NCBI RefSeq assembly: GCF_003130405.1
Contig: NZ_QEAS01000011.1
Span: 21,536-85,535 of the forward strand
Direction of reading: 5' to 3'
Length of the DNA: 64,000 bases
DNA from: Pararcticibacter amylolyticus
GTDB lineage: Bacteria > Bacteroidota > Bacteroidia > Sphingobacteriales > Sphingobacteriaceae
In this document: positions 1-64,000 of the stretch, piece after piece
Layout of the letters: every line of letters begins with the position of its first letter
How positions within the stretch are numbered: position 1 is the stretch's first letter
Notes under the pieces: model-generated
Databases searched by the model: none
What the model was told of the DNA's origin: nothing
What the model saw: only the letters and a program-made list of their open reading frames with translations
Program-made: the position numbers and the translations under genes

Positions 1-45
1 AATGATGCAGAATGTTCTTATGTGTTCACACAATCCTGATAAGAA

Positions 46-990
46 CTATTTCTTCAGATGCAAAAGCATCTCTTCTGTTGTTTTTGCTATGTCGAAACGC
101 GTTTTCCAGTTCCAGTCATTTCGGGCGAAACTATCGTCGATTGATCTCGGCCAGCTGTCGGCAATAGCCTGCCGGGGGTCGTTACTGATGTAGCTTAGCT
201 TAAATTCAGGAATATGTTTCCTTATTTCAGCAGCGAGATCCTCGGGGGTAAAGTCCATTCCGGCAAAGTTATAGCTTGAGCGGATGGTCAGTTTATCTGC
301 TGGAGCTTCCATCAGTTCAATCGTTCCCCTGATCGCATCATCCATATACATCATCGGCAGACGGGTTTCTGCTGAAAGAAACGAATTGTAGCTACTTTTC
401 TTCAGTGCGTCATGGAAAATATGAACAGCGTAGTCTGTGGTACCACCACCCGGGGCTGCTTTCCAGCTGATCAGTCCGGGATACCTCAGGCTTCTTATAT
501 CCAGTCCGTGCTTTTTATGATAATATTCACACCAGCGTTCTCCCGCTAATTTACTGAAGCCGTAAACCGTATTTGGGTCCATCACACAGTATTGGCTTGT
601 GTGGTCTTTGGGCGAATTCGGGCCGAACACAGCAATGGAACTTGGCCAGTATATTTTTTTGATATTGAATTCAAGCGCGAAATCGAGGATGTTGAGCAAC
701 CCGTTCATATTAAGATCCCAGGCCAGCTTGGGGTTTTGTTCTCCTGTCGCCGAAAGGATAGCAGCAAGAAGGTAAATCGTTGTGGGTTTGTATCTGCGGC
801 ATACCTCTTTCAGGTTTTCTTTGTCGAGGACATTTACAAACTCGAAAGGTCCGGCATTTCTGGTGTCATAGTCCGGACGCCGGATGTCGCAGGCAACCAC
901 CTGGTCGCTCTTATATATATTACGTAGTTCGGAAACTAACTCGGTTCCTATCTGGCCGTTAGCGCCAATTACCAGAATTGTATTTTGCAT
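46..990 (-). CDS. NAD-dependent epimerase/dehydratase, L-threonine 3-dehydrogenase type
   Basis: This 314-residue short-chain-type epimerase begins with the Rossmann motif VIGANGQIGTEL and has the catalytic YxxxK as YGFSK (about residue 150). The central segment YPGLISWKAAPGGGTTDYAV and the overall length match the epimerase-family L-threonine 3-dehydrogenases common in Bacteroidota, which oxidise threonine to 2-amino-3-ketobutyrate with NAD+. That reading is by resemblance; a nucleotide-sugar epimerase is the alternative. The ATG at 990 is preferred over an in-frame TTG two codons upstream. The partner ligase gene (kbl) is not in the window. The next gene upstream on this strand encodes an unrelated PAS protein, about 165 bp away. 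Confidence 0.8.
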   Translation of the reverse strand: MQNTILVIGANGQIGTELVSELRNIYKSDQVVACDIRRPDYDTRNAGPFEFVNVLDKENLKEVCRRYKPTTIYLLAAILSATGEQNPKLAWDLNMNGLLNILDFALEFNIKKIYWPSSIAVFGPNSPKDHTSQYCVMDPNTVYGFSKLAGERWCEYYHKKHGLDIRSLRYPGLISWKAAPGGGTTDYAVHIFHDALKKSSYNSFLSAETRLPMMYMDDAIRGTIELMEAPADKLTIRSSYNFAGMDFTPEDLAAEIRKHIPEFKLSYISNDPRQAIADSWPRSIDDSFARNDWNWKTRFDIAKTTEEMLLHLKK

Positions 991-1154
991 TCGCAAACTT
1001 AGATAAATTGCTTAATATGTAAAACATACAAACGTAATTCCGGCAATCACCGGATTTAGCCGGACTGCACAGAGCCTGCATGGTTCAGATAACCTGATTG
1101 TTCCCGGATCTGTTCTAAAGATCAGGCCGGTTAGAGAGCCTATAGTTTCCCGGC

Positions 1155-2033
1155 TCAGAGCTTAGAAGGATCTACTTTTTGTTCCTGATCGTTAATTTTC
1201 CTGATGTTATTTTTGACGATGTTGTCTAAATCAACTGAACTGGTCTCCAGCAGCTCATACAATTCATTTCGCTCTTGTTCTGAATGTGCGTCTTTGAGCA
1301 TTCCGATCAGGCTTAAAACAGAAGCCAGCGGCCTTCTGATTTCATGTGAAATTGCCCAGGCTATTTCCCTGAAAGCGTTGTGTGCCAGCCTTGTCGCCCT
1401 TATGGTCTTTTCCAGCTGATCATTCAGCTGTTTTTGCTGTCCTAAGGATCTTTCAAGCTTTTCTTTATTTTGAATAACTTCGGTAACGTCCGTTACCATC
1501 ACCATGCTGCAGTACTGGTTGTTGAATGTAAGATGATGCGAAGTGATGGACACAAGCAGATGCTGGCCTGTACTGGTGATATGTTCCCATATGAATCCGT
1601 CAGACATCGTAGTCTCTCCAATTTTTATAGCGTCCTCCAGCCTCCCTATATCTTTTGCCGGACGGATATCCATGATGGTCATGGACAGGAATTCATTTCG
1701 TGAATAACCATATTTGTTAATCGCGGCCTGATTTACCTCTATAAATTTCCGGCTTTCTATATGATAGATCCACATGGGGTTAGGATTAGCAAAGAACAGT
1801 GTTCTGTATTGTTCTTCAGATTGCCTTAGTTTCCTCTGCTCTTTCCTGACCTGGCCGTACAGAAGAACAGTACTTAATAACACAAAGACAATGTCATTAA
1901 ATCCCCTTATGGAATCCTGGATATGGAATGCATGATGCTTTGCGAGCATGGTAATTACAGGATCACTGGAAAGGGCCCAGAGCGAGCCAAAAAGCAGGAA
2001 TATCAGAGGTATGCGTGAAGTTCGTAATCGCAT
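1155..2033 (-). CDS. PAS-domain protein with histidine-kinase phosphoacceptor helix but no ATPase domain
   Basis: The 292-residue protein has two hydrophobic stretches near the N-terminus (about 8-22 and 45-60) and a short coiled segment. A PAS domain follows at about residues 72-190 (EEQYRTLFFANPNPMWIYH, then MVMVTDVTEV). A coiled coil leads into an H-box-like helix, ISHEIRRPLASVLSLIGML, with His230. The protein ends about 60 residues later, so the N, G1 and G2 boxes of a HATPase_c domain are absent and autophosphorylation is not expected. It could be a decoy, a phosphotransfer or dimerisation partner, or a truncated kinase. The stop is followed by about 160 bp of non-coding DNA, with no kinase remnant visible. 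Confidence 0.72.
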   Translation of the reverse strand: MRLRTSRIPLIFLLFGSLWALSSDPVITMLAKHHAFHIQDSIRGFNDIVFVLLSTVLLYGQVRKEQRKLRQSEEQYRTLFFANPNPMWIYHIESRKFIEVNQAAINKYGYSRNEFLSMTIMDIRPAKDIGRLEDAIKIGETTMSDGFIWEHITSTGQHLLVSITSHHLTFNNQYCSMVMVTDVTEVIQNKEKLERSLGQQKQLNDQLEKTIRATRLAHNAFREIAWAISHEIRRPLASVLSLIGMLKDAHSEQERNELYELLETSSVDLDNIVKNNIRKINDQEQKVDPSKL

Positions 2034-2342
2034 AACTTACAATGTATGATGTTGTTAAACACTAGTCCCATCGAACTGGCCCTGCTCTGTTTACAAATAC
2101 ATTATAACAAAATGACAGTTGCACTATGGGGTTTATACGGCTTATTCCCAAGATAGTTTTTATTTCCGGGTTTTATGTTAGTTTAAAATTGATATTGATG
2201 GACAGCATCGCAAATGTTTGGATTTCATGTAAATATACTGTTCCTTTTTCCATTGTGCATGGTTATGCTGTAATAATATTACTTTGTTAAATACAGAAAA
2301 CGGATTATCTTTCCGGTCGAAAACACACTATAATCTTCCGAT
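2034..2342. other. AT-rich divergent intergenic region
   Basis: This 309-bp gap lies between the divergent PAS protein and hexosaminidase genes. It is AT-rich and must hold both promoters. I see a TTACTTTG at about 2280-2287 that is close to, but does not match, the Bacteroidota -7 consensus TAnnTTTG. No convincing small gene, repeat or hairpin was found. Confidence 0.4.
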
Positions 2343-4259
2343 ATGCTGACTGTACGATGTATTATTGCCACCTTCTTTTTGGGTATCTGTCTGAATTCCT
2401 ATTCACAACCGGCCTCTTCCAGGATAAATATCATCCCCGAGCCTGTGGAGTTTACTCAACTCGAAGGATCATTCTTATTACCTCAAAGGGTTGTTATAAA
2501 GTCTGAACGGGATTCAGATGCAGTGCGGGTTGCTGCTTATCTTAAAGAAAAGCTGGCGGCTACGGGCAGGAGCTTTATTATAAGCTATAGTGCGGCTTCC
2601 GGAAATATCCATCTCGATTTGCTGTCGAAACAAGATACCGAACTTGGAAAGGAAGGCTACCGGCTAACCGTAAATGAAGGAAGAATTCTGATCCAGGCAA
2701 ACGCGCCGGCGGGTCTCTTTTACGGCGTACAAACCTTACTTCAATTGTTTCCAAAGGAAATAGAGAGCAAAGACATACTGGCTGAAAAGGCATGGAAAGT
2801 TCCCTGTGTTACGGTGACTGACTACCCGAGATTCGGATGGAGAGGATTGATGTTTGATGTTGCGCGGCATTTCTTTACGAAGGAGGATGTAAAGCGGCAC
2901 ATCGATCAGATGGCCAGGTATAAGTTTAATTTGCTCCATTTACACCTGACTGATGATGAAGGATGGCGGATCGAAATAAAAAGCTATCCAAAGCTTACAC
3001 AGGTGGGAGCATGGAGAGTGGACAAGGTAGGCTATTTTGGCGATTTTACACCTCCCGCACCGGATGAGCCTAATACGTATGGTGGATTTTATACACAGGA
3101 AGATATCAAAGAACTTGTAAAATATGCAAAGGACAGATTTGTCGATATTTTGCCGGAAATAGACGTGCCCGGGCATAGTCTGGCCGCTATTGTTTCTTAC
3201 CCGGAGCTTTCCTGCACGCCGGAAGCCAGCCAGTACAGGGTAAGGTCGGGTGAAAGGATTATGGACTGGTCCCGGGGCATGCCTCCTCTTGCATTGGTAG
3301 ATAATACACTTTGCCCGGCCAATGAAAAAGTATATGAATTCCTGGATAAGGTGGTAACTGAGGTCGCCCAGCTGTTTCCTTTTGAATATATTCATATGGG
3401 AGGGGATGAGTGCTCTAAAAATTTCTGGGAAAAAAATCCGGCTATCCTCGAACTGGCGAAAGCGAACAACCTGAAGAACATGGAGGAGGTGCAGGGATAT
3501 TTTGAAAGGCGCCTGGAAAAAATTGTCGTTTCAAAAGGTAAAAAGTTCATGGGCTGGGATGAGATCCTGGAAGGGGGCGTAGAGCCTTCAGCTGCTGTAA
3601 TGAGCTGGCGCGGAATGAAAGGGGGGATCAAGGCTGCCAAAGCTAAGCATGAAGTGGTGATGAGCCCTACAACCTTTGCTTATCTGGACTATATGCAGGG
3701 CGATCCGGCCATTGAGCCGAAGGTATATGCGACGCTGCGGCTTAATAAAGCTTATCAGTTCGAGCCCCTGCCCGATAGTGTTGATGCAAAATATATAAAA
3801 GGAGGGCAGGCCAATCTCTGGACCGAGCAGGTCTATAACATGCGTCATGCAGAATATATGACATGGCCACGGGCCTTTGCTATCTCTGAATCGCTCTGGA
3901 CGCCTAAAGGAAAGAAAAACTGGGATTATTTCTTCAGCCGTGTGGAAAAGCATTTTGAGCGTTTTGATGAGGCTGAGGTGAAATATGCTCCGAGTGTTTA
4001 TGATCCGATCATTACAACAGGAGCAACGCCTGACAAGAAATTACAGATATATCTGAGCACTGAGGTAAGCGGACTGGATATTTATTACACGTTCGACAAT
4101 TCTTTTCCCGACAGGTTTTATCCCCGGTATACGGGTGTGCTGACAGCACCTAAAGATGCTGTTATGTTAAAGATGATCACTTACCGGGGGAATAAGCCGG
4201 TTGGAAGAATGATTAGCTATCCGATAAAAGAACTTCAGGATAAACTAAAGGCTAAATAA
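2343..4259 (+). CDS. Secreted beta-N-acetylhexosaminidase, GH20
   Basis: The 638-residue exported glycosidase removes terminal GlcNAc or GalNAc by substrate-assisted catalysis. A signal peptide ends around SYSQPAS (residue 24). The GH20b-type N-terminal domain (about 28-150) is followed by the catalytic barrel: HLHLTDDEGWRIEIKSYP, DILPEIDVPGHS and MGGDECSKNFW, which carries the catalytic pair Asp355-Glu356. MGWDEILEGG and ANLWTEQ are further substrate-site motifs. The C-terminal 80 residues (YYTFDNSFPD) resemble a chitobiase/HEX C-terminal beta-sandwich. All catalytic motifs are present and the length is normal. It stands alone, so it probably acts in general amino-sugar or peptidoglycan/glycan recycling in the periplasm or at the surface. 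Confidence 0.93.
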   Translation: MLTVRCIIATFFLGICLNSYSQPASSRINIIPEPVEFTQLEGSFLLPQRVVIKSERDSDAVRVAAYLKEKLAATGRSFIISYSAASGNIHLDLLSKQDTELGKEGYRLTVNEGRILIQANAPAGLFYGVQTLLQLFPKEIESKDILAEKAWKVPCVTVTDYPRFGWRGLMFDVARHFFTKEDVKRHIDQMARYKFNLLHLHLTDDEGWRIEIKSYPKLTQVGAWRVDKVGYFGDFTPPAPDEPNTYGGFYTQEDIKELVKYAKDRFVDILPEIDVPGHSLAAIVSYPELSCTPEASQYRVRSGERIMDWSRGMPPLALVDNTLCPANEKVYEFLDKVVTEVAQLFPFEYIHMGGDECSKNFWEKNPAILELAKANNLKNMEEVQGYFERRLEKIVVSKGKKFMGWDEILEGGVEPSAAVMSWRGMKGGIKAAKAKHEVVMSPTTFAYLDYMQGDPAIEPKVYATLRLNKAYQFEPLPDSVDAKYIKGGQANLWTEQVYNMRHAEYMTWPRAFAISESLWTPKGKKNWDYFFSRVEKHFERFDEAEVKYAPSVYDPIITTGATPDKKLQIYLSTEVSGLDIYYTFDNSFPDRFYPRYTGVLTAPKDAVMLKMITYRGNKPVGRMISYPIKELQDKLKAK

Positions 4260-4422
4260 ATAAGGATACCCGTTGAAGGAGGTGTTCCACGGCAGGTAGT
4301 CCGGAAAATGCAATATTTATGGACTAAAGTCCTGTAGCGGACAGCAAAATCATTCCTTTATTTGCGCTTGTTATGTCACTGGAGCTAATTTGGAAAAATA
4401 TAATAAGAAAGCCGGACTGATC

Positions 4423-4445
4423 TGCTTTACGCAAATAGTAAAGCA
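4423..4445. promoter_or_regulatory. Inverted repeat upstream of tryptophanase
   Basis: TGCTTTAC and GTAAAGCA form perfect 8-bp arms around a 7-base spacer, ending 33 bp before the tryptophanase start codon. It could be an operator or a small leader hairpin. No known regulator site is recognised. Confidence 0.3.
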
Positions 4446-4478
4446 ATTAATCTGTCCACTTTTCTTATTTATATTTTC

Positions 4479-5852
4479 ATGAAAACCATAATAGAGCCAT
4501 TCAGAATCAAATCGGTTGAGCCGATCCATTTTACTACTGTTGAAGAGAGAGAAACGCTTCTGAAGCAAGCATCTTACAATCCATTTTTATTAAAAGCGCA
4601 GGATGTTATCATCGACCTTCTGACAGACAGCGGTACTAATGCCATGAGTACGGAACAATGGGCCGGGATCATGCGCGGAGATGAGAGTTATGCCGGGAGT
4701 TCCAGTTTCTATCATTTTAAGTCTGTGATTCAGGGGATAACCGGAATGCCGGTAGTTATTCCGACACACCAGGGAAGGGCTGCCGAAAAGATCCTTTTTA
4801 CGCATTTGGGCGGGAAAGGAAAATATGTCCTGAGTAACACGCTGTTCGATACCACACGTGCTAACATAGAGTATTCAGGAGCAGAGGGTGTAGACCTGCT
4901 TTGCCCCGAAGGGAAGCAGCCCTCATTGATTGCGCCGTTTAAAGGGAATATGGACACAACTGCCCTTGAAAACTTTATCGGTGAAAAGGGCGCTGCGAAT
5001 ATTTCCATGGTTATTATTACCGTGACGAATAACTCGGGCGGAGGGCAGCCTGTTAGTATGGAGAACATTAAGGCAGTAAGCGGGATTTGCCGTCAGCACG
5101 GGATCTTGTTTTTTATAGATGCCTGCCGCTTTGCCGAGAATTGCTGGTTTATCCGGGAAAGAGAGGCCGGATATAAAGGGTGGCCCGTGCGCGAAATCGC
5201 CAAAGAACTTTTCTCCTATGCCGATGGATGCACGATGAGCGCCAAAAAGGATTCTTTCGCCAATATCGGAGGATTTCTTGCATTGCACGATGAAAAGATG
5301 GCTGAGCAGTTTATGACCACGCTTGTCATCACTGAAGGATTTCCTACCTACGGAGGTCTTGCCGGCCGCGACCTGGAAGCCATTGCCATCGGTTTGAAAG
5401 AGGTGATGGATGAGGATTACCTGCTTTACCGGATCAGAAGCATAGAATATATCGGCGAGCAACTGGAGAAGGAAGGAATTCCCTTCATTAAACCAACCGG
5501 CGGACACGCCCTCTATCTCGATGCAGCTGCCTTTTTGCCTCATATACCTGCTGAACAGTTCCCGGGACTGGCTCTTTGTGCGGCACTTTATGTAGAAGGT
5601 GGCATCAGGGGGGTAGAAATAGGCTCAGTAATGTTTGGTAAATACGATTCTGAAGGCAATCCCATTCCCGCACCAATGGAGTTGGTCAGGCTGGCTATTC
5701 CGAGGAGGGTATATACTCAAAGCCATATGGACTACGTAACGGAGGTAATTGTGGATGTGTTTAAAAAGAGGCATGCTGTTTCTGGTTATAAAATAGCTTA
5801 TGAGGCGCCCTTTTTAAGGCATTTTACTGCCAGATTTGAGCCTCTTTTGTAA
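4479..5852 (+). CDS. tnaA: Tryptophanase (L-tryptophan indole-lyase)
   Basis: This 457-residue PLP enzyme splits tryptophan to indole, pyruvate and ammonia. Family signatures include the N-terminal PFRIKSVEPIHFTT, the region THQGRAAEKILF, the cofactor-binding segment FIDACRFAEN, and the Schiff-base motif TMSAKKDSF. Lys257, the second lysine, corresponds to the PLP lysine of E. coli TnaA. The ending HFTARFEPL is also typical. Length agrees with the family (about 460-470). Tyrosine phenol-lyase is a close relative, but the motifs read better as tryptophanase. No tnaC-like leader peptide or tryptophan permease is adjacent. An inverted repeat lies just upstream. Confidence 0.92.
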   Translation: MKTIIEPFRIKSVEPIHFTTVEERETLLKQASYNPFLLKAQDVIIDLLTDSGTNAMSTEQWAGIMRGDESYAGSSSFYHFKSVIQGITGMPVVIPTHQGRAAEKILFTHLGGKGKYVLSNTLFDTTRANIEYSGAEGVDLLCPEGKQPSLIAPFKGNMDTTALENFIGEKGAANISMVIITVTNNSGGGQPVSMENIKAVSGICRQHGILFFIDACRFAENCWFIREREAGYKGWPVREIAKELFSYADGCTMSAKKDSFANIGGFLALHDEKMAEQFMTTLVITEGFPTYGGLAGRDLEAIAIGLKEVMDEDYLLYRIRSIEYIGEQLEKEGIPFIKPTGGHALYLDAAAFLPHIPAEQFPGLALCAALYVEGGIRGVEIGSVMFGKYDSEGNPIPAPMELVRLAIPRRVYTQSHMDYVTEVIVDVFKKRHAVSGYKIAYEAPFLRHFTARFEPLL

Positions 5853-5925
5853 TATTCCTATATTTTTTGCTTTTTAGATTTCTGATTTTCACAGGAAACG
5901 CTTCTTTTGTGTAGTTTTGTTGTGA

Positions 5926-5933
5926 TAAATTTG
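5926..5933 (+). promoter_or_regulatory. Candidate -7 promoter element TAAATTTG
   Basis: The octamer matches the Bacteroidota TAnnTTTG -7 consensus, 51 bp before the AraC-type gene. A TTG lies 16 bp upstream, shorter than the usual spacer, so this is tentative. A second match, TAGTTTTG, lies just upstream. Confidence 0.3.
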
Positions 5934-5984
5934 CAGGATTTGGTGAATGGCCAGGATTTTGGTGGCTTCACCTTATAAAAGATC

Positions 5985-6863
5985 ATGGAAGCAGTTAGTG
6001 AAATTGATTGGAGGGGCTCACTGCCCTTCCAGGAAATGTTGGGAGACAGGCCAGTCGAGGTTTATTCCTTTTCGGAACTTTCCGGTAATATGATGCCGAC
6101 TCCTCATCGTCATAAGTTCGACATGATCTTGTGGGTAAAGAAGGGGACAGGTGTACATGAGATAGAGTACCAGTCGTATGAGATGGTACCTGGCCGGCTT
6201 TTCATGATTCCCAAAGGGCAGGTTCACTTTGTGAAACAGTATGCAGAAGATGGCGTTGTTGTGCTGATCAAGGAAAACTCGGGGATGAAGCTGGAATCGT
6301 CTGTCTGGCGGTCTTTTTATAATGTTCCTTACGTAGAACTCAACGGCCTTAACTGCGATATTTTTATGGGGCTTTTCAGTTTTCTTCAGATTGAAGCGCG
6401 CAATAAATATCCTGATCTCCCGATCATTGAAAACCTGTTAAATGGAATGTTGCTTACGCTGAGCCGTCAGTTAAAGCCGGTCAAGATCTATTATACTTCC
6501 GGAAACCTCGATACGGTGCTGAGAGTGCGGGATTTGATTGAACAGCATTACCTGGAGCATAAAGACCCGGAATTTTATAGCCGGCAGACCAACATGACTC
6601 TGCGTAAGCTGAATAAGATATTACGGGATATCGAAGGAAAGACCATACACCAGCTTTTACAGGACAGGCTCCTGGTAGAGAGCAGGTCACTTCTGTCGGT
6701 GACGAGACTTTCGGTAAAGGAGATCGCATTTATCCTTGGTTTCGAAGATCCCGCCTATTTTTGCCGGTTTTTTAAGAAAAAGGCCGGTAATACGCCGCAT
6801 ACATACCGCGAGCTAAACGCCGGATTTAACACCCCTTCTACAGGTCAAATTCCACATTCCTGA
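5985..6863 (+). CDS. AraC-family transcriptional regulator with cupin sensor
   Basis: The 292-residue protein has an N-terminal cupin-like domain (about 15-160, with MPTPHRHKFDMILWV and GRLFMIPKGQVHFV). A C-terminal AraC double helix-turn-helix (about 185-285) includes KEIAFILGFEDPAYFCRFFK and KKAGNTPHTYREL. The HRHK segment could bind a metal or small ligand. It follows tryptophanase by about 130 bp on the same strand and could control it, but there is no direct evidence. The last 26 bp overlap, tail to tail, the small gene on the other strand. Confidence 0.88.
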   Translation: MEAVSEIDWRGSLPFQEMLGDRPVEVYSFSELSGNMMPTPHRHKFDMILWVKKGTGVHEIEYQSYEMVPGRLFMIPKGQVHFVKQYAEDGVVVLIKENSGMKLESSVWRSFYNVPYVELNGLNCDIFMGLFSFLQIEARNKYPDLPIIENLLNGMLLTLSRQLKPVKIYYTSGNLDTVLRVRDLIEQHYLEHKDPEFYSRQTNMTLRKLNKILRDIEGKTIHQLLQDRLLVESRSLLSVTRLSVKEIAFILGFEDPAYFCRFFKKKAGNTPHTYRELNAGFNTPSTGQIPHS

Positions 6864-7134
6864 TCTTCATGTCTGCTTCCCCGCAATATTCCGCATACCA
6901 GCGGATAGCATCTGTTACCAGATCGATGCCCTGGTCGTTATAGCCGATTGTTTCAAAGGCCAGAGGTGATCCCTTGCATTCGCCGAAGAAATGCATTTCG
7001 GTATCTTTAAATTCCGGGGCAACTTTTGATATCTCTATAACACGTACTTTAATACCGCTGATCCTGTTATAAACGATAACAGCATTACCCTCTTCCGGAA
7101 ATCTGAGGATTGAATAAGCTTCATTATTGTCCAT
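6838..7134 (-). CDS. Hypothetical 98-residue protein
   Basis: A small soluble acidic protein with no signal peptide and no recognised domain. It starts MDNNEAYSILRFPEEGNAV and has a central KDTEMHFFGECKG segment with one cysteine. It lies 35 bp downstream of the hybrid histidine kinase on the same strand and is probably co-transcribed with it, which hints at an accessory role but does not prove one. Its 3' end overlaps the AraC gene by 26 bp in convergent orientation. Plausible codon structure and operon position support it as a real gene. Confidence 0.6.
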   Translation of the reverse strand: MDNNEAYSILRFPEEGNAVIVYNRISGIKVRVIEISKVAPEFKDTEMHFFGECKGSPLAFETIGYNDQGIDLVTDAIRWYAEYCGEADMKIRNVEFDL

Positions 7135-7169
7135 GATCTGTAAATCTGAAAACTGCGAATTTGTTTGAA

Positions 7170-9551
7170 TTACTCTCCCTTTGGCTGGTTAAAGCAGTAC
7201 TGAACTACTTTCCGGTACAGGTCGTCGGGAAGGAAGGGTTTGATAATGATGTCATCTATACCGGTTTTCTGAATCTGGTTATCGGTTTCATTCGGCAGAT
7301 CGGCGGTTAGGGCGATGATGGGGATCGTTACCTTATCCTGCCGCATCCGGGAGGCAGATTCGTATCCATCCATAACCGGCATATGAATGTCCATGAGTAC
7401 GAGATGATGTTTTTCTTTATCAAGCCGGCTTAGAGCTTCCAGGCCGTTTGAAGCAACGTCGACACTTGCTCCCCATTTTTCAAGGAATTTACGGGCAACC
7501 ATTACGTTCATCGGGTTATCTTCTACCAGGAGGATCCCGATTCCTTCAAAGGGCTTATCTTTCGTTTTAAAAAGCTTTTTGCCTGTTTCTTCAGCATCTG
7601 CCGGAATAGTTAGTTTTCTGAACGTCTGCGTAAAATAAAATATAGATCCTTTGCCTTCCTGGCTGATAACCTGGAGAGACGAGTTTTGGAGCTCCAGGAT
7701 CCTTTTACAGATGGAAAGTCCGAGACCGGTTCCGCCAAAGCTCCGCGATGTGGAGGAATCCGCCTGGGTGAACCGGTCAAAGATGACGGCCTGTTTTTCT
7801 TTTGGAATGCCGATCCCCGTGTCTCTGACTTTGAATTTAAGGGTAATGGTCTCCTCTGTTTCGTTAATAATTCCAATGGCGAGCTCTACGTATCCTGAAT
7901 TTGTAAATTTTATCGCATTGCTTACAAGATTACTGATCACCTGGTAAATTCTCGTGGGGTCTCCGCTTAGTTTTTTATGTCTCAGGGCAGGCGACATCTT
8001 AAGCCGCAACTCAATGTTCTTATCCTGCGCTTGTCTTAGCTGTCCTCTGACAATATTTTTGGCAATGAGAGAAAGATCCATCCCGATATTTTCAAAAGAG
8101 ATCTTTCCCGCTTCTATTTTACTGTAGTCGAGGATATCATTGACAATAGAAAGCAGATTGTTTGCAGAGAACAGAAGAACTTCAAGCTGTTCCACCTGAT
8201 CCTGGCGGGGCTGGCTCTGAAGCAGAATATGGCTCATCCCGATGACGGAGTTGAGGGGAGTCCTGATTTCATGGCTCATTGTACTCAGGAATTCGCTTTT
8301 AGCGACCAATCCCTGCTCTGCTTCTTTTTTCGCCTTTTTCAGGATGAAAGAAACTCTGTTGGATAACACCATCGACTGAAAGAAGAAGAATATAACATAT
8401 CCTATAAAGCTGATCAGTTGTAATGAAGGTATCAGATCCCAGTAATGTAACAGCGATATCATGAATACGGGCACCAGCGCCAGTGCTCCCAGTATTGAAT
8501 AGACTGAACCGGGACGTCGTCTTTTCCAGGCAACGATATATACGTATGGCAGGTAAGCCATACAGAAGACAGTAATGAGCAAAAATGGATTGATCAATAA
8601 TGTAAACCAGGAAGCCGGGAATATCAGTGCTATAAAAGAAAATAATGCGCAAATCCCTGCAACAATATATACAACAGTATGGTTGACGTCAAAGGGGTAC
8701 AAGCTCCTGGTGTACAACGCGAAGAGGCCTATTCCAATAAAGAGCGTAATATACTCCAGCCTGGTGGTTAGATACCAGCTGAGATCGGGCAGCAGGGTAT
8801 GCAGTTCATAGTTATCCGTACCAATAATCCGGTAGCTGTAAATGATTGAAAATAATGAGAAGAGAAGGATCGCTTTGTCCTTGTTGCCAAGAAGGTATAG
8901 TCCAAGGAAGAAAAAACCACCCATAAAAAGGCATCCGGTAAGCAGGAAGTCTATGGCCTGTTCTCTTTGATGATCAAGACTGAGTTCGTATTGTTTTCCC
9001 AGGACGATTGAGTTGGATGCCCCTCCCTTGCTGTGAACAAAATTGGCTACCTGCAAGGTAAGTATCACGGTATCCAGGTCGCCGGGAATGTTCACTGCCC
9101 GGTAATGCCAGTAGGGCTTAAAGGTGTCCGGGCTGGTACCGACGATGCCATTTTCTGTAGCGGCTTTTTCGTTTACGAATAGCTTGTATGCTGAATAGGG
9201 GCTGGGAACAACAATTCGCAGAGGTTCTGTATTGCCTGGAAGCAACATCGTCAGCCGGTAAGTAGCATATCCGAAAGAGGGCAGCTTTTCTCCGTTCAAT
9301 TCAAATCCATTCCATTTGAAAGGGAAGTCTACCAGGATTCTTTTCGTTTTTGGAGGAATGCCTGGCGTTACCAGTTCATGCCAGTAAAATTCCCATTCTC
9401 CATTGAGCCGGATCGCCCGCCCGAATGTTTCCTTCCGGAGGTCGATCTTTCCATTGGATGCCAGAACAGGAGAGGGCGCAGCCGCGTAGCTCCAACTAAG
9501 TAAGAAAGAAAATAAGGCGATAACCGCTGACAAAAATCCTTTTAACCCCAT
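7170..9551 (-). CDS. Hybrid sensor histidine kinase with 7TMR-DISM sensor and receiver domain
   Basis: The 793-residue membrane kinase has a signal peptide (about 1-23) and a periplasmic DISM-type beta-sandwich (about 30-190; LNGEWEFYWHELVTPG). Seven membrane helices follow at about 200-400. The HisKA domain is FLSTMSHEIRTPLNSVIGMS with phosphoacceptor His427. The ATPase domain shows VSNLVSNAIKFTNSGYV, VRDTGIGIPKEKQ and SFGGTGLGLSICKRI. A C-terminal receiver (about 670-785) carries phosphoacceptor Asp721 in VLMDIHMPVMDG. No HPt domain or output domain is attached, so phosphate probably moves to a separate protein. DISM sensors are thought to bind small extracellular ligands, often carbohydrates; the ligand here is unknown. 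Confidence 0.92.
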   Translation of the reverse strand: MGLKGFLSAVIALFSFLLSWSYAAAPSPVLASNGKIDLRKETFGRAIRLNGEWEFYWHELVTPGIPPKTKRILVDFPFKWNGFELNGEKLPSFGYATYRLTMLLPGNTEPLRIVVPSPYSAYKLFVNEKAATENGIVGTSPDTFKPYWHYRAVNIPGDLDTVILTLQVANFVHSKGGASNSIVLGKQYELSLDHQREQAIDFLLTGCLFMGGFFFLGLYLLGNKDKAILLFSLFSIIYSYRIIGTDNYELHTLLPDLSWYLTTRLEYITLFIGIGLFALYTRSLYPFDVNHTVVYIVAGICALFSFIALIFPASWFTLLINPFLLITVFCMAYLPYVYIVAWKRRRPGSVYSILGALALVPVFMISLLHYWDLIPSLQLISFIGYVIFFFFQSMVLSNRVSFILKKAKKEAEQGLVAKSEFLSTMSHEIRTPLNSVIGMSHILLQSQPRQDQVEQLEVLLFSANNLLSIVNDILDYSKIEAGKISFENIGMDLSLIAKNIVRGQLRQAQDKNIELRLKMSPALRHKKLSGDPTRIYQVISNLVSNAIKFTNSGYVELAIGIINETEETITLKFKVRDTGIGIPKEKQAVIFDRFTQADSSTSRSFGGTGLGLSICKRILELQNSSLQVISQEGKGSIFYFTQTFRKLTIPADAEETGKKLFKTKDKPFEGIGILLVEDNPMNVMVARKFLEKWGASVDVASNGLEALSRLDKEKHHLVLMDIHMPVMDGYESASRMRQDKVTIPIIALTADLPNETDNQIQKTGIDDIIIKPFLPDDLYRKVVQYCFNQPKGE

Positions 9552-9727
9552 TTTTTTTATTCAAAGTATCCCGGCAATTAAACCTGTTCGGAAGGCCAAT
9601 AGAAATGGTTAGCAATTAGTGTAATCAGAATTTAAATAAAGAAAAAATCGCCGATAATCCAAGTGTACAAAGCTTAAAAAAAAGTGATTATAAAACAATT
9701 TTTTACAAGTTTTCGCGGGTGGTTTGT
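9552..9727. other. Upstream region of the hybrid kinase
   Basis: About 176 bp of AT-rich DNA lie between the kinase start and the possible small gene. No clear operator, repeat or promoter element was found. Confidence 0.35.
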
Positions 9728-9901
9728 TCACATATCGGGGTATTGGACCAGTGTCATTCCGTTCCCTGTGTTGATTTTTCTGACAAAGTGTTGCATCTCT
9801 CCACAGTTTGTGCAGACAGCAAACTGCCTGACGATACTGAATTGCGCTGGCACATCATTTGACTCTCCCTGGCGGTTTGTATTGTGAAGGTTAGGAAGCA
9901 T
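9728..9901 (-). CDS. Possible 57-residue CxxC microprotein
   Basis: A short open frame, MLPNLHNTNRQ through CTNCGEMQHFVRKI to a terminal QYPDM. The single CxxC knuckle (Cys30, Cys33) followed by a histidine could bind zinc as a half-site or on dimerisation. It lies in an otherwise empty 475-bp gap, on the same strand as the hybrid kinase. There is no strong ribosome binding site, only an A-rich AAAGAA 10 or so bases upstream, which is not unusual here. The composition reads more protein-like than the other frames of this gap. Function is unknown, and it could be chance. Confidence 0.33.
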   Translation of the reverse strand: MLPNLHNTNRQGESNDVPAQFSIVRQFAVCTNCGEMQHFVRKINTGNGMTLVQYPDM

Positions 9902-9975
9902 CTATGAAAATTCTTTTTTATTCTTTCGATTTTATACCCTGCATCTGCTAGTATAACATTTTCCAATATCTGATC

Positions 9976-10016
9976 ACGGAGCAGTTAAAGACAACTGAAC
10001 TGCTCCGTTTATTTTT
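9976..10016 (+). terminator. Hairpin with T-rich tail just before the gldK-like gene
   Basis: ACGGAGCAGTT (9976-9986) and AACTGCTCCGT (9998-10008) form perfect 11-bp arms around an 11-base loop, followed by a broken T run. This looks like an intrinsic terminator for plus-strand transcription, yet no convincing plus-strand gene precedes it and the next start codon is only about 20-35 bp away. A duplicated AACTG in the loop allows a competing shorter pairing. It may be a leader attenuator or the end of an unrecognised RNA. Confidence 0.55.
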
Positions 10017-10026
10017 ACTAATTGAT

Positions 10027-11310
10027 ATGTACTCAGTAATGATGAAAAGATTACTTACATCTGCGTGTAGTTTGTTTTTCCTGTTTTGTGTTTTTACTTC
10101 CTGCCGGACAAATGATGTTTATAAAACTCCTAAATTAACCCAGTTCAGAGGAAAGTCACTCCCTGCTCCTCCGGGAATGACCTATATTCCCTCAGGATCT
10201 ATTCTTTACCGGACATCGGCAGATAGCGGTGCTACATCAAAGAGCATCACGTTAAGTGCTTTTTTTATTGATGAAACAGAAGTTACTAACCGCCAGTACA
10301 GGAAGTTCGTTGATTGGGTTGCCGACTCCATTGCTGTTACCAATTACCTGAATGATGAGAAGTACTTCAGGAAAGCGGATGGTGAATCTGCGGTGAGGTA
10401 TATAGACTGGGAGGTGGTTAATAAGAGCTCTCCTCTTTATAATAGTTCTGATCCGTCTGTCAGGGAAAAACTCGCTCCCATGTTTGTTTTAAGAGGGGAT
10501 CAGCAAGTGCTCAATTCTTCTCTTCTTAAATACCGTTTTACCTATATGAAGGCCGGTGGAGCAGACGAGGGCACTTATGTCACCGACACTGTGGTTGTTA
10601 TGCCGGCGGAAGGGATCTGGTCAAAGGATTTTCCGAATGCTCAGATGACGATGATGGACGGCAATTATTTTTATCATAAATCCTTTGATAATAATCCGGT
10701 AGTAGGAGTTAGCTGGAAGCAGGCCCGGGCGTATGCTGACTGGAGGGGAAAAGAGATTGCCTCTTCCCTGGAAAAGAATCCTTATCTCAAAGGTTTTAAA
10801 TATACTTTCAACCTGCCATCAGAAGCGCAGTGGCAGTATGCCGCTGAGGGGAAAAGCAGTGCAGCCGACAGCAGCAGGAAAAAAGGCTCCTCCCGTGGAA
10901 ACGGCAAGCTGGCGGTGAATTTTAAGCAGGGGGAAGGCAAGTATGCAGAAGACGGTTCCACCTTCACTCTTCCTGTAAAAGCGTATGCTCCTAACGCTTT
11001 TGGAATCTACAACATGGCCGGAAATGTTGCCGAATGGACTCTTGATGCCTACAGCCCATCGGCGATAGAGTTTGTCAACGACCTGAACCCGGTGCTGCTT
11101 TACGATGCCCGGGAGCAGGACAGCGAGATGAGCAAGAGAAAGGTAGTGAGAGGCGGCTCATGGAAAGATCCCGGAACCATGCTGAACAGCTATACCAGAA
11201 ATTATGAAAATCAGAATACCGCACACTCTTATATAGGCTTCCGGTGCGTGATGTCGGCTATGGAACTCCCCGGGAACCAGGTTAAAAGCCGCAGATATTC
11301 GTCCAGATAA
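10027..11310 (+). CDS. GldK-like lipoprotein with SUMF1/FGE-sulfatase fold
   Basis: The protein has up to 427 residues and a lipoprotein signal peptide ending FCVFTSCRTND. It carries a formylglycine-generating-enzyme-like (SUMF1) domain: FIDETEVTNRQYRKFVDWV, NPVVGVSWKQARAYADWRG, FNLPSEAQWQYAAEG, NMAGNVAEWT and RKVVRGGSWKDPG. In gliding and type IX secretion systems GldK is the outer-membrane lipoprotein that forms a periplasmic ring with GldN. The GldN-like gene immediately downstream supports GldK over GldJ. Starts at 10039 or 10042 give a tighter signal peptide than 10027. gldL and gldM, which normally lie between gldK and gldN, are missing here, so this may be a paralogous pair. Confidence 0.85.
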   Translation: MYSVMMKRLLTSACSLFFLFCVFTSCRTNDVYKTPKLTQFRGKSLPAPPGMTYIPSGSILYRTSADSGATSKSITLSAFFIDETEVTNRQYRKFVDWVADSIAVTNYLNDEKYFRKADGESAVRYIDWEVVNKSSPLYNSSDPSVREKLAPMFVLRGDQQVLNSSLLKYRFTYMKAGGADEGTYVTDTVVVMPAEGIWSKDFPNAQMTMMDGNYFYHKSFDNNPVVGVSWKQARAYADWRGKEIASSLEKNPYLKGFKYTFNLPSEAQWQYAAEGKSSAADSSRKKGSSRGNGKLAVNFKQGEGKYAEDGSTFTLPVKAYAPNAFGIYNMAGNVAEWTLDAYSPSAIEFVNDLNPVLLYDAREQDSEMSKRKVVRGGSWKDPGTMLNSYTRNYENQNTAHSYIGFRCVMSAMELPGNQVKSRRYSSR

Positions 11311-11339
11311 TTCATTCATTACTTTAATTCGCTCACACT

Positions 11340-12311
11340 ATGAAGATCGTTCTGTTTATTTCAATGATATTGCTTGTTACCAGTACTTTTGCACAGCAAA
11401 CCGTATCACCGGCGTCAGTTGAAGACACTGTTGCGGTACCTGTAACAATGACTGATTCCGTTCCTGTTTCCTCAGTTACTGCTGTTCCTGGTGATACCAG
11501 CGTTTTGCAGGATACTATTCCTCTTACTGATGGATATTTTCAGGCAAATACAGCGCTGGAGGGGGCGGTCCCGTTTCAGTACCCTAAAATTGACCCTGCA
11601 AATATCCGTTTTTATAAACGCGTTTGGCGCGATATTGATCTGGCTGATCAGCGGAATCAATTGCTTGGGGTGAAAGGCGCCTCCTTGATTGAAGCAATTA
11701 TGAAAGACATTGCCGCCGGGAAGTTAACTCCTTATGAACCCTCGGAAGACAGCTTTAAGCACAGGCTTTCAGCTCGTGAGGGATCCGCCCGTTTTCAGGA
11801 CAGCGTGCTGGTGCCGATCTTTGATCAGGATGGGAACCAGATCGAATCGAAGATGGTGCTGAATGATTTCGATCCGGCCAAAGTGACGAAGTTTCGTATT
11901 AAAGAGGATATTTTCCTGGATAAGCAGCGCGGAAGGGTTGAAACCCGGATTATTGGAGTGGCGCCTATGATGAATGTCACGACTTCAGACTCAACAGCGC
12001 AGTCCGTTGGCTCGACTCCTGCCTTCTGGCTTTATTTTCCTCAGCTGCGTTATACGCTTGTGAAAATGGACGTTTCAGACCCCGAGCGGGACCTTTTTGA
12101 AATGACAATGGATGACGTTTTTGTTCAGCGCAAATTTGTGGGTACGATTGTCCGCGAGGCGTCTGCATCCCGTCAGGGCGTGGCTGGTGAGGATGGCATG
12201 GACGCGGATAAAATGGAGCGCCGCATAGAGGATTTCAAAAAGAACCTTTGGCAAAACCCGGATGGTACAAAGGTATTGACGACAGTGGATAAGAAGAAAA
12301 AGGTAGAATGA
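11340..12311 (+). CDS. GldN-like periplasmic protein
   Basis: The 323-residue protein has a signal peptide ending STFAQQ, then a low-complexity Val/Thr/Ser/Pro/Asp region to about residue 80. The GldN-type domain follows: RFYKRVWRDIDLADQRNQ, then ILDKQ-like KEDIFLDKQRGRVETRI and a C-terminal TPAFWLYFPQLRYTLV. GldN is the partner of GldK in the type IX secretion ring. It starts 29 bp after the GldK-like gene and its stop overlaps the next start by 4 bp, so the three genes form an operon. The extended low-complexity N-terminus is unlike compact GldN proteins and may be lineage-specific. Confidence 0.85.
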   Translation: MKIVLFISMILLVTSTFAQQTVSPASVEDTVAVPVTMTDSVPVSSVTAVPGDTSVLQDTIPLTDGYFQANTALEGAVPFQYPKIDPANIRFYKRVWRDIDLADQRNQLLGVKGASLIEAIMKDIAAGKLTPYEPSEDSFKHRLSAREGSARFQDSVLVPIFDQDGNQIESKMVLNDFDPAKVTKFRIKEDIFLDKQRGRVETRIIGVAPMMNVTTSDSTAQSVGSTPAFWLYFPQLRYTLVKMDVSDPERDLFEMTMDDVFVQRKFVGTIVREASASRQGVAGEDGMDADKMERRIEDFKKNLWQNPDGTKVLTTVDKKKKVE

Positions 12312-12952
12312 GGTACTTTGGGGCTTTGCTCTTAGTTGTTTTTCTTGCAGTAAGCGGGCAGCTAAGAGCACAGCAGTTTATAGATTTCTCAGCTTTTAGC
12401 CCATTTGTTGGAATACAAGCGGGCACTCAGGGGATTGGCATAGAGAGCGGCTATCCCCTGGGTAAAGCCTTTAATATACGGGCGGGTATTAACTTTTTCC
12501 CTCCAGCGCGGTTCGATATAAAAAATAATGGCCTGAAAGTGTCCCGGTCAAACGTGATGCTTACGGCGGACTGGCAACCCCTGTTCGGAAACGAAGGGTG
12601 GTTTGCAAGGAAATGGTTTGTCTCCGCCGGAGCGAGTCATTTCTTTCAGAATAAGGCCAAAAGGATTGTCGGTCATTCCGAAGATGATGGAGATGATTAC
12701 GATTATACTGTGAAGTTACACCAGGTACCTTATATCGGTACCGGTCTTAACCGCATTACTTTAGGCAACCAGTTTTATCTTTCTTTAAATGCCGGTTATT
12801 TTATATCTGTGAAGAGCCCGGAGGTGATTATGGAGGGAACCGGTGAATTCCATTTGCAGCGTCAAAAGAATATCAGGAACAAAATTGGTTCATTTCCCTA
12901 TAATGCGTTGAAGGGACTAAACGCCCAGGCTGGATTTTACTGGACATTTTAA
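12308..12952 (+). CDS. Putative outer-membrane beta-barrel protein
   Basis: This 214-residue exported protein has a signal peptide ending GQLRAQQF. Alternating hydrophobic/polar segments and a terminal aromatic residue (QAGFYWTF) are typical of an 8-10 strand outer-membrane barrel. An acidic loop (SEDDGDDYDYTV) probably faces outward or into the periplasm. Translation is probably coupled to the GldN-like gene through an ATGA overlap. Position suggests a link to the GldK/GldN pair, perhaps as its outer-membrane anchor, but no family name is recognised. Confidence 0.65.
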   Translation: MRYFGALLLVVFLAVSGQLRAQQFIDFSAFSPFVGIQAGTQGIGIESGYPLGKAFNIRAGINFFPPARFDIKNNGLKVSRSNVMLTADWQPLFGNEGWFARKWFVSAGASHFFQNKAKRIVGHSEDDGDDYDYTVKLHQVPYIGTGLNRITLGNQFYLSLNAGYFISVKSPEVIMEGTGEFHLQRQKNIRNKIGSFPYNALKGLNAQAGFYWTF

Positions 12953-13042
12953 ACTGTCCGGCTTTCCGCTCCGGGATTTCTTCCGGATTGTATGTAACAT
13001 TATGGAGATAAGAGCGTCTTATTGTTTTAAACGCCCCTCTTT

Positions 13043-13765
13043 ATGATGAAGATAAAATCTCTTGCCTGGTACTTCACTTTGCTGCTTCCTGCTCTTCTGT
13101 CGGGATGTAATCTGAATTGTGTGAACCCTTCGGGTAAAACTGCTGCCGTTACAAAAGACCTTGAGAGGTTTAGTAAAATTTCGGTTGGCGGAGCACTGAA
13201 GGTTTTTATAAAGCAAAGTGATAAGTCGTCGGTGAGTATTGAAGCAGATGAAAATGTTCTTCCCCTGATAAAAGCGCGTGTTTCAGGCGAAACGCTGGAA
13301 GTAAGGCAGGAAACTAATCTCTGTAACGCCGGGGAAGTAAAGGTATATATCACGTCGCCGGAATTTAAAGCGCTTGATCTTTCCGGTGCGGTCGAAGTAG
13401 CTAATGGCAGCCCGGTTAATGGAGAAAAGCTGGACCTCAGCCTCTCCGGCGCGAGTAAGGCCGATATCAGGGTGAATGTTGAGGAGCTTCGGACGGAGGC
13501 AAGCGGAGCTTGTGAGATTAACCTCCAGGGCCGGGCGAATAGGCACCATGTCGAAATGAGCGGAGCCGGGTCTTTGAAGGCGCCGGGATTGCAGGTTGCG
13601 GATTATCATATCGAGGGCTCAGGTGCATGCAAGCTGTCAATCCATGCAACAGAATCTCTTGACGTTAATTCCAGCGGTGCAGTTGTGGTGGAATATAAAG
13701 GGAATCCTCAACGGATAAACAATAACAGTTCAGGCGCCTCTCATTTAAAGAAGCTCGGAGAATAA
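13043..13765 (+). CDS. DUF2807 (head GIN domain) lipoprotein
   Basis: The 240-residue protein has a lipoprotein signal peptide with lipobox LLSGC. It is followed by repetitive right-handed beta-helix-like sequence in which SGA recurs (DLSGAVEV, LSLSGASKADI, SGACEIN, EMSGAGSL, GSGACKLSI, NSSGAVVVEY, NNSSGASHL). This is the DUF2807 pattern, a widespread Bacteroidota envelope family of unknown function. A second in-frame ATG lies one codon downstream. It stands alone about 90 bp after the previous operon. Confidence 0.85.
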   Translation: MMKIKSLAWYFTLLLPALLSGCNLNCVNPSGKTAAVTKDLERFSKISVGGALKVFIKQSDKSSVSIEADENVLPLIKARVSGETLEVRQETNLCNAGEVKVYITSPEFKALDLSGAVEVANGSPVNGEKLDLSLSGASKADIRVNVEELRTEASGACEINLQGRANRHHVEMSGAGSLKAPGLQVADYHIEGSGACKLSIHATESLDVNSSGAVVVEYKGNPQRINNNSSGASHLKKLGE

Positions 13766-13876
13766 CAACCTTATTTGCTTTACTTATCTCAACGGGGATC
13801 CCCGGCATGAAGGCAGGAGATCATGCCTCATCCTTACTTTGTACGCAGCCCTGTCTTTGATATGAAACAATTTGCC

Positions 13877-13884
13877 TAAGTTTG
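13877..13884 (+). promoter_or_regulatory. Candidate -7 promoter element TAAGTTTG
   Basis: The octamer matches TAnnTTTG, 22 bp before the glycerophosphodiesterase start. A TTG lies 17 bp upstream, slightly closer than usual. A short palindrome (GGGGATCCCC) and inverted GGCATGA/TCATGCC arms further upstream may end the preceding transcript. Confidence 0.35.
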
Positions 13885-13906
13885 ACAGATCGTATTTCCG
13901 GATAAA

Positions 13907-14827
13907 ATGAATCGAATTGTACAGTATCTTTTTGTTGCCTTTCTCCTGGTGTCCTGCACCTCTTACAGCCAGGAATATCATTTAAAATTTAAAGATACCA
14001 GGGATTTGCAGAAATTCCTGACCTGGTCTCCTTCCCGTGTTCCGCTCGTAAGTTGTCACAGAGGCGGACCCGTACCGGGTTTCCCGGAGAACGCGATAGA
14101 AACTTTTGCGAACAGCACGAAACATCAGCCCTCGGTCATCGAATGTGATGCAGGGCTTACGAAGGACTCAGTCCTCGTTATGCTTCACGATGACCGGCTT
14201 GAACGGACCACCACCGGCTCCGGAGACCTGAACGACAGGTTGTTTGCCGATTTAAAGAATGTCCGGCTGAAAGATAATGACGGCAAAGTAACCCGGTACC
14301 ATATCCCAACTCTGGATGCGGTTTTAAAGTGGGGGCGGGATAAGGTCCTGTTCACTTTAGATATAAAGAGAGGCGTGCCGTATCAAAAGTTGATCGATGC
14401 TGTCAGGCGTAACCGGGCGGAGGCTTACAGCATTATCATTACGTATAATGCCAATCAGGCTGCTGAGGTGCATAAACTTGCCCCCGACCTGATGATTTCT
14501 GCTTCTGTAAAAAACAGGGCAGATCTCGAACGGTTGAATAGTATGGGCGTGCCCAATAATCGTATCGTAGCATTTGTCGGCGTGGCGCAACCTGACAGAT
14601 CGTTGTGTGATTACTTGCATAGCAAGGGGATCTTCTGTATTCTTGGCACCATGGGTAACCTGGATAACAAGGCGAAAGCGAAAGGAGAAGATGTGTATTC
14701 CGGGCTGATAGAGGCTGGCGCAGATATTCTTTCCTCAGACAGGACGGAAGAGTGCGGAAGGGAGTTGCTGAAGTACAGTAAGAAAAAGGGACTCAAAAGT
14801 ACCAATGTAGTGATGGCTGGAAAGTAG
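13907..14827 (+). CDS. Glycerophosphodiester phosphodiesterase family protein
   Basis: The 306-residue exported protein has an N-terminal signal sequence (CTSYSQEYH region; possibly a lipoprotein at SCTS). A GDPD-type TIM barrel follows: VSCHRGGPVPGFPENAIETF, VIECDAGLTKDSVLVMLHDD and RTTTGSGDLNDR. The paired His residues (CHRGG and LHDD) and the Glu-Asn and Glu/Asp metal ligands are present, so it should be active on glycerophosphodiesters or similar phosphodiesters in the periplasm. It has its own predicted promoter and no functional neighbour. Confidence 0.9.
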   Translation: MNRIVQYLFVAFLLVSCTSYSQEYHLKFKDTRDLQKFLTWSPSRVPLVSCHRGGPVPGFPENAIETFANSTKHQPSVIECDAGLTKDSVLVMLHDDRLERTTTGSGDLNDRLFADLKNVRLKDNDGKVTRYHIPTLDAVLKWGRDKVLFTLDIKRGVPYQKLIDAVRRNRAEAYSIIITYNANQAAEVHKLAPDLMISASVKNRADLERLNSMGVPNNRIVAFVGVAQPDRSLCDYLHSKGIFCILGTMGNLDNKAKAKGEDVYSGLIEAGADILSSDRTEECGRELLKYSKKKGLKSTNVVMAGK

Positions 14828-14933
14828 CCGCCTCAAGTATTCCAGTGTTTCAGGCGAATTGTTTCAGCTGTTTTCTTTTAATAAGAAAAATAACTACTAT
14901 TGCCTTTTAAACCACAATAATTGAATATACACA

Positions 14934-15578
14934 ATGAGAAAGATCTTATCCCTTATCGTGATGGTGATCGCCTTCACAGGGATTTCTAATGCCCAGACTG
15001 AAAAAGGAACCAGTTATCTCGGCCTTAACATCGGTTATTCATCCAGGAATGAAAAGCATACGTTGAACTACCAGAATTATACCTCAGGCCAGGTCGAAAA
15101 GACAGATAATAAGGGCTTTTTAATCGGCCCTTCTTTCAGCCGGTTTATAGCGGATAAGCTGGAGGTAGGAGTAGCGGCAGCTTATGGGTATAGCAAAATG
15201 GAGACTGACAGGGATGTGCCCGAACATACAACTCAGAATCAGTATGTCGGATCTCTGTTCATACGGAAGCATGTCATGTTTACTGATCAGTTCGGCCTCC
15301 GTACCGGCCCTTCTTTCAGTTTTTCTTATGCAAAATCGGAGACAGACGTCTCCCCGGGAGAAAATGAGACGATGCAGTATACAGGCGGATTAGTGCTCGA
15401 TCTGGAATACTTCCCTTTAAAGAGATTGGGCATAGCAGCTAATATCGGGGGCCTGTATTATGAAAGCTCGAAGACCCGCACGAACAACAAGGAGGTAATC
15501 CGCAGGACAAACACTTTCGACTTTTCTTTTACAAACTCCCTGAATCTGTCTGTTTTCTGGGTTTTAGGTAAAAAATAG
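14934..15578 (+). CDS. Outer-membrane beta-barrel protein (tandem paralogue 1)
   Basis: The 214-residue exported protein has a signal peptide ending ISNAQTEKG and a porin/OmpW-like small-barrel pattern, with amphipathic strands and the terminal LSVFWVLGKK. It shares with the next gene the start KGT.YLG and the end SLSVFxxLGKK, plus LRKHVMxxxQFGLRTGP-type and LGIAANI-type segments. The pair therefore arose by tandem duplication. Such proteins are numerous in Bacteroidota and their substrates are unknown. Confidence 0.75.
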   Translation: MRKILSLIVMVIAFTGISNAQTEKGTSYLGLNIGYSSRNEKHTLNYQNYTSGQVEKTDNKGFLIGPSFSRFIADKLEVGVAAAYGYSKMETDRDVPEHTTQNQYVGSLFIRKHVMFTDQFGLRTGPSFSFSYAKSETDVSPGENETMQYTGGLVLDLEYFPLKRLGIAANIGGLYYESSKTRTNNKEVIRRTNTFDFSFTNSLNLSVFWVLGKK

Positions 15579-15598
15579 GAGTCTTAATCAGGAAAAGA

Positions 15599-16228
15599 AT
15601 GAAGAAAATAATATCAGCAATCCTGCTTTTGATATCAGTAACCATTACCGTAAAAGCCCAGACAGCAAAAGGAACCCGGTATATTGGAGGAACAATGGGG
15701 CTGACGTACCACAAAGTCCGGGGCAGTTACGAGCCGGATACAAAAAAACTGTCTTTTTCACTGGCTCCCCAATACAGCCGTTTTTTTGCTGACGAATGGG
15801 AGGCCGGAGGACATTTGGGATATATATACCGCAAGTACGAGTTTGAAGCAAATTCTTATTCCGATTTGCGCCATGACTTTAATTCTAGTGGCTTTAGTTC
15901 GGGAATTTTTCTGAGAAAGTATTTAATGCTTTCTGAAAAGGTCGGTTTCAGAACCGGGCCGTACGCGGATTATTCATATTCCTGGGTTGACTATGGAGAT
16001 GGAGAGGACGAAAACAACTTCGTAAAGGATTTTGCGGCAGGGATAGATCTGGGGATTGTGTTTTTTCCAATGACGAGCCTGGGATTGTCTGCCAGGCTCG
16101 CGCAGATTTCATATTCCTATAATAATGACAAGAGTTCACGCGATGATTACTTCAGGAATAAAACGTTTGATGCGGGACTTACCAGTCAGTTAAGCTTGTC
16201 TGTATTTTACATTTTAGGGAAGAAATAA
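15599..16228 (+). CDS. Outer-membrane beta-barrel protein (tandem paralogue 2)
   Basis: The 209-residue exported barrel protein has a signal peptide ending VKAQTAKG. It is homologous along its length to the preceding gene (shared RYIGG/YLGLN start, FLRKYLMLSEKVGFRTGPY and the C-terminal SLSVFYILGKK). It lies 20 bp downstream and is probably co-transcribed. Central loops differ most, as expected if surface-exposed. Function is unknown. Confidence 0.75.
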   Translation: MKKIISAILLLISVTITVKAQTAKGTRYIGGTMGLTYHKVRGSYEPDTKKLSFSLAPQYSRFFADEWEAGGHLGYIYRKYEFEANSYSDLRHDFNSSGFSSGIFLRKYLMLSEKVGFRTGPYADYSYSWVDYGDGEDENNFVKDFAAGIDLGIVFFPMTSLGLSARLAQISYSYNNDKSSRDDYFRNKTFDAGLTSQLSLSVFYILGKK

Positions 16229-16236
16229 AGACCAAA

Positions 16237-16263
16237 GAGTCGCAGTAACCAGCACTGCGACTC
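16237..16263. terminator. Bidirectional hairpin between convergent genes
   Basis: GAGTCGCAGT (16237-16246) and ACTGCGACTC (16254-16263) are perfect 10-bp arms with a 7-base loop, placed between the barrel gene and the convergent lipoprotein gene. There is no clear T run, but position and strength suggest a shared terminator. Confidence 0.6.
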
Positions 16264-16275
16264 CTGTATCCCGGT

Positions 16276-17127
16276 TTACATGGCGGCTGTTGCCGTATTC
16301 TTATTAACGATTGGCCAGATAGCTGCGCCCGGAACGGGTACACTGATTCCGAGTGTTTTGCCGCGCTGCATATTGTCGGCTCCAAAATAATAGAGCGGGT
16401 TCCCCTTATACACAAGTTGTGTCTTCCCAAATACTGTGATGAGTTCGAACTGGGATTTGTCTAAAATAGAGGGAATGCTTCCGATTGTTGCAACCGGAAA
16501 GATCGGCCAGACAGCATCGTGCGTGGGATCGTTATTGGTAAACTTGTTTTGCTTAAACCGGTCTTGTATGAAAGCGTATAGCGTGTTCCCGTGAGCATCC
16601 GTCAGGTACTGTGAGAACTCTTGTCCTGCCTTCCCCTGGCTATTATACTGAACACCGTCATTTCCGACCAGCTGGGTATAAGAAATCATCACGGTGTAAT
16701 CTGCCTTGGCTACAAACCAGTTGTCGGTAACTCCATCTCCTTTCACATCGCCTGCTTTAGTATCACTTTGATAATAGTATAGAGGCCAGCCCTTATAGGT
16801 AGTCTGCTTAGCTCCGTCACTTCTCGTGATTGTTCCGAAGTCTGATGAATTTAAGCCCGTGCCCACCTTCAGATTTTCTGAATAATATGCCGGCCATGCA
16901 ATAAGACACCCGCCCGTGCAGGAAGAACTTCCGTTGGCATCGTTTGAAAAAAAGTAGAGAGCGCGGCCTTCGTTATCGGTGATGATGTCACCGAACGTTG
17001 CATTAGCAGTCAGTTTTACACCTGTTTCCTTAGTAGAAGGGGAATCTTCCTTGTCATCCTTGCATGAATACAATGACGTGAATAGTAGTACGATAGCGCA
17101 TAGAGCGCCGAATTTGGTAGCTTTCAT
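16276..17127 (-). CDS. Lipoprotein with four Yx[FWY]xxD motifs (COG4315/PF03640 type)
   Basis: The 283-residue protein has a lipoprotein signal peptide (FTSLYSCKDD, Cys22). The family motif Yx[FWY]xxD occurs four times: YFFSND (58-63), YYYQSD (117-122), YAFIQD (184-189) and YYFGAD (246-251). They are arranged as two repeats of a two-motif unit. The first unit also has the CTGGC cysteine pair (70, 74) and a WPAY segment; the second keeps WPIF but lacks the cysteines. The molecular function of this family is not established. It is divergent from the sigma factor/redox operon, which suggests shared regulation or a shared role at the cell surface. Confidence 0.82.
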   Translation of the reverse strand: MKATKFGALCAIVLLFTSLYSCKDDKEDSPSTKETGVKLTANATFGDIITDNEGRALYFFSNDANGSSSCTGGCLIAWPAYYSENLKVGTGLNSSDFGTITRSDGAKQTTYKGWPLYYYQSDTKAGDVKGDGVTDNWFVAKADYTVMISYTQLVGNDGVQYNSQGKAGQEFSQYLTDAHGNTLYAFIQDRFKQNKFTNNDPTHDAVWPIFPVATIGSIPSILDKSQFELITVFGKTQLVYKGNPLYYFGADNMQRGKTLGISVPVPGAAIWPIVNKNTATAAM

Positions 17128-17335
17128 ATGAAATGACTAAAGGGTGAATAAATATTATGTCGAAGGGATTACGGGACGGATCAGAGAAGGGTTGCCTGCC
17201 GGTTATAATTGTTTTATATTCACTTAACCTTGTGAAATATTTAAAAAAAATTGCAGCATGAGGCAACCAAGTAGTCAGTTGCTCCGTGATAGCTAAAAAA
17301 GGTTTAAAACAAAGAGCAGAGAAGAAGACTCCCCT

Positions 17336-17968
17336 ATGGGCGAAGCACAACTACAACAGCTTATAGCTGGCTGCCTGAAGCAGGATCGTAAAGATCAAAA
17401 AATGTTGTATAAGACATTTTATGGCTATGCTATGAGTATTTGTCTGCGTTATGCGGGAAACAGGTACGAGGCATCGGAGATTTTGAACCACGGTTTTTTC
17501 AAGGTGTTCTCTAATCTGAATAAATACAGTACAGACAAGCCTTTTAAGGCCTGGATTGGCAGGATTATGATGAATGCCTCGATAGATTATTACCGGAGTA
17601 ATATCAGGATGGCCAACGCCGATGATCTTGAAAAAGCTGAAAATCTGGTTCATGAGGATTTGCCGGATAAGAAGCTGCGGTACGACGATCTCCTGGCGAT
17701 GATCCAGCAGCTTCCAAATGCATACCGGACTGTTTTTAATCTGTATGCTATTGAGGGATACACTCATGAAGAAATAGCGGTCATGCTTGGAATCAGTACG
17801 GGTACATCCAAATCGAACCTGTTTAAAGCGAGGGATAAACTAAAAAGGATGATTATAGATGCGGAAGACGTATCGCGTGATGCAGGAGGTGGTGCTTACA
17901 GTGCTATTGTTGCTATCAACCCTGTTAATTTAAATGTTACTTTTTTTAACAACGGACTATTCAGATGA
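17336..17968 (+). CDS. ECF-type RNA polymerase sigma factor
   Basis: The 210-residue sigma-70 family factor has region 2 at about 25-90 (MSICLRYAGNRYEASEILNH, AWIGRIMMNASIDYYR) and region 4 at about 120-170 (QLPNAYRTVFNLYAIEGYTH, then EEIAVMLGISTGTSKSNL). The C-terminal tail of about 35 residues (DAGGGAYSAIVAINPVN) is longer than the minimal ECF. Its stop overlaps the next gene by 4 bp, so it is translationally coupled to the one-TM barrel protein, which is probably its regulator. The following YceI, DUF5777 and Rieske genes are likely in its operon or regulon. Confidence 0.92.
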   Translation: MGEAQLQQLIAGCLKQDRKDQKMLYKTFYGYAMSICLRYAGNRYEASEILNHGFFKVFSNLNKYSTDKPFKAWIGRIMMNASIDYYRSNIRMANADDLEKAENLVHEDLPDKKLRYDDLLAMIQQLPNAYRTVFNLYAIEGYTHEEIAVMLGISTGTSKSNLFKARDKLKRMIIDAEDVSRDAGGGAYSAIVAINPVNLNVTFFNNGLFR

Positions 17969-19167
17969 GAAGAGCTGACGAAAATAAGATCGATCGCCAG
18001 TTCAGGAAAGGCTTGACAGAAACTGAAGGGAATAGCACGTTCCGGGAAGAGGACTGGGATGCGATGGAGGCAATGCTTGACAAAGAACAGCGGGGCAGAA
18101 GGGGGATTGGATGGATGTACTGGATATCTGCGGGGGTAGCCGCTGTTCTTCTTATCTTGATGGTCAGAATTTTTTCTCCATCCGGAAACAATGACAACAC
18201 AACAGCGGAAAGGAATGACGGAGGGAAGAAGATGGTGCCGGGCTTAGCGGATACCGTAAAGCAGGGTGATCAGTTAGCTGAAAAGGAGATGTCGCCTGGC
18301 GATTCCGTGAAGGATCATCATCCGACAGGAAGAAAAGAAGGCGTATTGCCGGTGTCCGGCCGGTCGGATAATGGGTATGGCGTGCAGATAGCCGCAACAG
18401 GGGTTCCCGGAAGTATACCAGTGCCTGCGGGAGGTGACTCTTCTTCTTATAGTGTTCCGGAATCAATACCTGTTATCAGCCAGGCTGAGCCCCGGGAAGA
18501 GGCGGTTGAACCAGAAGAGTCCCCTGTAAAGGAGCGCACTGAAAATGTACCGGAACTTCAGGCGCCGAAGCGTGTGAAAATATCCCTCGCCCTGGTGACT
18601 GCACCTGATCTGAATGGCGTGAACTCTTTATCCGGCGGTCAGTTAGGCGTGAATGGCGGCTTATTGCTTAATCTCGATTTGCGGAAATGGCGTTTGACTA
18701 CAGGGGTTACGTATGCATCAAAGCCTTATCAGGCTAATTATAACCCGCAGGCCGGAGCTTATGGCGATTATGGTTACGGAACCCGGCAGCTGCGGCATAT
18801 TGATGCAGATTGCAAGGTGCTGGATATTCCTCTGAACGTAAGTTTTCAGTTTTTTGCCAGGGGGAAGAATGGATTGAGCGTGGGTTCGGGATTATCCTCA
18901 TACATTATGCTCAGGGAAAGGTATTCATTCACTTATACCGACTATACGGAACAAAGTTATGCTGTGGCCAACCGGAATAAACATCTTGCCGGGGTTCTTA
19001 ATCTTAACATAACCTACCAGCGCCGGTTAAATGATAAGTTCGGCCTCCTTGTGCAGCCCTATTATAAAATTCCCTTAACAGGAATAGGAAATGAAGGGAT
19101 TGATCTGCGGTCTGCGGGAGTAGCGGTAGGTGTCGGCTGGGATATCGGAAGTATGATAAAAAAGTAA
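17965..19167 (+). CDS. One-TM regulator fused to an outer-membrane-type beta-barrel domain
   Basis: The 400-residue protein has a charged cytoplasmic N-terminus of about 50 residues (REEDWDAMEAMLDKEQRG). A single membrane helix follows at about 51-70 (MYWISAGVAAVLLILMVRIF), then a Pro/Glu/Ser-rich linker to about residue 200. The C-terminal 190 residues have the strand pattern of a Bacteroidota porin-family barrel (LNLDLRKWRLTTGVTYA, VAVGVGWDIGSMIKK). The ATGA overlap with the sigma gene points to an anti-sigma role for the N-terminus. If the barrel sits in the outer membrane and the helix in the inner, the linker must span the periplasm. Similar architectures occur in this phylum; the mechanism is unproven. 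Confidence 0.75.
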   Translation: MRRADENKIDRQFRKGLTETEGNSTFREEDWDAMEAMLDKEQRGRRGIGWMYWISAGVAAVLLILMVRIFSPSGNNDNTTAERNDGGKKMVPGLADTVKQGDQLAEKEMSPGDSVKDHHPTGRKEGVLPVSGRSDNGYGVQIAATGVPGSIPVPAGGDSSSYSVPESIPVISQAEPREEAVEPEESPVKERTENVPELQAPKRVKISLALVTAPDLNGVNSLSGGQLGVNGGLLLNLDLRKWRLTTGVTYASKPYQANYNPQAGAYGDYGYGTRQLRHIDADCKVLDIPLNVSFQFFARGKNGLSVGSGLSSYIMLRERYSFTYTDYTEQSYAVANRNKHLAGVLNLNITYQRRLNDKFGLLVQPYYKIPLTGIGNEGIDLRSAGVAVGVGWDIGSMIKK

Positions 19168-19171
19168 TCAG

Positions 19172-19717
19172 ATGAAATATATTGCGATTGTGTTACTTGC
19201 CTGGCTGGGAGCCAGCCAGGCAGGCGGGGATTCCTATGTCTGTAAAAATGCGAAAGTCTCGATCTTCTCTAAAGCTCCCCTTGAGGATATTTCTGCCTTA
19301 TCAGGCAAAGCAGTATCTGTGTATAATCCGGCAACAGGCGAGCTTGTTTTCAGCGTTCCGGTGAGGTCGTTTGTCTTTGAAAAGTCCCTCATGCAGGAGC
19401 ATTTCAACGAAAATTATATGGAAAGTGATAAGTACCCGAACGCTTCTTTTAAAGGCAGGATACTTGAAAAGGTGGATGTGTCAAAAGATGGAACTTATAC
19501 GGTTAAGGCCGCGGGCGTTCTGGATGTACATGGCATTAAGCAAAACCGTACTATAGAAGGTAAAGTGCAGGTGAATAAAGGACGCTTAAAGCTCTCTTCT
19601 GAATTTATAGTGAAGTGCAAAGACCACCAGATTGATATACCCAGGCTTGTATTTCAGAAAATTGCTGAAAATATCCAGGTGAAGATTGCAGCCGATTATT
19701 CCAGATACCAGAAATAA
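19172..19717 (+). CDS. YceI family protein
   Basis: The 181-residue exported protein has a short signal peptide (IVLLAWLGASQAGG). The YceI-like lipocalin fold is suggested by MQEHFNENYMESDKYPNASF, which matches the family H-x-x-E-x-Y-L-x-x-x-x-Y-P segment, and by LDVHGIKQNRTIEGKV. YceI proteins bind isoprenoid-type lipids such as polyprenyl quinones in the periplasm. It lies 4 bp after the barrel regulator, in the sigma-factor operon. Next to DUF5777 and Rieske genes it may be a quinone carrier or sensor; that role is inferred from context. Confidence 0.88.
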   Translation: MKYIAIVLLAWLGASQAGGDSYVCKNAKVSIFSKAPLEDISALSGKAVSVYNPATGELVFSVPVRSFVFEKSLMQEHFNENYMESDKYPNASFKGRILEKVDVSKDGTYTVKAAGVLDVHGIKQNRTIEGKVQVNKGRLKLSSEFIVKCKDHQIDIPRLVFQKIAENIQVKIAADYSRYQK

Positions 19718-19738
19718 AACATATAACCCCGCATCATT

Positions 19739-20677
19739 ATGAGAAAATGTTTGTCGCTTTTTATGCTGATCCTGAGTTCTTTGCTGACGCTTGCCCAGGA
19801 TGCCCCTGCTGATTCTCTGTCCGCCGACTCTCTGATCAATGCTCTGTCCGCAGACGGGAAAGACGAAACTGTGATCGCAGCTTTTAAGTCAACCAGGCTT
19901 ATCCTGACGCCCACAAGCGAAACGATGAGGAAAAAAGATCTCAACTTTATGGTAGTCCACCGGTTTGGAGACGTGGCCGGTAAGGATGGAGGCAGCCGGA
20001 CATTATGGGGACTTGATAACTCCTCAGACATCTACATCGGATTTGAATATGGTCTTTCCGATAAGCTCGACATCTCGTTTGGAAGGAGTAAATTCGAACA
20101 GCTTCTCGATCTTGGATTTAAATATAAGGTACTGGAGCAGAAAGGTGACGGGAGTATGCCTTTTGCTCTTACCGTCATTGCGCAGATGGGTTTAAAGCCT
20201 TATGAAGTTTCAACCAACGTATTCGACGACTATACAAACCGGCTTTCCTATTTCTATCAGGCTGTATTTTCAAGAAAGTTCTCTTCCCGTTTTTCTCTTG
20301 TTGCTGCGCCCTCTTTCCTGAGGAATAATCTGCCCTTCCCTTATCTTGAAGGAAATGAGAAGAACATCTTCTCTGTTTCGGTAGCGGGAAGGTTAAAAGT
20401 GACAAAGCGGATGGGAATTGTAGCTGACTATGTTCATCCGTTCTCCTCATTCAGGAAAGACAGTAAGTCTCCGGAATTCTATGCCCCTTCAGCAATAGGA
20501 ATTGAAGTTGAAACAGGCGGGCATGTATTTACGGTGAATCTTGCTAATGCCCAGGCAATTTCACCCATTAATTACATCGCAGATACCGAATCGAAATGGA
20601 CAAAAGGGCAATACCGCATAGGCTTCACCATTACCAGGGTTTTCAGCTTCGGCAAAAAGGAGCAGAATAATTATTAA
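19739..20677 (+). CDS. DUF5777 family beta-barrel protein
   Basis: The 312-residue exported protein has a signal peptide ending LTLAQDAP, a short acidic linker with repeated DSLSADSL, and then a barrel-like domain. It starts FKSTRLILTPTSETMRKKDL and FMVVHRFGDVAG, the recognisable DUF5777 signature. Terminal strands (YRIGFTITRVFSFGKK) suit an outer-membrane barrel. The function of DUF5777 is unknown. I recall such proteins near c-type cytochromes, YceI and Rieske proteins in Bacteroidota, which fits this operon. Confidence 0.8.
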   Translation: MRKCLSLFMLILSSLLTLAQDAPADSLSADSLINALSADGKDETVIAAFKSTRLILTPTSETMRKKDLNFMVVHRFGDVAGKDGGSRTLWGLDNSSDIYIGFEYGLSDKLDISFGRSKFEQLLDLGFKYKVLEQKGDGSMPFALTVIAQMGLKPYEVSTNVFDDYTNRLSYFYQAVFSRKFSSRFSLVAAPSFLRNNLPFPYLEGNEKNIFSVSVAGRLKVTKRMGIVADYVHPFSSFRKDSKSPEFYAPSAIGIEVETGGHVFTVNLANAQAISPINYIADTESKWTKGQYRIGFTITRVFSFGKKEQNNY

Positions 20678-20700
20678 TCACCACTTTAAATAAACATCTT

Positions 20701-21135
20701 ATGGAAAGAAAAGAATTCTTGTCAAAGCTGGGGCTTGGTCTTGCGGCGGTATGCACTGGTTGCAGCATGATTGCCTGCGGCAGCGATCCGGAAGAAGAAG
20801 CAACTCCTGATCCCGGAAGCGGAGGGGATAAAGAACTGCTGACTGCCAACCTTGATTCTGAACTAAGGAATGTCGGAGACTCCAAGATGGCTAACGGTGT
20901 TATACTGGTGCGACTGGCACAAACAAATGTCCCGGCATCTTTCACTGCCGTTCAGCTGGCATGTACGCACCAGGGGTTCTCGGTCGCATATAATAATGCA
21001 CAGGGGAAATTTATTTGCCCCGCCCATGGCAGTGAATTTAATACAACGGGCGGCGTTGTACGGGGGCCTGCGACATCTGCACTAAAGCATTACACCATTT
21101 CTGTAAACGGATCTGCTCTGGCTGTTTCCGCCTGA
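20701..21135 (+). CDS. Rieske [2Fe-2S] lipoprotein
   Basis: The 144-residue protein has an N-terminal lipoprotein-type signal (LAAVCTGCSMIACGSD; Cys21 the likely lipidated residue). A complete Rieske cluster site follows: C88-T-H90 and C106-P-A-H109-G, i.e. CxH-x15-CxxH. The cluster is therefore expected on the periplasmic side of a membrane or at the surface. There is no oxygenase or cytochrome b partner alongside, so it is not part of a bc1/b6f operon. It is the last gene of the sigma-factor operon, 23 bp after DUF5777. It probably transfers electrons between an unknown donor and acceptor in the envelope. Confidence 0.92.
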   Translation: MERKEFLSKLGLGLAAVCTGCSMIACGSDPEEEATPDPGSGGDKELLTANLDSELRNVGDSKMANGVILVRLAQTNVPASFTAVQLACTHQGFSVAYNNAQGKFICPAHGSEFNTTGGVVRGPATSALKHYTISVNGSALAVSA

Positions 21136-21157
21136 CCGTACTTACTGCCTGGTATGG

Positions 21158-22219
21158 TCAGCAGCCGGGCTTTGTCTGAGATTCGCTTTTAAGAGCATTT
21201 CGCCGGCTCATTATAGCTGCTTTGCGAAGTCTGCGAAGGATCGCTTTTCTTAATGAAGGAGGCTGCAATACCTCAACTTCATCCGCAAAACTCATAATTA
21301 AGGACTCTAATTCATAATTCTGAATTAAAAGCAGGCGGATAGTAATACTGGTAAGCGTTTCAGCAATTATTTCCTGGCTTTCGTGAAGGGATTGTGTTTT
21401 AATGTAAGGAAGTTTCGATTCATTGAATTTCAGGACGATCTCCTGTGGCTTTGAGCCATAGGAGATCGAGACACCGATGGTGTGTTTAAAATAGGTATCG
21501 TGGTCGGGGAGCTGCCTGGAGTCGTATTCGAAATCAGGCAGCATTTCAAAATCTTTTATCCTGTCGAGAGCCAGCGTTTGAATGCACTTGTGCCGGTTGT
21601 TCATTCCCAGAAGGTACCACCGGTTGCGGTATTCTTTCAGCAGACATGGATGAAATGGAAATTTCTTGTGTTTTTTAGCTCCAAAGGGCTGATAAGTGAT
21701 GCTGACAACCTGCTTTTTCAGGATTGCATCCAGTAAAGGAATGATCCATTCAACTCCGGTGCTCTCTGGAATATGTTCAAATGCTAATACTGCCTGTACC
21801 TGCCGGGCAGTACGGGAAGTGATGATCTTTTGCTCAAGGCGTTCTACCAACGATTCGAGGTTCCGGAAAAAAACGGTGCCTCTGTAGGTCTTCAGCATTT
21901 TCAGGGCGGCAGAGATATTGTGAATGTCAGTCCTCGTAATAGTGGCATTGCTGATGCGGAAGTCTTTATCCGAGTAGAAGTACTTCCCGTCTCTGACCAT
22001 TATGGGGGCTTTATATCCCAGGCTGCTTCCCCTCATTTCACTTATGTCATACTGAATGGTCCGCTTGCTTACGGTAGATCTACCCGGGTTCCCGCCTTTT
22101 TCAATAAGCGCTTCGGTACACTTTTCTGCGAGAAAATCGAGAGTGCATCCGTATCTGTTATTCTGAAGACATTCGTCTATCACGTGATAACGCAATAAAG
22201 CATCAAAGTTATAAGGCAT
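21158..22219 (-). CDS. WYL-domain transcriptional regulator
   Basis: The 353-residue protein has an N-terminal winged-helix region (about 1-85; YHVIDECLQNNRYGCTLDFL, STVSKRTIQYDISEMRGSS). A WYL domain follows at about 165-245 (VSITYQPFGAKKHKKFPFHP, RNRWYLLGMN) and a C-terminal WCX-like extension. WYL domains sense nucleic acids or nucleotide ligands and often regulate stress or defence genes. The gene is convergent with the Rieske gene and no defence genes are near, so the target is unknown. Confidence 0.88.
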   Translation of the reverse strand: MPYNFDALLRYHVIDECLQNNRYGCTLDFLAEKCTEALIEKGGNPGRSTVSKRTIQYDISEMRGSSLGYKAPIMVRDGKYFYSDKDFRISNATITRTDIHNISAALKMLKTYRGTVFFRNLESLVERLEQKIITSRTARQVQAVLAFEHIPESTGVEWIIPLLDAILKKQVVSITYQPFGAKKHKKFPFHPCLLKEYRNRWYLLGMNNRHKCIQTLALDRIKDFEMLPDFEYDSRQLPDHDTYFKHTIGVSISYGSKPQEIVLKFNESKLPYIKTQSLHESQEIIAETLTSITIRLLLIQNYELESLIMSFADEVEVLQPPSLRKAILRRLRKAAIMSRRNALKSESQTKPGC

Positions 22220-22302
22220 AATCTTTCCGGGAATAGATTCAGTGGATGCAAATTTATGATGATGCCTGAATTGCGTCAGTGTAAATTATGTGATCCTGAT
22301 CA

Positions 22303-22755
22303 TTATTTCGAAGGCGGATAATGCTCCGCTCCTCCCGCATCGTAAACTTTCAATACTTCAAGTGCGTATTCATATAATTCGGGCGTTACGACCATTCTTT
22401 CTCCCTTGTAGCCGCTATGTTCCTTAAGAAGAAGCTCTTCACAAAGCTGGAGCATGCTTTTTACAAAGAATATAGTCTCAGGCCATGATGCTTCGGACTG
22501 GTCATCCGGTTTTTCTGCTTTAAAATACTCCTGGGCAAAAAAGAAAGCTGTGAAAAGACTGTCCGCATTCGAGTCATAGATCCAGTATTTGCGCATGAGT
22601 AAAACTGGCCACAGATAAAGATTCCTGCCCTCTATGCTGAAGGTTTTCCAAAGACACCGGGCCGGGATTTTGTACTCATATCCGGGCCGTATTTTGCCAA
22701 CCAGGCCAAATTCAGTATCTATTCCCCAAAAACCTATATGAATTAAAATACTCAT
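22303..22755 (-). CDS. Hypothetical 150-residue protein
   Basis: A soluble protein without recognised motifs, starting MSILIHIGFWGIDTEFGLV and ending EHYPPSK. The ATG at 22755 is chosen over one 17 codons upstream because the A-rich AAAGAA that could bind ribosomes lies just before it. It is aromatic-rich in the first half and helical in the second. It is probably monocistronic, upstream of the WYL gene on the same strand with an 83-bp gap. Confidence 0.55.
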   Translation of the reverse strand: MSILIHIGFWGIDTEFGLVGKIRPGYEYKIPARCLWKTFSIEGRNLYLWPVLLMRKYWIYDSNADSLFTAFFFAQEYFKAEKPDDQSEASWPETIFFVKSMLQLCEELLLKEHSGYKGERMVVTPELYEYALEVLKVYDAGGAEHYPPSK

Positions 22756-22974
22756 AAGAATTTCTTTAACGCAAATATGAGACACAAAAATGCAGCCTAT
22801 TTGCATTGCACTCTGGCAAATATTTGCTTATGATAAGTAGAATGTGATTTAAATCATTTTTTTCAAATATATCAATTTATACAAATGAAGAAAGAATAAC
22901 AGGCATTCCTTCCGGTTCAAACATTCGACAGGGGGAAAGCGTTTATTCTTTATTGTTAAACAAAAAGAAGAACA

Positions 22975-23856
22975 ATGAAAAAGTATCCGAATATGAGATC
23001 AGTAGTTTCCATTCTTGGCCTTGTGGCTATTATGATAGGAGGCCAGAGCTGTGTTACTAAAAAGAAGTACGAATCATTACAGAGCCAGTACAACAGGCTC
23101 GACAGTAATACGCGTGATATGCGCCGGCAATATTTGCTGACAGAGAGGAACCTCGCTGTTGCTAATAACAAGGTGTCTAACCTGGAAGATCAGATAGCCT
23201 CCGAACGTGCCAATGTTAAGTCATTGCGGGAAGCGCTTGATAAGTGTCTGAACTCTACAAGCCAGGGAAATGTGAACATTTCTAAACTTGTCGACGAAAT
23301 TAACAGTTCCAATAAATACATTCAGCAGCTGGTAAACGCCAAGAACAAGAGCGATTCGCTGAACATGGTGCTTACCAACAACCTGACCCGCTCGCTAAGC
23401 CAGCAGGAAATGAAAGACGTGAACGTCCAGGTTCTGAAAGGGGTTGTTTATATCTCGTTGTCAGATAATATGCTTTATAAGTCAGGAAGTTACGAGATTT
23501 CCGACCGCGCGGGAGAAACCTTGAGTAAAATTGCAAAGATCATCAAGGACTACAGTAATTATGATGTGCTGGTAGAAGGTAATACGGATAATGTGCCTAT
23601 TTCTCAGAAGAACATCCGGAATAACTGGGATTTGAGTGCGCTCAGGGCTTCATCAGTCGTTCAGGCGTTACAGAACAACTTTGCGGTGGATCCGAAGAGG
23701 CTGACAGCTGGCGGGCGGGGTGAGTATAATCCTATTGCTAATAACAGTACTGAAGAAGGAAAAGCGAGGAACAGGCGGACGCAAATTATTATCACACCTA
23801 AACTGGATCAGTTTATGGACCTGATAGGCAAAGCTCCTGAGCAGCAGGATCAATAA
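22975..23856 (+). CDS. OmpA-family lipoprotein
   Basis: The 293-residue protein has a lipoprotein signal ending IGGQSCVTKKKY and a periplasmic coiled coil (about 30-140; repeated heptads such as LEDQIASERANVKSLREAL). A C-terminal OmpA/MotB peptidoglycan-binding domain follows at about 155-275 (YDVLVEGNTDNVPI, LSALRASSVVQAL, RLTAGGRGEYNPIANN, NRRTQIIITP). It anchors the outer membrane to the cell wall. A perfect 30-bp-arm palindrome begins one base before its stop codon. Confidence 0.92.
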   Translation: MKKYPNMRSVVSILGLVAIMIGGQSCVTKKKYESLQSQYNRLDSNTRDMRRQYLLTERNLAVANNKVSNLEDQIASERANVKSLREALDKCLNSTSQGNVNISKLVDEINSSNKYIQQLVNAKNKSDSLNMVLTNNLTRSLSQQEMKDVNVQVLKGVVYISLSDNMLYKSGSYEISDRAGETLSKIAKIIKDYSNYDVLVEGNTDNVPISQKNIRNNWDLSALRASSVVQALQNNFAVDPKRLTAGGRGEYNPIANNSTEEGKARNRRTQIIITPKLDQFMDLIGKAPEQQDQ

Positions 23857-23916
23857 ATATCAAAATGAAAAAGGCGTCTTCAACTCTGAAGACGCCTTTT
23901 TCATTTTGATATTTAT
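23853..23916. terminator. Very long perfect bidirectional terminator hairpin
   Basis: Arms of 30 bp (23853-23882 and 23887-23916) are perfectly complementary around a four-base loop ACTC. Each arm contains an A-run and a T-run flanking a GC core (GGCGTCTTCA), so it works as an intrinsic terminator in both directions. It covers the stop codons of both convergent genes and the whole 56-bp gap between them. Confidence 0.9.
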
Positions 23917-24791
23917 GCATTTTCCAGGTCAGCAATAACGATCTTTTTCATCTTCATTAGTGAATTCATGACCGCCGGCATGCGCTCGTGGTCCTGAAGC
24001 AACTTGCCGAGTGCTTTAGGGATAATCTGCCAGCTCAGACCGTATTTGTCTGTCAGCCAGCCGCATGCTACCTCTTTTCCTCCCTCTGATGTCAAGGCAT
24101 CCCAGTAAATATCAATCTCTTCCTGATCTTCACACTCAACTACAAGCGATATCGCGTCATTAAAGCTAAAACCATGGTCTGGCGAACTGTCCATCGCTTT
24201 TACGGCGAAGTCTTTTATTTTAAATCCCGCATGTTTTATAAGAGCAGGATCTTCGCCGTCAGACTCCTGGTAATTCATCATGTCCTGAACGGATGATTGG
24301 GGAAAGATGCCGGTATAGAAATTAATCGCTTCAAATGCTTTACCTGTGTTAGTGCCGGTAAACATCAGTGTGGGGCAGAACTTTTGAAGATGATCGTTTC
24401 TGCTTCCCGTGAATAATTGCCATGATACGCCGTATTTATCCTGGATCCATCCGTATTTGGGGCTCCACTCGTAGCTGCCCAGCGGCATCAGGGCAAAAGC
24501 TCCTTCGCTTAACTTGTTCCAGAACTGTTCTGCTTCAGAAGCACTGTCACAATAAACCATAAAAGAAATAGCCGGGTTAGGGCTTGATTGGGGCCCATCG
24601 TTCAGGATCAGGAATTTTTGTCCGTCCAGATCAAATTGTACAGCAAAGGGCGACGTCTGGATAATCTTCCCGTCTCCGAACACTCCTGTGTAAAATTCGG
24701 AGGCCTCGTTCATCTTACCCTTTAATGTTATACAGGGATAGACAGAACGGCATATTGTTTCTTCATTTACAGGCTTAATTCCAGTTTCCAT
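23913..24791 (-). CDS. Two-domain VOC/PhnB-like protein
   Basis: The 292-residue protein contains two vicinal-oxygen-chelate domains of the PhnB / 3-demethylubiquinone-methyltransferase-like type. The first is about 15-135 (ASEFYTGVFGDGKIIQ ... DKYGVSWQLFTG) and the second about 140-270 (AINFYTGIFPQSS ... DKYGLSWQIIPKAL). Two domains in one chain probably form the barrel that single-domain members make by dimerisation. The substrate is unknown; annotation as a methyltransferase would be misleading. It lies 24 bp from the small upstream gene on the same strand and probably forms an operon with it. Confidence 0.85.
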   Translation of the reverse strand: METGIKPVNEETICRSVYPCITLKGKMNEASEFYTGVFGDGKIIQTSPFAVQFDLDGQKFLILNDGPQSSPNPAISFMVYCDSASEAEQFWNKLSEGAFALMPLGSYEWSPKYGWIQDKYGVSWQLFTGSRNDHLQKFCPTLMFTGTNTGKAFEAINFYTGIFPQSSVQDMMNYQESDGEDPALIKHAGFKIKDFAVKAMDSSPDHGFSFNDAISLVVECEDQEEIDIYWDALTSEGGKEVACGWLTDKYGLSWQIIPKALGKLLQDHERMPAVMNSLMKMKKIVIADLENA

Positions 24792-24815
24792 AATATGCTT
24801 TGATTATTTGATTGT

Positions 24816-25223
24816 TCATTTTATTCTGACCATGCAACGGCAAATATCCATAGAGAGATACCATTCAATGCAAAAGCCATCAGGGGCTATCTGGTCTGAA
24901 TGGATGAGTTCCTGAAACGCTTCTCCTATTGCCGGAATATTCTTCATGAAGTCTGAAACGTCCGTGTAAAGATAATCTCCCTTCATAATGGTCACTGGTT
25001 CGAGTTCCAGACCGGATAATTCGCCCTCAAATATTTCTTCTGCGGCAGCCTTGTAAATTATACCGGAATCTTCCTGGGGCCGCGACAATCCGAAGTATCT
25101 TCGGTCCTTGCTGAAGGGCACTGCTGAATGTAAAGTCTGATGGGCTTTTTGTACTCCCTCCGGAAACGATTTTGCTGTAACGCAATAGACAGGAATATTA
25201 TCAGTTAACGTGAATACTTTCAT
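24816..25223 (-). CDS. Small protein resembling GyrI-like effector-binding domains
   Basis: The 135-residue soluble protein shows SFPEGVQKAHQTLH, RRYFGLSRPQED and GIIYKAAAEE, followed by an acidic Glu-Leu segment. This layout resembles the GyrI-like/SOUL small-molecule-binding fold often encoded beside VOC or SRPBCC proteins in Bacteroidota. The match is by eye only. It is the first gene of a two-gene unit with the VOC protein. Confidence 0.55.
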   Translation of the reverse strand: MKVFTLTDNIPVYCVTAKSFPEGVQKAHQTLHSAVPFSKDRRYFGLSRPQEDSGIIYKAAAEEIFEGELSGLELEPVTIMKGDYLYTDVSDFMKNIPAIGEAFQELIHSDQIAPDGFCIEWYLSMDICRCMVRIK

Positions 25224-25399
25224 ATATCTGGTTGTAAATACAAACTTACATAAATGCAGGCCTGGCAGGTGAGGTGCAATAGCGGCATAAAAAAGGGTGA
25301 ATTGCGGCGGAACGGAAAACTTATTCCTATTTTTATTACTTAATCAGGTAAAATGAGTAAAGCTGTCTGGATGGTAAAACAGCTGCCTGATGTAACTTT

Positions 25400-26155
25400 A
25401 TGGGAATGAAGACTGGCTTGGGAAAATATGGCCTTATTCTTTTGGCTTGTTTCATGCTGTTTTTTAACAGCTGCGGAGTGCTGCTGAAAGAACGAACGGT
25501 GAAAAATCGTGGTGTAGTAAGTGATGAAGCTGGTTTGCCTCTTATCCTCTATCGTTCTTCCCATGTCCTGTCATCCAGAATGGTAGTAATGCTTTCCGGC
25601 GATGGGGGATGGCTCGATTTTAATGATAGCCTTGCTGTTAGTTTTAACCGGGCTGGGTTCGACGTAATCGGCTTTAACAGCAGAACGTATTTCTGGCACC
25701 AGAGAACTCCCGACCAGGTCGCTGCTGACTTTACTGCCCTGATAAAGAAATATATGCGTCTTTGGAATGACAGGAAGATCACATTGAGTGGCTATTCCTT
25801 CGGAGCAGACGTGGTGCCATTTCTTTATAACAGGCTTCCGGCTGAACTGAAGCAGAGGGTGGGAGAGATTCAGCTTCTTTCGCCCTATCTGTCTACAGAT
25901 TTTAAAGTTTATCTGACTGATCTGATTAATCTGGGAAGTGATGACCGGACTTACAAAGTAAGGGACGAGGTCATGAAAATTAGTATACCGGTTTATTGTT
26001 TTTATGGCGAAGATGAAGCCCCCAAGCCCTTATCAGACTTCAGGAAAAAGAATTTTTTCATGAGCCTTTTACCTGGCGATCATCATTATAAAAAAGGGTA
26101 TCATCAGATAGTGAGAACTGCCGGAAGAGGATTTGACCTCCTCCGTAAAAATTAG
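25400..26155 (+). CDS. VirJ/AcvB-like alpha/beta hydrolase
   Basis: The 251-residue protein has a probable lipoprotein signal (FMLFFNSCGVLL). The VirJ signature follows: MLSGDGGWLDFNDSLA and the nucleophile elbow GYSFGADV with Ser133. The final GDHHYKKGYHQIV provides the catalytic His region. In Agrobacterium the AcvB/VirJ family hydrolyses lysyl-phosphatidylglycerol in the periplasm. No lysyl-PG synthase (mprF/lpiA) is next to it here, so the substrate is uncertain. A start two codons downstream (25406) is equally possible. Confidence 0.85.
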   Translation: MGMKTGLGKYGLILLACFMLFFNSCGVLLKERTVKNRGVVSDEAGLPLILYRSSHVLSSRMVVMLSGDGGWLDFNDSLAVSFNRAGFDVIGFNSRTYFWHQRTPDQVAADFTALIKKYMRLWNDRKITLSGYSFGADVVPFLYNRLPAELKQRVGEIQLLSPYLSTDFKVYLTDLINLGSDDRTYKVRDEVMKISIPVYCFYGEDEAPKPLSDFRKKNFFMSLLPGDHHYKKGYHQIVRTAGRGFDLLRKN

Positions 26156-26191
26156 TATCTATCGCTATCTTCGTCCTTTTTAAAATCGCAG

Positions 26192-27016
26192 ATGAAATTT
26201 CTTCTTACTCTCGTTCAGATATTTTTCTTCGTCGTTGCTTTTGCTCAGCGGCCTTTAACTGTTTGTTCCTGGAATATTCAGAATTTAGGGAAGAGCAAAA
26301 GTGCTGCCGAAATCGAATTCATTGCTAATACGTTACGCGAATTTGATGTAGTTGCTATCCAGGAAGTTGTAGCCGGCCCCGAAGGTCCAAAGGCTGTAGC
26401 CAGGCTTCATGATGCCTTAAACCGCAAAGGCTTTAAATGGGATTATGTCATCAGTCAGAATACATCCGGCAGTAAAGGTGCCAGCGAACGCTATGCTTTT
26501 CTATGGAAGACCAGCCGGGTTAATATTGCGGATACTGCATTCTTAGACCAGAAATTCAGAAATGAGATCGAGCGCGAGCCTTTTATCATTCATCTGGCCG
26601 TTGAAGGTAAGATCCTGACCCTTGTAAGTTTTCATGCGCTGCCGAAATCGAAACAACCGGCAAAGGAAATCAGGTATTTTCAGTTTTATCCTCAGATATA
26701 TACCAAAGGGCCTCTTCTTTTCTGTGGCGATTTTAATACTCCTCAGTCGCATTCCGTTTTTAATCCGATGAAGAAACAGGGCTACACACCTGCCCTGGAA
26801 GGAAAGAAAACAACCCTCAGGCAGAAATGCCTGAATGATGGCTGCCTCGCATCCGAGTATGATAACTTCTTTTTCCGGCCGGATCAGGTTAAACTGAGAA
26901 AAGCAGGAGTCGTACATTTCTATGAATCGTTTTCGGATGTAAAGAAAGCCAGGGAAATATCGGATCACCTGCCCGTGTTTGTAGAAGTTGAGCTGTCCGG
27001 CAGCTCCGAAAACTGA
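26192..27016 (+). CDS. Secreted endonuclease/exonuclease/phosphatase family protein
   Basis: The 274-residue protein has a signal peptide ending VVAFAQRPL. A DNase I-like fold is indicated by CSWNIQNLGKSKS, FDVVAIQEVV (catalytic Glu), LVSFHALPKSKQ, FCGDFNTPQ and the C-terminal EISDHLPVFVEVEL. All metal and catalytic motifs are present. Substrate could be extracellular DNA or a phosphodiester. It follows the VirJ-like gene by 36 bp on the same strand, so the two may be co-transcribed. Confidence 0.88.
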   Translation: MKFLLTLVQIFFFVVAFAQRPLTVCSWNIQNLGKSKSAAEIEFIANTLREFDVVAIQEVVAGPEGPKAVARLHDALNRKGFKWDYVISQNTSGSKGASERYAFLWKTSRVNIADTAFLDQKFRNEIEREPFIIHLAVEGKILTLVSFHALPKSKQPAKEIRYFQFYPQIYTKGPLLFCGDFNTPQSHSVFNPMKKQGYTPALEGKKTTLRQKCLNDGCLASEYDNFFFRPDQVKLRKAGVVHFYESFSDVKKAREISDHLPVFVEVELSGSSEN

Positions 27017-27141
27017 CTTAAAGCCGAAAGATGCAGATGATAGAATCCTCTGCGGTCAGATGGTAAGGCTCATCTAATGTGAGCCGATATATAAGTGCGA
27101 TTTAATTCCAGCTTATATGTAAGTCTTATACAAACAGGAGA

Positions 27142-27756
27142 TCAATTGAGGGAAGGACGGATATAGTTCCTGCTTTTTGCGGAGTCTGCTCCCTGTTTCC
27201 ACTTTCGTAGTTCCCGGGTGTCCAGGTTCTCTTCCTTTTCCATCAGGTCAATGGATTTGTTGATCATCAATAAGTTGTCATCGCCCAGTATTTCCGGTTC
27301 GGGGAAATCTGATTTATAGCTCTTCTCTGCTACGATATGGCCGGATAAGACCTGGACTTCTTCACCTTCATCTTTGTTGTACGCGATTACCCTGAACGCA
27401 GCTTTTCCGGTGATAGTGAGCTTCAATAACCGGGTGTGAATGACAAGGGCTCCTGCTCTTTCCGGAATATCGTAAAAGAAATCTCCGTCCATAGTGATCT
27501 TATAACGTTTTTTTTGCCTGGCAAAGTTTATAGCCACTTTGTCCAGTACATAGATAAGACTGCTGTCGGGAAGTAAAAAAATGTCTGATGGCGCCGGAAT
27601 TTTATAAGCAGTATCAGGTCCGGCAGTTGGCTGCTCCTGGGTGACATTTTGTTTTATCTCGTTTTCCCGGAAAAAATAGAGGCATACTAATAAAAATATG
27701 ACCACTCCGGCTATGAGAAAAAAAGTACGTTGGGGGTGCTTGCTGAACCTTGACAT
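27142..27756 (-). CDS. Orphan FecR-like membrane protein
   Basis: The 204-residue protein has one membrane helix near the N-terminus (FFLIAGVVIFLLVCLYFF, about 12-30). A periplasmic FecR-like beta-domain follows (LLPDSSLIYVLDKVAINFA, GDFFYDIPERAGALVIHTRL, LTITGKAAFRVIAY, VQVLSGHIVAEK). Ordinary FecR proteins have an N-terminal sigma-binding segment and a sigma gene beside them; both are missing here. It may be a stand-alone sensor or a decayed regulator. Confidence 0.75.
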   Translation of the reverse strand: MSRFSKHPQRTFFLIAGVVIFLLVCLYFFRENEIKQNVTQEQPTAGPDTAYKIPAPSDIFLLPDSSLIYVLDKVAINFARQKKRYKITMDGDFFYDIPERAGALVIHTRLLKLTITGKAAFRVIAYNKDEGEEVQVLSGHIVAEKSYKSDFPEPEILGDDNLLMINKSIDLMEKEENLDTRELRKWKQGADSAKSRNYIRPSLN

Positions 27757-27897
27757 TTAGCAAATGTAATCACCTTTATGCTGGAACGAGTGGCCTGAGG
27801 AAAATATTTCAGCATATGGATGGTAGCGTAATTTTATTTAATGCTGTAACCAGACCGGATATTTTTCAGTCTTAATTATAGATTTAGAAAATATTTC

Positions 27898-29439
27898 ATG
27901 AAACAGTTAAACCGGCTTTTGTATGTTCTGGTTATCGTAAAGATTGTTCTGCCATTCTTCTTGCATAACAGTGTTTTCGAACCACACAGAGATGAATTTC
28001 TTTATTTGGAACATGCAAAGCATCCCGCATGGGGATACCTCGAGGTGCCTCCATTGCTTAGTCTCTTTGCCCTGATCACAAATCTCTTCGGAGCCGGTTT
28101 GTTCTGGATTAAAATATGGCCTTCGGTATTCGGCGGCCTTACCTTTCTGCTGGCGGGGAAAATAGTTCTTCTTCTGGGAGGGAGAAAATTTGCGCTTTTA
28201 TTGACGTTCCTGCCGTTTGTACTTGGCGGTTATCTTCGCCTCTTCTTTCTGTTCCAGGCCAACTTTCTTGATGTCTTTTTCTGGACGGCAATGGCTTTTT
28301 GCTTAATACACTATATCTTTTCTGGTCAGAACAAATGGCTGTATGGATTTGGAGTGTGTGCGGGGCTCGGTCTCATGAGTAAGTATTCTGCTGCTTTCTT
28401 TATTGTAAGCCTTCTCGCCGGATTATTGCTGACGGGAAGCAGAAAGGTCTATCTGAACAAGCATTTGTATTTTTCAGGGCTCATAGCGTTTCTCATCTTT
28501 CTGCCCAACCTCTTATGGCAATACCAGCATAATTTTCCTGTGATTCATCACATGGCGGAACTCAGGGAGCAGCAGTTGCAATTTATTAACCCTGCTGACT
28601 TTATTGCCGGTCAGGTCATGATGAACTTTCCATGCGTTTTCATTTGGATTGCCGGCCTTGCCGCGCCGTTTGTATCACGCGAGCTATGGAAATACAGGGT
28701 TTTTACCTGGTCCTGGCTTTCTGTAATCGGGCTCCTGCTTTTCTTCCGCGGGAAAGATTATTACGCTCTGGGAGCTTATCCTGTATTGTTTGCAATTGGT
28801 GCTCTCTGGCTTGAGAGTGCCACCCGGCTTCGTTTTCGCTGGGTGCGTTATGCGCTGCTTACATGCTCTGTAGCGCTGGGTTTATATGCTCTTCCTGTAG
28901 TAATGCCCGTAGCGAAGCCGGAAGTGCTGGCGGCTTATTATAAGATGAGTGGGCTTTCGCGGCCGGAAGGGTTTAAATGGGAGGACCAGAAATATCACCC
29001 GTTGCCGCAGGATTTTGCTGACATGATTGGCTGGAAAGAGCTGTCACGCAAAGCGGCGGCTGTGTACCGGAGCCTGCCTGCTGAACAGCGAAAAGAAACG
29101 ATGATCTATTGCCGTGCTTATGCGACGGCAGGAGCCTTGAATTATTACGGCAAGGAGTTTGGCCTGCCCAATGTGTACAGCGATGATTCCTCTTTTCTGT
29201 TATGGATGCCGGATAAATATAATATCAAAAACCTTTTGCTCGTGGGCCACCAGATCCCGGATAAAGATGACCGCGTTTTCCAGGAATTTGAGAGATACAC
29301 GGTTAAAGATTCTTTGGACCTGCCTTTGTTCAGGGAAAACGGGATCCGCTTTATTCTCTATGAAGGAGCAAAGCCCGGATTGAATAAGCTCATTGAGGAG
29401 TCGGTTGCAGAACAAAGAAAAGCTTACCTCAGAAATTAA
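27898..29439 (+). CDS. GT39/ArnT-like glycosyltransferase (GT-C)
   Basis: The 513-residue polytopic protein starts with a membrane helix and the GT-C catalytic-loop motif FEPHRDEFLYLEHAKHPAWGY, whose acidic residues correspond to the DE/ExD of ArnT and PMT enzymes. About ten further helices follow to residue 335, then a soluble C-terminal domain (about 350-513). These enzymes transfer sugars from polyprenyl phosphate to proteins or lipid A in the periplasm. The acceptor here is unknown and no glycan cluster is nearby. Confidence 0.85.
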   Translation: MKQLNRLLYVLVIVKIVLPFFLHNSVFEPHRDEFLYLEHAKHPAWGYLEVPPLLSLFALITNLFGAGLFWIKIWPSVFGGLTFLLAGKIVLLLGGRKFALLLTFLPFVLGGYLRLFFLFQANFLDVFFWTAMAFCLIHYIFSGQNKWLYGFGVCAGLGLMSKYSAAFFIVSLLAGLLLTGSRKVYLNKHLYFSGLIAFLIFLPNLLWQYQHNFPVIHHMAELREQQLQFINPADFIAGQVMMNFPCVFIWIAGLAAPFVSRELWKYRVFTWSWLSVIGLLLFFRGKDYYALGAYPVLFAIGALWLESATRLRFRWVRYALLTCSVALGLYALPVVMPVAKPEVLAAYYKMSGLSRPEGFKWEDQKYHPLPQDFADMIGWKELSRKAAAVYRSLPAEQRKETMIYCRAYATAGALNYYGKEFGLPNVYSDDSSFLLWMPDKYNIKNLLLVGHQIPDKDDRVFQEFERYTVKDSLDLPLFRENGIRFILYEGAKPGLNKLIEESVAEQRKAYLRN

Positions 29440-29482
29440 AACTTAGATATCATCCATAGAGCGTAGATGTTAAACGAAAGGA

Positions 29483-29490
29483 TATATTTG
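29483..29490 (+). promoter_or_regulatory. Candidate -7 promoter element TATATTTG
   Basis: A match to TAnnTTTG, 25 bp before the pentapeptide-repeat gene. No clear TTG is present at the -33 position, so confidence is low. Confidence 0.35.
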
Positions 29491-29515
29491 CGAACACCCC
29501 TGCAAAGCAGATAAT

Positions 29516-30097
29516 ATGGAAAAAGAATTCATAGAAGACCGTTTGTTTGAACGGGAGGATTTCAGCGGAAGGAAGTTCGGGAAGTCGGAATACGACAACT
29601 GCTCCTTTGTGAATTGCAATTTTCAGCAAGCTGATCTTGCTGAAACAACGTTTGTTAATACAAAATTTTCGGGGTGCGATCTGAGCCTGGTCAGGTTGAA
29701 GAATACTGCATTCAGAGATGTAGTTTTTAAAGATTGCAAGATGCTTGGCCTGAGGGTGGAAGATTGCAATCTGTTCGGACTTGCTATGTCGTTTAATAAT
29801 TGTAATCTCAGCCATTGTACCTTTTATAAGTTGAAGCTAAAGAAGACCGTTTTTGAAAGGTGTTTTCTGAGAGAAGCTGATTTCTCAGAATGTGATCTGA
29901 GCGGGGCGACTTTTGAGCATTGTGATCTTTCAGGGGCAGTATTCAGCAGGACAATACTTGAAGGTGCCGATTTGAGAAGTGCTTTTAATTACAGCATCGA
30001 TCCGGAGATCAACCGGTTAAAAAAAGCGAGGATTTCCTTGTCTGGTGTTCCCGGCTTACTACATAAATACGGACTCGTCATTGATCCGGAAGGCTAG
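29516..30097 (+). CDS. Pentapeptide-repeat protein (Qnr/McbG-like fold)
   Basis: The 193-residue soluble protein is made almost entirely of A(D/N)Lxx-type pentapeptides: CSFVNCNFQQADLAETTFVN, CDLSLVRLKNTAF and ADFSECDLSGATFEHCDLSG. These form a right-handed quadrilateral beta-helix. A short non-repeat tail (YSIDPEINRLKKARISLSG) matches the C-terminus of Qnr/McbG-like DNA-mimic proteins. A gyrase-protecting role is known for some members but cannot be assigned from sequence here. Confidence 0.88.
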   Translation: MEKEFIEDRLFEREDFSGRKFGKSEYDNCSFVNCNFQQADLAETTFVNTKFSGCDLSLVRLKNTAFRDVVFKDCKMLGLRVEDCNLFGLAMSFNNCNLSHCTFYKLKLKKTVFERCFLREADFSECDLSGATFEHCDLSGAVFSRTILEGADLRSAFNYSIDPEINRLKKARISLSGVPGLLHKYGLVIDPEG

Positions 30098-30206
30098 AAT
30101 TCAAAATTCCCGTGGGAATATCATCAAATCTCGGAGGACTCAATGTTGAACCGGAGCCTGTTTAATGCTCACAAAGAATAATAAAATACCGGATTTTCTG
30201 AAGCTG

Positions 30207-30279
<73 letters not shown>

Positions 30280-30406
30280 GTATGTGGCTTCCCTGAAGGG
30301 GCTGCAAATATAAACGGAAAATTTTAATAGTCAATATTTCATCCTGTACTTTTTGATGTTTTGTGTATTTGTTGTTGAAAGGCAGACGGATAGATGTTTC
30401 AGAAAG
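30280..30406. other. Intergenic spacer after the tRNA
   Basis: The region between the pentapeptide gene and the FAD oxidoreductase (30098-30526) holds only the tRNA and the two operator-like sites. I see no small gene or terminator in this part; it should contain the tRNA promoter. Confidence 0.4.
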
Positions 30407-30441
30407 TTGGGAACGGTTGCAAAGAATGGGAGCGTTTCCAT
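30407..30441. promoter_or_regulatory. Two LacI/GalR-type operator-like sites
   Basis: Two imperfect 16-bp palindromes with central CG lie 19 bp apart: TTGGGAACGGTTGCAA (30407-30422) and ATGGGAGCGTTTCCAT (30426-30441). The pattern GGxAxCGxTTxC resembles LacI-family operators. They precede the FAD oxidoreductase/symporter pair by about 85 bp. No LacI gene lies in the window. Confidence 0.45.
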
Positions 30442-30526
30442 GAAATATATAAGCCTGATGGTAATACCCGTAGACCTTATGCTGGATATTTTCGCTGAAT
30501 TATAAAACTAACGACAAACATTTTTC

Positions 30527-32806
30527 ATGATAAAACAAGATGGTGAACACAGCCGGAAGTTGCATTTACAGGAACTGAGGGCTGATCTGATCGTGGCCGG
30601 GGGAGGGCTCGCCGGAGTCTGTGCTGCAGTTACGGCCGCCAGGACAGGTACTAAAGTGATATTGGTGCAGGACCGGCCGGTACTTGGAGGAAACTCATCA
30701 AGTGAGGTCCGTTTATGGGTGCTCGGGGCAACTTCCCATATGGGGAATAATAACCGTTGGGCGAGAGAAGGGGGTGTTATTGATGAAATTCTGGTGGAAA
30801 ATACCTATAAGAACCCTGAAGGTAACCCGCTGATCCTGGATATGCTGCTGCTTGATAAGGTGAAACAGGAAGCTAATATTACATTGCTGCTTAACACGGC
30901 TGTGTATAGCCTGGACAAAAAAGATGCTGAAACAATTGACTGCCTCAGGGCCTTTTGCAGTCAGAACTCAACAGAGTATATCCTGAAGGCCCCTTTGTTT
31001 TGCGATGCTTCCGGCGACGGGATAGTCGGCTTTCTTTCCGGCGCTGCTTTCAGGATGGGCGCTGAAAGCAGACAGGAATTTGACGAACCTATGGCTCCGA
31101 CAACTGAGTATGGAGAACTGCTGGGACATTCCCTTTATTTTTACAGCAAGGACACAGGCAAGCCTGTAAAGTTTACAGCACCGGATTTCGCACTTCCCGA
31201 TATTTCCGTTATACCGCGTTACCGTAGTTTTAACGCGCAGGATTATGGCTGCCGGCTTTGGTGGGTAGAATATGGCGGGCGACTGGATACCGTGCATCAA
31301 ACGGAGGACATAAAATGGCAGCTCTGGAAAGTCGTATACGGAGTGTGGAACTATATCAAGAATTCCGGCAAATTCCCGGAAGCGGAGACCCTGACCCTGG
31401 AGTGGGTCGGCACAATTCCCGGGAAGAGGGAAAGCCGGCGTTTCGAGGGGGATTATATCATGACGCAGCACGACCTGGTGGAGCAAAGGGAACACGATGA
31501 TGCTGTGGCTTATGGTGGATGGTCTATTGATCTGCACCCGGCAGACGGGGTGTTCAGTGAACGTCCGGGCTGCAATCAATGGCATAGCAAAGGCGTGTTT
31601 CAGATCCCTTACCGCAGTATGTACAGCCGCAATATCAGCAACCTGTTCCTGGCCGGCCGCATCATCAGTGTCAGCCATGTGGCGTTCGGGGCTACCAGGG
31701 TAATGGCGACCGTTGCCCATGCAGCCCAGGCAGTGGGGATCGCTGCTAATCTTTGTACTAAGTACGGGGTGACTCCCGCTCAGATAATTGAAAAGGGTTA
31801 TTTATCAGAGTTGCAGCAGAACCTGATTGCCTCCGGCCAGTATATCCCTGGATTGCGCCTGAAAGATCATAAAGATTTGGTCCACTCTGCCAGTATTACC
31901 GCGTCATCTCAATTATCTTTCAGCGGGTTCAGCCAGCCTGATTTGTGGAAGCCTTTAACAATGGCTGCGGGGCAGCTGATCCCCCTGGAAAAAGGGCCGG
32001 TTCCGGTATTCAGTATTCCCTGCCGTGCCGTTTCGAAAGAATTATTGACTTGCGAATTGTGGTTGAGCAGCAGGAAAGCTAGTTTTACTCCGGATGTTCT
32101 TTTGGCCTCCAGACAACTGCAAATAGAGGGAGAGGGGTATGCTGAACTCGATTTTAACGTGTCTTTGGAAGAATCCGGTTACGTGTTTTTAATTTTCAGG
32201 CAGAATGAAAACCTGGAACTGGGATATTCAAATCAGCGAATAACAGGCATATTGTCGGTTTTTAACCTGATAAATAAAGCCGTTTCGAATTACGGAAAAC
32301 AGTCGCCTCCCCCGGGAAGCGGTGTCGATGAGTTTGAATTCTGGTGCCCGCAACGTCGCCCGCAGGGTGAGAACCTGGCGTTTCGTTTATCACGCCATGC
32401 GGATGTTTTCAGTCCTGAGAATGTAAGGAATGGAGTCGACAGGCCGGTTGATCAGCCTAATGCATGGGTGGCCGGCAGCCGGGATCCTGCTCCCTGTTTG
32501 TCTGTTTCCTGGGAGGAGCCCCAGAGGATCAGTACGATCGTTCTTTCTTTTGATTCGGATTTTGATCATCCAATGGAGTCTGTCCTGATGACGCATCCTG
32601 AAACTGTGATGCCGTTTTGCGTCAGAAACTACAGGATCTGTGATGATCAGGGAAATGAGCTTTATTCCCGGTCCGGGAATTATCAGACGCGTAACATTAT
32701 CAGGCTTGATGATGCCGTGAGCACAAAAGGATTAAAGATATATGTGGAGCATCCTCTTGCCACTGTTCCGGCGGCCCTGTTTGGCTTGAGGTGTTACGAA
32801 AATTAA
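30527..32806 (+). CDS. FAD-dependent oxidoreductase (PF12831 type) with C-terminal beta domain
   Basis: The 759-residue cytoplasmic flavoprotein has no signal peptide. The FAD motif is LIVAGGGLAGVCAAVTAART (about 22-41), followed by the family segment VLGGNSSSEVRLWVLGATSH, and by FCDASGDGIVGFLSGAAFRM and ATRVMATVAHAAQAVGIAANL. That covers about 1-440. The remaining 300 residues are beta-rich and end in a discoidin-like fold (ENVRNGVDRPVDQPNAWVAG). Members are often encoded in carbohydrate loci of Bacteroidota; the substrate is unknown. It is followed after 28 bp by a Na+/solute symporter, so the two probably form a catabolic pair for one imported compound. Confidence 0.85.
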   Translation: MIKQDGEHSRKLHLQELRADLIVAGGGLAGVCAAVTAARTGTKVILVQDRPVLGGNSSSEVRLWVLGATSHMGNNNRWAREGGVIDEILVENTYKNPEGNPLILDMLLLDKVKQEANITLLLNTAVYSLDKKDAETIDCLRAFCSQNSTEYILKAPLFCDASGDGIVGFLSGAAFRMGAESRQEFDEPMAPTTEYGELLGHSLYFYSKDTGKPVKFTAPDFALPDISVIPRYRSFNAQDYGCRLWWVEYGGRLDTVHQTEDIKWQLWKVVYGVWNYIKNSGKFPEAETLTLEWVGTIPGKRESRRFEGDYIMTQHDLVEQREHDDAVAYGGWSIDLHPADGVFSERPGCNQWHSKGVFQIPYRSMYSRNISNLFLAGRIISVSHVAFGATRVMATVAHAAQAVGIAANLCTKYGVTPAQIIEKGYLSELQQNLIASGQYIPGLRLKDHKDLVHSASITASSQLSFSGFSQPDLWKPLTMAAGQLIPLEKGPVPVFSIPCRAVSKELLTCELWLSSRKASFTPDVLLASRQLQIEGEGYAELDFNVSLEESGYVFLIFRQNENLELGYSNQRITGILSVFNLINKAVSNYGKQSPPPGSGVDEFEFWCPQRRPQGENLAFRLSRHADVFSPENVRNGVDRPVDQPNAWVAGSRDPAPCLSVSWEEPQRISTIVLSFDSDFDHPMESVLMTHPETVMPFCVRNYRICDDQGNELYSRSGNYQTRNIIRLDDAVSTKGLKIYVEHPLATVPAALFGLRCYEN

Positions 32807-32810
32807 AAGG

Positions 32811-32825
32811 AGTGCACAATGCACT
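32811..32825. repeat. Short inverted repeat between oxidoreductase and symporter
   Basis: AGTGCA and TGCACT flank a CAA loop in the 28-bp gap, right after an A-rich AAAAGG. It may influence translation of the symporter. It is too weak to be a terminator. Confidence 0.25.
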
Positions 32826-32834
32826 GAACTTGAC

Positions 32835-34520
32835 ATGGCAAGATTAGATTTTATTGTGATGGGCGTATTCGCCCTGCTTATTTTTGGGATCGGCCTGACC
32901 TTTACCCGTATGGGGAATAAGAATGGTCAGGCTTTCTTCGAAGCCGGAGGTGAGACGCCCTGGTGGATCAATGGTCTTTCACTGTTTATCAGTTACTTCT
33001 CTGCCGGCACCTTTGTAGTCTGGGGATCTATTGCCTATAAGTTCGGGCTGGTGGCGAATGCAATTCAGACAACCATGGCGATCAGCGGGTTTCTCGTCAT
33101 GCTTTTTATTGCAGGAGCCTGGAAGCGGACCGGGGTCGCAACTGCTGCTGAGTATGTAGGCAAGCGGTTCGGAGCCAATGAGAAGCAGTTTTATACATAT
33201 CTCACATTGTTACTGAGCCTCTTTACAACAGCAGCGGTACTTTACCCAGTAGGGAAAATGGTGCATGTCGCTTCCGGAATGTCCCTGAACATGTGTATTT
33301 CCATTATAGGCCTTATAATCGTATTGTATACCGCAGCCGGTGGCCTGTGGGCTGTCCTCGTTACGGATGTCGTTCAGTTTGTCATTCTCACCGCAGCTGT
33401 ACTTATTGTGATCCCGATATCGTTTAACGAAATCGGAGGTATTGAAATGTTGATTAAGAAAGCGCCGGAGGGCTTCTTTACACCTGTTAACAGCGAATAT
33501 ACACTGGGCTTCATGCTCGCCTTCATTGTTTATCAGACCTTTTACATAGGAGGTAACTGGTCCTACGTTCAGCGTTACACCAGCGTTGGGAATGAAAGAC
33601 AATCAAAAAAGGTTGCCGGGATCTTTACCGCGCTTTATTTGGTTTGCCCCGTCATCTGGATGATCCCTCCGATGATATACAGGATTATAAATCCCAATTT
33701 ACACGGCCTGGAATCTGAAGATGCTTACATGATGCTCATCCAGAAAGTGATGCCTGCTGGCCTGATCGGGCTGGTTCTCGCGGGCATGGTGTCCGCAACT
33801 TCGAGTAAGGCCAACACTACCATCAACATGGCGGCTACTGTCTTTGCCCAGGATATTTACCATCATCTGTTAAGACCGGGGGCATCCGACAGGGAGGTCA
33901 TCTGGATTGCGAGACTTTTTACGCTGGCTTTCGGGGCCGCAACTATCGGAGTGGCCATGTGGATACCAAGTGCAGGTGGAATAGTGGAAGTTGTTTTGAG
34001 TACGGCCTCTATCGCCGGAGGTGCTTTATTTGCTCCTTTACTCTGGTCTTTGTTCTCCAGGCGTCAAACCGGCCTTTCCGTTGTAACCACCAGTGTTGTA
34101 TCTCTTTTGCTGAACCTGTATCTTAAAACAATTAATCCATTTCTTACCGGCGTTAAGCTCAACAGGACGCTGGAGACTGTTTGTGGTATGGGAATTCCGG
34201 TACTTTTGCTTGCTATATTCGAAATCTGGTATATCCTGAAGAAAAGCCGGTCGGATAAGGCTCTCCAGATGGAGATGAATGCCGGAAGGAAAGTTCATAC
34301 ACATTCAGGGCACGGGATTGAGCAGATACATTTTGCCGCCCGCGAACAGAATGCTTTCGGAATAAAGGTGATTGCTGTCTCTGTAATGATAGTTGGTGCC
34401 GGGATCGTTGCCCTGGGTCTCAGCGCAGCCAGTTATATACTTGAAGTAGTAACTGTCGGCGCTGTGATCCTGATTGGCGGACTGGCCATGTTGATGGCAA
34501 TTACACGCAAAAGAGTGTGA
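32835..34520 (+). CDS. Sodium:solute symporter (SSS family)
   Basis: The 561-residue polytopic protein has about 13-14 membrane helices. It shows the SSS N-terminal FFEAGGETPWWINGLSLFIS (helix 1-2 region with sodium-site residues) and FSAGTFVVWGSIAYKFG. The family motif GLVLAGMVSATSSKANTTIN is followed by NMAATVFAQDIYHHLLRPGA. It imports a solute with Na+. Paired with the FAD oxidoreductase, the likely cargo is a sugar or sugar acid, but this is inferred. The C-terminal 100 residues contain a His-rich loop and two extra helices. Confidence 0.9.
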   Translation: MARLDFIVMGVFALLIFGIGLTFTRMGNKNGQAFFEAGGETPWWINGLSLFISYFSAGTFVVWGSIAYKFGLVANAIQTTMAISGFLVMLFIAGAWKRTGVATAAEYVGKRFGANEKQFYTYLTLLLSLFTTAAVLYPVGKMVHVASGMSLNMCISIIGLIIVLYTAAGGLWAVLVTDVVQFVILTAAVLIVIPISFNEIGGIEMLIKKAPEGFFTPVNSEYTLGFMLAFIVYQTFYIGGNWSYVQRYTSVGNERQSKKVAGIFTALYLVCPVIWMIPPMIYRIINPNLHGLESEDAYMMLIQKVMPAGLIGLVLAGMVSATSSKANTTINMAATVFAQDIYHHLLRPGASDREVIWIARLFTLAFGAATIGVAMWIPSAGGIVEVVLSTASIAGGALFAPLLWSLFSRRQTGLSVVTTSVVSLLLNLYLKTINPFLTGVKLNRTLETVCGMGIPVLLLAIFEIWYILKKSRSDKALQMEMNAGRKVHTHSGHGIEQIHFAAREQNAFGIKVIAVSVMIVGAGIVALGLSAASYILEVVTVGAVILIGGLAMLMAITRKRV

Positions 34521-34526
34521 CCCCGT

Positions 34527-35387
34527 CTACCCTGGCAGGCTGTAATACGGAAACATTCCTGAAATATGAAAACCCAGTTTTTCTGCAAGACGAAGGGAAC
34601 AGGTGTTTTCTTTCCTGCAAGACCAGACAGGGGTCAGATCATTATCCAGGCAGTAGTTTATAAGTGCATGGCAGGATTGCAGGGCGAAACCTTTACCCCT
34701 GTAATGCAGGTCTGTTTCAATTCCTATTTCAAGATTCCTGTCTTTAATATAGGCGGAGAAAGCGATACTCACCGGCCTCCCGTCTCTGACAACACCGAAG
34801 GCAACTCCATTAGCCAGGAAGTCGTCGTAGCTGTTCCAGAAAAACTGGGGAACTACACTGCCGGCCATCTTCAGCATGGACGCATCTATACGCTTCAGTT
34901 CGAAGCCATCAGGAAGCGGTGCCGGTTTTAAAGGTTGTTCTGGCTGCACGAATTTAAAGTTCAGCCGGTTCCACCGGATGATATGACTGTGAGCCGTTTC
35001 TTTCAGCAAATAATCCCGTTCGCAATTGCCCGCATACAGATGATCACTGTAAGTTACCAGCTTGTCTTTCACCAGCACAGCCAGTACCTCTTCCCATTGA
35101 AGGGGGTATACCTGGAGCCACTCCTGCCGTTTCCTGTATTCAGCGTTGGTGTCAAGGAGATAATACAAAAGTTTTTCGTTGAAACTATAGTTTGTCGGGT
35201 CTCCACATAACAGCGACATGCCATAAGGGTGAACAATATAGGCTGTCCTGGGACTCTGAATTGAATCAACATATATTTCGCCCTTTACAATGCCGTCTGT
35301 TACTGCCCGGGCAAAAAGGGTATTGAAAGGGATTTCGTCTAAAAGGAGAGCGACCTTGTCGTAATCTTTTTCTTTTATCTTCAGCAC
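34527..35387 (-). CDS. GNAT family N-acetyltransferase
   Basis: The 286-residue protein has an N-terminal domain without recognised motifs. A C-terminal GNAT domain follows (about 165-286): VAFGVVRDGRPVSIAFSAYI, the acetyl-CoA loop DLHYRGKGFALQSCHALI, and NTCSLRLAEKLGFHISG. The architecture matches the GNAT_acetyltran (PF12746) group. Acceptor unknown. It is convergent with the symporter, separated by only 6 bp. Confidence 0.85.
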   Translation of the reverse strand: MLKIKEKDYDKVALLLDEIPFNTLFARAVTDGIVKGEIYVDSIQSPRTAYIVHPYGMSLLCGDPTNYSFNEKLLYYLLDTNAEYRKRQEWLQVYPLQWEEVLAVLVKDKLVTYSDHLYAGNCERDYLLKETAHSHIIRWNRLNFKFVQPEQPLKPAPLPDGFELKRIDASMLKMAGSVVPQFFWNSYDDFLANGVAFGVVRDGRPVSIAFSAYIKDRNLEIGIETDLHYRGKGFALQSCHALINYCLDNDLTPVWSCRKENTCSLRLAEKLGFHISGMFPYYSLPG

Positions 35388-35532
35388 GATGAGAATGATT
35401 AGTTTGTTCCTTACGGGACGAATTTATATTTAAATCGCTGAAGAAAAAGTGATTGTAATCATATCACAGGAAGAGGGGTTGCCGGGTTCAGGTTCATGCG
35501 CCGTAACAGCAGCACGGCGCATGAGGGTAATT

Positions 35533-36231
35533 TTAAATGGATGGAGCCTGCTGGTATGCAGACCATAGTTCGTCGACCGTTTTTCCGGTATATTTCTTCC
35601 AGATCTGATCTGTATACATCCTGGTCCTCATAGCCAGGTCCAGCTTCTTTACAAAGTTCTTGTCGTATTTATTTTCTATCCACACTAAAAATCTTGCTGT
35701 CACCCTGTAGGCATCTGTGTATTTATGTGATTGTTTCAATTCAGGCAACGACCACCCGGCGGCGGTATTGTTCACTCCCATCCTGAAGCGGACATAATCT
35801 GCAATCCCTTCCGTTACCCATCCCGGGCCGGCATGGTTAGGATAAGCCTGCACAATATGCATCCCTTCGTGAGTGACCACATCAATATCTTCGGGATTTT
35901 TAGTAAGCCATTCAGGATTGAACCAGACAGTTCCGTTGGCTGCCGCCGCCACACCATCGTAGCCGGGATCAATAATAAATGTTACTTCTTTCGAAGCTTC
36001 TTTGTTATATTTTTTGGCCTCGGCAGGATAGACCGTAAAAAAGGTCTCTTTCAGCCGGTTCAGGGTCTGTTCGCTGAACCCGGGCGATTTGTTTACCAGG
36101 TTCAGTGTAAACCCTTTTTTCCTGATTGTGTCTGCACTGACGATCTTTGCTGTTTGCTCCTGAGCCAGCGCGGGACGGAATAAGCAAAGAGATAGAATCA
36201 CTGTCAGAGTGATTGTTGCGGATGATTTCAT
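35533..36231 (-). CDS. Secreted basic secretory protein-type metallopeptidase (PF04450)
   Basis: The 232-residue protein has a signal peptide ending RPALAQEQ. The zinc-peptidase motif is VTHEGMHIVQ (His121, Glu122, His125), followed by GPGWVTEGIADYVRFRMG, which supplies the third ligand region of the BSP family. ESAYQQ-type ends (WKKYTGKTVDELWSAYQQ) are also typical. It is probably a secreted protease. It is divergent from the two-component system, whose upstream repeat array could also affect it. Confidence 0.86.
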   Translation of the reverse strand: MKSSATITLTVILSLCLFRPALAQEQTAKIVSADTIRKKGFTLNLVNKSPGFSEQTLNRLKETFFTVYPAEAKKYNKEASKEVTFIIDPGYDGVAAAANGTVWFNPEWLTKNPEDIDVVTHEGMHIVQAYPNHAGPGWVTEGIADYVRFRMGVNNTAAGWSLPELKQSHKYTDAYRVTARFLVWIENKYDKNFVKKLDLAMRTRMYTDQIWKKYTGKTVDELWSAYQQAPSI

Positions 36232-36365
36232 ATTTTTTTATGGGTTAATATATATTGCATTATATCGTTCCCCGGAGGCGTTGAGCAGCGGCATCACCAG
36301 TTTTCGGAGCGGCCAGCTTCTGTAAAATCCCGGGCAAACAAACATATTTGAAAAATGCGCTTATT

Positions 36366-36437
36366 TTTGTTAACAGTCATTTAATGTTTGTTAACGCCCT
36401 TGTGATTTTTGTTAATGAGTTCTTAATTAAATGTTAA
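36366..36437. promoter_or_regulatory. Phased TTTGTTAA repeat array, likely response-regulator sites
   Basis: TTTGTTAA occurs at 36366, 36387 and 36408, exactly 21 bp apart, with AATGTTAA at 36430 (22 bp). Weaker TTAA-ending half-sites lie midway (36377 and 36419). TTAA recurs at about 10.5-bp steps, placing sites on one face of the helix, as OmpR/PhoB-type regulators require. The array ends 55 bp before the kinase start. Confidence 0.6.
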
Positions 36438-36492
36438 TGCGAGGAATGACGACTTAAATGCAAGTATTTTTGGAAAGAAACCAGCATTCTTC

Positions 36493-37902
36493 ATGAGATA
36501 TATCCGGTTAATTGCTTCTTTAAGCTTTATTTTGCTGATCACCGTGTTGTTCTATCTTACCTATAATACGTTTGTCCTTAATGACCGGCAATATCAGATA
36601 ACCGAAAAGAATCTCCTTTCGGGATTGTATACCGGAAAGATCAAGAACGATAATATTTATCCGGGAGGATCTAAGATCCTTAGCCGATATCTGTACCAGC
36701 AAAAAGAGCAGCTGGAAGCACATTATGCTAAATCATCTTCGGCTGATAACGAATATGCTCATCTGGTATTAAAAAGACTCTTCTCTGAACTGAGGGCTGC
36801 CAACCCGATGGATTCTATCTTCAGCGGGATCAAAAAGAAATATCAGCTGAAGCCGGAGCTGGAATATCTGCTCACGGTCAATTCTATCAAAATAAGCCGG
36901 GATGATCATCCTGTATTTCTATTTGATCAGAACAAGCACTATTCTTTTTTACCTGACAAATATCAAAGCAGCCGGGGATATATTTTAGGGGGAAATCTGA
37001 AGTCTCCTTTAGCGCAAAACCTGATTTCCGGGCTGACAGTCACCTCTACAGACGGGGTGCGTTCTTTTGAAGTTGGTTTTTCTTTTCATGCAGATAAGAA
37101 CGACCGCAACTGGCAGATCTTTAAAGCCACAGTTCCGGCCTTTGTGCTGGCGCTGCTTGCCTCGCTTTCGGTACTGCTTATTTACTATATCACCTATCGG
37201 AACTGGATCAGGGTAAAACGTCTCGCAGAGATGAAAACGGATTTTGTGGATAGTATCACCCATGAGTTTCACACCCCGATCGCTACGATTATGGTGGCTA
37301 ATAAAAGCCTTCAGAATGACCGTGTGCTGGCTGATGCCGATAAGGTGAAATCTTTGTCGAATGTCATATTCAGACAATCCAGGCGCCTTGAGCTACTGTT
37401 TGGCCAGGTGCTCGATATAGCGCGCCTGGACCATGTGACCCTCGAAAAATCGCATGAAATGCTGAATGAACTGGTGGAAGAGATTGTTGACGATTATCGT
37501 CTGAAAGCAGAGGTTGAAGATGTCAGGATCTACCTGTCGACCATACCGGGTGACGTAAAAGTTTCGCTAAACCGGTTTTGGTTTACAACAATGCTTTTTA
37601 ACATCTTTGACAACGCCGTCAAATATAATGACAAGCCCGAGAAACTAATCAATGTGGAAATGGTGCAGCACAAGGGCGAGGTTTTGCTCCGGATATCGGA
37701 TAACGGAGTGGGAATGGACAGGGAAATGGTGACATATATTTTTGAAAAGTTCTACAGGGTTCAGAGGAAGGAATTGGACCATATCCCAGGACTCGGCCTG
37801 GGTTTGTACTATGCGCAGCAATGTGTCAGGGCCCATGGATGGAAGATGGAAGTAAAAAGTGAGGTCAATACCGGCACTGAATTCAGCATATTTATCTCCT
37901 GA
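36493..37902 (+). CDS. Membrane sensor histidine kinase
   Basis: The 469-residue kinase has a membrane helix at about 5-25 and a periplasmic sensor domain of about 185 residues without a recognised family. A second helix lies at about 217-237 (FVLALLASLSVLLIYYITY). HisKA follows, with DSITHEFHTPIATIMVANKS and phosphoacceptor His257. The ATPase domain has FNIFDNAVKYNDKP, ISDNGVGMDREMV, and IPGLGLGLYYAQQCVRAHG. It is followed after 3 bp by its response regulator. The phased repeats upstream suggest autoregulation. Confidence 0.92.
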   Translation: MRYIRLIASLSFILLITVLFYLTYNTFVLNDRQYQITEKNLLSGLYTGKIKNDNIYPGGSKILSRYLYQQKEQLEAHYAKSSSADNEYAHLVLKRLFSELRAANPMDSIFSGIKKKYQLKPELEYLLTVNSIKISRDDHPVFLFDQNKHYSFLPDKYQSSRGYILGGNLKSPLAQNLISGLTVTSTDGVRSFEVGFSFHADKNDRNWQIFKATVPAFVLALLASLSVLLIYYITYRNWIRVKRLAEMKTDFVDSITHEFHTPIATIMVANKSLQNDRVLADADKVKSLSNVIFRQSRRLELLFGQVLDIARLDHVTLEKSHEMLNELVEEIVDDYRLKAEVEDVRIYLSTIPGDVKVSLNRFWFTTMLFNIFDNAVKYNDKPEKLINVEMVQHKGEVLLRISDNGVGMDREMVTYIFEKFYRVQRKELDHIPGLGLGLYYAQQCVRAHGWKMEVKSEVNTGTEFSIFIS

Positions 37903-37905
37903 TCA

Positions 37906-38640
37906 ATGATAACAAAGGTTCTGTACGTAGAGGATGAAGCTGACCTGGGGAATGTCACCCAGCAGTATCTTGAACTCATGGATTTTGAGGTTACGTGGTT
38001 TACCGCTGCACGGCCTGCATTGTCTTTTTTTGAAAAACACTCGTCGGATTACCAGGTAGTGATCCTGGATATTCAGCTGCCTGATATGAATGGTTTTGAC
38101 CTGGCTGAACAGTTACTGGCAGTGGATCCATCGGCATATCTGATCTTTCTTACTTCACGGAAAGAAAAGGAGCAAAGGTTGCAGGGATTGAAAATTGGTG
38201 CCGTAGATTATATTACAAAGCCATTTGATGCCGACGAACTGGTCCTGAAAGTTCGTAACATGGTAAAACATCGGGGAAAGCTTCCTGCCGTTGTGCCGGT
38301 TGAAACAAAAAGATCAGCGGAGGAGATCTCTTTTGGTGATATGCGGCTGCGAAAATCGAGATTAACTCTCTCATTATCCGATAATCGTACAGTATCACTC
38401 ACCCAGAGAGAAGCCGAACTGATAGAGTATTTTTGCCGCAGGCCCAATGAAATTATCAGGAGAGAAGATATCCTGAAGGATCTCTGGGGAGACGACAGCT
38501 ATTTTCTTGGCAGAAGCCTGGATGTATTTATCTCAAGGCTTCGGAAGCTTTTCCGTGAATCAGATACCGTGAGAATTGAAAATGTACACGGAGTTGGCTT
38601 TGTTTTTACGGTCGATGCATCTTCCGGTAAACTAATGTAG
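37906..38640 (+). CDS. OmpR-family response regulator
   Basis: The 244-residue protein has a receiver domain (about 1-120) with VLYVEDEADLGNVT, phosphoacceptor Asp55 in VVILDIQLPDMNG, and conserved Lys in DYITKPFDADELV. A winged-helix Trans_reg_C domain covers about 145-240 (LTQREAELIEYFCRRPNEII, SLDVFISRLRKLF, NVHGVGFVF). It is the cognate partner of the preceding kinase. Its last 9 bp overlap the convergent CorC-like gene. The TTTGTTAA array upstream of the kinase is a natural candidate for its binding site. Confidence 0.93.
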   Translation: MITKVLYVEDEADLGNVTQQYLELMDFEVTWFTAARPALSFFEKHSSDYQVVILDIQLPDMNGFDLAEQLLAVDPSAYLIFLTSRKEKEQRLQGLKIGAVDYITKPFDADELVLKVRNMVKHRGKLPAVVPVETKRSAEEISFGDMRLRKSRLTLSLSDNRTVSLTQREAELIEYFCRRPNEIIRREDILKDLWGDDSYFLGRSLDVFISRLRKLFRESDTVRIENVHGVGFVFTVDASSGKLM

Positions 38641-39903
38641 CCTGGTTACGATGATTTTATCGATCCGCTGTTCATCCATATCCACTATTTCAATCTCAAA
38701 GTTGCGCCATGTTAGTTTTTCGCCGGCTACCGGGATGTGGTGCAGTTTTTCCAGCACAAGCCCGGCGACAGTAGAAAATCCGCTTTCTTCCTCGTCTTCC
38801 TCAAGCTCAAAGTACCGGAGGAATTCAAAAAACGAATACTGCCCGTCTATAAGCCACGAATTTTCATCTCTTTGTACTAACTGGTATTCTTCTTCATAAT
38901 ATTCAGGATGTTCGCCAACCAGTGCGTCCAGGACATCGTTTATCGTCACCATGCCTTCTAAAGATCCATACTCGTCAATCACAATTGCATAATGCATCCG
39001 GCTGGTTTTAAATAATTCCAGCACTTTATAAGCAGGGGTGTTCTCATGGATGAAAAGCGGTTTTCTTTTATAGTCAAGGATGTTGAAATCTTCTTCTTTA
39101 TGAAGATTGATAAAAAGTTCCTTTGAAAAGACGATTCCCTGAAGCTTGTCGAGGCTTTTATCGGCTACCGGATAAACAGAATGTTTCTCCTGTTCTGCCT
39201 TCTTTCTTATCGATTCAAGACTGTCATTCACATCAAACCAGGCAAGTTCAGTCCGGTGCGTCATCAGCTCCCTGACCTTGCGGTCGCCAAGAGCAAACAC
39301 CCGCCGCACGATATCCTGCTCTATCTCCTCTATCACCCCCCGGGCTGCACTCTCATGTATCATCGCATTGATCTCCTCCTCCGAAATAGAGTCCGATTTT
39401 TCCTTTATCCCCAGGATCTTCAGAAAGAAGTCATTCGTTATCCCCAGCAGCCAGATGAAAGGTTTCGCTACTGCCGATATAAAATACATGGGCCCTGCTA
39501 TAAGCGAAGAAATGGCTTCGGGATAAGCCAGTCCGATTCTTTTTGGCAGCAGCTCCCCGAATACAATAGAGAAGAAAGTGATAATGATCACCACGGCGGC
39601 CACTGAAAGACTGTCTGCTGCCGGCCGTAAAAATTCTACGTTCTCAATCATTGCTTTCAGATCACTGGTGATCGTGTTGCCGCTAAAAATACCGGTAAGA
39701 ATCCCAATGAGGGTAATTCCGATCTGAACTGTAGAAAGAAATGTATTAGGATTGCCTGACAGATTCAGGGCCTGCTGTGCTCCTTTCGATCCTTTCCTTA
39801 CCGCACTTTCGAGTTTATACCGCTTGGACGATACCAGGGCGATTTCGCTCATGGAAAAAATGCCGTTTAAAAGGATCAGAAGAATAATAATTAAAATTTC
39901 CAT
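38632..39903 (-). CDS. Hemolysin-family/CorC-type protein with DUF21 and CBS domains
   Basis: The 423-residue membrane protein has an N-terminal DUF21 (CNNM) membrane domain (about 1-195) with FSGNTITSDL and VFGELLPKRIGLAYPE. A CBS pair follows at about 205-325 (VRELMTHRTELAWF, MHYAIVIDEYGSLEGMVTIND). The C-terminus is a CorC_HlyC domain (about 340-420). Family members are linked to Mg2+/Co2+ homeostasis or divalent-cation efflux. The hemolysin name is historical. It ends 9 bp inside the response-regulator gene on the other strand. Confidence 0.9.
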   Translation of the reverse strand: MEILIIILLILLNGIFSMSEIALVSSKRYKLESAVRKGSKGAQQALNLSGNPNTFLSTVQIGITLIGILTGIFSGNTITSDLKAMIENVEFLRPAADSLSVAAVVIIITFFSIVFGELLPKRIGLAYPEAISSLIAGPMYFISAVAKPFIWLLGITNDFFLKILGIKEKSDSISEEEINAMIHESAARGVIEEIEQDIVRRVFALGDRKVRELMTHRTELAWFDVNDSLESIRKKAEQEKHSVYPVADKSLDKLQGIVFSKELFINLHKEEDFNILDYKRKPLFIHENTPAYKVLELFKTSRMHYAIVIDEYGSLEGMVTINDVLDALVGEHPEYYEEEYQLVQRDENSWLIDGQYSFFEFLRYFELEEDEEESGFSTVAGLVLEKLHHIPVAGEKLTWRNFEIEIVDMDEQRIDKIIVTRLH

Positions 39904-40000
39904 ATCTCATTAACCAGGGCCATAGCCTTCGGATAAATTAATGCAAATTTGCTCAATTATATCGGACTACCCCCATTATCTGTGAAAAAGATACATTAAA

Positions 40001-40034
40001 TTGCTTTCGGCTGCCTTGCTGTAAAGTATATTTG
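40001..40034 (+). promoter_or_regulatory. Candidate promoter: TTG and TATATTTG
   Basis: TATATTTG (40027-40034) matches the Bacteroidota -7 element and lies 17 bp before the Crp-type start codon. A TTG (40001-40003) lies 23 bp upstream, a little far for the -33 element. Confidence 0.45.
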
Positions 40035-40051
40035 AGTCTCAACTGATACAT

Positions 40052-40627
40052 ATGTCTGATCTGTTCAGGAAGCACCTGGAAAAGTTTATCGAAGTAGATG
40101 ACAGCGAATTTGATGCCATTCTGCGGTATTTCACACTGGAGAAAGTGACGAAGAAAGAGAACCTGATGATGGCGGGATCGGTATGCCGCTCGCATTTTTT
40201 TGTATTACAAGGCTGCCTGAGAAAGTTCTTTATTAATGAAAAGGGGATAGAGCAGACCACGGAGTTTGCTATCGAGAACTGGTGGCTCACAGACAACCTG
40301 GCTTACGAGCAGCAGGGCACTTCGGAATTTTACATCCAGGCCGTCGAAAGATCCGAAGTATTGACAATCAGCAAACCTTCGCAGGATAAACTGCTTCAGG
40401 ACATACCCAAAATGGAACGTTACTTCCGTTTCATTTATCAGCGGGCTTACGCTGCCTCTCAGATGAGGATCAAATATCTTTACGATTTTTCCCGTGAGGA
40501 ACTTTACTTTCATTTTCTCGACCGGTATCCCGCATTTATTCAGCGAATCCCCCAGTATCTTATCGCTTCCTTTCTGGGCTTTACCCCCGAGTATCTGAGT
40601 GAGATCAGGGCAAAAAAGCGTTCTTAA
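40052..40627 (+). CDS. Crp/Fnr-family transcriptional regulator
   Basis: The 191-residue protein has a cyclic-nucleotide-binding-like sensor fold (about 10-125; FFVLQGCLRKFFINEKGIEQ, FAIENWWLTDNLAYEQQ). A short helix-turn-helix C-terminus follows (YLIASFLGFTPEYLSEIRAK). No cysteine cluster for Fe-S binding or conserved cAMP motif is seen, which is usual for this Bacteroidota subgroup. It lies 73 bp upstream of the AhpD-like gene, the probable target. Confidence 0.9.
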   Translation: MSDLFRKHLEKFIEVDDSEFDAILRYFTLEKVTKKENLMMAGSVCRSHFFVLQGCLRKFFINEKGIEQTTEFAIENWWLTDNLAYEQQGTSEFYIQAVERSEVLTISKPSQDKLLQDIPKMERYFRFIYQRAYAASQMRIKYLYDFSREELYFHFLDRYPAFIQRIPQYLIASFLGFTPEYLSEIRAKKRS

Positions 40628-40700
40628 ACCAGTTTAAGATAATTGGCTCCCGGCTTTCTGATCTTTGTTGTGTAATCATTAACAATTAAAAAATCAGAAT

Positions 40701-41144
40701 ATGGAAAAGAGAATAAACATCATCGAAACACAGCCGCAGGCAGTGAAAGCAATCTATGGTCTTGAGCAATATCTTAACTCCGGGCGGGTCAGCAAATCAC
40801 ACCGTGAACTACTGAAGATCCGTGCTTCGCAGATCAACGGATGTGCTTTCTGCCTGGATATGCATACGAAAGATGCGCTGAAGATGGGCGAAACGCCGCA
40901 AAGGATCTTTTTACTGAATGCCTGGAAAGAGACAGATCTGTTTACTGAGGAAGAGAAAGCCGTCCTCGCCGTTACCGAAGAAGTCACCCTGATCAGTCAG
41001 CATGGCTTAACACAAGACACGTACAGGAAAGCCCTGGAGTTTTTCGACGAAGACTATCTTTCTCAGCTCATCATAGCTGTAGTAGCGATTAATGCCTGGA
41101 ACAGACTGGCTATTTCGAGCCTGTTGCCCGTTCCGAATAATTAG
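40701..41144 (+). CDS. AhpD-like carboxymuconolactone decarboxylase family protein
   Basis: The 147-residue protein has the AhpD-like active-site motif INGCAFCLDMHTKDA (CxxC followed by His three residues later), which gives peroxidatic or disulfide chemistry in this fold. The family name is historical and decarboxylase activity is not expected. In Bacteroidota these genes commonly follow a Crp-type regulator, as here. The 3' end overlaps the convergent esterase gene by 35 bp. Confidence 0.88.
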   Translation: MEKRINIIETQPQAVKAIYGLEQYLNSGRVSKSHRELLKIRASQINGCAFCLDMHTKDALKMGETPQRIFLLNAWKETDLFTEEEKAVLAVTEEVTLISQHGLTQDTYRKALEFFDEDYLSQLIIAVVAINAWNRLAISSLLPVPNN

Positions 41145-42249
41145 TGGATGCATCATGCTGAATTTTGCTGCGGTACCGCACGATTTCCGGGCTGTCCGGG
41201 TAAAGTTCAGCCGCCATTCTGAAAAAATCACTGGCCTTGTCTGGTCTTCCGATCTTCAGGCAATAAGATCCCATCCAGTCAAGCCAGCTTTCAGAGGGTC
41301 GGAATTGATGATGAAGGTCATTTGAAAGCCTTTCGAAACTCTTTGTAACCAATGACGGATCTTTTACCGCCTGCTTTACGTGGATCCGGTGCTGCCCGAA
41401 GATAAATTTCAGGGCATCGTAAGATGCTGGTACCGGTACAGTACCATGGTCATCGTCCGGATAATACTGATACTTATATTTCAGGCCTGCCGGCTTATAT
41501 TTATCCAGCAACTGGTGGAATGCAATGTTTGAACGGGCCATGTCTGTCGTGGTGTCTTCGGGAACAGATTCTTTAAATGCCCGCCCGGTGAACAGTACTA
41601 CCCCCTTAAACTCCCTTTTTTTAAAGAGGCTGTCGGCTTGTTTTAACAAGAGGGTATTATCCCACCAGAGACTTGGATCAATCGCGATATAGGCATTGAA
41701 CAGGGGCGTATGGTTCAGGAGGATATTAACTGCTGTCAGTCCGCCAAAAGAATGGCCGGTAAGAATCCTGTAGTCATCGGTACGGTAACTTGAGTTGATG
41801 TGGGGGATCAGTTCCTCTTCAAGAAAACGAATAAAGCTGGCATTCCCGCCGCTGTTTTTGTAGAGTGGCACTGATTTGTCAAAGAAAGCTTCCCTGGAAG
41901 AATTCGAAGGGGTCAGGTCCCGGGTACGGTCGGTGTTCAAAATACCGACTATGATCATCTGAGGTACTTTTGAATAGGCCCCGCTTGCAAGTGCTTGTGC
42001 CATTCCGGTAAATGAATGAAAATTAGCGTCTCCATCAAGAAGATAGACAACCGGGTACTTCGCCGGAGCATATTTTGTAGAATAGTAATCTGGTGGTAAA
42101 GAGACCCAGTATTCTCTCACTTCATTCAGAATATGCGATTTCAGTTTATGTTTGGTGCCGATGGTGACAGAGTTAGACTGCATCTGGTCCTGCCCTTTAA
42201 CTCCGCATATTAAAAATATAGTAATTACCAGTAATGCGATTGGTTTCAT
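41110..42249 (-). CDS. Enterochelin-esterase-like alpha/beta hydrolase
   Basis: The 379-residue exported protein has a signal peptide ending GVKGQDQ. The esterase D/Fes-type fold is shown by KYPVVYLLDGDANFHSFTGM, the nucleophile elbow GHSFGGLTAV (Ser167) and DDDHGTVPVPASYDAL, with the catalytic His. The C-terminal 90 residues are helical and look like a TPR-like tail (ESWLDWMGSYCLKIGRPDKA). As last gene after a siderophore receptor and a PepSY protein, it probably releases iron from, or processes, a siderophore. The 3' end overlaps the AhpD-like gene by 35 bp. Confidence 0.87.
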   Translation of the reverse strand: MKPIALLVITIFLICGVKGQDQMQSNSVTIGTKHKLKSHILNEVREYWVSLPPDYYSTKYAPAKYPVVYLLDGDANFHSFTGMAQALASGAYSKVPQMIIVGILNTDRTRDLTPSNSSREAFFDKSVPLYKNSGGNASFIRFLEEELIPHINSSYRTDDYRILTGHSFGGLTAVNILLNHTPLFNAYIAIDPSLWWDNTLLLKQADSLFKKREFKGVVLFTGRAFKESVPEDTTTDMARSNIAFHQLLDKYKPAGLKYKYQYYPDDDHGTVPVPASYDALKFIFGQHRIHVKQAVKDPSLVTKSFERLSNDLHHQFRPSESWLDWMGSYCLKIGRPDKASDFFRMAAELYPDSPEIVRYRSKIQHDASTNYSERATGSK

Positions 42250-42271
42250 TGAAAATAAATACTGAATGAAA

Positions 42272-43492
42272 TTAGTTAACAGCGTGGTTCTGCGGTGTAA
42301 TGGTACGCTCAGCAGAATTACTTTTCCCTAGTCTTTGTGGCCTCTTCTTTTTATTTCGCCTTCCCCACCAGATATAAAAGCCTGTTATGGGAAGGCTCGT
42401 CGCAATCAGCCCGCCTGTAAAGGTGACCAGCTTCCCAAACCAGCCCATCCATGTCCCCATATGAAGTGACCAGTAAGTGTTTTCAATATTCTCGTGCAGG
42501 ATTGCTCCCTCGGGAATGTTAAGGGTTGCTCCCGTATAACGGTCTGCAAATACTGGAAAATTGCCATCCTGGCTTTTCAAGCCTGCCATACGCGTAAGTG
42601 AAAACATATAGTAGCCGGCCGAGTCAAGTGTATAGGTCGACACCCGTGCTTCCTGTGCCCATGGCTGGTCCGCAAATGCCCGGTCTATGATCCTGTAAAG
42701 GTCCTGCGGCTGTTTTTCCCGTTTAAAAGCGGGCAATTTCTTCTCCCAGGCATGTGACGGATCGCCGCCAAACGAGGATACTGTAAATCCGGCAAGAGGC
42801 TTGAAGGCAATAATCAGGCCTGTTATGGTCAGGATGGCGACAACTGTAAGAGAATAAAAGCCCAGTACGTTATGGAGGTCATAGTTGAGTCTCCTGAACC
42901 TTGCTTTCCATTTGATCCTGAAGCTTTGCTCTCGGGTGGTTTTAGTCCATTTTGCAGGCCACCAGAGAATCAGCCCCGTGATCAGTTCGACAAGGAAAAT
43001 AATCGTTGCAATGTCAATGATCCACTCTCCTGTGCCATGCCAGAGAAGCGAGTTATGCAGGTGCGCAGTGATATAGAAGAAATAGATCGTGCCGTCGTCT
43101 TTCAGGATCCTGCCGGTATAGGGATCCATATAAACCAGGCGCAATCCCTTTTTTTTATCAAACGAATTGAATTTTACAGTCCTGGCCGGGTCGCGGTAAG
43201 TTACCATGTATCCCGGGTTTCTCCTTTCTGGGTATTCTTTCCTGAAGCCTGCGATCAGGGTCTCTACAGGCAATTTTTCCTTCTTTACGTGTTGTACATA
43301 CAGAACATCCCTGTTCGCAAAGTTTATTATTTCGTCGCAATAGACGATAATCGTACCGGTGAGGCATACAACGATCAGTATAATCGCAGAAATGAGGCTT
43401 GGCCATAGATGAATCCAGGCTATAAATTTACCGAAAGCAGATTTAGAGCCTTTCTTTGGCGGAGCGTCATTCGGTTTTCTTCTGATTCTCAT
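42272..43492 (-). CDS. PepSY-associated TM helix protein
   Basis: The 406-residue membrane protein has an N-terminal helix (WPSLISAIILIVVCLTGTIIVY) and a PepSY segment in the periplasm. Further helices lie at about 160-185, 205-235 and 345-380 (WSLHMGTWMGWFGKLVTFTGG, LPITGFYIWWGRR). Conserved His residues in HLHNSLLWHGTGEW and LHMG resemble haem or metal sites in PepSY_TM ferric reductases. The position between a TonB siderophore receptor and an esterase supports an iron-reduction role. An intrinsic-terminator-like hairpin lies just upstream of its start. Confidence 0.9.
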   Translation of the reverse strand: MRIRRKPNDAPPKKGSKSAFGKFIAWIHLWPSLISAIILIVVCLTGTIIVYCDEIINFANRDVLYVQHVKKEKLPVETLIAGFRKEYPERRNPGYMVTYRDPARTVKFNSFDKKKGLRLVYMDPYTGRILKDDGTIYFFYITAHLHNSLLWHGTGEWIIDIATIIFLVELITGLILWWPAKWTKTTREQSFRIKWKARFRRLNYDLHNVLGFYSLTVVAILTITGLIIAFKPLAGFTVSSFGGDPSHAWEKKLPAFKREKQPQDLYRIIDRAFADQPWAQEARVSTYTLDSAGYYMFSLTRMAGLKSQDGNFPVFADRYTGATLNIPEGAILHENIENTYWSLHMGTWMGWFGKLVTFTGGLIATSLPITGFYIWWGRRNKKKRPQRLGKSNSAERTITPQNHAVN

Positions 43493-43508
43493 TTATCTTT
43501 AATTTAAA

Positions 43509-43537
43509 AAGCCCGGCACCTGAAAGATGCCGGGTTT
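43509..43537 (-). terminator. Terminator-like hairpin between receptor and PepSY genes
   Basis: On the minus strand, AAACCCGGCA and TGCCGGGCTT pair with one G-U and are followed by a T run. It sits in the 51-bp gap after the TonB receptor, so it may end most receptor transcripts or attenuate read-through into the PepSY and esterase genes. Confidence 0.6.
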
Positions 43538-43543
43538 CATTAA

Positions 43544-45925
43544 TTAGAACTTATAGGATATATTAAAGATGAGTTGCCGCGGATTTTCCCGGAAAGCCCA
43601 GGCATCCGTCGTCCAGTAATGTTCATTGGTGAAGTTATTGACTTTTGCGCTCAACCGGTATCTTGGCTGTTCGTAAAAGGCTGAGGCATCCAGCCTGGTA
43701 TAACCAGAAACTTTAAAGGACGATGCAGTTGTGTTCACGAAGTATGCATCGCTCTGATAATTACCTCCAAGGCCAAAACCAAGACCGCGTACGCTCCCGT
43801 CCTGTATTTTATAGCTTATCCAGGTATTGGCAGTGTTTTTTGGTGCGGATGTTGGCCGGAGCCCGTTGATATTTGAAGCTGCATTGGTGTATTTACTGAA
43901 GTTGTAACCATAGCCAAAGATCATGTGCAGTCCTGCAAAAGGATTAGCGATGAGGTCGGCCTCGAAACCTCGGCTAAGTTGAGTGCCATCCTGTAAGGAA
44001 TAACCTGCATGGTCAGGGTCAACACGCACCTTATCTTTAACTTTAATATCGTAATAGCTTAAGGTTCCGTTTAACCGGCTTCCAAGAAGTTCAAGTTTTA
44101 CTCCTCCTTCTATTTGTTCTGCATGCTCTGGTTTGGCTTCCTTGTTTTCATCTCCGAACGCTAAATAAGGGCCTAGATTGGCAAACCCGTTCATGTAATT
44201 TCCGAACAATGACACTTTGTCTTTCACAACTTGATAGACCAGTCCAAGCTTAGGAGACCAGGATGTTTGTTTAAAATCGTCAAACTCACTCGAGTAACGG
44301 TCAACACGCAGGCTGATCATGGTGATCAGCTGATCTGTAATGTTAAGTACATCGGAGAAGTAGGCGCTGTAAGTCTCATAATTTCTTCTGTTTTGTGTCC
44401 TTTTTGCAGTGGATTTTTTATTTGCCGGGAACCGTGCCGCCATGGCAATGGTATCGCGGTAAAAGTCAACCGGAAAATCGGGGATTGAAATGTTTTTTCC
44501 TGCAAACTGTATTTTGTCCAGAGCAATCTGTCCTGTTCTTCTGTCGGCAGATGTAATTTGCGAGTAGTCAAGACCCACCAGAAGGCGGTTTCTCAATTTC
44601 CCTATCTTCATGTCGGCAACAAAATTTTGCTGGAACTGCTGTACGCCGAAAGTACTTGGGATACTCATAGGTTCGCGCGAGAAAGTGCTGTCTGTTGCCA
44701 GTTTCAGGAACAGGTAGTTCGCATTATTATCTGAGTTGGCATAAGAATAATCAGATTGAGATGTCCAGGTTTCAGATAGTTTATAACTGGCCCTGAAGTA
44801 AGCATTAAAGATCTTCGAAGAGCTTAGCATATCGTTGTTGGTGAACGACTTTTTAAAATCCAGATTCAGGTCGTCAAACCCTTTTGCTTTAACATTGGAA
44901 CCAATGCTGCCTATATATGTCGTATTACGTTCTGTATTGTAAAACTCAAGATCCAGATCCAAGGTAAGTTTGTCATTTACCTTATATGTCAGTGCAGGCG
45001 CAATTACCTGTGTGTTCTGGCGTCCAAAGTCCTGGAAACTTTTCTCATTGTGATAGGCCGCATTTAAACGGAAGAGAAGTGTCTTTTCTTCATTCAGGGG
45101 TGCATTCACATCTGCCGTTATCCGGCTGAGTCCGAAGCTGCCGGTGCTGTAGTCAACCGATCCGCCGAATTGGCTGTACGGTTTCTTGGTCACGCGGTTC
45201 ACCAGGCCACCATAAGAAACCAGGACGCCGCCGAATAATGTAGAGGATGGCCCTTTGATAACTTCTATGGCTTCCAGGTTAACAGGGTCTGAAAGAGATA
45301 CCCAGTTGGTAGCCATGCCGTTCCGTATCGCACCGCCGGCGTTCGTCCCGCTGAACCCTCTCATCCTGATTGAAAGGCCTATACCTCCTGAACCCACCCC
45401 CTGCGTAATATTCGTAAGGCCGGGGACGGTTTGTAGAGCGGTTTTAAGATCAGTGCTGACCTGCTCAACAAAGAGCTCTTTCGGAACTACGGTATATATC
45501 TGCGGATTTTCAAGATTGCTGAGCGGCATCCGGGCCGCATATTCACTTTTTTTCTCAGCGAATTTTTTGGCCGGCGAGCTTACCACTACTTCTTCCAGTT
45601 GGGTGAGATCCTCATTAAGCATAAAATTAACGGTTTCAGTGGTATTAGCTTTGACCTCCACCAGCTTTTCCTGTGACTCAAGCCCGATGGCAGAAGCCTT
45701 TAATGTATAGGTGCCCGGTGTAACGCGGGCGATCGTAAATTCTCCCTTGTGATTTGTTATCGTCGCGCCCGGGTGGCCAACCAGCCTGACAGAAATTCCT
45801 GCAGCCGGCTGATTATCACTGGTCGTAATGCGTCCCCTGATCTCAGCCGTTTGTGCAAACGCAGTAGTGGAGAACAGGAGAAGGATGATGCAGATAAATT
45901 GTGAAAGAGTAAAAGGTGTTTTCAT
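43544..45925 (-). CDS. TonB-dependent siderophore receptor
   Basis: The 793-residue receptor has a signal peptide ending TTAFAQTAE and a carboxypeptidase-regulatory-like domain (about 25-105; ITTSDNQPAAGISVRLVG). The plug follows (about 130-250; LKTALQTVPGLTNITQGVG, SIRMRGFSGTN, IEVIKGPSSTLFGG). The 22-strand barrel ends ENPRQLIFNISYKF. It imports ferric siderophores with TonB energy. The ATG at 45925 is preferred to one 10 codons upstream because the signal peptide starts MKTPF. A Fur-box-like site lies 62 bp upstream. The PepSY and esterase genes downstream complete an iron-acquisition unit. Confidence 0.93.
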   Translation of the reverse strand: MKTPFTLSQFICIILLLFSTTAFAQTAEIRGRITTSDNQPAAGISVRLVGHPGATITNHKGEFTIARVTPGTYTLKASAIGLESQEKLVEVKANTTETVNFMLNEDLTQLEEVVVSSPAKKFAEKKSEYAARMPLSNLENPQIYTVVPKELFVEQVSTDLKTALQTVPGLTNITQGVGSGGIGLSIRMRGFSGTNAGGAIRNGMATNWVSLSDPVNLEAIEVIKGPSSTLFGGVLVSYGGLVNRVTKKPYSQFGGSVDYSTGSFGLSRITADVNAPLNEEKTLLFRLNAAYHNEKSFQDFGRQNTQVIAPALTYKVNDKLTLDLDLEFYNTERNTTYIGSIGSNVKAKGFDDLNLDFKKSFTNNDMLSSSKIFNAYFRASYKLSETWTSQSDYSYANSDNNANYLFLKLATDSTFSREPMSIPSTFGVQQFQQNFVADMKIGKLRNRLLVGLDYSQITSADRRTGQIALDKIQFAGKNISIPDFPVDFYRDTIAMAARFPANKKSTAKRTQNRRNYETYSAYFSDVLNITDQLITMISLRVDRYSSEFDDFKQTSWSPKLGLVYQVVKDKVSLFGNYMNGFANLGPYLAFGDENKEAKPEHAEQIEGGVKLELLGSRLNGTLSYYDIKVKDKVRVDPDHAGYSLQDGTQLSRGFEADLIANPFAGLHMIFGYGYNFSKYTNAASNINGLRPTSAPKNTANTWISYKIQDGSVRGLGFGLGGNYQSDAYFVNTTASSFKVSGYTRLDASAFYEQPRYRLSAKVNNFTNEHYWTTDAWAFRENPRQLIFNISYKF

Positions 45926-45987
45926 GTTATTTGGATCGGTTCTAAATTGCGACAAAGAAAAGGAATTAAATCTATCAGATCAATATT

Positions 45988-46006
45988 ATTTTTAATTAAT
46001 CTAAAT
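45988..46006 (-). promoter_or_regulatory. Fur-box-like inverted repeat
   Basis: The minus strand reads ATTTAGATTAATTAAAAAT. The same 13-base core ATTTAGATTAATT occurs before the other siderophore receptor (56998-57016). Both resemble the AT-rich ATTTAGA-N5-TCTAAAT palindromes I recall for iron regulators in Bacteroidota. Confidence 0.5.
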
Positions 46007-46041
46007 AGCGATGATCTTGCCGTGTACCATGTCGATGACGT

Positions 46042-46051
46042 TTAACGTTAA
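46042..46051. promoter_or_regulatory. Perfect 10-bp palindrome TTAACGTTAA
   Basis: A self-complementary decamer in the divergent gap between the receptor and the alpha/beta hydrolase, 62 bp before the hydrolase start. Possible operator; it may also be chance. Confidence 0.2.
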
Positions 46052-46113
46052 TAAAAGCAATGAAGCTGTATCTGGAAGATTTGGTAATTTTATACAACTA
46101 AAAACATTCCGAT

Positions 46114-46953
46114 ATGAAGAGGCTGATGATCATTTTATTTCTGCTGGCTGTTTGTCGTTCAAGTGATGCCGTAGAGCCTGAAAGAAAATATAGTCTGACT
46201 CCCGAAACACTGAAGTTGAATTATAAGGACCTGACGCTAACAACGTCTGATCATTATAAATTAAAAGCATGGGAATTGCAGCCGGCTGAAAAGACAGACA
46301 AAAAGATTACGATCGTTATAGCTTGTAATGGTGAAGGAAACATGTCGGACTGGTTGTATCGCGGAGGAGCCCTCTCGAAAGCTGGTTATCGTGTACTACT
46401 TTTCGACTACCGCGGCTTCGGCGAAAGTCAGGACTTTCCGATGCAGAGGGAGCAGTTATACTATAATGAGTTTGAACTTGATCTGAAGGCCGCAATAACT
46501 CATGCAAAAAAGAACAAGAAGAATAAGCTTACCGGAGTATTGGCAATTTCATCAGGTTCTGTGACTGCAATCAGGGCTGTCCAATCCGAACCCGTTGATT
46601 TTCTGGTATTCGATGGGGCTGTGTTAGATCCCGTACTATTGCAGAAACGTTACTTTGCGACTGAATCAAGAAAGATCACGTTGCCGCAGGATGATTCATC
46701 TGTCTCACTCCATTATGAGAAGCTGAATATTCCCCTGCTCATTTTTGCCGGGCTGAAAGACAGTCTTACTACTGTGGCCGATGCGAGGCAGATAATTGCG
46801 CAAAACCCTGTGAAGCGACAAATCCAGGTGTATGACGGGGATCATTTGCAGTCTTATGATGTTCTAACCGGGCAGGTGTCGGGTGATCGTTACATCGCCC
46901 GGATAACCAGTTTTCTTGCACCGATGAATGCAGCCGGGGAAAAAAAGAATTAA
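46114..46953 (+). CDS. Exported alpha/beta hydrolase
   Basis: The 279-residue protein has a signal peptide (LFLLAVCRSSDAVEPE). A serine-hydrolase core is seen as IACNGEGNMSDW, VLLFDYRGFGES and the nucleophile region VLAISSGSVTAI. The elbow is SxSSG-like rather than the usual GxSxG, so the Ser assignment is tentative. The C-terminal YDGDHLQSYD supplies the catalytic His. Substrate unknown. Its stop overlaps the convergent AraC gene by 4 bp. Confidence 0.78.
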   Translation: MKRLMIILFLLAVCRSSDAVEPERKYSLTPETLKLNYKDLTLTTSDHYKLKAWELQPAEKTDKKITIVIACNGEGNMSDWLYRGGALSKAGYRVLLFDYRGFGESQDFPMQREQLYYNEFELDLKAAITHAKKNKKNKLTGVLAISSGSVTAIRAVQSEPVDFLVFDGAVLDPVLLQKRYFATESRKITLPQDDSSVSLHYEKLNIPLLIFAGLKDSLTTVADARQIIAQNPVKRQIQVYDGDHLQSYDVLTGQVSGDRYIARITSFLAPMNAAGEKKN

Positions 46954-47759
46954 TTCCGGGAGAGCTGCCTGTTGGCTGCGACTTCTGCCGGGCTGACCCC
47001 AAAGTGTTTTCTGAAGGCGAACGAAAAGTGCGACAGGTTTTCAAAGCCTGTTTCGAGATAGACATCGCCCGGGCGTTTTCCATGGTGCTCGATCTGAAAG
47101 CGGGCTTCATCCAGTCGTTTTCTTGTAAGCCACCGGCCGGGAGTTTCTTTGAAAAGATCATAAAAATCACGCTTGAAAGACGAAATGCTCCTGCCTGTAA
47201 GAAACGCAAAACGTTCAATACTAATATTGAAGCGGAAATTGCGGTGCATGAACGCTTCAAGATCTATTTTCTGGGGTTGTCCGAAATTGAAAAATACACC
47301 AGCCAGCGAGGGGTTGTTCCGCAGCAGGATCAACAGTAATTCTTCCCGTTTAATGTCTGCGAACGTTTCATCGATCTGCTCAGTTCCGTTGTAATACGGG
47401 TCCAGCGATAAAATGAAGTTCCTGACCAGTTTATCCTCTTTTATAAATAAAAATGAATCGGTGTTTGGAGTGAAGTCCGGGACATTGACGTCATGTCTGG
47501 TCTGGAAACTTTTCAGGAAAGCCTCGTCCAGGACAATGATAACCTTTTCAAAAGCACCGTCTTTCCTGTGTTTGGTATAGCGCACAAGATGGTTCTTGCG
47601 CGCTATGCAGTAATCGCCTTCTTCTATCCTGTAATGCTTGTGTCCGTCATAAGCTTTCATAGATCCTTTCAGAAGGAACAGGAAAAAATGTTCGGGTATA
47701 TATTGTTCCGGTGAAATTTCCGGGCCGAGATGGCAGGATTGTATGTTGTTAAACTTCAT
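46950..47759 (-). CDS. AraC-family transcriptional regulator
   Basis: The 269-residue protein has an N-terminal sensor domain (about 1-150; KGSMKAYDGHKHYRIEEGDY) and a C-terminal AraC HTH domain (about 170-265; RFAFLTGRSISSFKRDFYDL, ETGFENLSHFSFAFRKHFG). It is the last gene of a minus-strand group with an epimerase and an SDR enzyme (gaps 26 and 18 bp) and probably controls that group. Confidence 0.9.
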   Translation of the reverse strand: MKFNNIQSCHLGPEISPEQYIPEHFFLFLLKGSMKAYDGHKHYRIEEGDYCIARKNHLVRYTKHRKDGAFEKVIIVLDEAFLKSFQTRHDVNVPDFTPNTDSFLFIKEDKLVRNFILSLDPYYNGTEQIDETFADIKREELLLILLRNNPSLAGVFFNFGQPQKIDLEAFMHRNFRFNISIERFAFLTGRSISSFKRDFYDLFKETPGRWLTRKRLDEARFQIEHHGKRPGDVYLETGFENLSHFSFAFRKHFGVSPAEVAANRQLSRN

Positions 47760-47785
47760 GGTGGAAAACAGTCAGGTAAAGATAA

Positions 47786-48751
47786 TCAATTTACCAGGCT
47801 GTCCACACTTGCCAGTATCGCTTCCTCCTTAGTCCGCGGGTGCCAGTCTAATAAAGTTTGGGCCTTCATGTTCGACATCCTGATATAATAATGGCTTTCA
47901 GTGCTGTTCATCTCCGCAATCTTATCAGAAAAAGCCGGCCGCTCTTTTTTGATCAGCCCTGCGACATCAGCGAAACTCATGACTCCGTCGGATGTCGCCA
48001 GGAACCGTTCTCCCGCCGCTTCAGGATGTGTCATCGCGAGCAGATGTATTTGGGCTACATCCCTGACATCCACTACCCCGAATGTAAAGTTCGGGCTTTC
48101 CTTAACAACTCCGTTTAGTATGCCCTTCACAACGGTATCTATGGATGCCGAAGAAATGCCTCCGGCTGCCGGGCCAAAAATTCCTACGGGGTTGATCACT
48201 GTCAGTTCCAGTCCGCCGCCTTCACGTTCAATAAATTCCCAGGCTGCTTTCTCTGCGAGCGTTTTTGATTTGATATACGCAGGAACAGGAGCGTTGGCGT
48301 CTGTCCAGTCTTTCTCTGTGAATACATGATCTTTACGGTCGGCTCCGTAACCTATTGCGGCAAACGACGAGGTCAGTACTACTCTTTTTACACCCGCATC
48401 CCGCGCTGCCTTCAGAACGCGTAAGGCGCCATCTCGGGCAGGAATGATCAGTTCGTTTTCATCCTCAGGTTCTTTTCCGGGAAAAGGAGAGGCCACATGA
48501 AGGACATAGTCGCAGTTCTGTACAGCGATGTCCCAATTCTGATCATTCGTCAGGTCAGCTTCAATGAAGGAGAGGTGTTTAGGGGATGAAACACCTGCCA
48601 GTTGCAATCCTCTAATGATTTCGTCTTTTCTGCTTACCGACCTTAAGGTCGTCTTCACGCTGAACCCTTGTTCAAGAAGCTGTAATATGCAATGTATTCC
48701 GACAAAGCCGGTACCGCCAGTCACCAGTACGGTTTCTTTAATTCTGTTCAT
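47786..48751 (-). CDS. NAD(P)-dependent reductase, extended SDR (dihydroflavonol reductase-like)
   Basis: The 321-residue enzyme has the N-terminal nucleotide motif VTGGTGFVGIHCI and a YxxxK-type site (AYIKSKTLAEKAAW). DVRDVAQIHLLAM is the typical dihydroflavonol/aldehyde-reductase segment. It probably reduces a ketone or aldehyde with NADPH. It lies 18 bp after the SDR enzyme and 26 bp before the AraC regulator. Confidence 0.87.
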   Translation of the reverse strand: MNRIKETVLVTGGTGFVGIHCILQLLEQGFSVKTTLRSVSRKDEIIRGLQLAGVSSPKHLSFIEADLTNDQNWDIAVQNCDYVLHVASPFPGKEPEDENELIIPARDGALRVLKAARDAGVKRVVLTSSFAAIGYGADRKDHVFTEKDWTDANAPVPAYIKSKTLAEKAAWEFIEREGGGLELTVINPVGIFGPAAGGISSASIDTVVKGILNGVVKESPNFTFGVVDVRDVAQIHLLAMTHPEAAGERFLATSDGVMSFADVAGLIKKERPAFSDKIAEMNSTESHYYIRMSNMKAQTLLDWHPRTKEEAILASVDSLVN

Positions 48752-48769
48752 AGTATTTACTCTGTTATT

Positions 48770-49681
48770 TTAAAACGGAAATTTTATGCCGGTCACTCCT
48801 TCAGCAAAAGCCCATAATTTGCCTGCTTCCGCCTCGTTATTCATGGCCTCGGTATGATGCGCCGAAAGTGCCGGATAACCTGCAAATTCCCTGTCACCAT
48901 CGGGGCCATACAAGGCACCTCCATAAACAGAAGGGTCTGTGGCTGCGAAGAGCGAAGGCAATGCTCCCTGCCATGGCTCCATGATCTCACTGAATTGTGC
49001 AAATGCCTGCTCCAGCGTTTCTGCCGGAATATGACGCTGAAGGTCGGTGCGCACTACTCCGGGATGAGCCGCCGCCGAAATGACCGGGCTTTTTACTGCC
49101 TCCAGACGCCTGTGAAGTTCCCTTGTAAAATGGATGTCCGCGAGTTTGCTTACTGCGTAGGCGAGTTGTGCATCATACGGCTTTTCAAGTCTGACATTTC
49201 CGAAGTCGATGTATTCTGCCTGGGTCGCAGCTCCGCTGCTTAGCGTAATAACCCTTGTTCCTGCCGCCTGTACCAGGAGAGGGTACAAATATCCTGTCAG
49301 CGCAAAATGCCCCAGGAAGTTGACGCCGAACTGTAATTCAAACCCGTCGGCCGTCAGAGACGGTGGCGGGAGCATGACACCGGCATTATTGATGAGTATA
49401 TCCAGTTTCTTATACCTGTCTTTGAATGCCTCCGAAAATTCTCTCACCGCTTTAAGATCCGCCAGATCGAGTTCCATGGCTTCAAGCATTCCATTTCCCT
49501 TGCTGGAAGTCTTCATTCTGCTGATTGCCTGCTCCGTCTTTTCCAGGTCCCTGGAAGCTGCTATCACATCTGCACCGGCCTGGTGAAGTGCCAGTGCGGT
49601 TTCGTAACCAATCCCGGTATTAGCCCCGGTCACTATAATTGTTTTTCCCGTCAGGTCCGGGATATCACGCTTTGTCCACAT
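48770..49681 (-). CDS. Classical-type SDR oxidoreductase
   Basis: The 303-residue enzyme has TGANTGIGYETALAL for cofactor binding, NNAGVMLPP, an active-site Ser in ITLSSGAA and the YxxxK as YAVSKLADIHF. It resembles retinol-dehydrogenase/WW-domain-oxidoreductase-like SDRs. It is the first gene of the SDR-epimerase-AraC unit. Confidence 0.88.
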   Translation of the reverse strand: MWTKRDIPDLTGKTIIVTGANTGIGYETALALHQAGADVIAASRDLEKTEQAISRMKTSSKGNGMLEAMELDLADLKAVREFSEAFKDRYKKLDILINNAGVMLPPPSLTADGFELQFGVNFLGHFALTGYLYPLLVQAAGTRVITLSSGAATQAEYIDFGNVRLEKPYDAQLAYAVSKLADIHFTRELHRRLEAVKSPVISAAAHPGVVRTDLQRHIPAETLEQAFAQFSEIMEPWQGALPSLFAATDPSVYGGALYGPDGDREFAGYPALSAHHTEAMNNEAEAGKLWAFAEGVTGIKFPF

Positions 49682-49892
49682 ACTAATTTGTTGATTATAG
49701 GATACAAAGATCCGGGTTTGATGGAGATGGAAGTTTGTTTAAAAGTTCAAGTTTTGTTTGTTCAGACGTTCATGCCGGAAAGGGGCATCAGTTTGCTTTT
49801 GACCGCGAACACCTGGGGCGTATTATCATGATCTTTTCGCCGTTTAAATTCCGTCGTTTACCGAAAAGCTTCTTGTATCCGCCTAATCTTCA

Positions 49893-49923
49893 TTGATGAT
49901 GGGCTGAACCCGATCTATCTTTG
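49893..49923 (+). promoter_or_regulatory. Promoter of APAF-repeat gene 1 (TTG-N20-TATCTTTG)
   Basis: TTG (49893-49895), a 20-bp spacer and TATCTTTG (49916-49923) match the Bacteroidota -33/-7 promoter. The copy upstream of the paralogue has the same elements and spacing. The start codon is 37 bp downstream. Confidence 0.75.
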
Positions 49924-49959
49924 ATTCATCAAAACGATAATAATTTAAAAATCAAAGAT

Positions 49960-50361
49960 ATGAAAACGCTGATTACACTTACCGCCGCTGTATTATTCGC
50001 CACAGTATTTACTGCTTCTGCTGATGAAAGAAGAGAAGCAAAGAGCGAAACCACCGCTGTTAGTACCAAAGCTCCTGCGTTTGAGTTCGGCAGTCCATCC
50101 GATTTAAATGACCGTGAGATCGAGAGCCTGAAGCTTTCGGCCTTTAAGGCTCCTGCCTTCATCTGGGGGAGCCCTGAGGATGCAAATCTTTCCGGACTTA
50201 AGCCGGCAACAGTGAAAGAGATAAAAGCACCGGCATTTGAATGGGGAATGGCTGATGAAGTCACCCCGGATGTTGAACTTCTGAAATTTCAGGCTCCTGC
50301 CTTCATCTGGAGTACCCCCGATGACGTAGATCTTTCAGAGCTGGCCAGGTTAAAGAAGTAA
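49960..50361 (+). CDS. Secreted APAF-repeat protein, copy 1
   Basis: The 133-residue protein has a signal peptide (cleavage about TASA-DE, residue 21). Four repeats follow whose core is APAFx[FW][GS], at residues 38, 64, 90 and 112, each followed by an acidic SPSD-like turn and a short helix. Repeats 1 and 3 have Glu after APAF; 2 and 4 have Ile. I recognise no family. The ATG at 49960 is chosen because an upstream in-frame TTG lies inside the promoter. The second copy (56422-56826) is nearly identical in the signal peptide and first repeat, and diverges later. It may be a periplasmic or surface stress protein; this is not known. Confidence 0.8.
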   Translation: MKTLITLTAAVLFATVFTASADERREAKSETTAVSTKAPAFEFGSPSDLNDREIESLKLSAFKAPAFIWGSPEDANLSGLKPATVKEIKAPAFEWGMADEVTPDVELLKFQAPAFIWSTPDDVDLSELARLKK

Positions 50362-50400
50362 TATTATCTGAACGTTCATAAACTCCATCATATATACTGA

Positions 50401-50428
50401 AAGCACCTGCTGGTTACAGCGGGTACTT
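50401..50428. terminator. Terminator hairpin after APAF gene 1
   Basis: AAGCACCTGCTG (50401-50412) and CAGCGGGTACTT (50417-50428) pair with one mismatch and one G-U. It sits between the convergent APAF gene 1 and mnhG and aligns with the hairpin after APAF gene 2. Confidence 0.55.
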
Positions 50429-50786
50429 ATTCTTGTTTGTCCATCGCTTCTGTTTCCGTTTTCTCATTAATGCTTTCCAGGTCGTCAATGTGAGTACCTT
50501 TCCATTTCTCTACTTTGGTGTGGTAAGCAGTTTTTGCGATCAAATGTGCCCCGATCGGGTTAGTTAGGATCAAAAAGAAAACAATCGATATTGTTTTAGT
50601 TGTTACCGATACATCGTCAAACATAAAAGCCGCGCATGCGAGCAAACAGCCTGTTCCCAGGGTTCCGGCCTTTACCGTAACCGATAGCCGGAGGTAAAAA
50701 TCCGGCATTCTCAGGATTCCGATGGAGGCAACAAGAATGGCGAGTGCGCCGATTGTGCTGATGATGGCAATTAATATATCTGTCAT
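50427..50786 (-). CDS. mnhG: Mrp Na+/H+ antiporter subunit G
   Basis: The 119-residue subunit has three membrane helices (IAIISTIGALAILVASIGIL; TLGTGCLLACAAFMF; ISIVFFLILTNPIGAHLIAK) matching MrpG/PhaG, plus the typical RMPDFYLRLSVTVKAGTLG. The tail is acidic. It is the last gene of the seven-gene Mrp operon and overlaps mnhF by 4 bp. Confidence 0.93.
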   Translation of the reverse strand: MTDILIAIISTIGALAILVASIGILRMPDFYLRLSVTVKAGTLGTGCLLACAAFMFDDVSVTTKTISIVFFLILTNPIGAHLIAKTAYHTKVEKWKGTHIDDLESINEKTETEAMDKQE

Positions 50787-51055
50787 TTTCTCTCCCTTTT
50801 ATCTAAATAAAATGCGAAGGCGATAGTGCCAAGAAAGGCGATGAGCGCGAAGATCATTGCAATATCCAGGAATACGGGTTCCTCTGATCGGATACTGTAG
50901 ACGGTGATCAGGGCAATCCCGATGGTAATAATCAGATCCAGGGCCACTACCCTGTCTACAATGCCGGGCCCCTTCAGCAAACGGATAAACGTAAGCGCTA
51001 CCGATGCGGAGAGGATTGGAAAAATGATATAGTCAAAATATAAATCGAGGCTCAT
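50783..51055 (-). CDS. mnhF: Mrp Na+/H+ antiporter subunit F
   Basis: The 90-residue subunit has three helices and the MrpF/PhaF motif RLLKGPGIVDRVVALDL between the first two. It overlaps mnhE and mnhG by 4 bp each, consistent with translational coupling within the complex operon. Confidence 0.93.
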   Translation of the reverse strand: MSLDLYFDYIIFPILSASVALTFIRLLKGPGIVDRVVALDLIITIGIALITVYSIRSEEPVFLDIAMIFALIAFLGTIAFAFYLDKRERK

Positions 51056-51528
51056 CGCATAATTTCTAAAAGTCGTTTTTCAAATCCGTTCCTGATCTGC
51101 GCTATAAATGTATCCTTATCTTTCAGGTACATTACATGTATATAAAGTGACTTCTTGTCCTCGCTGATATCCATAATCAGGGTGCCCGGCGTCAGGGAGA
51201 TAATGGTAGATAACAGGTTGATCTCGATATCAGACCGTGCTTCCATAGGGTATCTTACGATCCCTGGTTTGAAGAAATATTTCGGAGTGATCAGATCATA
51301 GGCAACCTGGATGTTGGCCATGATCATTTCATACAGGAAGTAAAATATAAAACCAATTGTTTTGGGAGCCTTGGTGAAATAGCGCTGGTCTGTTTCATTC
51401 CGGTTCATCACCCACAGGATAAAGAAACCTGCAAGAAAGCCGAAAACAAAATTAGAATAGTACAGCGAACCTGTGAGCGCTACCCATATAAACGACAGGA
51501 GGATGTTCATTAACAAGTTTCTTACCAT
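51052..51528 (-). CDS. mnhE: Mrp Na+/H+ antiporter subunit E
   Basis: The 158-residue subunit has two N-terminal membrane helices. The cytoplasmic MrpE/PhaE domain shows VAYDLITPKYFFKPGIVRYP, LLSTIISLTPGTLIMDI and SLYIHVMYLKD. The gene lies 7 bp after mnhD. Confidence 0.93.
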   Translation of the reverse strand: MVRNLLMNILLSFIWVALTGSLYYSNFVFGFLAGFFILWVMNRNETDQRYFTKAPKTIGFIFYFLYEMIMANIQVAYDLITPKYFFKPGIVRYPMEARSDIEINLLSTIISLTPGTLIMDISEDKKSLYIHVMYLKDKDTFIAQIRNGFEKRLLEIMR

Positions 51529-51535
51529 AATTCTA

Positions 51536-53038
51536 TCATTTACCTAACACTGCTTTGATATAAGGAGTTGTGTCGATCATTTCATTGGAAATAGTATCTG
51601 CCACTCTTGCGATAAACTCTGCATTCAGCCCGATAAAAAGAGAAGAAGATGCCAGGATACAGACCGGAAGCACCAGTGATGTCTTTTTTAACGGAGAGAG
51701 AAGGTCGAAATTGTTTGCAGGAGGCGGATCTTCAGGTGCACTTTTCCAAAACACCTTCGACCACATCCTGGCCACAACATACAACGTAATAAAACTGCCA
51801 AGTACCAGGCTGCCAATAAAGGCATAGTTACTGGTGTCGAATGCGGCGCTGAAGAGGAGTATTTTAGGCCAGAAGCCTGAAAGCGGAGGAACTCCTGTCA
51901 GCGAAAACAGGACGATTGCAATGAGCAGCGATATTTTGGGATAACCTGCATACAAGCCGCCAAGACGGTCCATATCCATCGTTCCTCTCAGCTGCCTGAT
52001 AAGGCCTGCGATGAGGAACATATTGGTCTTCACCATAATGTCGTGAATGAGATAAAATATGGCTCCGGCGAAAGCAACTTTCGAATACGTCCCTAATCCT
52101 CCTATAATAAAACCGATATGGCAGACAATTAAATAAGAGAACAAGCGCCGGATGTTGTTTTTAATAATAGCTCCGAAAGCACCGGTAAGAATGGTCAGCA
52201 CAGCCATCCCCATCAGAATGATCCTGATGGTATTGTCGGGCACGATCACAAGAGTGAAGAAGCGAAACAACGCATAAAGCCCCACTTTGGTAAGAAGGCC
52301 TCCGAATATCGCCGCAACAGCAGATGGCGGTGTGTGGTAGGAAGAGGGCAGCCAGAAGTACAGGGGAAACACCGCTGCCTTTATCCCAAAACCCGTCAGG
52401 AAGAACACCGAAATTAAGTTCACCATCGACTGGTCCTTTACCAGCGGTACCTTCTGGCTGAGATCGGCCATATTGAGAGTGCCCGTAATGCCGTAAAGCA
52501 GGGCGATTCCGGTCAGAAAGAACGTGGAGGCGAGAATATTAAGTGCCATGTATTTTACCGCACCTTCCAGCTGTGCCTTTCTTCCGCCCAGTGTCAGAAG
52601 AACAAACGATGCGATAATGATCACTTCGAACCAGACATACTGGTTAAAGATATCGCCGGTAAGAAAAGCTCCGTTGAGACCCATTACCAGGAAATGAAAT
52701 ATAGGGAAGTATCCATACAGCATTCTGGACCTGGCAATACCCGTAGCAGAGAAGATACATACAGCCAGGGCTGATACAGATGTGAGCAGTACAAGAGTGG
52801 AGCTCAGGAGATCTGCCACGAAGACAATCCCGAAGGGGGGCTGCCAGTTAGCCGCATTCATTGTGAGAATACCGCCCTGAAGAACCTTAGTAAACAGGTT
52901 AAGCGATAATGCAAATCCGATCAGGCAGCCTGTTATGCTCAGGATCCGCTGTGTCACTGTTTTTCGCCAGAATACCAGTTGCAGGATAGCGGTGAATAAA
53001 TGAACGATTACCGGTGTAATGATCTGATTGTCTGTCAT
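51536..53038 (-). CDS. mnhD: Mrp Na+/H+ antiporter subunit D
   Basis: The 500-residue antiporter-like subunit is homologous to complex I NuoM/NuoN. Signatures are YVWFEVIIIASFVLLTLGG, KAAVFPLYFWLPSSYHTPPS (conserved Lys and Pro of the discontinuous helix) and FYLIHDIMVKTNMFLIAGL. About 14 helices are expected. It overlaps mnhC by 4 bp. Confidence 0.94.
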   Translation of the reverse strand: MTDNQIITPVIVHLFTAILQLVFWRKTVTQRILSITGCLIGFALSLNLFTKVLQGGILTMNAANWQPPFGIVFVADLLSSTLVLLTSVSALAVCIFSATGIARSRMLYGYFPIFHFLVMGLNGAFLTGDIFNQYVWFEVIIIASFVLLTLGGRKAQLEGAVKYMALNILASTFFLTGIALLYGITGTLNMADLSQKVPLVKDQSMVNLISVFFLTGFGIKAAVFPLYFWLPSSYHTPPSAVAAIFGGLLTKVGLYALFRFFTLVIVPDNTIRIILMGMAVLTILTGAFGAIIKNNIRRLFSYLIVCHIGFIIGGLGTYSKVAFAGAIFYLIHDIMVKTNMFLIAGLIRQLRGTMDMDRLGGLYAGYPKISLLIAIVLFSLTGVPPLSGFWPKILLFSAAFDTSNYAFIGSLVLGSFITLYVVARMWSKVFWKSAPEDPPPANNFDLLSPLKKTSLVLPVCILASSSLFIGLNAEFIARVADTISNEMIDTTPYIKAVLGK

Positions 53039-53391
53039 AGATCCTCCTCCTCAGGGGTGTTCAGTCCATCCAGGTCGTCTGTATTCACCAGCAGGTATAC
53101 GCGCTTCAAAAGAACGATGGCAAACGATGTAAGTCCAAAGCTGATCACGATCGCTGTGAGTATCAAAGCTTGCGGAACAGGGTCGGCATAGATATCCGTG
53201 AAGGTTTTTGCATGTTCTGCAATAACAGGAGGCTTTCCCTTCGTGATGTTGCCTAAAAGAAAGATCAGTAGATTGCAGCCGTTGCCCAGCAGCATGATCC
53301 CCAAAAGCAGGCGGACCATACTCCTCCTCAGCATCAGGTAAATTCCTGCGGCGTACAAAATACCTATGAGAAAGATCAGCAGGAGTTCCAT
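53035..53391 (-). CDS. mnhC: Mrp Na+/H+ antiporter subunit C
   Basis: The 118-residue subunit is homologous to NuoK, with three helices (LLLIFLIGILYAAGIYLML; LLLGIMLLGNGCNLLIFLLG; ALILTAIVISFGLTSFAIVLL). The start at 53391 gives the family length; an upstream frame would overlap mnhB and is not used. Its start lies 2 bp after the mnhB stop. Confidence 0.93.
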   Translation of the reverse strand: MELLLIFLIGILYAAGIYLMLRRSMVRLLLGIMLLGNGCNLLIFLLGNITKGKPPVIAEHAKTFTDIYADPVPQALILTAIVISFGLTSFAIVLLKRVYLLVNTDDLDGLNTPEEEDL

Positions 53392-53393
53392 AA

Positions 53394-53807
53394 TCAATGA
53401 GTATTCAGAGAAATTGTAAATAATATAGTGAGTACTACTCCGACAACAACGAGATACACTCCCAGGTCGAAAAACAAAGCGGTTCCAACCATCCCGATAA
53501 CGGGAAGAGGCTGGTTTATCCAAAGTCCGGTCATAACAGGCTGCCCAAACAAAACAGGCAGGAACATGGATAACGCCGCAATTCCCAATCCTGCCGGTAT
53601 CAGCGAAAGCGGTTTATACCGGAGGATCTTCATCGTGTTATCTGTGCCGTGTGCAAAGCTGTGAAGCACGAATGCGATGGAGGCTACCAGCCCGCCCACA
53701 AATCCTCCTCCCGGATAGTAATGTCCGCGGAGCAGTAGAAAAATGGAAAAAAGCAGCAGGATCGGAAGAAGATACCGGGATGCTGCCTGTAAAATCGTAC
53801 TTTTCAT
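53394..53807 (-). CDS. mnhB: Mrp Na+/H+ antiporter subunit B
   Basis: The 137-residue subunit has four helices and the MrpB motif FLLLRGHYYPGGGFVGGLVA. It is separated from mnhA by 1 bp. This is the small, separate MrpB; the MrpA C-terminus carries a related domain. Confidence 0.94.
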   Translation of the reverse strand: MKSTILQAASRYLLPILLLFSIFLLLRGHYYPGGGFVGGLVASIAFVLHSFAHGTDNTMKILRYKPLSLIPAGLGIAALSMFLPVLFGQPVMTGLWINQPLPVIGMVGTALFFDLGVYLVVVGVVLTILFTISLNTH

Positions 53808-53808
53808 A

Positions 53809-56118
53809 TTACTCTTTTTCTGAAGGCCTTAACTTTAATTTAATTAAACTGTATACCCCGAGCGCGGCGATGCTCAGCACCACTATTTCAAACATGGTAT
53901 CAAATCCCCTGAAATCGACCAGGATAACATTTACAACATTTTTTCCTTTGGCAAGTGTGTAAGCAAAGTCGCTGTAAAATTTACTGACGGTTGTTTCTGT
54001 CGGTTCCTGCAGTGCCTTCAGTGCAGTAATAGACAGAATAGAACCGAAAGCCAGTGCAACTACAGCATCTCTTGTCATAATCTTTTTGTTCGCCACGTTG
54101 AGAAAAGGAGGGAGGTTAAACAGCACAAAAACAAAGAGTACAACCGTCAGTGTGTCAATCGTAAACTGCGTCATGGCCAGATCGGGGGCACTGTAGTAAA
54201 CGAACATCAGACAGATGCCATAGCCAACCACACTCATTGCCACAACAGCTGTGAGCCGGGACGAGGTGGTAACGGTCAGTACCACTGCCAGTATGAGAAT
54301 TAAGATATTGACAATTTCATAAATGCCGGCAGAAGAAAGACGGTCAAAATTGATGTAAACCGGGCCACCTCCGAGCAGTTCCCAGGCGAGGAGGATCTCG
54401 GCAAAGATGATGATCTTAAGGATATACGACCGAAGGAATCCGTTGTGCATGATATTGGTATACCAGGAAGAGAAACGGGTGAAACCTGCTGTGATCCTTC
54501 CCGAAAAGGCAGCGGGCGAAAGATTTTCGAACCTTTCGGCAAACCGGAGCTTCCTGATTCCGGGCTTGTTTAAAAAGTACAGGCCTGTGCCGGCAGCAAG
54601 CGTTGCCACGCTGAGTGCCAGCACGGTATTGAAGCCATGCCATACTTTCAGGTGGACTTCTGTTTCTTCTGGAGTCATTGCGTTGACCGCCGGAGAGACG
54701 ATGCTGCCCCCGGCAATAGCCGGCAGGACACCGAAGAACAATCCGCAAATTGCAAGAAGCAGGGGCGGTACCCACATTTGCCAGTGCGGCAGATGAAGCC
54801 CGGAATATTCAGGCGGCAAAGCCCCCGTGAAGGGTCTTATCCCTGCCATGAATCCGGCGGCTACAAGGCAGAGATTGGTTAACACCATGATCGATGTAAA
54901 GAAAACAGCAAACTGGCCTTCAGCATGCAGCGTTGCCTCATAAATAAGGTCCTTTGATACGAAACCAAACAGGAGCGGCATGCCTGCGCTTGATAATGCT
55001 GAGAGAATGCCTGCAAAAAAAACAGGCAGAAGTACCTTCCTCAATCCCGACAGCCCCGATATGTCGCGTGTGCCGGTTTCATGATCAATGATCCCGGTGG
55101 TGAGAAATAACGATGCTTTATAGAGAGCATGGACAACTGTAAACGTGACAGCGGCAGTGAGCGCTTCCGGAGTACCTAATCCAATCAGAAAGGTCAGCAC
55201 CCCAAGGGCAGAAATTGTAGAGTAAGCCAGGATTCCCTTCAGGTCGGTCCGGAGCAGCGAATGAACAGCCGCATACAGCATGGTCACGCCTCCTGCTGTC
55301 ATCAGGGTATACGACCACGCAGTGGTGTCACCCAGGACTGGCGACAGGCGGGCCAGGAGGAATACACCTGCTTTTACCATGGTCGCCGAATGGAGGTAAG
55401 CGGAAACCGGCGTGGGTGCTTTCATTGCTCCCGGCAACCAGAAGTGAAAGGGAAACTGTGCCGATTTGGTAAATGCTCCCGCTACCACCAGGGACAGGAT
55501 CAAAGGATAAAGATTGTCCGCCCTGATTGCAGCCGCCAGTTCCGTGAGCTTACTGATCGAATTTGTCCCGGCGATATTTCCCATGAGGATCATTCCAGTC
55601 AGGAGAAAGAAGCCTCCGAGACCTGTGACCGCCAAAGCCGTTAAAGCGCTTTTCCGTGATGCAGGATCGGTGTTATTGAAACCGATGAGGAAGAAAGAGC
55701 TGATACTGGTTAATTCCCAGAATATGAATATCAGGAGAATGTTATCTGACAATACCAGTCCGAGCATAGAAGCCATAAACAGGTATAAAAACCCGTAAAA
55801 CCGGTCGGCGTATGCCTGCCCCTTCATATAGGACCCCGCATATAGAAAAATCAGTGTGCCAATGCCGGTTATCAGGAGACTGAAAAGCAATGACAGCCCG
55901 TCCATTTTGAAGTCAAGGTTGACAGCCAGAGAAGGAACCCATTCATAGTGCTCAAACGGCACTTCCCCTCTCCCGATCACGGGTATGTAACTTAACAGAT
56001 ACAGAAACAGCAAAGCAGGTAAAAGCGCCATAAAACCGCCGCGTTCGAACCGGAGGTATCTGCCGAAAGGGATTAGAAGAATGGACGCCAGGAAGCCGGA
56101 TAGTATCGTTAATAGCAT
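53809..56118 (-). CDS. mnhA: Mrp Na+/H+ antiporter subunit A
   Basis: The 769-residue subunit is homologous to complex I NuoL. Motifs are FIFWELTSISSFFLIGF (conserved Glu), KSAQFPFHFWLPGAMKAPTP (Lys/His/Pro) and VHALYKASLFLTTGIIDHET. The C-terminal part (about 600-769) has the MrpA-specific MrpB-like domain with YYSAPDLAMTQFTIDTLTVV. Its length is normal for MrpA. The ATG at 56118 is selected over one 23 codons upstream because its signal-like first helix starts MLLTILSG. It opens the operon A-B-C-D-E-F-G. Confidence 0.94.
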   Translation of the reverse strand: MLLTILSGFLASILLIPFGRYLRFERGGFMALLPALLFLYLLSYIPVIGRGEVPFEHYEWVPSLAVNLDFKMDGLSLLFSLLITGIGTLIFLYAGSYMKGQAYADRFYGFLYLFMASMLGLVLSDNILLIFIFWELTSISSFFLIGFNNTDPASRKSALTALAVTGLGGFFLLTGMILMGNIAGTNSISKLTELAAAIRADNLYPLILSLVVAGAFTKSAQFPFHFWLPGAMKAPTPVSAYLHSATMVKAGVFLLARLSPVLGDTTAWSYTLMTAGGVTMLYAAVHSLLRTDLKGILAYSTISALGVLTFLIGLGTPEALTAAVTFTVVHALYKASLFLTTGIIDHETGTRDISGLSGLRKVLLPVFFAGILSALSSAGMPLLFGFVSKDLIYEATLHAEGQFAVFFTSIMVLTNLCLVAAGFMAGIRPFTGALPPEYSGLHLPHWQMWVPPLLLAICGLFFGVLPAIAGGSIVSPAVNAMTPEETEVHLKVWHGFNTVLALSVATLAAGTGLYFLNKPGIRKLRFAERFENLSPAAFSGRITAGFTRFSSWYTNIMHNGFLRSYILKIIIFAEILLAWELLGGGPVYINFDRLSSAGIYEIVNILILILAVVLTVTTSSRLTAVVAMSVVGYGICLMFVYYSAPDLAMTQFTIDTLTVVLFVFVLFNLPPFLNVANKKIMTRDAVVALAFGSILSITALKALQEPTETTVSKFYSDFAYTLAKGKNVVNVILVDFRGFDTMFEIVVLSIAALGVYSLIKLKLRPSEKE

Positions 56119-56161
56119 GCTTTTTCTGGTTTTATGTGCAGCAAACGCCCCACAATGAGAA

Positions 56162-56177
56162 AGAACAAAATTGTTCT
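56162..56177. promoter_or_regulatory. Palindrome upstream of the Mrp operon
   Basis: AGAACAA and TTGTTCT are perfect 7-bp arms separated by AA, centred about 52 bp before mnhA. This is in position for an operator of the minus-strand Mrp operon. No regulator is recognised. Confidence 0.35.
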
Positions 56178-56310
56178 GGATGACCAAACTACTATTAATT
56201 TACAAATGCAGCAAAGAGTTTGTTTGGAATAGCCGGTCGCACCGGGTTGTACTGAGTGCCATTAATAGCAGCCACTGGACTGTAACCGGCCCGCTTTTTT
56301 ACCGGTTTAA

Positions 56311-56328
56311 TTCCGGCATTCGCCGGAA
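56311..56328. repeat. Inverted repeat in the APAF gene 2 upstream region
   Basis: TTCCGGC and GCCGGAA flank a 4-base loop, about 27 bp upstream of the promoter of APAF gene 2. The matching spot before copy 1 has only a degenerate version, so conservation is partial. Confidence 0.3.
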
Positions 56329-56354
56329 GCTTTCGAAGGTCTGCCTAATCCTTA

Positions 56355-56385
56355 TTGATGAGCGGAGCAGGTCGCTCTATATTTG
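56355..56385 (+). promoter_or_regulatory. Promoter of APAF-repeat gene 2 (TTG-N20-TATATTTG)
   Basis: TTG (56355-56357), a 20-bp spacer and TATATTTG (56378-56385). It is the counterpart of the promoter of copy 1, with similarity continuing to the start codon. Confidence 0.75.
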
Positions 56386-56421
56386 ATTCAACAAAAGGAT
56401 AATAACTTAAAAATCAAAGAT

Positions 56422-56826
56422 ATGAAAACGCTTGCTACACTTACCGCCGCTGTATTGTTCGTCACAGTATTTACTGCTTCTGCTGATGAGAGAAGAGAAA
56501 TGAAGAGCGAAACGACTGCTGTTAGCATCAAAGCTCCTGCATTTGAATTCGGAAGTCCTTCCGACTTGAGTGATATGGAAATTGAAAAACTAAAACGGTC
56601 CATGTTTAAAGCGCCTGCATTCGTCTGGGGGGATCCGGAAGAAGTAAATGCCCCGGCACGTACGACTGCGGAAGTGAAAGCAATCAACGCTCCTGCATTT
56701 GAATGGGGAACAACAGATGATATCAATAACAGGGATATCGAATTTTTAAAATTTCAGGCACCTGCTTTTAACTGGGGATCCCCTAATGATCTGGATCTGA
56801 AAGAAATTGAGAAGCTAAGAAAATAA
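56422..56826 (+). CDS. Secreted APAF-repeat protein, copy 2
   Basis: The 134-residue paralogue of the 49960-50361 gene has the same signal peptide plan (TVFTASADERRE). Four APAFx[FW]G repeats lie at residues 38, 64, 90 and 113, the last as QAPAFNWGSPNDLD. Alternation of Glu (repeats 1, 3) with a non-acidic residue (repeats 2, 4) after APAF is kept. Charged helix caps EIEKLK recur. Promoter, leader and terminator are also similar to copy 1, so the whole transcription unit was duplicated. The pair encloses the Mrp operon. Confidence 0.8.
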   Translation: MKTLATLTAAVLFVTVFTASADERREMKSETTAVSIKAPAFEFGSPSDLSDMEIEKLKRSMFKAPAFVWGDPEEVNAPARTTAEVKAINAPAFEWGTTDDINNRDIEFLKFQAPAFNWGSPNDLDLKEIEKLRK

Positions 56827-56860
56827 TCGGGTTAAAATTTCGTATACCCCATCATAGATC

Positions 56861-56894
56861 AAAAGCGCCTGCTGGCTATCCGGCAGGCGCTTTT
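56861..56894 (+). terminator. Intrinsic terminator after APAF gene 2
   Basis: AAAAGCGCCTGC (56861-56872) and GCAGGCGCTTTT (56883-56894) are perfect 12-bp arms with a T-rich end. Confidence 0.8.
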
Positions 56895-56997
56895 CTTTGA
56901 TATGGTTGCGACGGACTTTTGGTCATGGCGTGAAAATTTTCCGATATCGGAAAAAAAGTCTTTGCCTAAACAGAAAATGTTTCTTTCTTTGTCTTTT

Positions 56998-57016
56998 ATT
57001 TAGATTAATTCCAAAT
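56998..57016 (+). promoter_or_regulatory. Fur-box-like inverted repeat next to the receptor start
   Basis: ATTTAGATTAATTCCAAAT is palindromic in 6 of 7 arm positions and shares ATTTAGATTAATT with the site upstream of the other siderophore receptor. It ends only 3 bp before the chosen start codon, an unusual place for an operator. Confidence 0.5.
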
Positions 57017-57019
57017 TCA

Positions 57020-59416
57020 ATGAGCAAAAATATACCCATCTCTTCATTATCTTTCCTTATCCTTTGCCTGTTAATGCCTTTTGCGATGATGGCACAGCAG
57101 AACGGAATAATAAAAGGACGTATCACGACGTCTGATAAAAAGCCAGCCGGATATGTATCTGTTGCCTTAGTCGGGGCTAAAAGCGGGGCCATTACGAATG
57201 AGGGTGGTGAGTACCAGATCAATAAAGTTAAACCCGGAAGTTATATACTAAAAGTAACAGCGGTCGGATTGCAGTCTCAGGAGAAGAGCGTCGTGGTAAA
57301 CGCCGGTGAAACCGTTACAGCAGACTTCGAGCTTACTGAAAACCTGGGTCAGCTGAAGGAAGTTATTATCTCCGGTGCGAGGAATAAATATAAAGTAGAT
57401 AAACCATCTTCGTCATTACGGCTGGATCAACCCTTGCTCGAGATTCCTCAGAACATACAGATCATCACATCGACAGCCTTGGCTGATCAGCAGGCGTTGA
57501 CCCTGAGTGACGGGGTTTTGCGCAACGTCAGCGGTGCAACCCGCCTCGAACACTGGGGCGAAATATATACGAGAGTCAATATGAGAGGAACCCGTGCTTC
57601 CGCTTTCAGAAATGGTTTTAATGTAACGTCGGATTGGGGCCCGGTGAATGAGGATATGAGCTTTGTTGACCATATCGAGTTTGTGAAAGGCCCGTCAGGA
57701 TTCTTAATGTCCAACGGCGAACCGGCAGGTATTTATAATGTCGTTACCAAAAAGCCTACCGGCCGTGATTTCGGCGGCGAAGCTTCCGTAACTTTCGGAA
57801 GCTATGATCTCTACAGGGGCTCCCTGGACCTGGACGGAAAGCTCGTAAAGTCAGGTAAGCTGCTTTACCGCCTGAACATGATGGCTCAGAATAAAAAATC
57901 ATTCCGTGACTATGAGTTCAATGACCGGTACATCGTAGCGCCCGTACTTTCCTATAAGATATCGGATAAAACGACTGTAACCGCCGAATACACATATCAG
58001 CATGTAAAAATGTCCGACCTTGGATCAGCCTATGTGTTTGCGACGGATGGTTATGCCATTCTGCCCCGTGAATTCACCATCTCAGAACCAGACCTGAAAC
58101 CAACAAAAGTAAACGATCACAGTGCATTCCTGAATTTTCAGCACCGGTTCAATGACAAATGGAAGCTGACAGCACAAGGCGCTTATTTCTTTAATAAGCA
58201 ATTATCCAGTGATATATGGCCGGCAAACGTTTTGCCAAACGGAGACATTATCAGGACTCTCTATAATTTCGACGCCATCCTCGACTATCGTTTCGGGCAG
58301 GTCTTCGTGAACGGAGATGTGCGGACGGGCGCCGTCAGACACCGGATCCTTGGAGGCATCGATCTTGGGAAGAAGCAGGGCTGGTTTGACTGGAGTCAGG
58401 CTTTAGCCCTTGACTCTGAACAACAGCCTTTCAATATATACAACCCGGTATATGGTTCTCCGGCTAACGGGATTCCCTCATTTAACCGTTCCATTGATAT
58501 AAAGGACAGAGCTGCATCCATCACTGATCAGGCTTATACCGGACTTTATCTTCAGGATGAACTTGGCTTCCTCGAAAACAAAGTTCGTTTAACTCTGGCC
58601 GGGAGGTATACCTTTTTGAAACAGGAATCTACAGCAGCCGGGGAAACTACCACTCTTAAGGATAACAAATTTACACCTCGTGTAGGATTAAGTGTGTCGG
58701 TAGATAATCAGACTTCCGCTTACGCTTTATACGATCAGACATTTCTTCCCCAGGACGGAAAACTGGAGAGTGGAAAAGCACCGGACCCCGTTACCGGAAA
58801 TAATATCGAATTCGGGCTGAAAAGAGATTGGTTCGACGGCAAATGGAGCAGCAACCTCTCCGTATACCGGATATTGAAAAAGAACCAGTTGTCTGCTTCC
58901 CCCAACAGCACACCAGCCAACCCGGTTTCGCTTCAGCTTGGTGAGAGCCGGGCGCAGGGCATCGAGTTTGATGTACGGGGAGAAATCGTTAAAGGTTTGA
59001 ATGTAGTAGCCAACTATGCCCTTACCGACTACGAGATTACGAAATCGGTAGAGGAATACGGAGCAGAAATTCCGGCAGGTACCAAAATTGCCGGTTATGC
59101 CAAGCATAATATTAACACCTGGCTCACCTATAAGCTGCAAAGTGGTGTGCTGAAAGGATCAGGAGTTTCTGCCGGCTTTACCTACCAGACCGACCGCAGC
59201 TCATGGACCTGGGCAAGCAGCGGGCAAAAGGACCTTCCTTCTTACTTCAGGCTTGACGGAGGGCTGTTCTGGGAAAAGGACAAAATTAAAGTGACCGGTA
59301 ACGTCTTCAATATCCTCGATAAATATCTTTACAGCGGGGCCGCTTACGGCACATATTATTACTGGCAGGCTGAAGCACCCAGAAACTTCCGCTTATCGGT
59401 GTCCTACAGGTTCTGA
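57020..59416 (+). CDS. TonB-dependent siderophore receptor
   Basis: The 798-residue receptor has a signal peptide ending MPFAMMAQQNG and a regulatory-like domain (about 28-105; VSVALVGAKSGAITNEGGEY). The plug follows (SGARNKYKVDKPSSSLRLDQ, LLEIPQNIQIITS, IEFVKGPSGFLMSNGEPAGI). The barrel ends RNFRLSVSYRF. The plug pattern VDKPSSSLRLDQPLLEIPQN is typical of ferric-siderophore (FhuE/FpvA-like) receptors. The start at 57020 precedes a classical signal peptide; an open frame continues upstream to 56897 but would put the Fur-like site inside the coding region. Confidence 0.92.
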   Translation: MSKNIPISSLSFLILCLLMPFAMMAQQNGIIKGRITTSDKKPAGYVSVALVGAKSGAITNEGGEYQINKVKPGSYILKVTAVGLQSQEKSVVVNAGETVTADFELTENLGQLKEVIISGARNKYKVDKPSSSLRLDQPLLEIPQNIQIITSTALADQQALTLSDGVLRNVSGATRLEHWGEIYTRVNMRGTRASAFRNGFNVTSDWGPVNEDMSFVDHIEFVKGPSGFLMSNGEPAGIYNVVTKKPTGRDFGGEASVTFGSYDLYRGSLDLDGKLVKSGKLLYRLNMMAQNKKSFRDYEFNDRYIVAPVLSYKISDKTTVTAEYTYQHVKMSDLGSAYVFATDGYAILPREFTISEPDLKPTKVNDHSAFLNFQHRFNDKWKLTAQGAYFFNKQLSSDIWPANVLPNGDIIRTLYNFDAILDYRFGQVFVNGDVRTGAVRHRILGGIDLGKKQGWFDWSQALALDSEQQPFNIYNPVYGSPANGIPSFNRSIDIKDRAASITDQAYTGLYLQDELGFLENKVRLTLAGRYTFLKQESTAAGETTTLKDNKFTPRVGLSVSVDNQTSAYALYDQTFLPQDGKLESGKAPDPVTGNNIEFGLKRDWFDGKWSSNLSVYRILKKNQLSASPNSTPANPVSLQLGESRAQGIEFDVRGEIVKGLNVVANYALTDYEITKSVEEYGAEIPAGTKIAGYAKHNINTWLTYKLQSGVLKGSGVSAGFTYQTDRSSWTWASSGQKDLPSYFRLDGGLFWEKDKIKVTGNVFNILDKYLYSGAAYGTYYYWQAEAPRNFRLSVSYRF

Positions 59417-59442
59417 TACAGGGATTATTTATTTAGCATACT

Positions 59443-59476
59443 AAACACCTGCTGTTTTCCGGCAGGTGTTTTTTTG
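59443..59476 (+). terminator. Intrinsic terminator after the siderophore receptor
   Basis: AAACACCTGC (59443-59452) and GCAGGTGTTT (59462-59471) are perfect arms followed by a T run to about 59475. Confidence 0.85.
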
Positions 59477-59554
59477 TCGGCTGTACAATGAGCAGCTTCT
59501 TCGTTTGCTCTCTTATCTTGCTATCTTTACAGGGTAATTTGAGCCAAAAAAACA

Positions 59555-60064
59555 ATGAAGAATATTTTTCTACTCCTGTTACTTATTGCCGGACTCAGCC
59601 TCCGGGCACAGAAGGATGATCAGTCCACTCTTACGAAAGTGGGGCAGTCTGCACCAGGATTTAGTTTTCAGCTAACCCGGGACAGCATATCTAAACTAGA
59701 GGATTATAAAGGCAAAATCGTTATGATAAACTTTTTTGCAACATGGTGCCCGCCTTGCCGTGCTGAGCTCCCCAGGGTAGAGTCAGATATATGGAAGATT
59801 TACAAGAATAATCCCAGGTTTGCGCTTCTCGTGTTTGCGAGGGAGGAAGGCTGGGATAAGGTGACTCCTTTTAAACAGCAAAATGGATTTACCTTCCCCG
59901 TGCTGCCTGATGAAGGGAGAAAGATCTTCAGCCTGTATGCAACGCAGTCTATTCCACGAAACGTTATTATCGATAAAGACGGAAAAATTATTTATCAATC
60001 CATTGGCTACGATCCAAAGGAGTTCAGTCAAATGCTCAAACTTTTAGAAGAGAAGCTAAAATAA
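59555..60064 (+). CDS. TlpA/ResA-like thioredoxin
   Basis: The 169-residue exported protein has a signal peptide (LLIAGLSLRAQKDD). The thioredoxin fold of the AhpC/TSA-TlpA type has the active site FFATWCPPCRAELP (Cys65, Cys68) and the cis-proline in TQSIPRNVIIDKDGKI. It reduces disulfides in the periplasm. It stands alone after a terminator. No cytochrome-maturation gene is adjacent. Confidence 0.9.
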   Translation: MKNIFLLLLLIAGLSLRAQKDDQSTLTKVGQSAPGFSFQLTRDSISKLEDYKGKIVMINFFATWCPPCRAELPRVESDIWKIYKNNPRFALLVFAREEGWDKVTPFKQQNGFTFPVLPDEGRKIFSLYATQSIPRNVIIDKDGKIIYQSIGYDPKEFSQMLKLLEEKLK

Positions 60065-60093
60065 GGTAAAAACTATTAAAAAGAATAATAACA

Positions 60094-60124
60094 ATTCCGG
60101 CCGCTTCACAGGTGCGGCCGGAAT
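60094..60124. terminator. Hairpin between convergent thioredoxin and hydrolase genes
   Basis: ATTCCGGCCGC (60094-60104) and GCGGCCGGAAT (60114-60124) are perfect 11-bp arms with a 9-base loop, in the gap between convergent genes. Confidence 0.7.
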
Positions 60125-60133
60125 ATCTGCAGA

Positions 60134-61417
60134 TCAGAAGACCTGGAAAGGAATGTTCACTGTTGAAGCAAATCCCGTATTATCCAGCACATAAACAAAT
60201 AGACGGTAATTCCCTGCCTCTCCAACAGAGGTCTTGATCTGGCCGCCGTCGGTGGTTACTGCCTTCCCGTATCTTTCTGGTCTGGGTTCATAAGAGCCAC
60301 CAAAGCCCAGCACCGTAGCCTCTTTAAGGATTTCCCATACATAGGTAAATTTTCTCTGTTCACGGTCGGTAGCGTCCACTTCTCCTAAGATTGCTTCTCC
60401 TGCGCGGATACGTATGTTGTCAGATGCAGTTTGTTTATTTATCCGCATGGCGCGGATAACCGGAGCAGTCTGGGGTGGTTCTTTTTGGTTCCAGACCCGC
60501 TGCATTGCCTCAACCATAGGCGTTTTTTCACCTTTTAGAGGAAGCCCTTTAACATTTTTCTCCAGGAACATGCTGAACCAGGTAGGCGTACGCTCTTGTT
60601 TCTGTCCCCATAAGAAAACAAACGAGCCCAGACAACGCTTGTTCGCCAGGATGTAATTATTATAACGCTGCTCATAGACTTGTCTTTTCTCTTCACTGGT
60701 CTGTTCCAGCGGTGCTCCCCACGTCGTTTTTGGCACTTCCCAGAAGCCGGTCGGACCCCATTCAGTGACCATAAATGCTCCTTTATAGTCAGAGCGATTT
60801 ACCATCCCGGCAATAGAGACAATCGATCCGTAACTGTTGATTCCTACAAAATCCAGCGAAGGGGCAAGACGTGCAATCGAATCTAATGCAGATTCGTTAT
60901 GGGCAATGACCGTAATAACCAGATGCCTTTTATCCATTGACTTGATAAGTTGGGCGAGTTCCTCTACAAAAAGCCAGGCGGCGCCTATATTGGCATTACC
61001 CAGCTCTATCTCGTTGCCGAGCGCCCATGCCAGTATCCTGGGTTCGTCTTTGTATGCCTGCACGAGCTCCCGCACATTTGCGCGGACTTTGTTTTTATAA
61101 TTTTCGTCAAAATACGAAGCTGAATCCTTTGTCATGGAAATGCCTTGCAGGATATACATGTTATTGGCGGCGGCGAGTTTGAGGTCGCTTTTAACTGACT
61201 CTACAGAGCCGCTCCAGGTTCTGAAGGCATTAGCGCCTGACGCACTGGCGACGCCCAGGGCATTGGTTCCCCCAACACCTTTGATATAGGTTTGTACGCC
61301 GTCTATGTATAGCTGAAAGCTCTGACCATTTTTCTTAATTGCAACACCTTGCTGTGGTTGCCGGGCTGCTGCTGTTATGTAAAACAGCAGCCCAAATAAA
61401 AAGCATAAAATTCTCAT
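60134..61417 (-). CDS. Glycoside hydrolase, clan GH-A (GH2-type TIM barrel)
   Basis: The 427-residue exported enzyme has a signal peptide ending ITAAARQPQ. The TIM barrel has the acid/base motif WALGNEIELG (Glu136) and the nucleophile motif FMVTEWGPTGF (Glu219). A C-terminal beta-sandwich follows (about 330-427). GH2/GH5-like retaining chemistry is expected; the exact linkage is unknown. It lies 24 bp after the SusD gene, in a polysaccharide utilisation locus on the minus strand. Confidence 0.82.
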   Translation of the reverse strand: MRILCFLFGLLFYITAAARQPQQGVAIKKNGQSFQLYIDGVQTYIKGVGGTNALGVASASGANAFRTWSGSVESVKSDLKLAAANNMYILQGISMTKDSASYFDENYKNKVRANVRELVQAYKDEPRILAWALGNEIELGNANIGAAWLFVEELAQLIKSMDKRHLVITVIAHNESALDSIARLAPSLDFVGINSYGSIVSIAGMVNRSDYKGAFMVTEWGPTGFWEVPKTTWGAPLEQTSEEKRQVYEQRYNNYILANKRCLGSFVFLWGQKQERTPTWFSMFLEKNVKGLPLKGEKTPMVEAMQRVWNQKEPPQTAPVIRAMRINKQTASDNIRIRAGEAILGEVDATDREQRKFTYVWEILKEATVLGFGGSYEPRPERYGKAVTTDGGQIKTSVGEAGNYRLFVYVLDNTGFASTVNIPFQVF

Positions 61418-61441
61418 TATATATTCCTGATTCAGCTTGTT

Positions 61442-62983
61442 TTATCTTAAATTGGTATTGGCATCAAGTTGAGCTTGCGGGATCGGCAGATACTCACTCT
61501 GACCCGGAATGAACCGTGATCCGAAGACCTGCCGGGCCCTTCCTGTACGTACCAGGTCGTTAAAGCGTTCCCCCCACCACTCACACGCAAACTCAGCCCG
61601 GCGTTCGTCCAGTATCTGAGCAAGTGTGACACCTGTGATTGGTGCAAGTTCGGCTCGTGCCCGCACCAGGTTGAAAGGAGCGTCACCACTTTGGCCTTTG
61701 CGTACCCTGGCTTCTGCGTTTAGCAGCAATACATCAGAATACCGCAAAATACGAACGTTGTTGTTAGCGCCATATTCCGTACGCCCCGGTGTCATTTGAG
61801 AGGCTGGGAGGTATGTTTTTCCGTTAAAGTACTTAATGCCAAACGTGTTGCCGTATATTTTATCACCACTCGGCGTCGTTGCATAAGTATCCGGGGTCGC
61901 TCCATATGGGATGATAGTCGTCTTAAGCCGTATCGCATCATTTCGTTCAGTTAGGAAGTCTACAATATCTTGCGATGGAGGCACCCAGCCAGCACCGGAA
62001 ATCGGACTACCTTTCTGATCGCCTGACGGTCCCTGCCACCTGAAGAATGTGCCCCAGTCCACTCCCGGGCGAACGATATCTCCTGTTGGAAGACCAAAGT
62101 CTGAATACTGCAGCTCAAAGAGCGATTCGTTACAAAGTTTTCCCGGCAACTTGAACAGCTGGTAAAAATCAGTATAAAGGGAAAATTTTCCGCTATTGAT
62201 AATCGCGTCTGTAGCCTCCAGAACAGTAGTCCAATGTGGACTGGCGTTATCATTTCCGGCGAGATCCGCTGCTGCTTTGGCCTTTAGTAACAAAGCAGAA
62301 TAACGTGTTACGGAGCCTTGGTGTGCTGCCTGGTTCGGTCTGGCGTCTTCAAGATCTGGTATACATGCATTCATTTCATCAATGATAAACTGACGAACTT
62401 CTGCTATGGTACTTTTTTTAACTGTAGCCAGTCTGGTAATATCGTCACTATCGGTGAGAATTGGCACGTCACCAAATAGTCTGCTGGCCATAAGATGCGC
62501 ATAAGCCCGAATAAACCGCACCTCAGCCTGGTAACGCCGGTTTAGGGCAGCATCGGTATTGTTGCCGGCAGGAATGGTTGAGGCAAACATGTTCAGTTCT
62601 GTCAGTGCACTGTTTGCAGCAATGGCCAGGCTAAAGTAGCTGATCCAGGACTGGTTAATGCCCCAGTAAGACTGTACTGTGGCATCCCGCTGAAAATTCT
62701 TAATGCTCATCAGCTCTGGGTTGTCATTTGGATTAGGGGCTCCCTGTTGGTAGTCGTCCTCCCTGACGCATCGTATAGAGAGATCTATCCAATGTACCAG
62801 CCGGTCATCGGCAGCTGCCCTATATATTCCCGAGACTGGTGCGTACATCAATGAGAGATTAGTATAGTCAATTCCTTCAGAACGGCGTTGGTTCTCTAAT
62901 GGCTTATCAAGGAATTTTTCACATCCGCTGCAGAACAACACCCAGAGGAATCCCGCGAGCATTTTATATTGTATAGTTTTCAT
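61442..62983 (-). CDS. SusD/RagB-family outer-membrane lipoprotein
   Basis: The 513-residue protein has a lipoprotein signal (LFCSGCEKFLDKP). The SusD fold shows QAEVRFIRAYAHLMASRLFG, RYSALLLKAKAAADLA, the conserved VRILRYSDVLLLNAEARVRK and LDERRAEFACEWWGERFNDL. It forms the glycan-binding lid on its SusC partner. ATG at 62983 is used rather than one 3 codons upstream. Confidence 0.95.
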   Translation of the reverse strand: MKTIQYKMLAGFLWVLFCSGCEKFLDKPLENQRRSEGIDYTNLSLMYAPVSGIYRAAADDRLVHWIDLSIRCVREDDYQQGAPNPNDNPELMSIKNFQRDATVQSYWGINQSWISYFSLAIAANSALTELNMFASTIPAGNNTDAALNRRYQAEVRFIRAYAHLMASRLFGDVPILTDSDDITRLATVKKSTIAEVRQFIIDEMNACIPDLEDARPNQAAHQGSVTRYSALLLKAKAAADLAGNDNASPHWTTVLEATDAIINSGKFSLYTDFYQLFKLPGKLCNESLFELQYSDFGLPTGDIVRPGVDWGTFFRWQGPSGDQKGSPISGAGWVPPSQDIVDFLTERNDAIRLKTTIIPYGATPDTYATTPSGDKIYGNTFGIKYFNGKTYLPASQMTPGRTEYGANNNVRILRYSDVLLLNAEARVRKGQSGDAPFNLVRARAELAPITGVTLAQILDERRAEFACEWWGERFNDLVRTGRARQVFGSRFIPGQSEYLPIPQAQLDANTNLR

Positions 62984-63008
62984 AATGATCATTAATTAAT
63001 GTGTTGAA

Positions 63009-64000
63009 CTAAAACGTAACGTGTAAGCCTAAACTATAAGTCGACGATACAGGATACACGTTTGCATCATATCCCATTCCCGATACTTCAGGCGTAAAAC
63101 CATTGTAGTTCGTGAAAATGAAAGGCCGGTCGGCCGTAGCATAAATGCGAATCGGGATAGATCTGTGGATATTAAAACTGTATCCGATCTGAATGTTCTG
63201 TACACGAAGATAAGCGCCGCTTTCGACGAAAAAGGAGCTCGCCTGCAAGTTCCATGGAGCAACACTTCCTTGTGCAGAAGGGTAACTGTTTGTTGTTCCT
63301 TCTCCGGTCCAGAGTCCCTCTATGAAAGCAGCATCTGCATTCATCTGCCCGTATTTACGCCTCATAGCGCGATTAAGATTATGAATTTTGTTTCCTGAAA
63401 CGCCCTGCAGTACCGCACTTAGATCAAATTGTTTATAGTTCAGTGCTAACTGGAGCCCGTATGTAAGTTTAGGCAGGTAGTTTCCAAGATTAACACGGTC
63501 TTCCTGATCCAGTTCTCCATTGTTATTTTGGTCTTTAAATCTTAAGTATCCTGGCTGGATAGGGCTTCCAGGGTTAGCCTGATTATATTTGCTTGCAATT
63601 GGATCTGCATTGATCTCAGCCTGATTCTGATAAACACCAGCTACTTCATACCCATAATAATAGTTTATAGGTTTGCCTTCTTCAATTCGCGCAGGAAATT
63701 CTGCGGTCCATTCGGGGAAGCCATTCATAATATTAGCAAGTCCACCCAGGTCAACTACCCTGTTTTTGAGTGTAGTAGCATTCACCCCGATTGAATAGCC
63801 AAGTTGACCGATTTTATCTTTCCAGTTGAGGCCAACCTCCCAGCCGCTGTTCGCAACGCGTCCCCAGTTTCCATACACCTGATCCCACATGAAGGGTAGC
63901 GGACGACTAAATGCGAGGTCCCTGGTTTCCCGGTGATAGTAATCTATGGTGCCGTTTAAACGATTATTAAGCACTGTGAAATCAAGTCCGCCATCCCACT
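63009..64000 (-). CDS. SusC/RagA-family TonB-linked receptor, C-terminal part
   Basis: The frame is open at the right edge (reading WDGGLDFTVLNNRLNGTIDYY from 63998), so only the last 330 or so residues of the barrel are visible. Typical SusC features are GLDF, NNRLNGTIDYYHRETRDL, FKDQNNNGELDQEDRVNLG, YGLQLALNYKQFDLSAVLQG and a terminal aromatic LGLHVTF. The N-terminal plug and carboxypeptidase-like domain lie outside the window. It is the partner of the SusD protein 25 bp downstream. Confidence 0.95.
   Translation of the reverse strand, partial: WDGGLDFTVLNNRLNGTIDYYHRETRDLAFSRPLPFMWDQVYGNWGRVANSGWEVGLNWKDKIGQLGYSIGVNATTLKNRVVDLGGLANIMNGFPEWTAEFPARIEEGKPINYYYGYEVAGVYQNQAEINADPIASKYNQANPGSPIQPGYLRFKDQNNNGELDQEDRVNLGNYLPKLTYGLQLALNYKQFDLSAVLQGVSGNKIHNLNRAMRRKYGQMNADAAFIEGLWTGEGTTNSYPSAQGSVAPWNLQASSFFVESGAYLRVQNIQIGYSFNIHRSIPIRIYATADRPFIFTNYNGFTPEVSGMGYDANVYPVSSTYSLGLHVTF

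Follow-up and report, generated by a model that had tools for sequence, protein, structure and literature searches.

A predicted Dma-type sigma/anti-sigma pair and a putative outer-envelope electron-transfer unit in Pararcticibacter amylolyticus

Six genes in a 64,000-nucleotide stretch of Pararcticibacter amylolyticus DNA, which we call the window, are a genuine conserved unit, and the reading we favor, at roughly even odds, places a small electron-transfer unit of the outer envelope under the control of a Dma-type sigma/anti-sigma pair. What sequence comparison supplies for this is the gene set and its conservation, the Dma-like architecture predicted for the regulator, a promoter-like motif shared by the two divergent transcripts and the exchange of Rieske and haem-c carriers next to YceI–DUF5777. 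In the proposed mechanism, the barrel of the Dma-like protein would be seated in the outer membrane and detect changes in it. The protein would then use its tether to free the ECF sigma factor, which would transcribe both the sigma operon and the divergent lipoprotein gene. The Rieske lipoprotein (a haem-c lipoprotein in relatives) would exchange electrons one at a time with a lipid carried by YceI, probably menaquinone, with electron passage at or through the DUF5777 barrel. Most likely, the unit would serve to reduce outer-membrane lipids or quinones that have become oxidized, the role proposed for BcnA/LcoA, and the Rieske or haem-c protein would stand in for cytochrome b561.

All six ORFs are present, and the operon on the + strand is as compact as originally predicted: the sigma and Dma-like genes overlap by 4 bp, and the gaps ahead of YceI, DUF5777 and Rieske are 4, 21 and 23 bp, respectively. 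The order sigma–Dma–YceI–DUF5777–Rieske recurs in many relatives. Comparisons were made on 150 loci, that is, 163 distinct DUF5777 genes minus 13 that lay near a locus end or were too short. Of these loci, 86 came from a family set and 64 from a pattern scan with His262 fixed in the pattern, the scan set being the best 80 of at least 587 confirmed matches and not a sample of the phylum. In the fetched loci, every one of the 57 Rieske matches and 140 YceI matches is on the same strand as DUF5777 and no more than 1.5 kb from it; the loci were fetched around DUF5777, and these figures describe clustering inside loci, not genome-wide linkage. Among 121 family genomes, 60 carry both Dma and DUF5777, 15 DUF5777 alone, 2 Dma alone and 44 neither (Fisher value 2e-17, kinship ignored). 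A locus comparison in the family set gave a Fisher value of 1e-16, likewise ignoring kinship. Recurring gene order and motif placement led us to reject a chance neighbourhood.

The operon begins with an ECF-type sigma factor (17336..17968, + strand; Sigma70_r2 and Sigma70_r4_2 in Pfam, TIGR02937 above cut-off). The 400-aa protein that follows (17965..19167, +) matched no Pfam family. In its AlphaFold model (mean pLDDT 73), helices at residues 7–18 and 28–43 precede a predicted inner-membrane helix at residues 48–70 (18106..18174, +), which agrees with a hydrophobic run in the sequence. A disordered tether of 131 residues (approximately 72–203; pLDDT blocks mostly 45–58), rich in G, E, P and S, leads to strands at residues 205–393 (18577..19143, +) that form a predicted outer-membrane barrel, with pLDDT blocks mostly above 90 and structural matches to barrels of the OmpA/NspA/OmpW type. 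Trp31 is invariant in 41 aligned sequences. An anti-sigma region, a TM helix, a disordered tether and a C-terminal barrel make up the Dma proteins of the Bacteroides thetaiotaomicron Dma/Das pairs, as described in the accessible part of PMC13088901, which reports effects on OMV biogenesis, NigD1 and polysaccharide loci and names no signal that Dma proteins sense. In the Dma family, the N-terminal anti-sigma domain binds the cognate sigma factor, an ECF21-family protein encoded next to it; here the neighbour is an ECF-type sigma factor, and the two N-terminal helices would form the anti-sigma region. The ECF sigma factor and the Dma-like protein are thus a predicted sigma/anti-sigma pair, in which the regulator would span the envelope, its barrel in the outer membrane and its N-terminus in the cytoplasm. 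The original prediction of a one-TM barrel protein missed the Dma anti-sigma architecture, by which the locus would be a signalling unit.

The motif GGCAACC-N16-CGT[A/G] precedes the sigma gene (GGCAACC-N16-CGTG; 17262..17288, +) and, on the opposite strand, the divergent lipoprotein gene (GGCAACC-N16-CGTA; 17170..17196, −), with 74 and 69 nt, respectively, between the 5′ end of the promoter-like site and the start codon. It was found no more than 5.5 kb away in 52 of 60 DUF5777 loci with Dma, compared to 8 of 90 without, while a reversed-pattern control gave 3/60 and 2/90. Within the Dma loci, the motif precedes the sigma gene in 43 of 60 and the lipoprotein gene in 9 of 11; no copy stands ahead of YceI (0/60), DUF5777 (0/60) or Rieske (0/35). 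The 6.3-Mb genome of P. amylolyticus holds four exact copies, two of them inside ORFs. Since the locus pair are the sole non-coding exact sites, the six genes look like a single local regulon, and a broad regulon was rejected for this genome. The regulon may be wider in relatives. Among 150 sites listed from a scan of the 121 genomes, at least 41 lie in the gap before sigma–Dma (at least 33 on the same strand and at least 8 on the opposite one) and at least 109 elsewhere, one of them ahead of a distant Rieske gene in genome G029.

The divergent lipoprotein gene (16276..17127, −) is a predicted member of this regulon. Its product matches the Pfam family Lipoprotein_15 (SCO0930-like; E 8e-35; four stretches, 118.5 bits against a cut-off of 24.4), and all four of the predicted Yx[FWY]xxD motifs were located (YFFSND, YYYQSD, YAFIQD and YYFGAD). 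The predicted lipid-bearing Cys is directly followed by KDDKED, which presumably resembles the Bacteroidota lipoprotein export signal; the protein had no match among solved structures. Because gene order is kept in relatives and the motif is common to the divergent lipoprotein gene, the genes can be read as a conserved, co-regulated unit, and the prediction of such a unit stands at the sequence level. A fixed membership of six does not, the lipoprotein gene adjoining only 3 of 34 Rieske-type loci in the family set.

The YceI-like lipocalin (19172..19717, +; N-terminal signal peptide recognized by eye) scored above the PF04264 cut-off (E 3e-12, 47.6 bits). A single-sequence search of solved structures returned no YceI, so the ligand of the window's protein is a guess. 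DUF5777 (19739..20677, +; Pfam E 4e-80) is a predicted 12-strand barrel whose structural matches (Foldseek, VIA) reflect a common barrel fold without a functional clue, the best including transport barrels. A literature search of limited scope found no paper on DUF5777. His74 and His262 are invariant in 150/150 loci, although only the 86 family-set loci are a fair sample for His262, since the scan pattern behind the other 64 has it built in, a bias that does not touch His74.

The Rieske [2Fe-2S] lipoprotein (20701..21135, +; Pfam E 1e-10) carries the cluster ligands Cys88 and His90 (CTH) and Cys106 and His109 (CPAH). Its lipobox Cys26 is invariant, and in 8 of 52 relatives' Rieske proteins C-x6-H takes the place of the usual ligand motif. 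The best solved match is 5cxm, named a cytochrome b6/f iron-sulfur subunit. A bc- or b6f-type Rieske was nevertheless rejected because the disulfide Cys pair beside the ligands is absent from all 52 distinct Rieske proteins (0/52) at the places examined. Neither a cytochrome b nor an oxygenase was found among the ten proteins scanned in and around the locus. The same genome has three further Rieske matches, which on our reading of the sequences are a protein whose N-terminus contains a membrane region, a frame of 504 aa, and a small protein that immediately follows a nitrite-reductase-like ORF.

Near DUF5777, the carrier is Rieske in 50 of the 150 loci, a small haem-c protein in 83, both in 2 and neither in 15, with haem-c proteins called by an HMM hand-seeded from ten neighbours and C-x2-6-CH accepted; exactly one type is present in 133. 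The carrier label needs at least three changes on the DUF5777 tree. One of these rests on locus L118, where the protein called as haem-c is 725 aa long and matches only weakly, and we therefore count two robust switches, which have differing gene orders (some upstream and downstream labels of Rieske are wrong at overlapping gene calls, as at L071 and L103). A sign test for independent carrier swaps gave no significance (independent-pairs median p 0.5). Strict mutual exclusion of the carriers holds for most loci and fails for whole genomes: G004, G029, G046 and G058 combine a haem-c type locus with a Rieske gene elsewhere, and a Rieske gene also occurs without DUF5777. These observations count against the favored reading, as do the loci with neither carrier or with both. 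The best evidence that electrons may move through the unit is this exchange, since the two carriers both handle one electron but differ in chemistry. Because relatives have a haem-c protein where the Rieske stood, the electron-transfer module of the original prediction gains indirect support.

The same exchange would suit a conduit across the outer membrane or to the cell exterior, the least unlikely of the alternatives, with DUF5777 as the barrel of a minimal porin–carrier complex, the Rieske or haem-c lipoprotein as its redox subunit, and quinol fed in via NrfD-type or other inner-membrane enzymes. The invariant barrel histidines are consistent with it, as is a deep DUF5777 clade in which genes for a 4Fe-4S protein and the quinol subunit NrfD accompany those for YceI or EB_dh, haem-c and DUF5777; NrfD was found in 8 of 150 DUF5777 loci, all of haem-c type. 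The NrfD and 4Fe-4S genes of this clade also speak for electron transfer in the favored reading. That clade also bears on the earlier claim that the locus is not a respiratory bc complex: a bc/b6f-type Rieske is excluded as above, but "not respiratory" is weakened and left unsettled by the company of the 4Fe-4S protein and NrfD. Against the conduit, the same search found no NrfD gene near Rieske-type loci; no multihaem cytochrome is among the labelled carriers, and DUF5777 has just 12 predicted strands, whereas known porin–cytochrome conduits have larger barrels. A further conceivable, if unlikely, reading makes DUF5777 a Bacteroidota outer-membrane barrel with a bound cofactor, haem or quinone held by His74/His262. 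Together with an exchangeable Rieske/haem-c lipoprotein and YceI, it would provide a minimal route for electrons at or across the outer membrane, with synthesis switched by one envelope-spanning protein.

Haem or iron handling, in which the DUF5777 barrel would bind or import haem via its two invariant histidines, also accords with the haem-c neighbours. We consider it very improbable, as haem-c is replaceable by Rieske, Pfam gives DUF5777 no match to TonB receptors, and the ten scanned proteins include no receptor of this kind. Quite unlikely, too, is an envelope-stress unit in which lipids or quinones would be moved by YceI and DUF5777, while the Rieske or haem-c protein, instead of carrying electrons, would serve the Dma-like regulator as a redox sensor. 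Genome G075 fits this idea, keeping a sigma–Dma–Rieske operon with DUF5777 not found in the genome, and so do the transport barrels among the best DUF5777 matches, common fold though it is. Yet the 90 loci without Dma mostly retain a carrier (63 haem-c, 16 Rieske, 1 both), which argues that the carrier is independent of a neighbouring regulator.

Dma-type control of an outer-envelope electron-transfer unit would be of interest on several counts. The Dma class is recent and few of its targets are known, and a Dma-like pair with a single-locus predicted regulon and a motif on both strands of the gap makes signal and mechanism directly testable. For DUF5777, the Rieske/haem-c exchange is a first functional lead. 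Among known systems, the bc1/b6f Rieske proteins have the Rieske domain and four ligands (CxH...CxxH) in common with the window's protein, which differs in being a lipoprotein, in lacking the disulfide Cys pair and in having no cytochrome b among its scanned neighbours. Porin–cytochrome conduits such as MtrCAB combine an outer-membrane barrel with redox carriers. A barrel and redox carriers are predicted at the outer membrane here too, but the barrel has 12 strands, the carriers have one or two centres, and YceI is present. With the Dma/Das pairs, likewise from Bacteroidota, the locus shares a directly adjoining ECF sigma gene and the predicted domain order of the regulator, a likeness drawn from architecture; unlike the known B. 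thetaiotaomicron effects, the regulon predicted here comprises a single locus, made up of redox genes. The closest functional analogue would be BcnA/LcoA of Burkholderia, a YceI and cytochrome b561 pair described in the accessible part of PMC9113575 as acting in lipid-peroxyl detoxification. Both systems encode a YceI lipocalin with a redox protein and are located in the envelope. The partner there is cytochrome b561, whereas here it is a Rieske or haem-c protein, with an extra DUF5777 barrel and Dma-like control. A search of the entire P. amylolyticus genome (97.7% complete) for cytochrome b561 (PF01292) found nothing at E 1e-3, and the scanned flanking genes include none. A lipid-peroxide role for the unit is suggested by analogy only; if the unit does protect or reduce outer-membrane lipids, it would show how Bacteroidota without cytochrome b561 do the job of BcnA/LcoA.

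The genome around the window (Bacteroidota, 6.3 Mb, completeness 97.7%) carries the six ORFs of the original prediction as described (16276-21135): a minus-strand Lipoprotein_15 lipoprotein gene, then a plus-strand operon coding for an ECF sigma factor, a 400-aa protein, YceI, DUF5777 and a Rieske protein. Pfam assignments were obtained for the ORFs other than the 400-aa protein. A DUF2807 (head GIN domain) protein is encoded a few genes ahead of the locus (13043-13765), and a WYL/WCX-domain regulator gene (21158-22219) converges on the Rieske gene across a 22-bp gap. A literature search found no paper on DUF5777, alone or with YceI, and on YceI with Rieske proteins three, unrelated by title.

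Neither Pfam nor NCBIfam gave a match for the 400-aa protein adjoining the sigma gene. In an AlphaFold model built from 41 orthologues, its N-terminal part shows helices at 7-18 and 28-43, followed by a putative transmembrane helix (48-70), then a stretch of some 130 residues with very low confidence and finally a confidently modelled barrel (205-393) resembling those of OmpA, NspA and OmpW. Dma proteins, which according to their published description (PMC13088901) are restricted to Bacteroidota, consist of four parts in fixed order and are encoded beside ECF21-type sigma genes. Because the four parts and their order agree with this published description, we call the modelled protein Dma-like, a putative anti-sigma factor. 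The same genome holds a second full-length sigma-Dma pair (L225:3408-5298), with no obvious cargo operon. Elsewhere (L226:2653-4817), a sigma gene is followed by a one-TM anti-sigma-like protein, matching the Dma profile in its N-terminal part only, and a separate outer-membrane-barrel-like ORF; this is possibly a split Dma.

DUF5777 was found in 76 of the 121 family genomes, 75 of these exceeding the family cut-off. The analysis covered 93 regions fetched from this set and 80 named loci (the best 80 of at least 587 confirmed matches). The gene order proved to be conserved in relatives, sigma-Dma-YceI-DUF5777-Rieske, as in the window, being common in the family set. Other arrangements were sigma-Dma divergent from (lipoprotein)-haem-c-YceI-DUF5777, Rieske-DUF5777-YceI, and CHRD-haem-c-YceI-DUF5777-sigma-Dma; the CHRD-domain gene leads the last in L089, L101, L102 and L107, and further CHRD genes occur close to DUF5777 in L152 and L156. 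One family genome, in which a search did not find DUF5777, has sigma-Dma-Rieske in one operon (L235:2266-4541), a reduced version of the module. Another genome from the window's genus has a decaying copy (L129, approximately 18008-18648 of its contig), in which a short DUF5777 with a broken frame lies directly beside a Rieske fragment.

By eye, GGCAACC, 16 bases and CGT were common to the regions 5' of the sigma gene in relatives. Among DUF5777 loci having a Dma-like gene (Dma loci), this promoter-like site lies ahead of the sigma gene in 43 of 60 and the lipoprotein gene in 9 of 11, and was not found ahead of YceI (0/60), DUF5777 (0/60) or Rieske genes (0/35), against a background of 0.013 in a stretch of equal size. 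Within 5.5 kb of DUF5777, the site occurs in 52/60 Dma loci versus 8/90 other loci, and the reversed pattern in 3/60 and 2/90. The window's own genome has four exact sites: two form a divergent pair in the gap separating the sigma gene from the lipoprotein gene, and the others fall within ORFs. The site is absent from the 10.5 kb fetched around the second sigma-Dma pair. Dma lies away from DUF5777 in 17 of the 60 genomes having both, a separation that contig breaks can produce. Among the matches listed, the site is kept ahead of distant sigma-Dma genes in G025, G081, G087 and G093, and it is kept near the DUF5777 module in G025, G061, G087 and G099 (L085, L069, L078 and L088). In G029, the sigma-Dma-linked DUF5777 locus is of haem-c type, while a Rieske gene far from any DUF5777 (L231:3108-3685) bears the site about 128 nt ahead. 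The regulatory half of our model, a predicted single regulon under sigma/Dma-like control, is well supported by these sequence comparisons.

The carrier, as we term the Rieske or small haem-c protein encoded near DUF5777, is exchangeable. Among the 86 family-set loci with sufficient surrounding sequence, 34 have Rieske, 45 haem-c, 1 both and 6 neither; with the named loci (n = 150) the figures are 50, 83, 2 and 15. At least three carrier changes are needed on the DUF5777 tree, two of them robust, and gene order differs between its two Rieske groups. Since a small Rieske tree intermixes module genes with Rieske genes from outside, we claim no count of recruitments. Rieske and haem-c centres have little in common beyond passing single electrons, so their exchange makes the strongest case, at the sequence level, for the electron transfer originally proposed, although we infer the chemistry itself.

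All four ligands are present in the Rieske protein, whose lipobox Cys is invariant in 29/29 aligned sequences; the disulfide pair was absent from the places beside the ligands (0/52 distinct proteins). In eight Rieske proteins, all of Rieske-DUF5777-YceI type (L039, L040, L045, L047, L048, L050, L051, L060), C-x6-H, an unusual spacing, replaces C-x2-H as second ligand motif. DUF5777 is a predicted 12-strand barrel (mean pLDDT 85) in which His74, Phe76, Gly91, Lys128, Gln134, Thr259, His262, Phe264, Asn270 and Phe296 are invariant in 150/150 loci; for His262 the fair test is the 86 family-set loci, the scan pattern for the other 64 fixing this residue. Loci of the deepest DUF5777 clade combine the unit with genes for a 4Fe-4S protein and NrfD, preceded by one for a YceI or EB_dh protein; NrfD occurs in 8/150 loci, all of haem-c type.

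Among the matches listed on mechanism, a Burkholderia paper (PMC9113575) alone was of use; PMC8999054 and PMC12596196 added nothing on this locus. In the Burkholderia system, the YceI lipocalin BcnA is paired with the cytochrome b561 LcoA, on whose loss lipid peroxidation increases, and the authors suggest that b561 re-reduces quinone held by the lipocalin. Of the published roles we found for YceI lipocalins that have a redox partner, this is the best supported. The window's genome has five YceI matches but no match to PF01292 (b561) when searched whole (97.7% complete). The Dma-like protein would switch the unit on upon outer-membrane disturbance, and, by analogy with BcnA/LcoA, a Rieske or haem-c lipoprotein, near the DUF5777 barrel, may take the job of b561.

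Follow-up and report, generated by a model that had tools for sequence, protein, structure and literature searches.

What does a phased array of short repeats control when it lies between two divergently transcribed genes, one of which belongs to a two-component operon? In the window (the whole 64-kb stretch of Pararcticibacter amylolyticus DNA analysed here), such an array occupies positions 36366..36437 on the + strand. On one side of it lies a gene for a BSP-family secreted metallopeptidase (35533..36231, − strand; 232 aa, PF04450 with E 3e-25, HEGMH motif). On the other side are a sensor histidine kinase gene (36493..37902, +; 469 aa, HisKA and HATPase_c) and an OmpR/PhoB-type response regulator gene (37906..38640, +; 244 aa), so that the array does adjoin a two-component operon of separate kinase and regulator genes, as an earlier reading of the bare sequence (hereafter the original prediction) had stated. 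The sensor region of the kinase has no recognised family and, in a search with a structure model of the protein (pLDDT 87.8), no fold match in the PDB at E ≤ 0.001. From sequence comparisons among relatives, we consider it probable that the array is a site of the regulator at 37906-38640 that chiefly serves to switch on the divergent gene, autoregulation being secondary.

Copies of TTTGTTAA start at 36366, 36387 and 36408 and AATGTTAA starts at 36430, exactly the positions given in the original prediction. Their TGTTAA cores (36368, 36389, 36410 and 36432) are spaced by 21, 21 and 22 bp, and weaker half-sites lie midway: ATTTAAT (TTAA at 36381), a degenerate TTGTGAT around 36400 and TCTTAAT (TTAA at 36423). 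In the array region TTAA starts at 36370, 36381, 36391, 36412, 36423, 36427, 36434 and 36454, and the phasing of TTAA that had been pointed out was reached by just 2 of 20,000 dinucleotide shuffles. Among 20,000 such shuffles of the 261-bp intergenic region, not one contained at least four TGTTAA, and not one had four in a row 20-22 bp apart. The array's own TGTTAA pairs 20-22 bp apart are the sole ones in the window, and TTTGTTAA-N12-14-TTGTTAA has three matches in the 6.3-Mb genome, two of them inside the array, with none for the reversed control. The window has no excess of TTTGTTAA by itself (6 observed, 3.9 expected); the non-random feature of the array is the ordered spacing rather than the number of copies.

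Comparison with relatives shows that the window array is a diverged, extended copy of a family-wide operator, which adjoins a histidine kinase/OmpR-type regulator pair or precedes a few other genes. When 29 sites are aligned, this operator consists of four half-sites TnTTAAYrAWW, 11 bp apart, at 0, 11, 22 and 33, and in the 29-site logo these conserved direct repeats adjoin the OmpR/PhoB-type regulator gene, which bears out the proposed tandem array of repeats of about 11 bp. The array is kept upstream of orthologues, a check that the original prediction had set for its own refutation and that it withstands: TGTTAA-N16-TGTTAA occurs exactly upstream of the kinase gene in 13 of 16 relatives, whose regulators are about 47-68% identical. 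The nearest orthologue, in genome G002, also has a four-core array (spacing 21/20/22), and TGTTAAYN15TGTTAAY has two matches in that genome, both at its two kinase-regulator loci. Across 401 family genomes a stricter operator pattern had matches at 75 places and its reversed control at about 20. The 21-bp period of the original prediction is thus present locally, but it is a local variant of the relatives' canonical 22 bp (2 × 11). Similarly, its "four or more sites" was observed in the window and the nearest orthologue alone; the usual operator is made up of four half-sites of 11 bp and has two strong TGTTAA cores.

The window and the nearest orthologue each have a pair of operator units, the first at the peptidase promoter and the second close to the kinase promoter. 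Unit 1, a 21-bp pair (36368..36394, +), is 29 bp from the −7 box of the divergent promoter, the same distance as in G002 (3690 to 3719), and is the proposed activator site for that promoter. Unit 2, a 22-bp pair (36410..36437, +; TGTTAATGAGTTCTTAATTAAATGTTAA), fits the family consensus and is matched by profile R1, which was built without the window (E 6.1e-4). We propose that it may serve the kinase promoter and extended cooperative binding.

Part of the evidence on which gene is the main target comes from the position of the promoter. In the 29-site logo, a TAnnTTTG-like box stands on the opposite strand at −29 to −22, followed by a blank spacer up to the operator. With a looser pattern that was fitted to the data, 30 of 31 sites have a −7 box at a distance of exactly 29 bp ahead of the first TGTTAA, and a strict TAnnTTTR taken from the literature is found there at 21 of 31. 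The window is among these, its putative −7 element for the BSP promoter (TATGTTTG, 36339..36346, −) being of the strict TAnnTTTG type. Other offsets gave at most one strict and at most two looser matches (one site at −28 apart), and one locus, L127, has no −7 box at the −29 place. Compared pairwise, the sites are on average 0.70 identical in the −7 box and 0.685 in the operator as against 0.285 in the spacer, so that the conservation is not merely a reflection of relatedness. A −7 box locked at 29 bp ties the operator to the divergent promoter and not primarily to the kinase promoter. It counts against this reading that the divergent box is kept in L121 and L122 although the neighbouring gene there is codirectional, a transcript that the reading does not account for. 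Unit 1 of the window, with its 21-bp rather than 22-bp spacing, is a poor match to the family weight matrix (score about −30), and it is therefore assigned by its −7 box, its TGTTAAC cores and the like layout in G002.

We searched for the regulon with sequence patterns and a sequence profile. The gene served by the divergent box is SusC in many relatives and a GH92 alpha-mannosidase in others, and SusD and a GH29 fucosidase are among the further divergent genes at the operator. It is a BSP gene in the window, L130, L131, L191 and L198, and in L202 it encodes a fused BSP-GH92 protein. Kinase, regulator, operator and SusC follow one another in this order on one strand in L189, L190 and L195; the operator precedes SusC with no kinase-regulator pair adjacent in L185, L188 and L194; and in G003 and G024 it precedes BSP-GH92 operons at sites that likewise have no adjacent pair. 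The conserved main target is best read as the divergent gene, which would be a secreted peptidase here and SusC transporters and mannosidases in relatives. Two BSP loci that came from a protein search and were not used in training, L253 and L256, have operator scores of 44.9 and 38.9, where the null does not exceed −15.8. It counts against the reading that, of the 30 best BSP homologues, most lack an operator within 1.5 kb. BSP and GH92 are adjacent genes in L131, L236, L237 and L253, and this adjacency, together with the fusion, suggests that BSP may work together with GH92. The fusion in L202 (914-3910, −) is one protein of 998 aa that joins a BSP peptidase domain to a GH92 alpha-mannosidase.

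The original prediction had suggested a genome scan for the motif. A profile built without the window finds three operator sites in the window's own genome, the next match having E 0.37; the paired period-21 pattern is essentially confined to the array. Besides the window array, one site lies before SusC beside a paralogous system and another, in that same cluster, before a GH29 fucosidase. The latter, third operator (L234, reverse complement of 1865-1934; G000:C37:163274-163343) precedes a GH29 alpha-fucosidase gene in a SusC/SusD cluster beside the paralogous kinase/regulator pair. Motif matches in L201 and L203 look like chance, with unrelated genes beside them.

The regulator itself has a PF00072 receiver and a PF00486 Trans_reg_C winged-helix domain, both above cut-off, which confirms the OmpR/PhoB class named in the original prediction. 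Its best NCBIfam model is RprY, of the Bacteroides RprXY system, but at 170 bits it falls far short of the equivalog cut-off of 370, and the Bacteroidetes PhoB model reaches 145 bits against a cut-off of 270; membership of either family is rejected on these scores. A hybrid two-component system is likewise rejected, the kinase and regulator being on separate genes and the DNA-binding domain a winged helix. The recognition helix GRSLDVFISRLRK is near-invariant among operator-linked regulators, whereas most of the retrieved regulators without the operator have RSMDVYIAKLRKYL in its place, so that the present regulator also differs in this helix from the bulk of its distant RprY-like relatives.

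Toward the kinase, a putative −7 element (TATTTTTG, 36465..36472, +) lies 33 bp past the start of the last TGTTAA. Among relatives, −7-like boxes in this direction lie at most 2 bp from 22, 33, 44 or 55 bp after the last core and never at intermediate positions, within 60 bp of that core, a helical phasing (R 0.81-0.84) that was reached in 0 of 2000 shuffles. This phasing makes autoregulation plausible but secondary. It is consistent with co-regulation from one and the same face of the helix, at no fixed distance, and unit 2 together with the box at 36465 suggests that autoregulation may have been added on top of divergent control in the window. The phasing, the match of TATTTTTG to the consensus and the position of the array upstream of the kinase gene could alternatively indicate a pure autoregulatory site, controlling mainly the kinase-regulator operon and the divergent gene incidentally. 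However, the distance to the kinase-direction box varies across relatives (about 22-56 bp) whereas the divergent distance is constant, and the operator also stands before SusC where the kinase-regulator pair is upstream and codirectional, or where none is adjacent, which makes such a site very unlikely. The order of targets in the original prediction, in which autoregulation was the main role and control of the peptidase gene only a possibility, has to be reversed, because the −7 box fixed at 29 bp fires away from the kinase and because the operator is also found before SusC or BSP-GH92 without an adjacent pair.

If the divergent gene is the main target, it might still be repressed rather than activated. 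OmpR-family proteins can act as repressors, so that repression lies within their repertoire, and the array extends over the place where a −33 region would be expected, and might block RNA polymerase there. Yet the conserved columns of the 29-site logo have no TTTG at the −33 position of the divergent promoter, which suggests dependence on an activator, and the −7 box stays free at a constant 21-bp gap; we regard repression as quite unlikely. It is also unlikely, if somewhat less so, that another regulator binds the same DNA (the 54% identical C37 paralogue, or one of PhoB/RprY type) and that the adjacent pair is not the sole or main controller. The paralogue shares the core of the recognition helix and has an operator copy of its own, and RprY and Bacteroidetes PhoB give the best NCBIfam scores, both of them far short of cut-off. 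Nevertheless, the operator is physically linked to the present kinase-regulator family, the TGTTAA pair is in none of the retrieved loci L020-L095, and the recognition helices in those loci are mostly different. The A+T content of the intergenic region (64%) might be thought to favour a background origin of the repeats, or their origin as a run of sigma-ABfr −33 elements without a regulator, the Bacteroidetes consensus being TTTG at −33 and TAnnTTTG at −7 (PMC7366714). The shuffles rule out chance and AT-rich background as the source of the array. Serial −33 elements are rejected for improper spacing, since no TTTG of the array stands at the distance normal for a −33 element, whichever −7 box is taken. 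Conservation of the operator contradicts both, which leaves this explanation a negligible probability.

We infer that the regulator at 37906-38640 binds the array and that it activates, rather than represses, the divergent gene. The kinase would sense an extracellular cue, possibly a product of glycoprotein or N-glycan breakdown, and phosphorylated regulator dimers would bind head-to-tail, all on one DNA face, to the 11-bp half-sites. The four half-sites of the usual operator would begin at the place of the −33 element, and RNA polymerase would be recruited to the −7 box 21 bp past the operator edge, so that the divergent gene fires, whether SusC/D, GH92, GH29 or a BSP peptidase (here 35533-36231). 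Where the operator is extended to two units, as in the window and the nearest orthologue, unit 2 would be in phase with the kinase −7 box (36465), and positive autoregulation is therefore possible. A dedicated glycoprotein-foraging regulon, in which the kinase/OmpR-type pair co-induces BSP, GH92, GH29 and SusC/D via one rare operator and BSP and GH92 act on mannosylated proteins, is a tentative suggestion that we rate somewhat below an even chance.

OmpR/PhoB operators such as pho boxes are tandem 11-bp direct repeats on one DNA face at the −35/−33 place, and the present operator follows the same principle, so that its kind is already known. It differs in its half-site, TnTTAAYrAWW, in the constant gap of 21 bp that separates it from a Bacteroidetes −7 box and in having very few sites per genome, before glycan and peptidase genes. 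Control of PULs in Bacteroidetes falls most commonly to ECF sigma/anti-sigma pairs or to hybrid two-component systems in one piece (PMC3243724); the DNA-binding domains of these hybrids are of AraC type (PMC11253607). The system described here resembles such PUL regulators in local control of SusC/D and glycoside hydrolases by a regulator beside the locus, but it has a separate kinase and a winged-helix OmpR-type regulator instead of a one-piece AraC-type hybrid or a sigma factor, and would place a classical OmpR-type system in a role that the literature consulted usually credits to those two classes. High-mannose N-glycan GH92 loci are similar in combining GH92 alpha-mannosidases with SusC/D, to which the own-genome regulon adds a GH29 fucosidase, but here a BSP metallopeptidase is included, adjoining GH92 or fused to it (L202). 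In the portions available to us of the published work on RprY, the pho box and BSP/GH92 in Bacteroidetes, no matching motif was found, and to that extent this two-component member, its motif and its regulon appear to be undescribed in the literature searched. For an uncharacterised two-component family they provide an operator that can be tested and a regulon that is small and defined. They also link BSP, a family of secreted peptidases that has received little study, to mannosidases, and illustrate that a regulator gene can have upstream of it an array whose main role is not autoregulation.

Several further elements were observed during the comparison. A related array, TTAATGWTTTCTTAATACATTGTTAATG, stands before a different SusC-like gene and behind a likely serS in L186 (near 4026) and L199 (near 3964), with neither a −7 box at −29 nor an adjacent kinase-regulator pair. 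Two genomes of the same genus (G001:C66:131339 and G004:C2:31059) have a near-palindromic TGTTAACAT..ATGTTAAC element, probably the site of a different regulator. Near the peptidase gene, positions 30527-34520 of the window encode an FAD-dependent oxidoreductase (PF12831) and, after it, a sodium:solute symporter (PF00474), likely a catabolic pair. In L122 (3876-4152) the operator, the divergent −7 box and a hairpin remain with no divergent gene left; the hairpin resembles sequence near the BSP start in L130 and L131, and the region is a candidate remnant promoter or small RNA.
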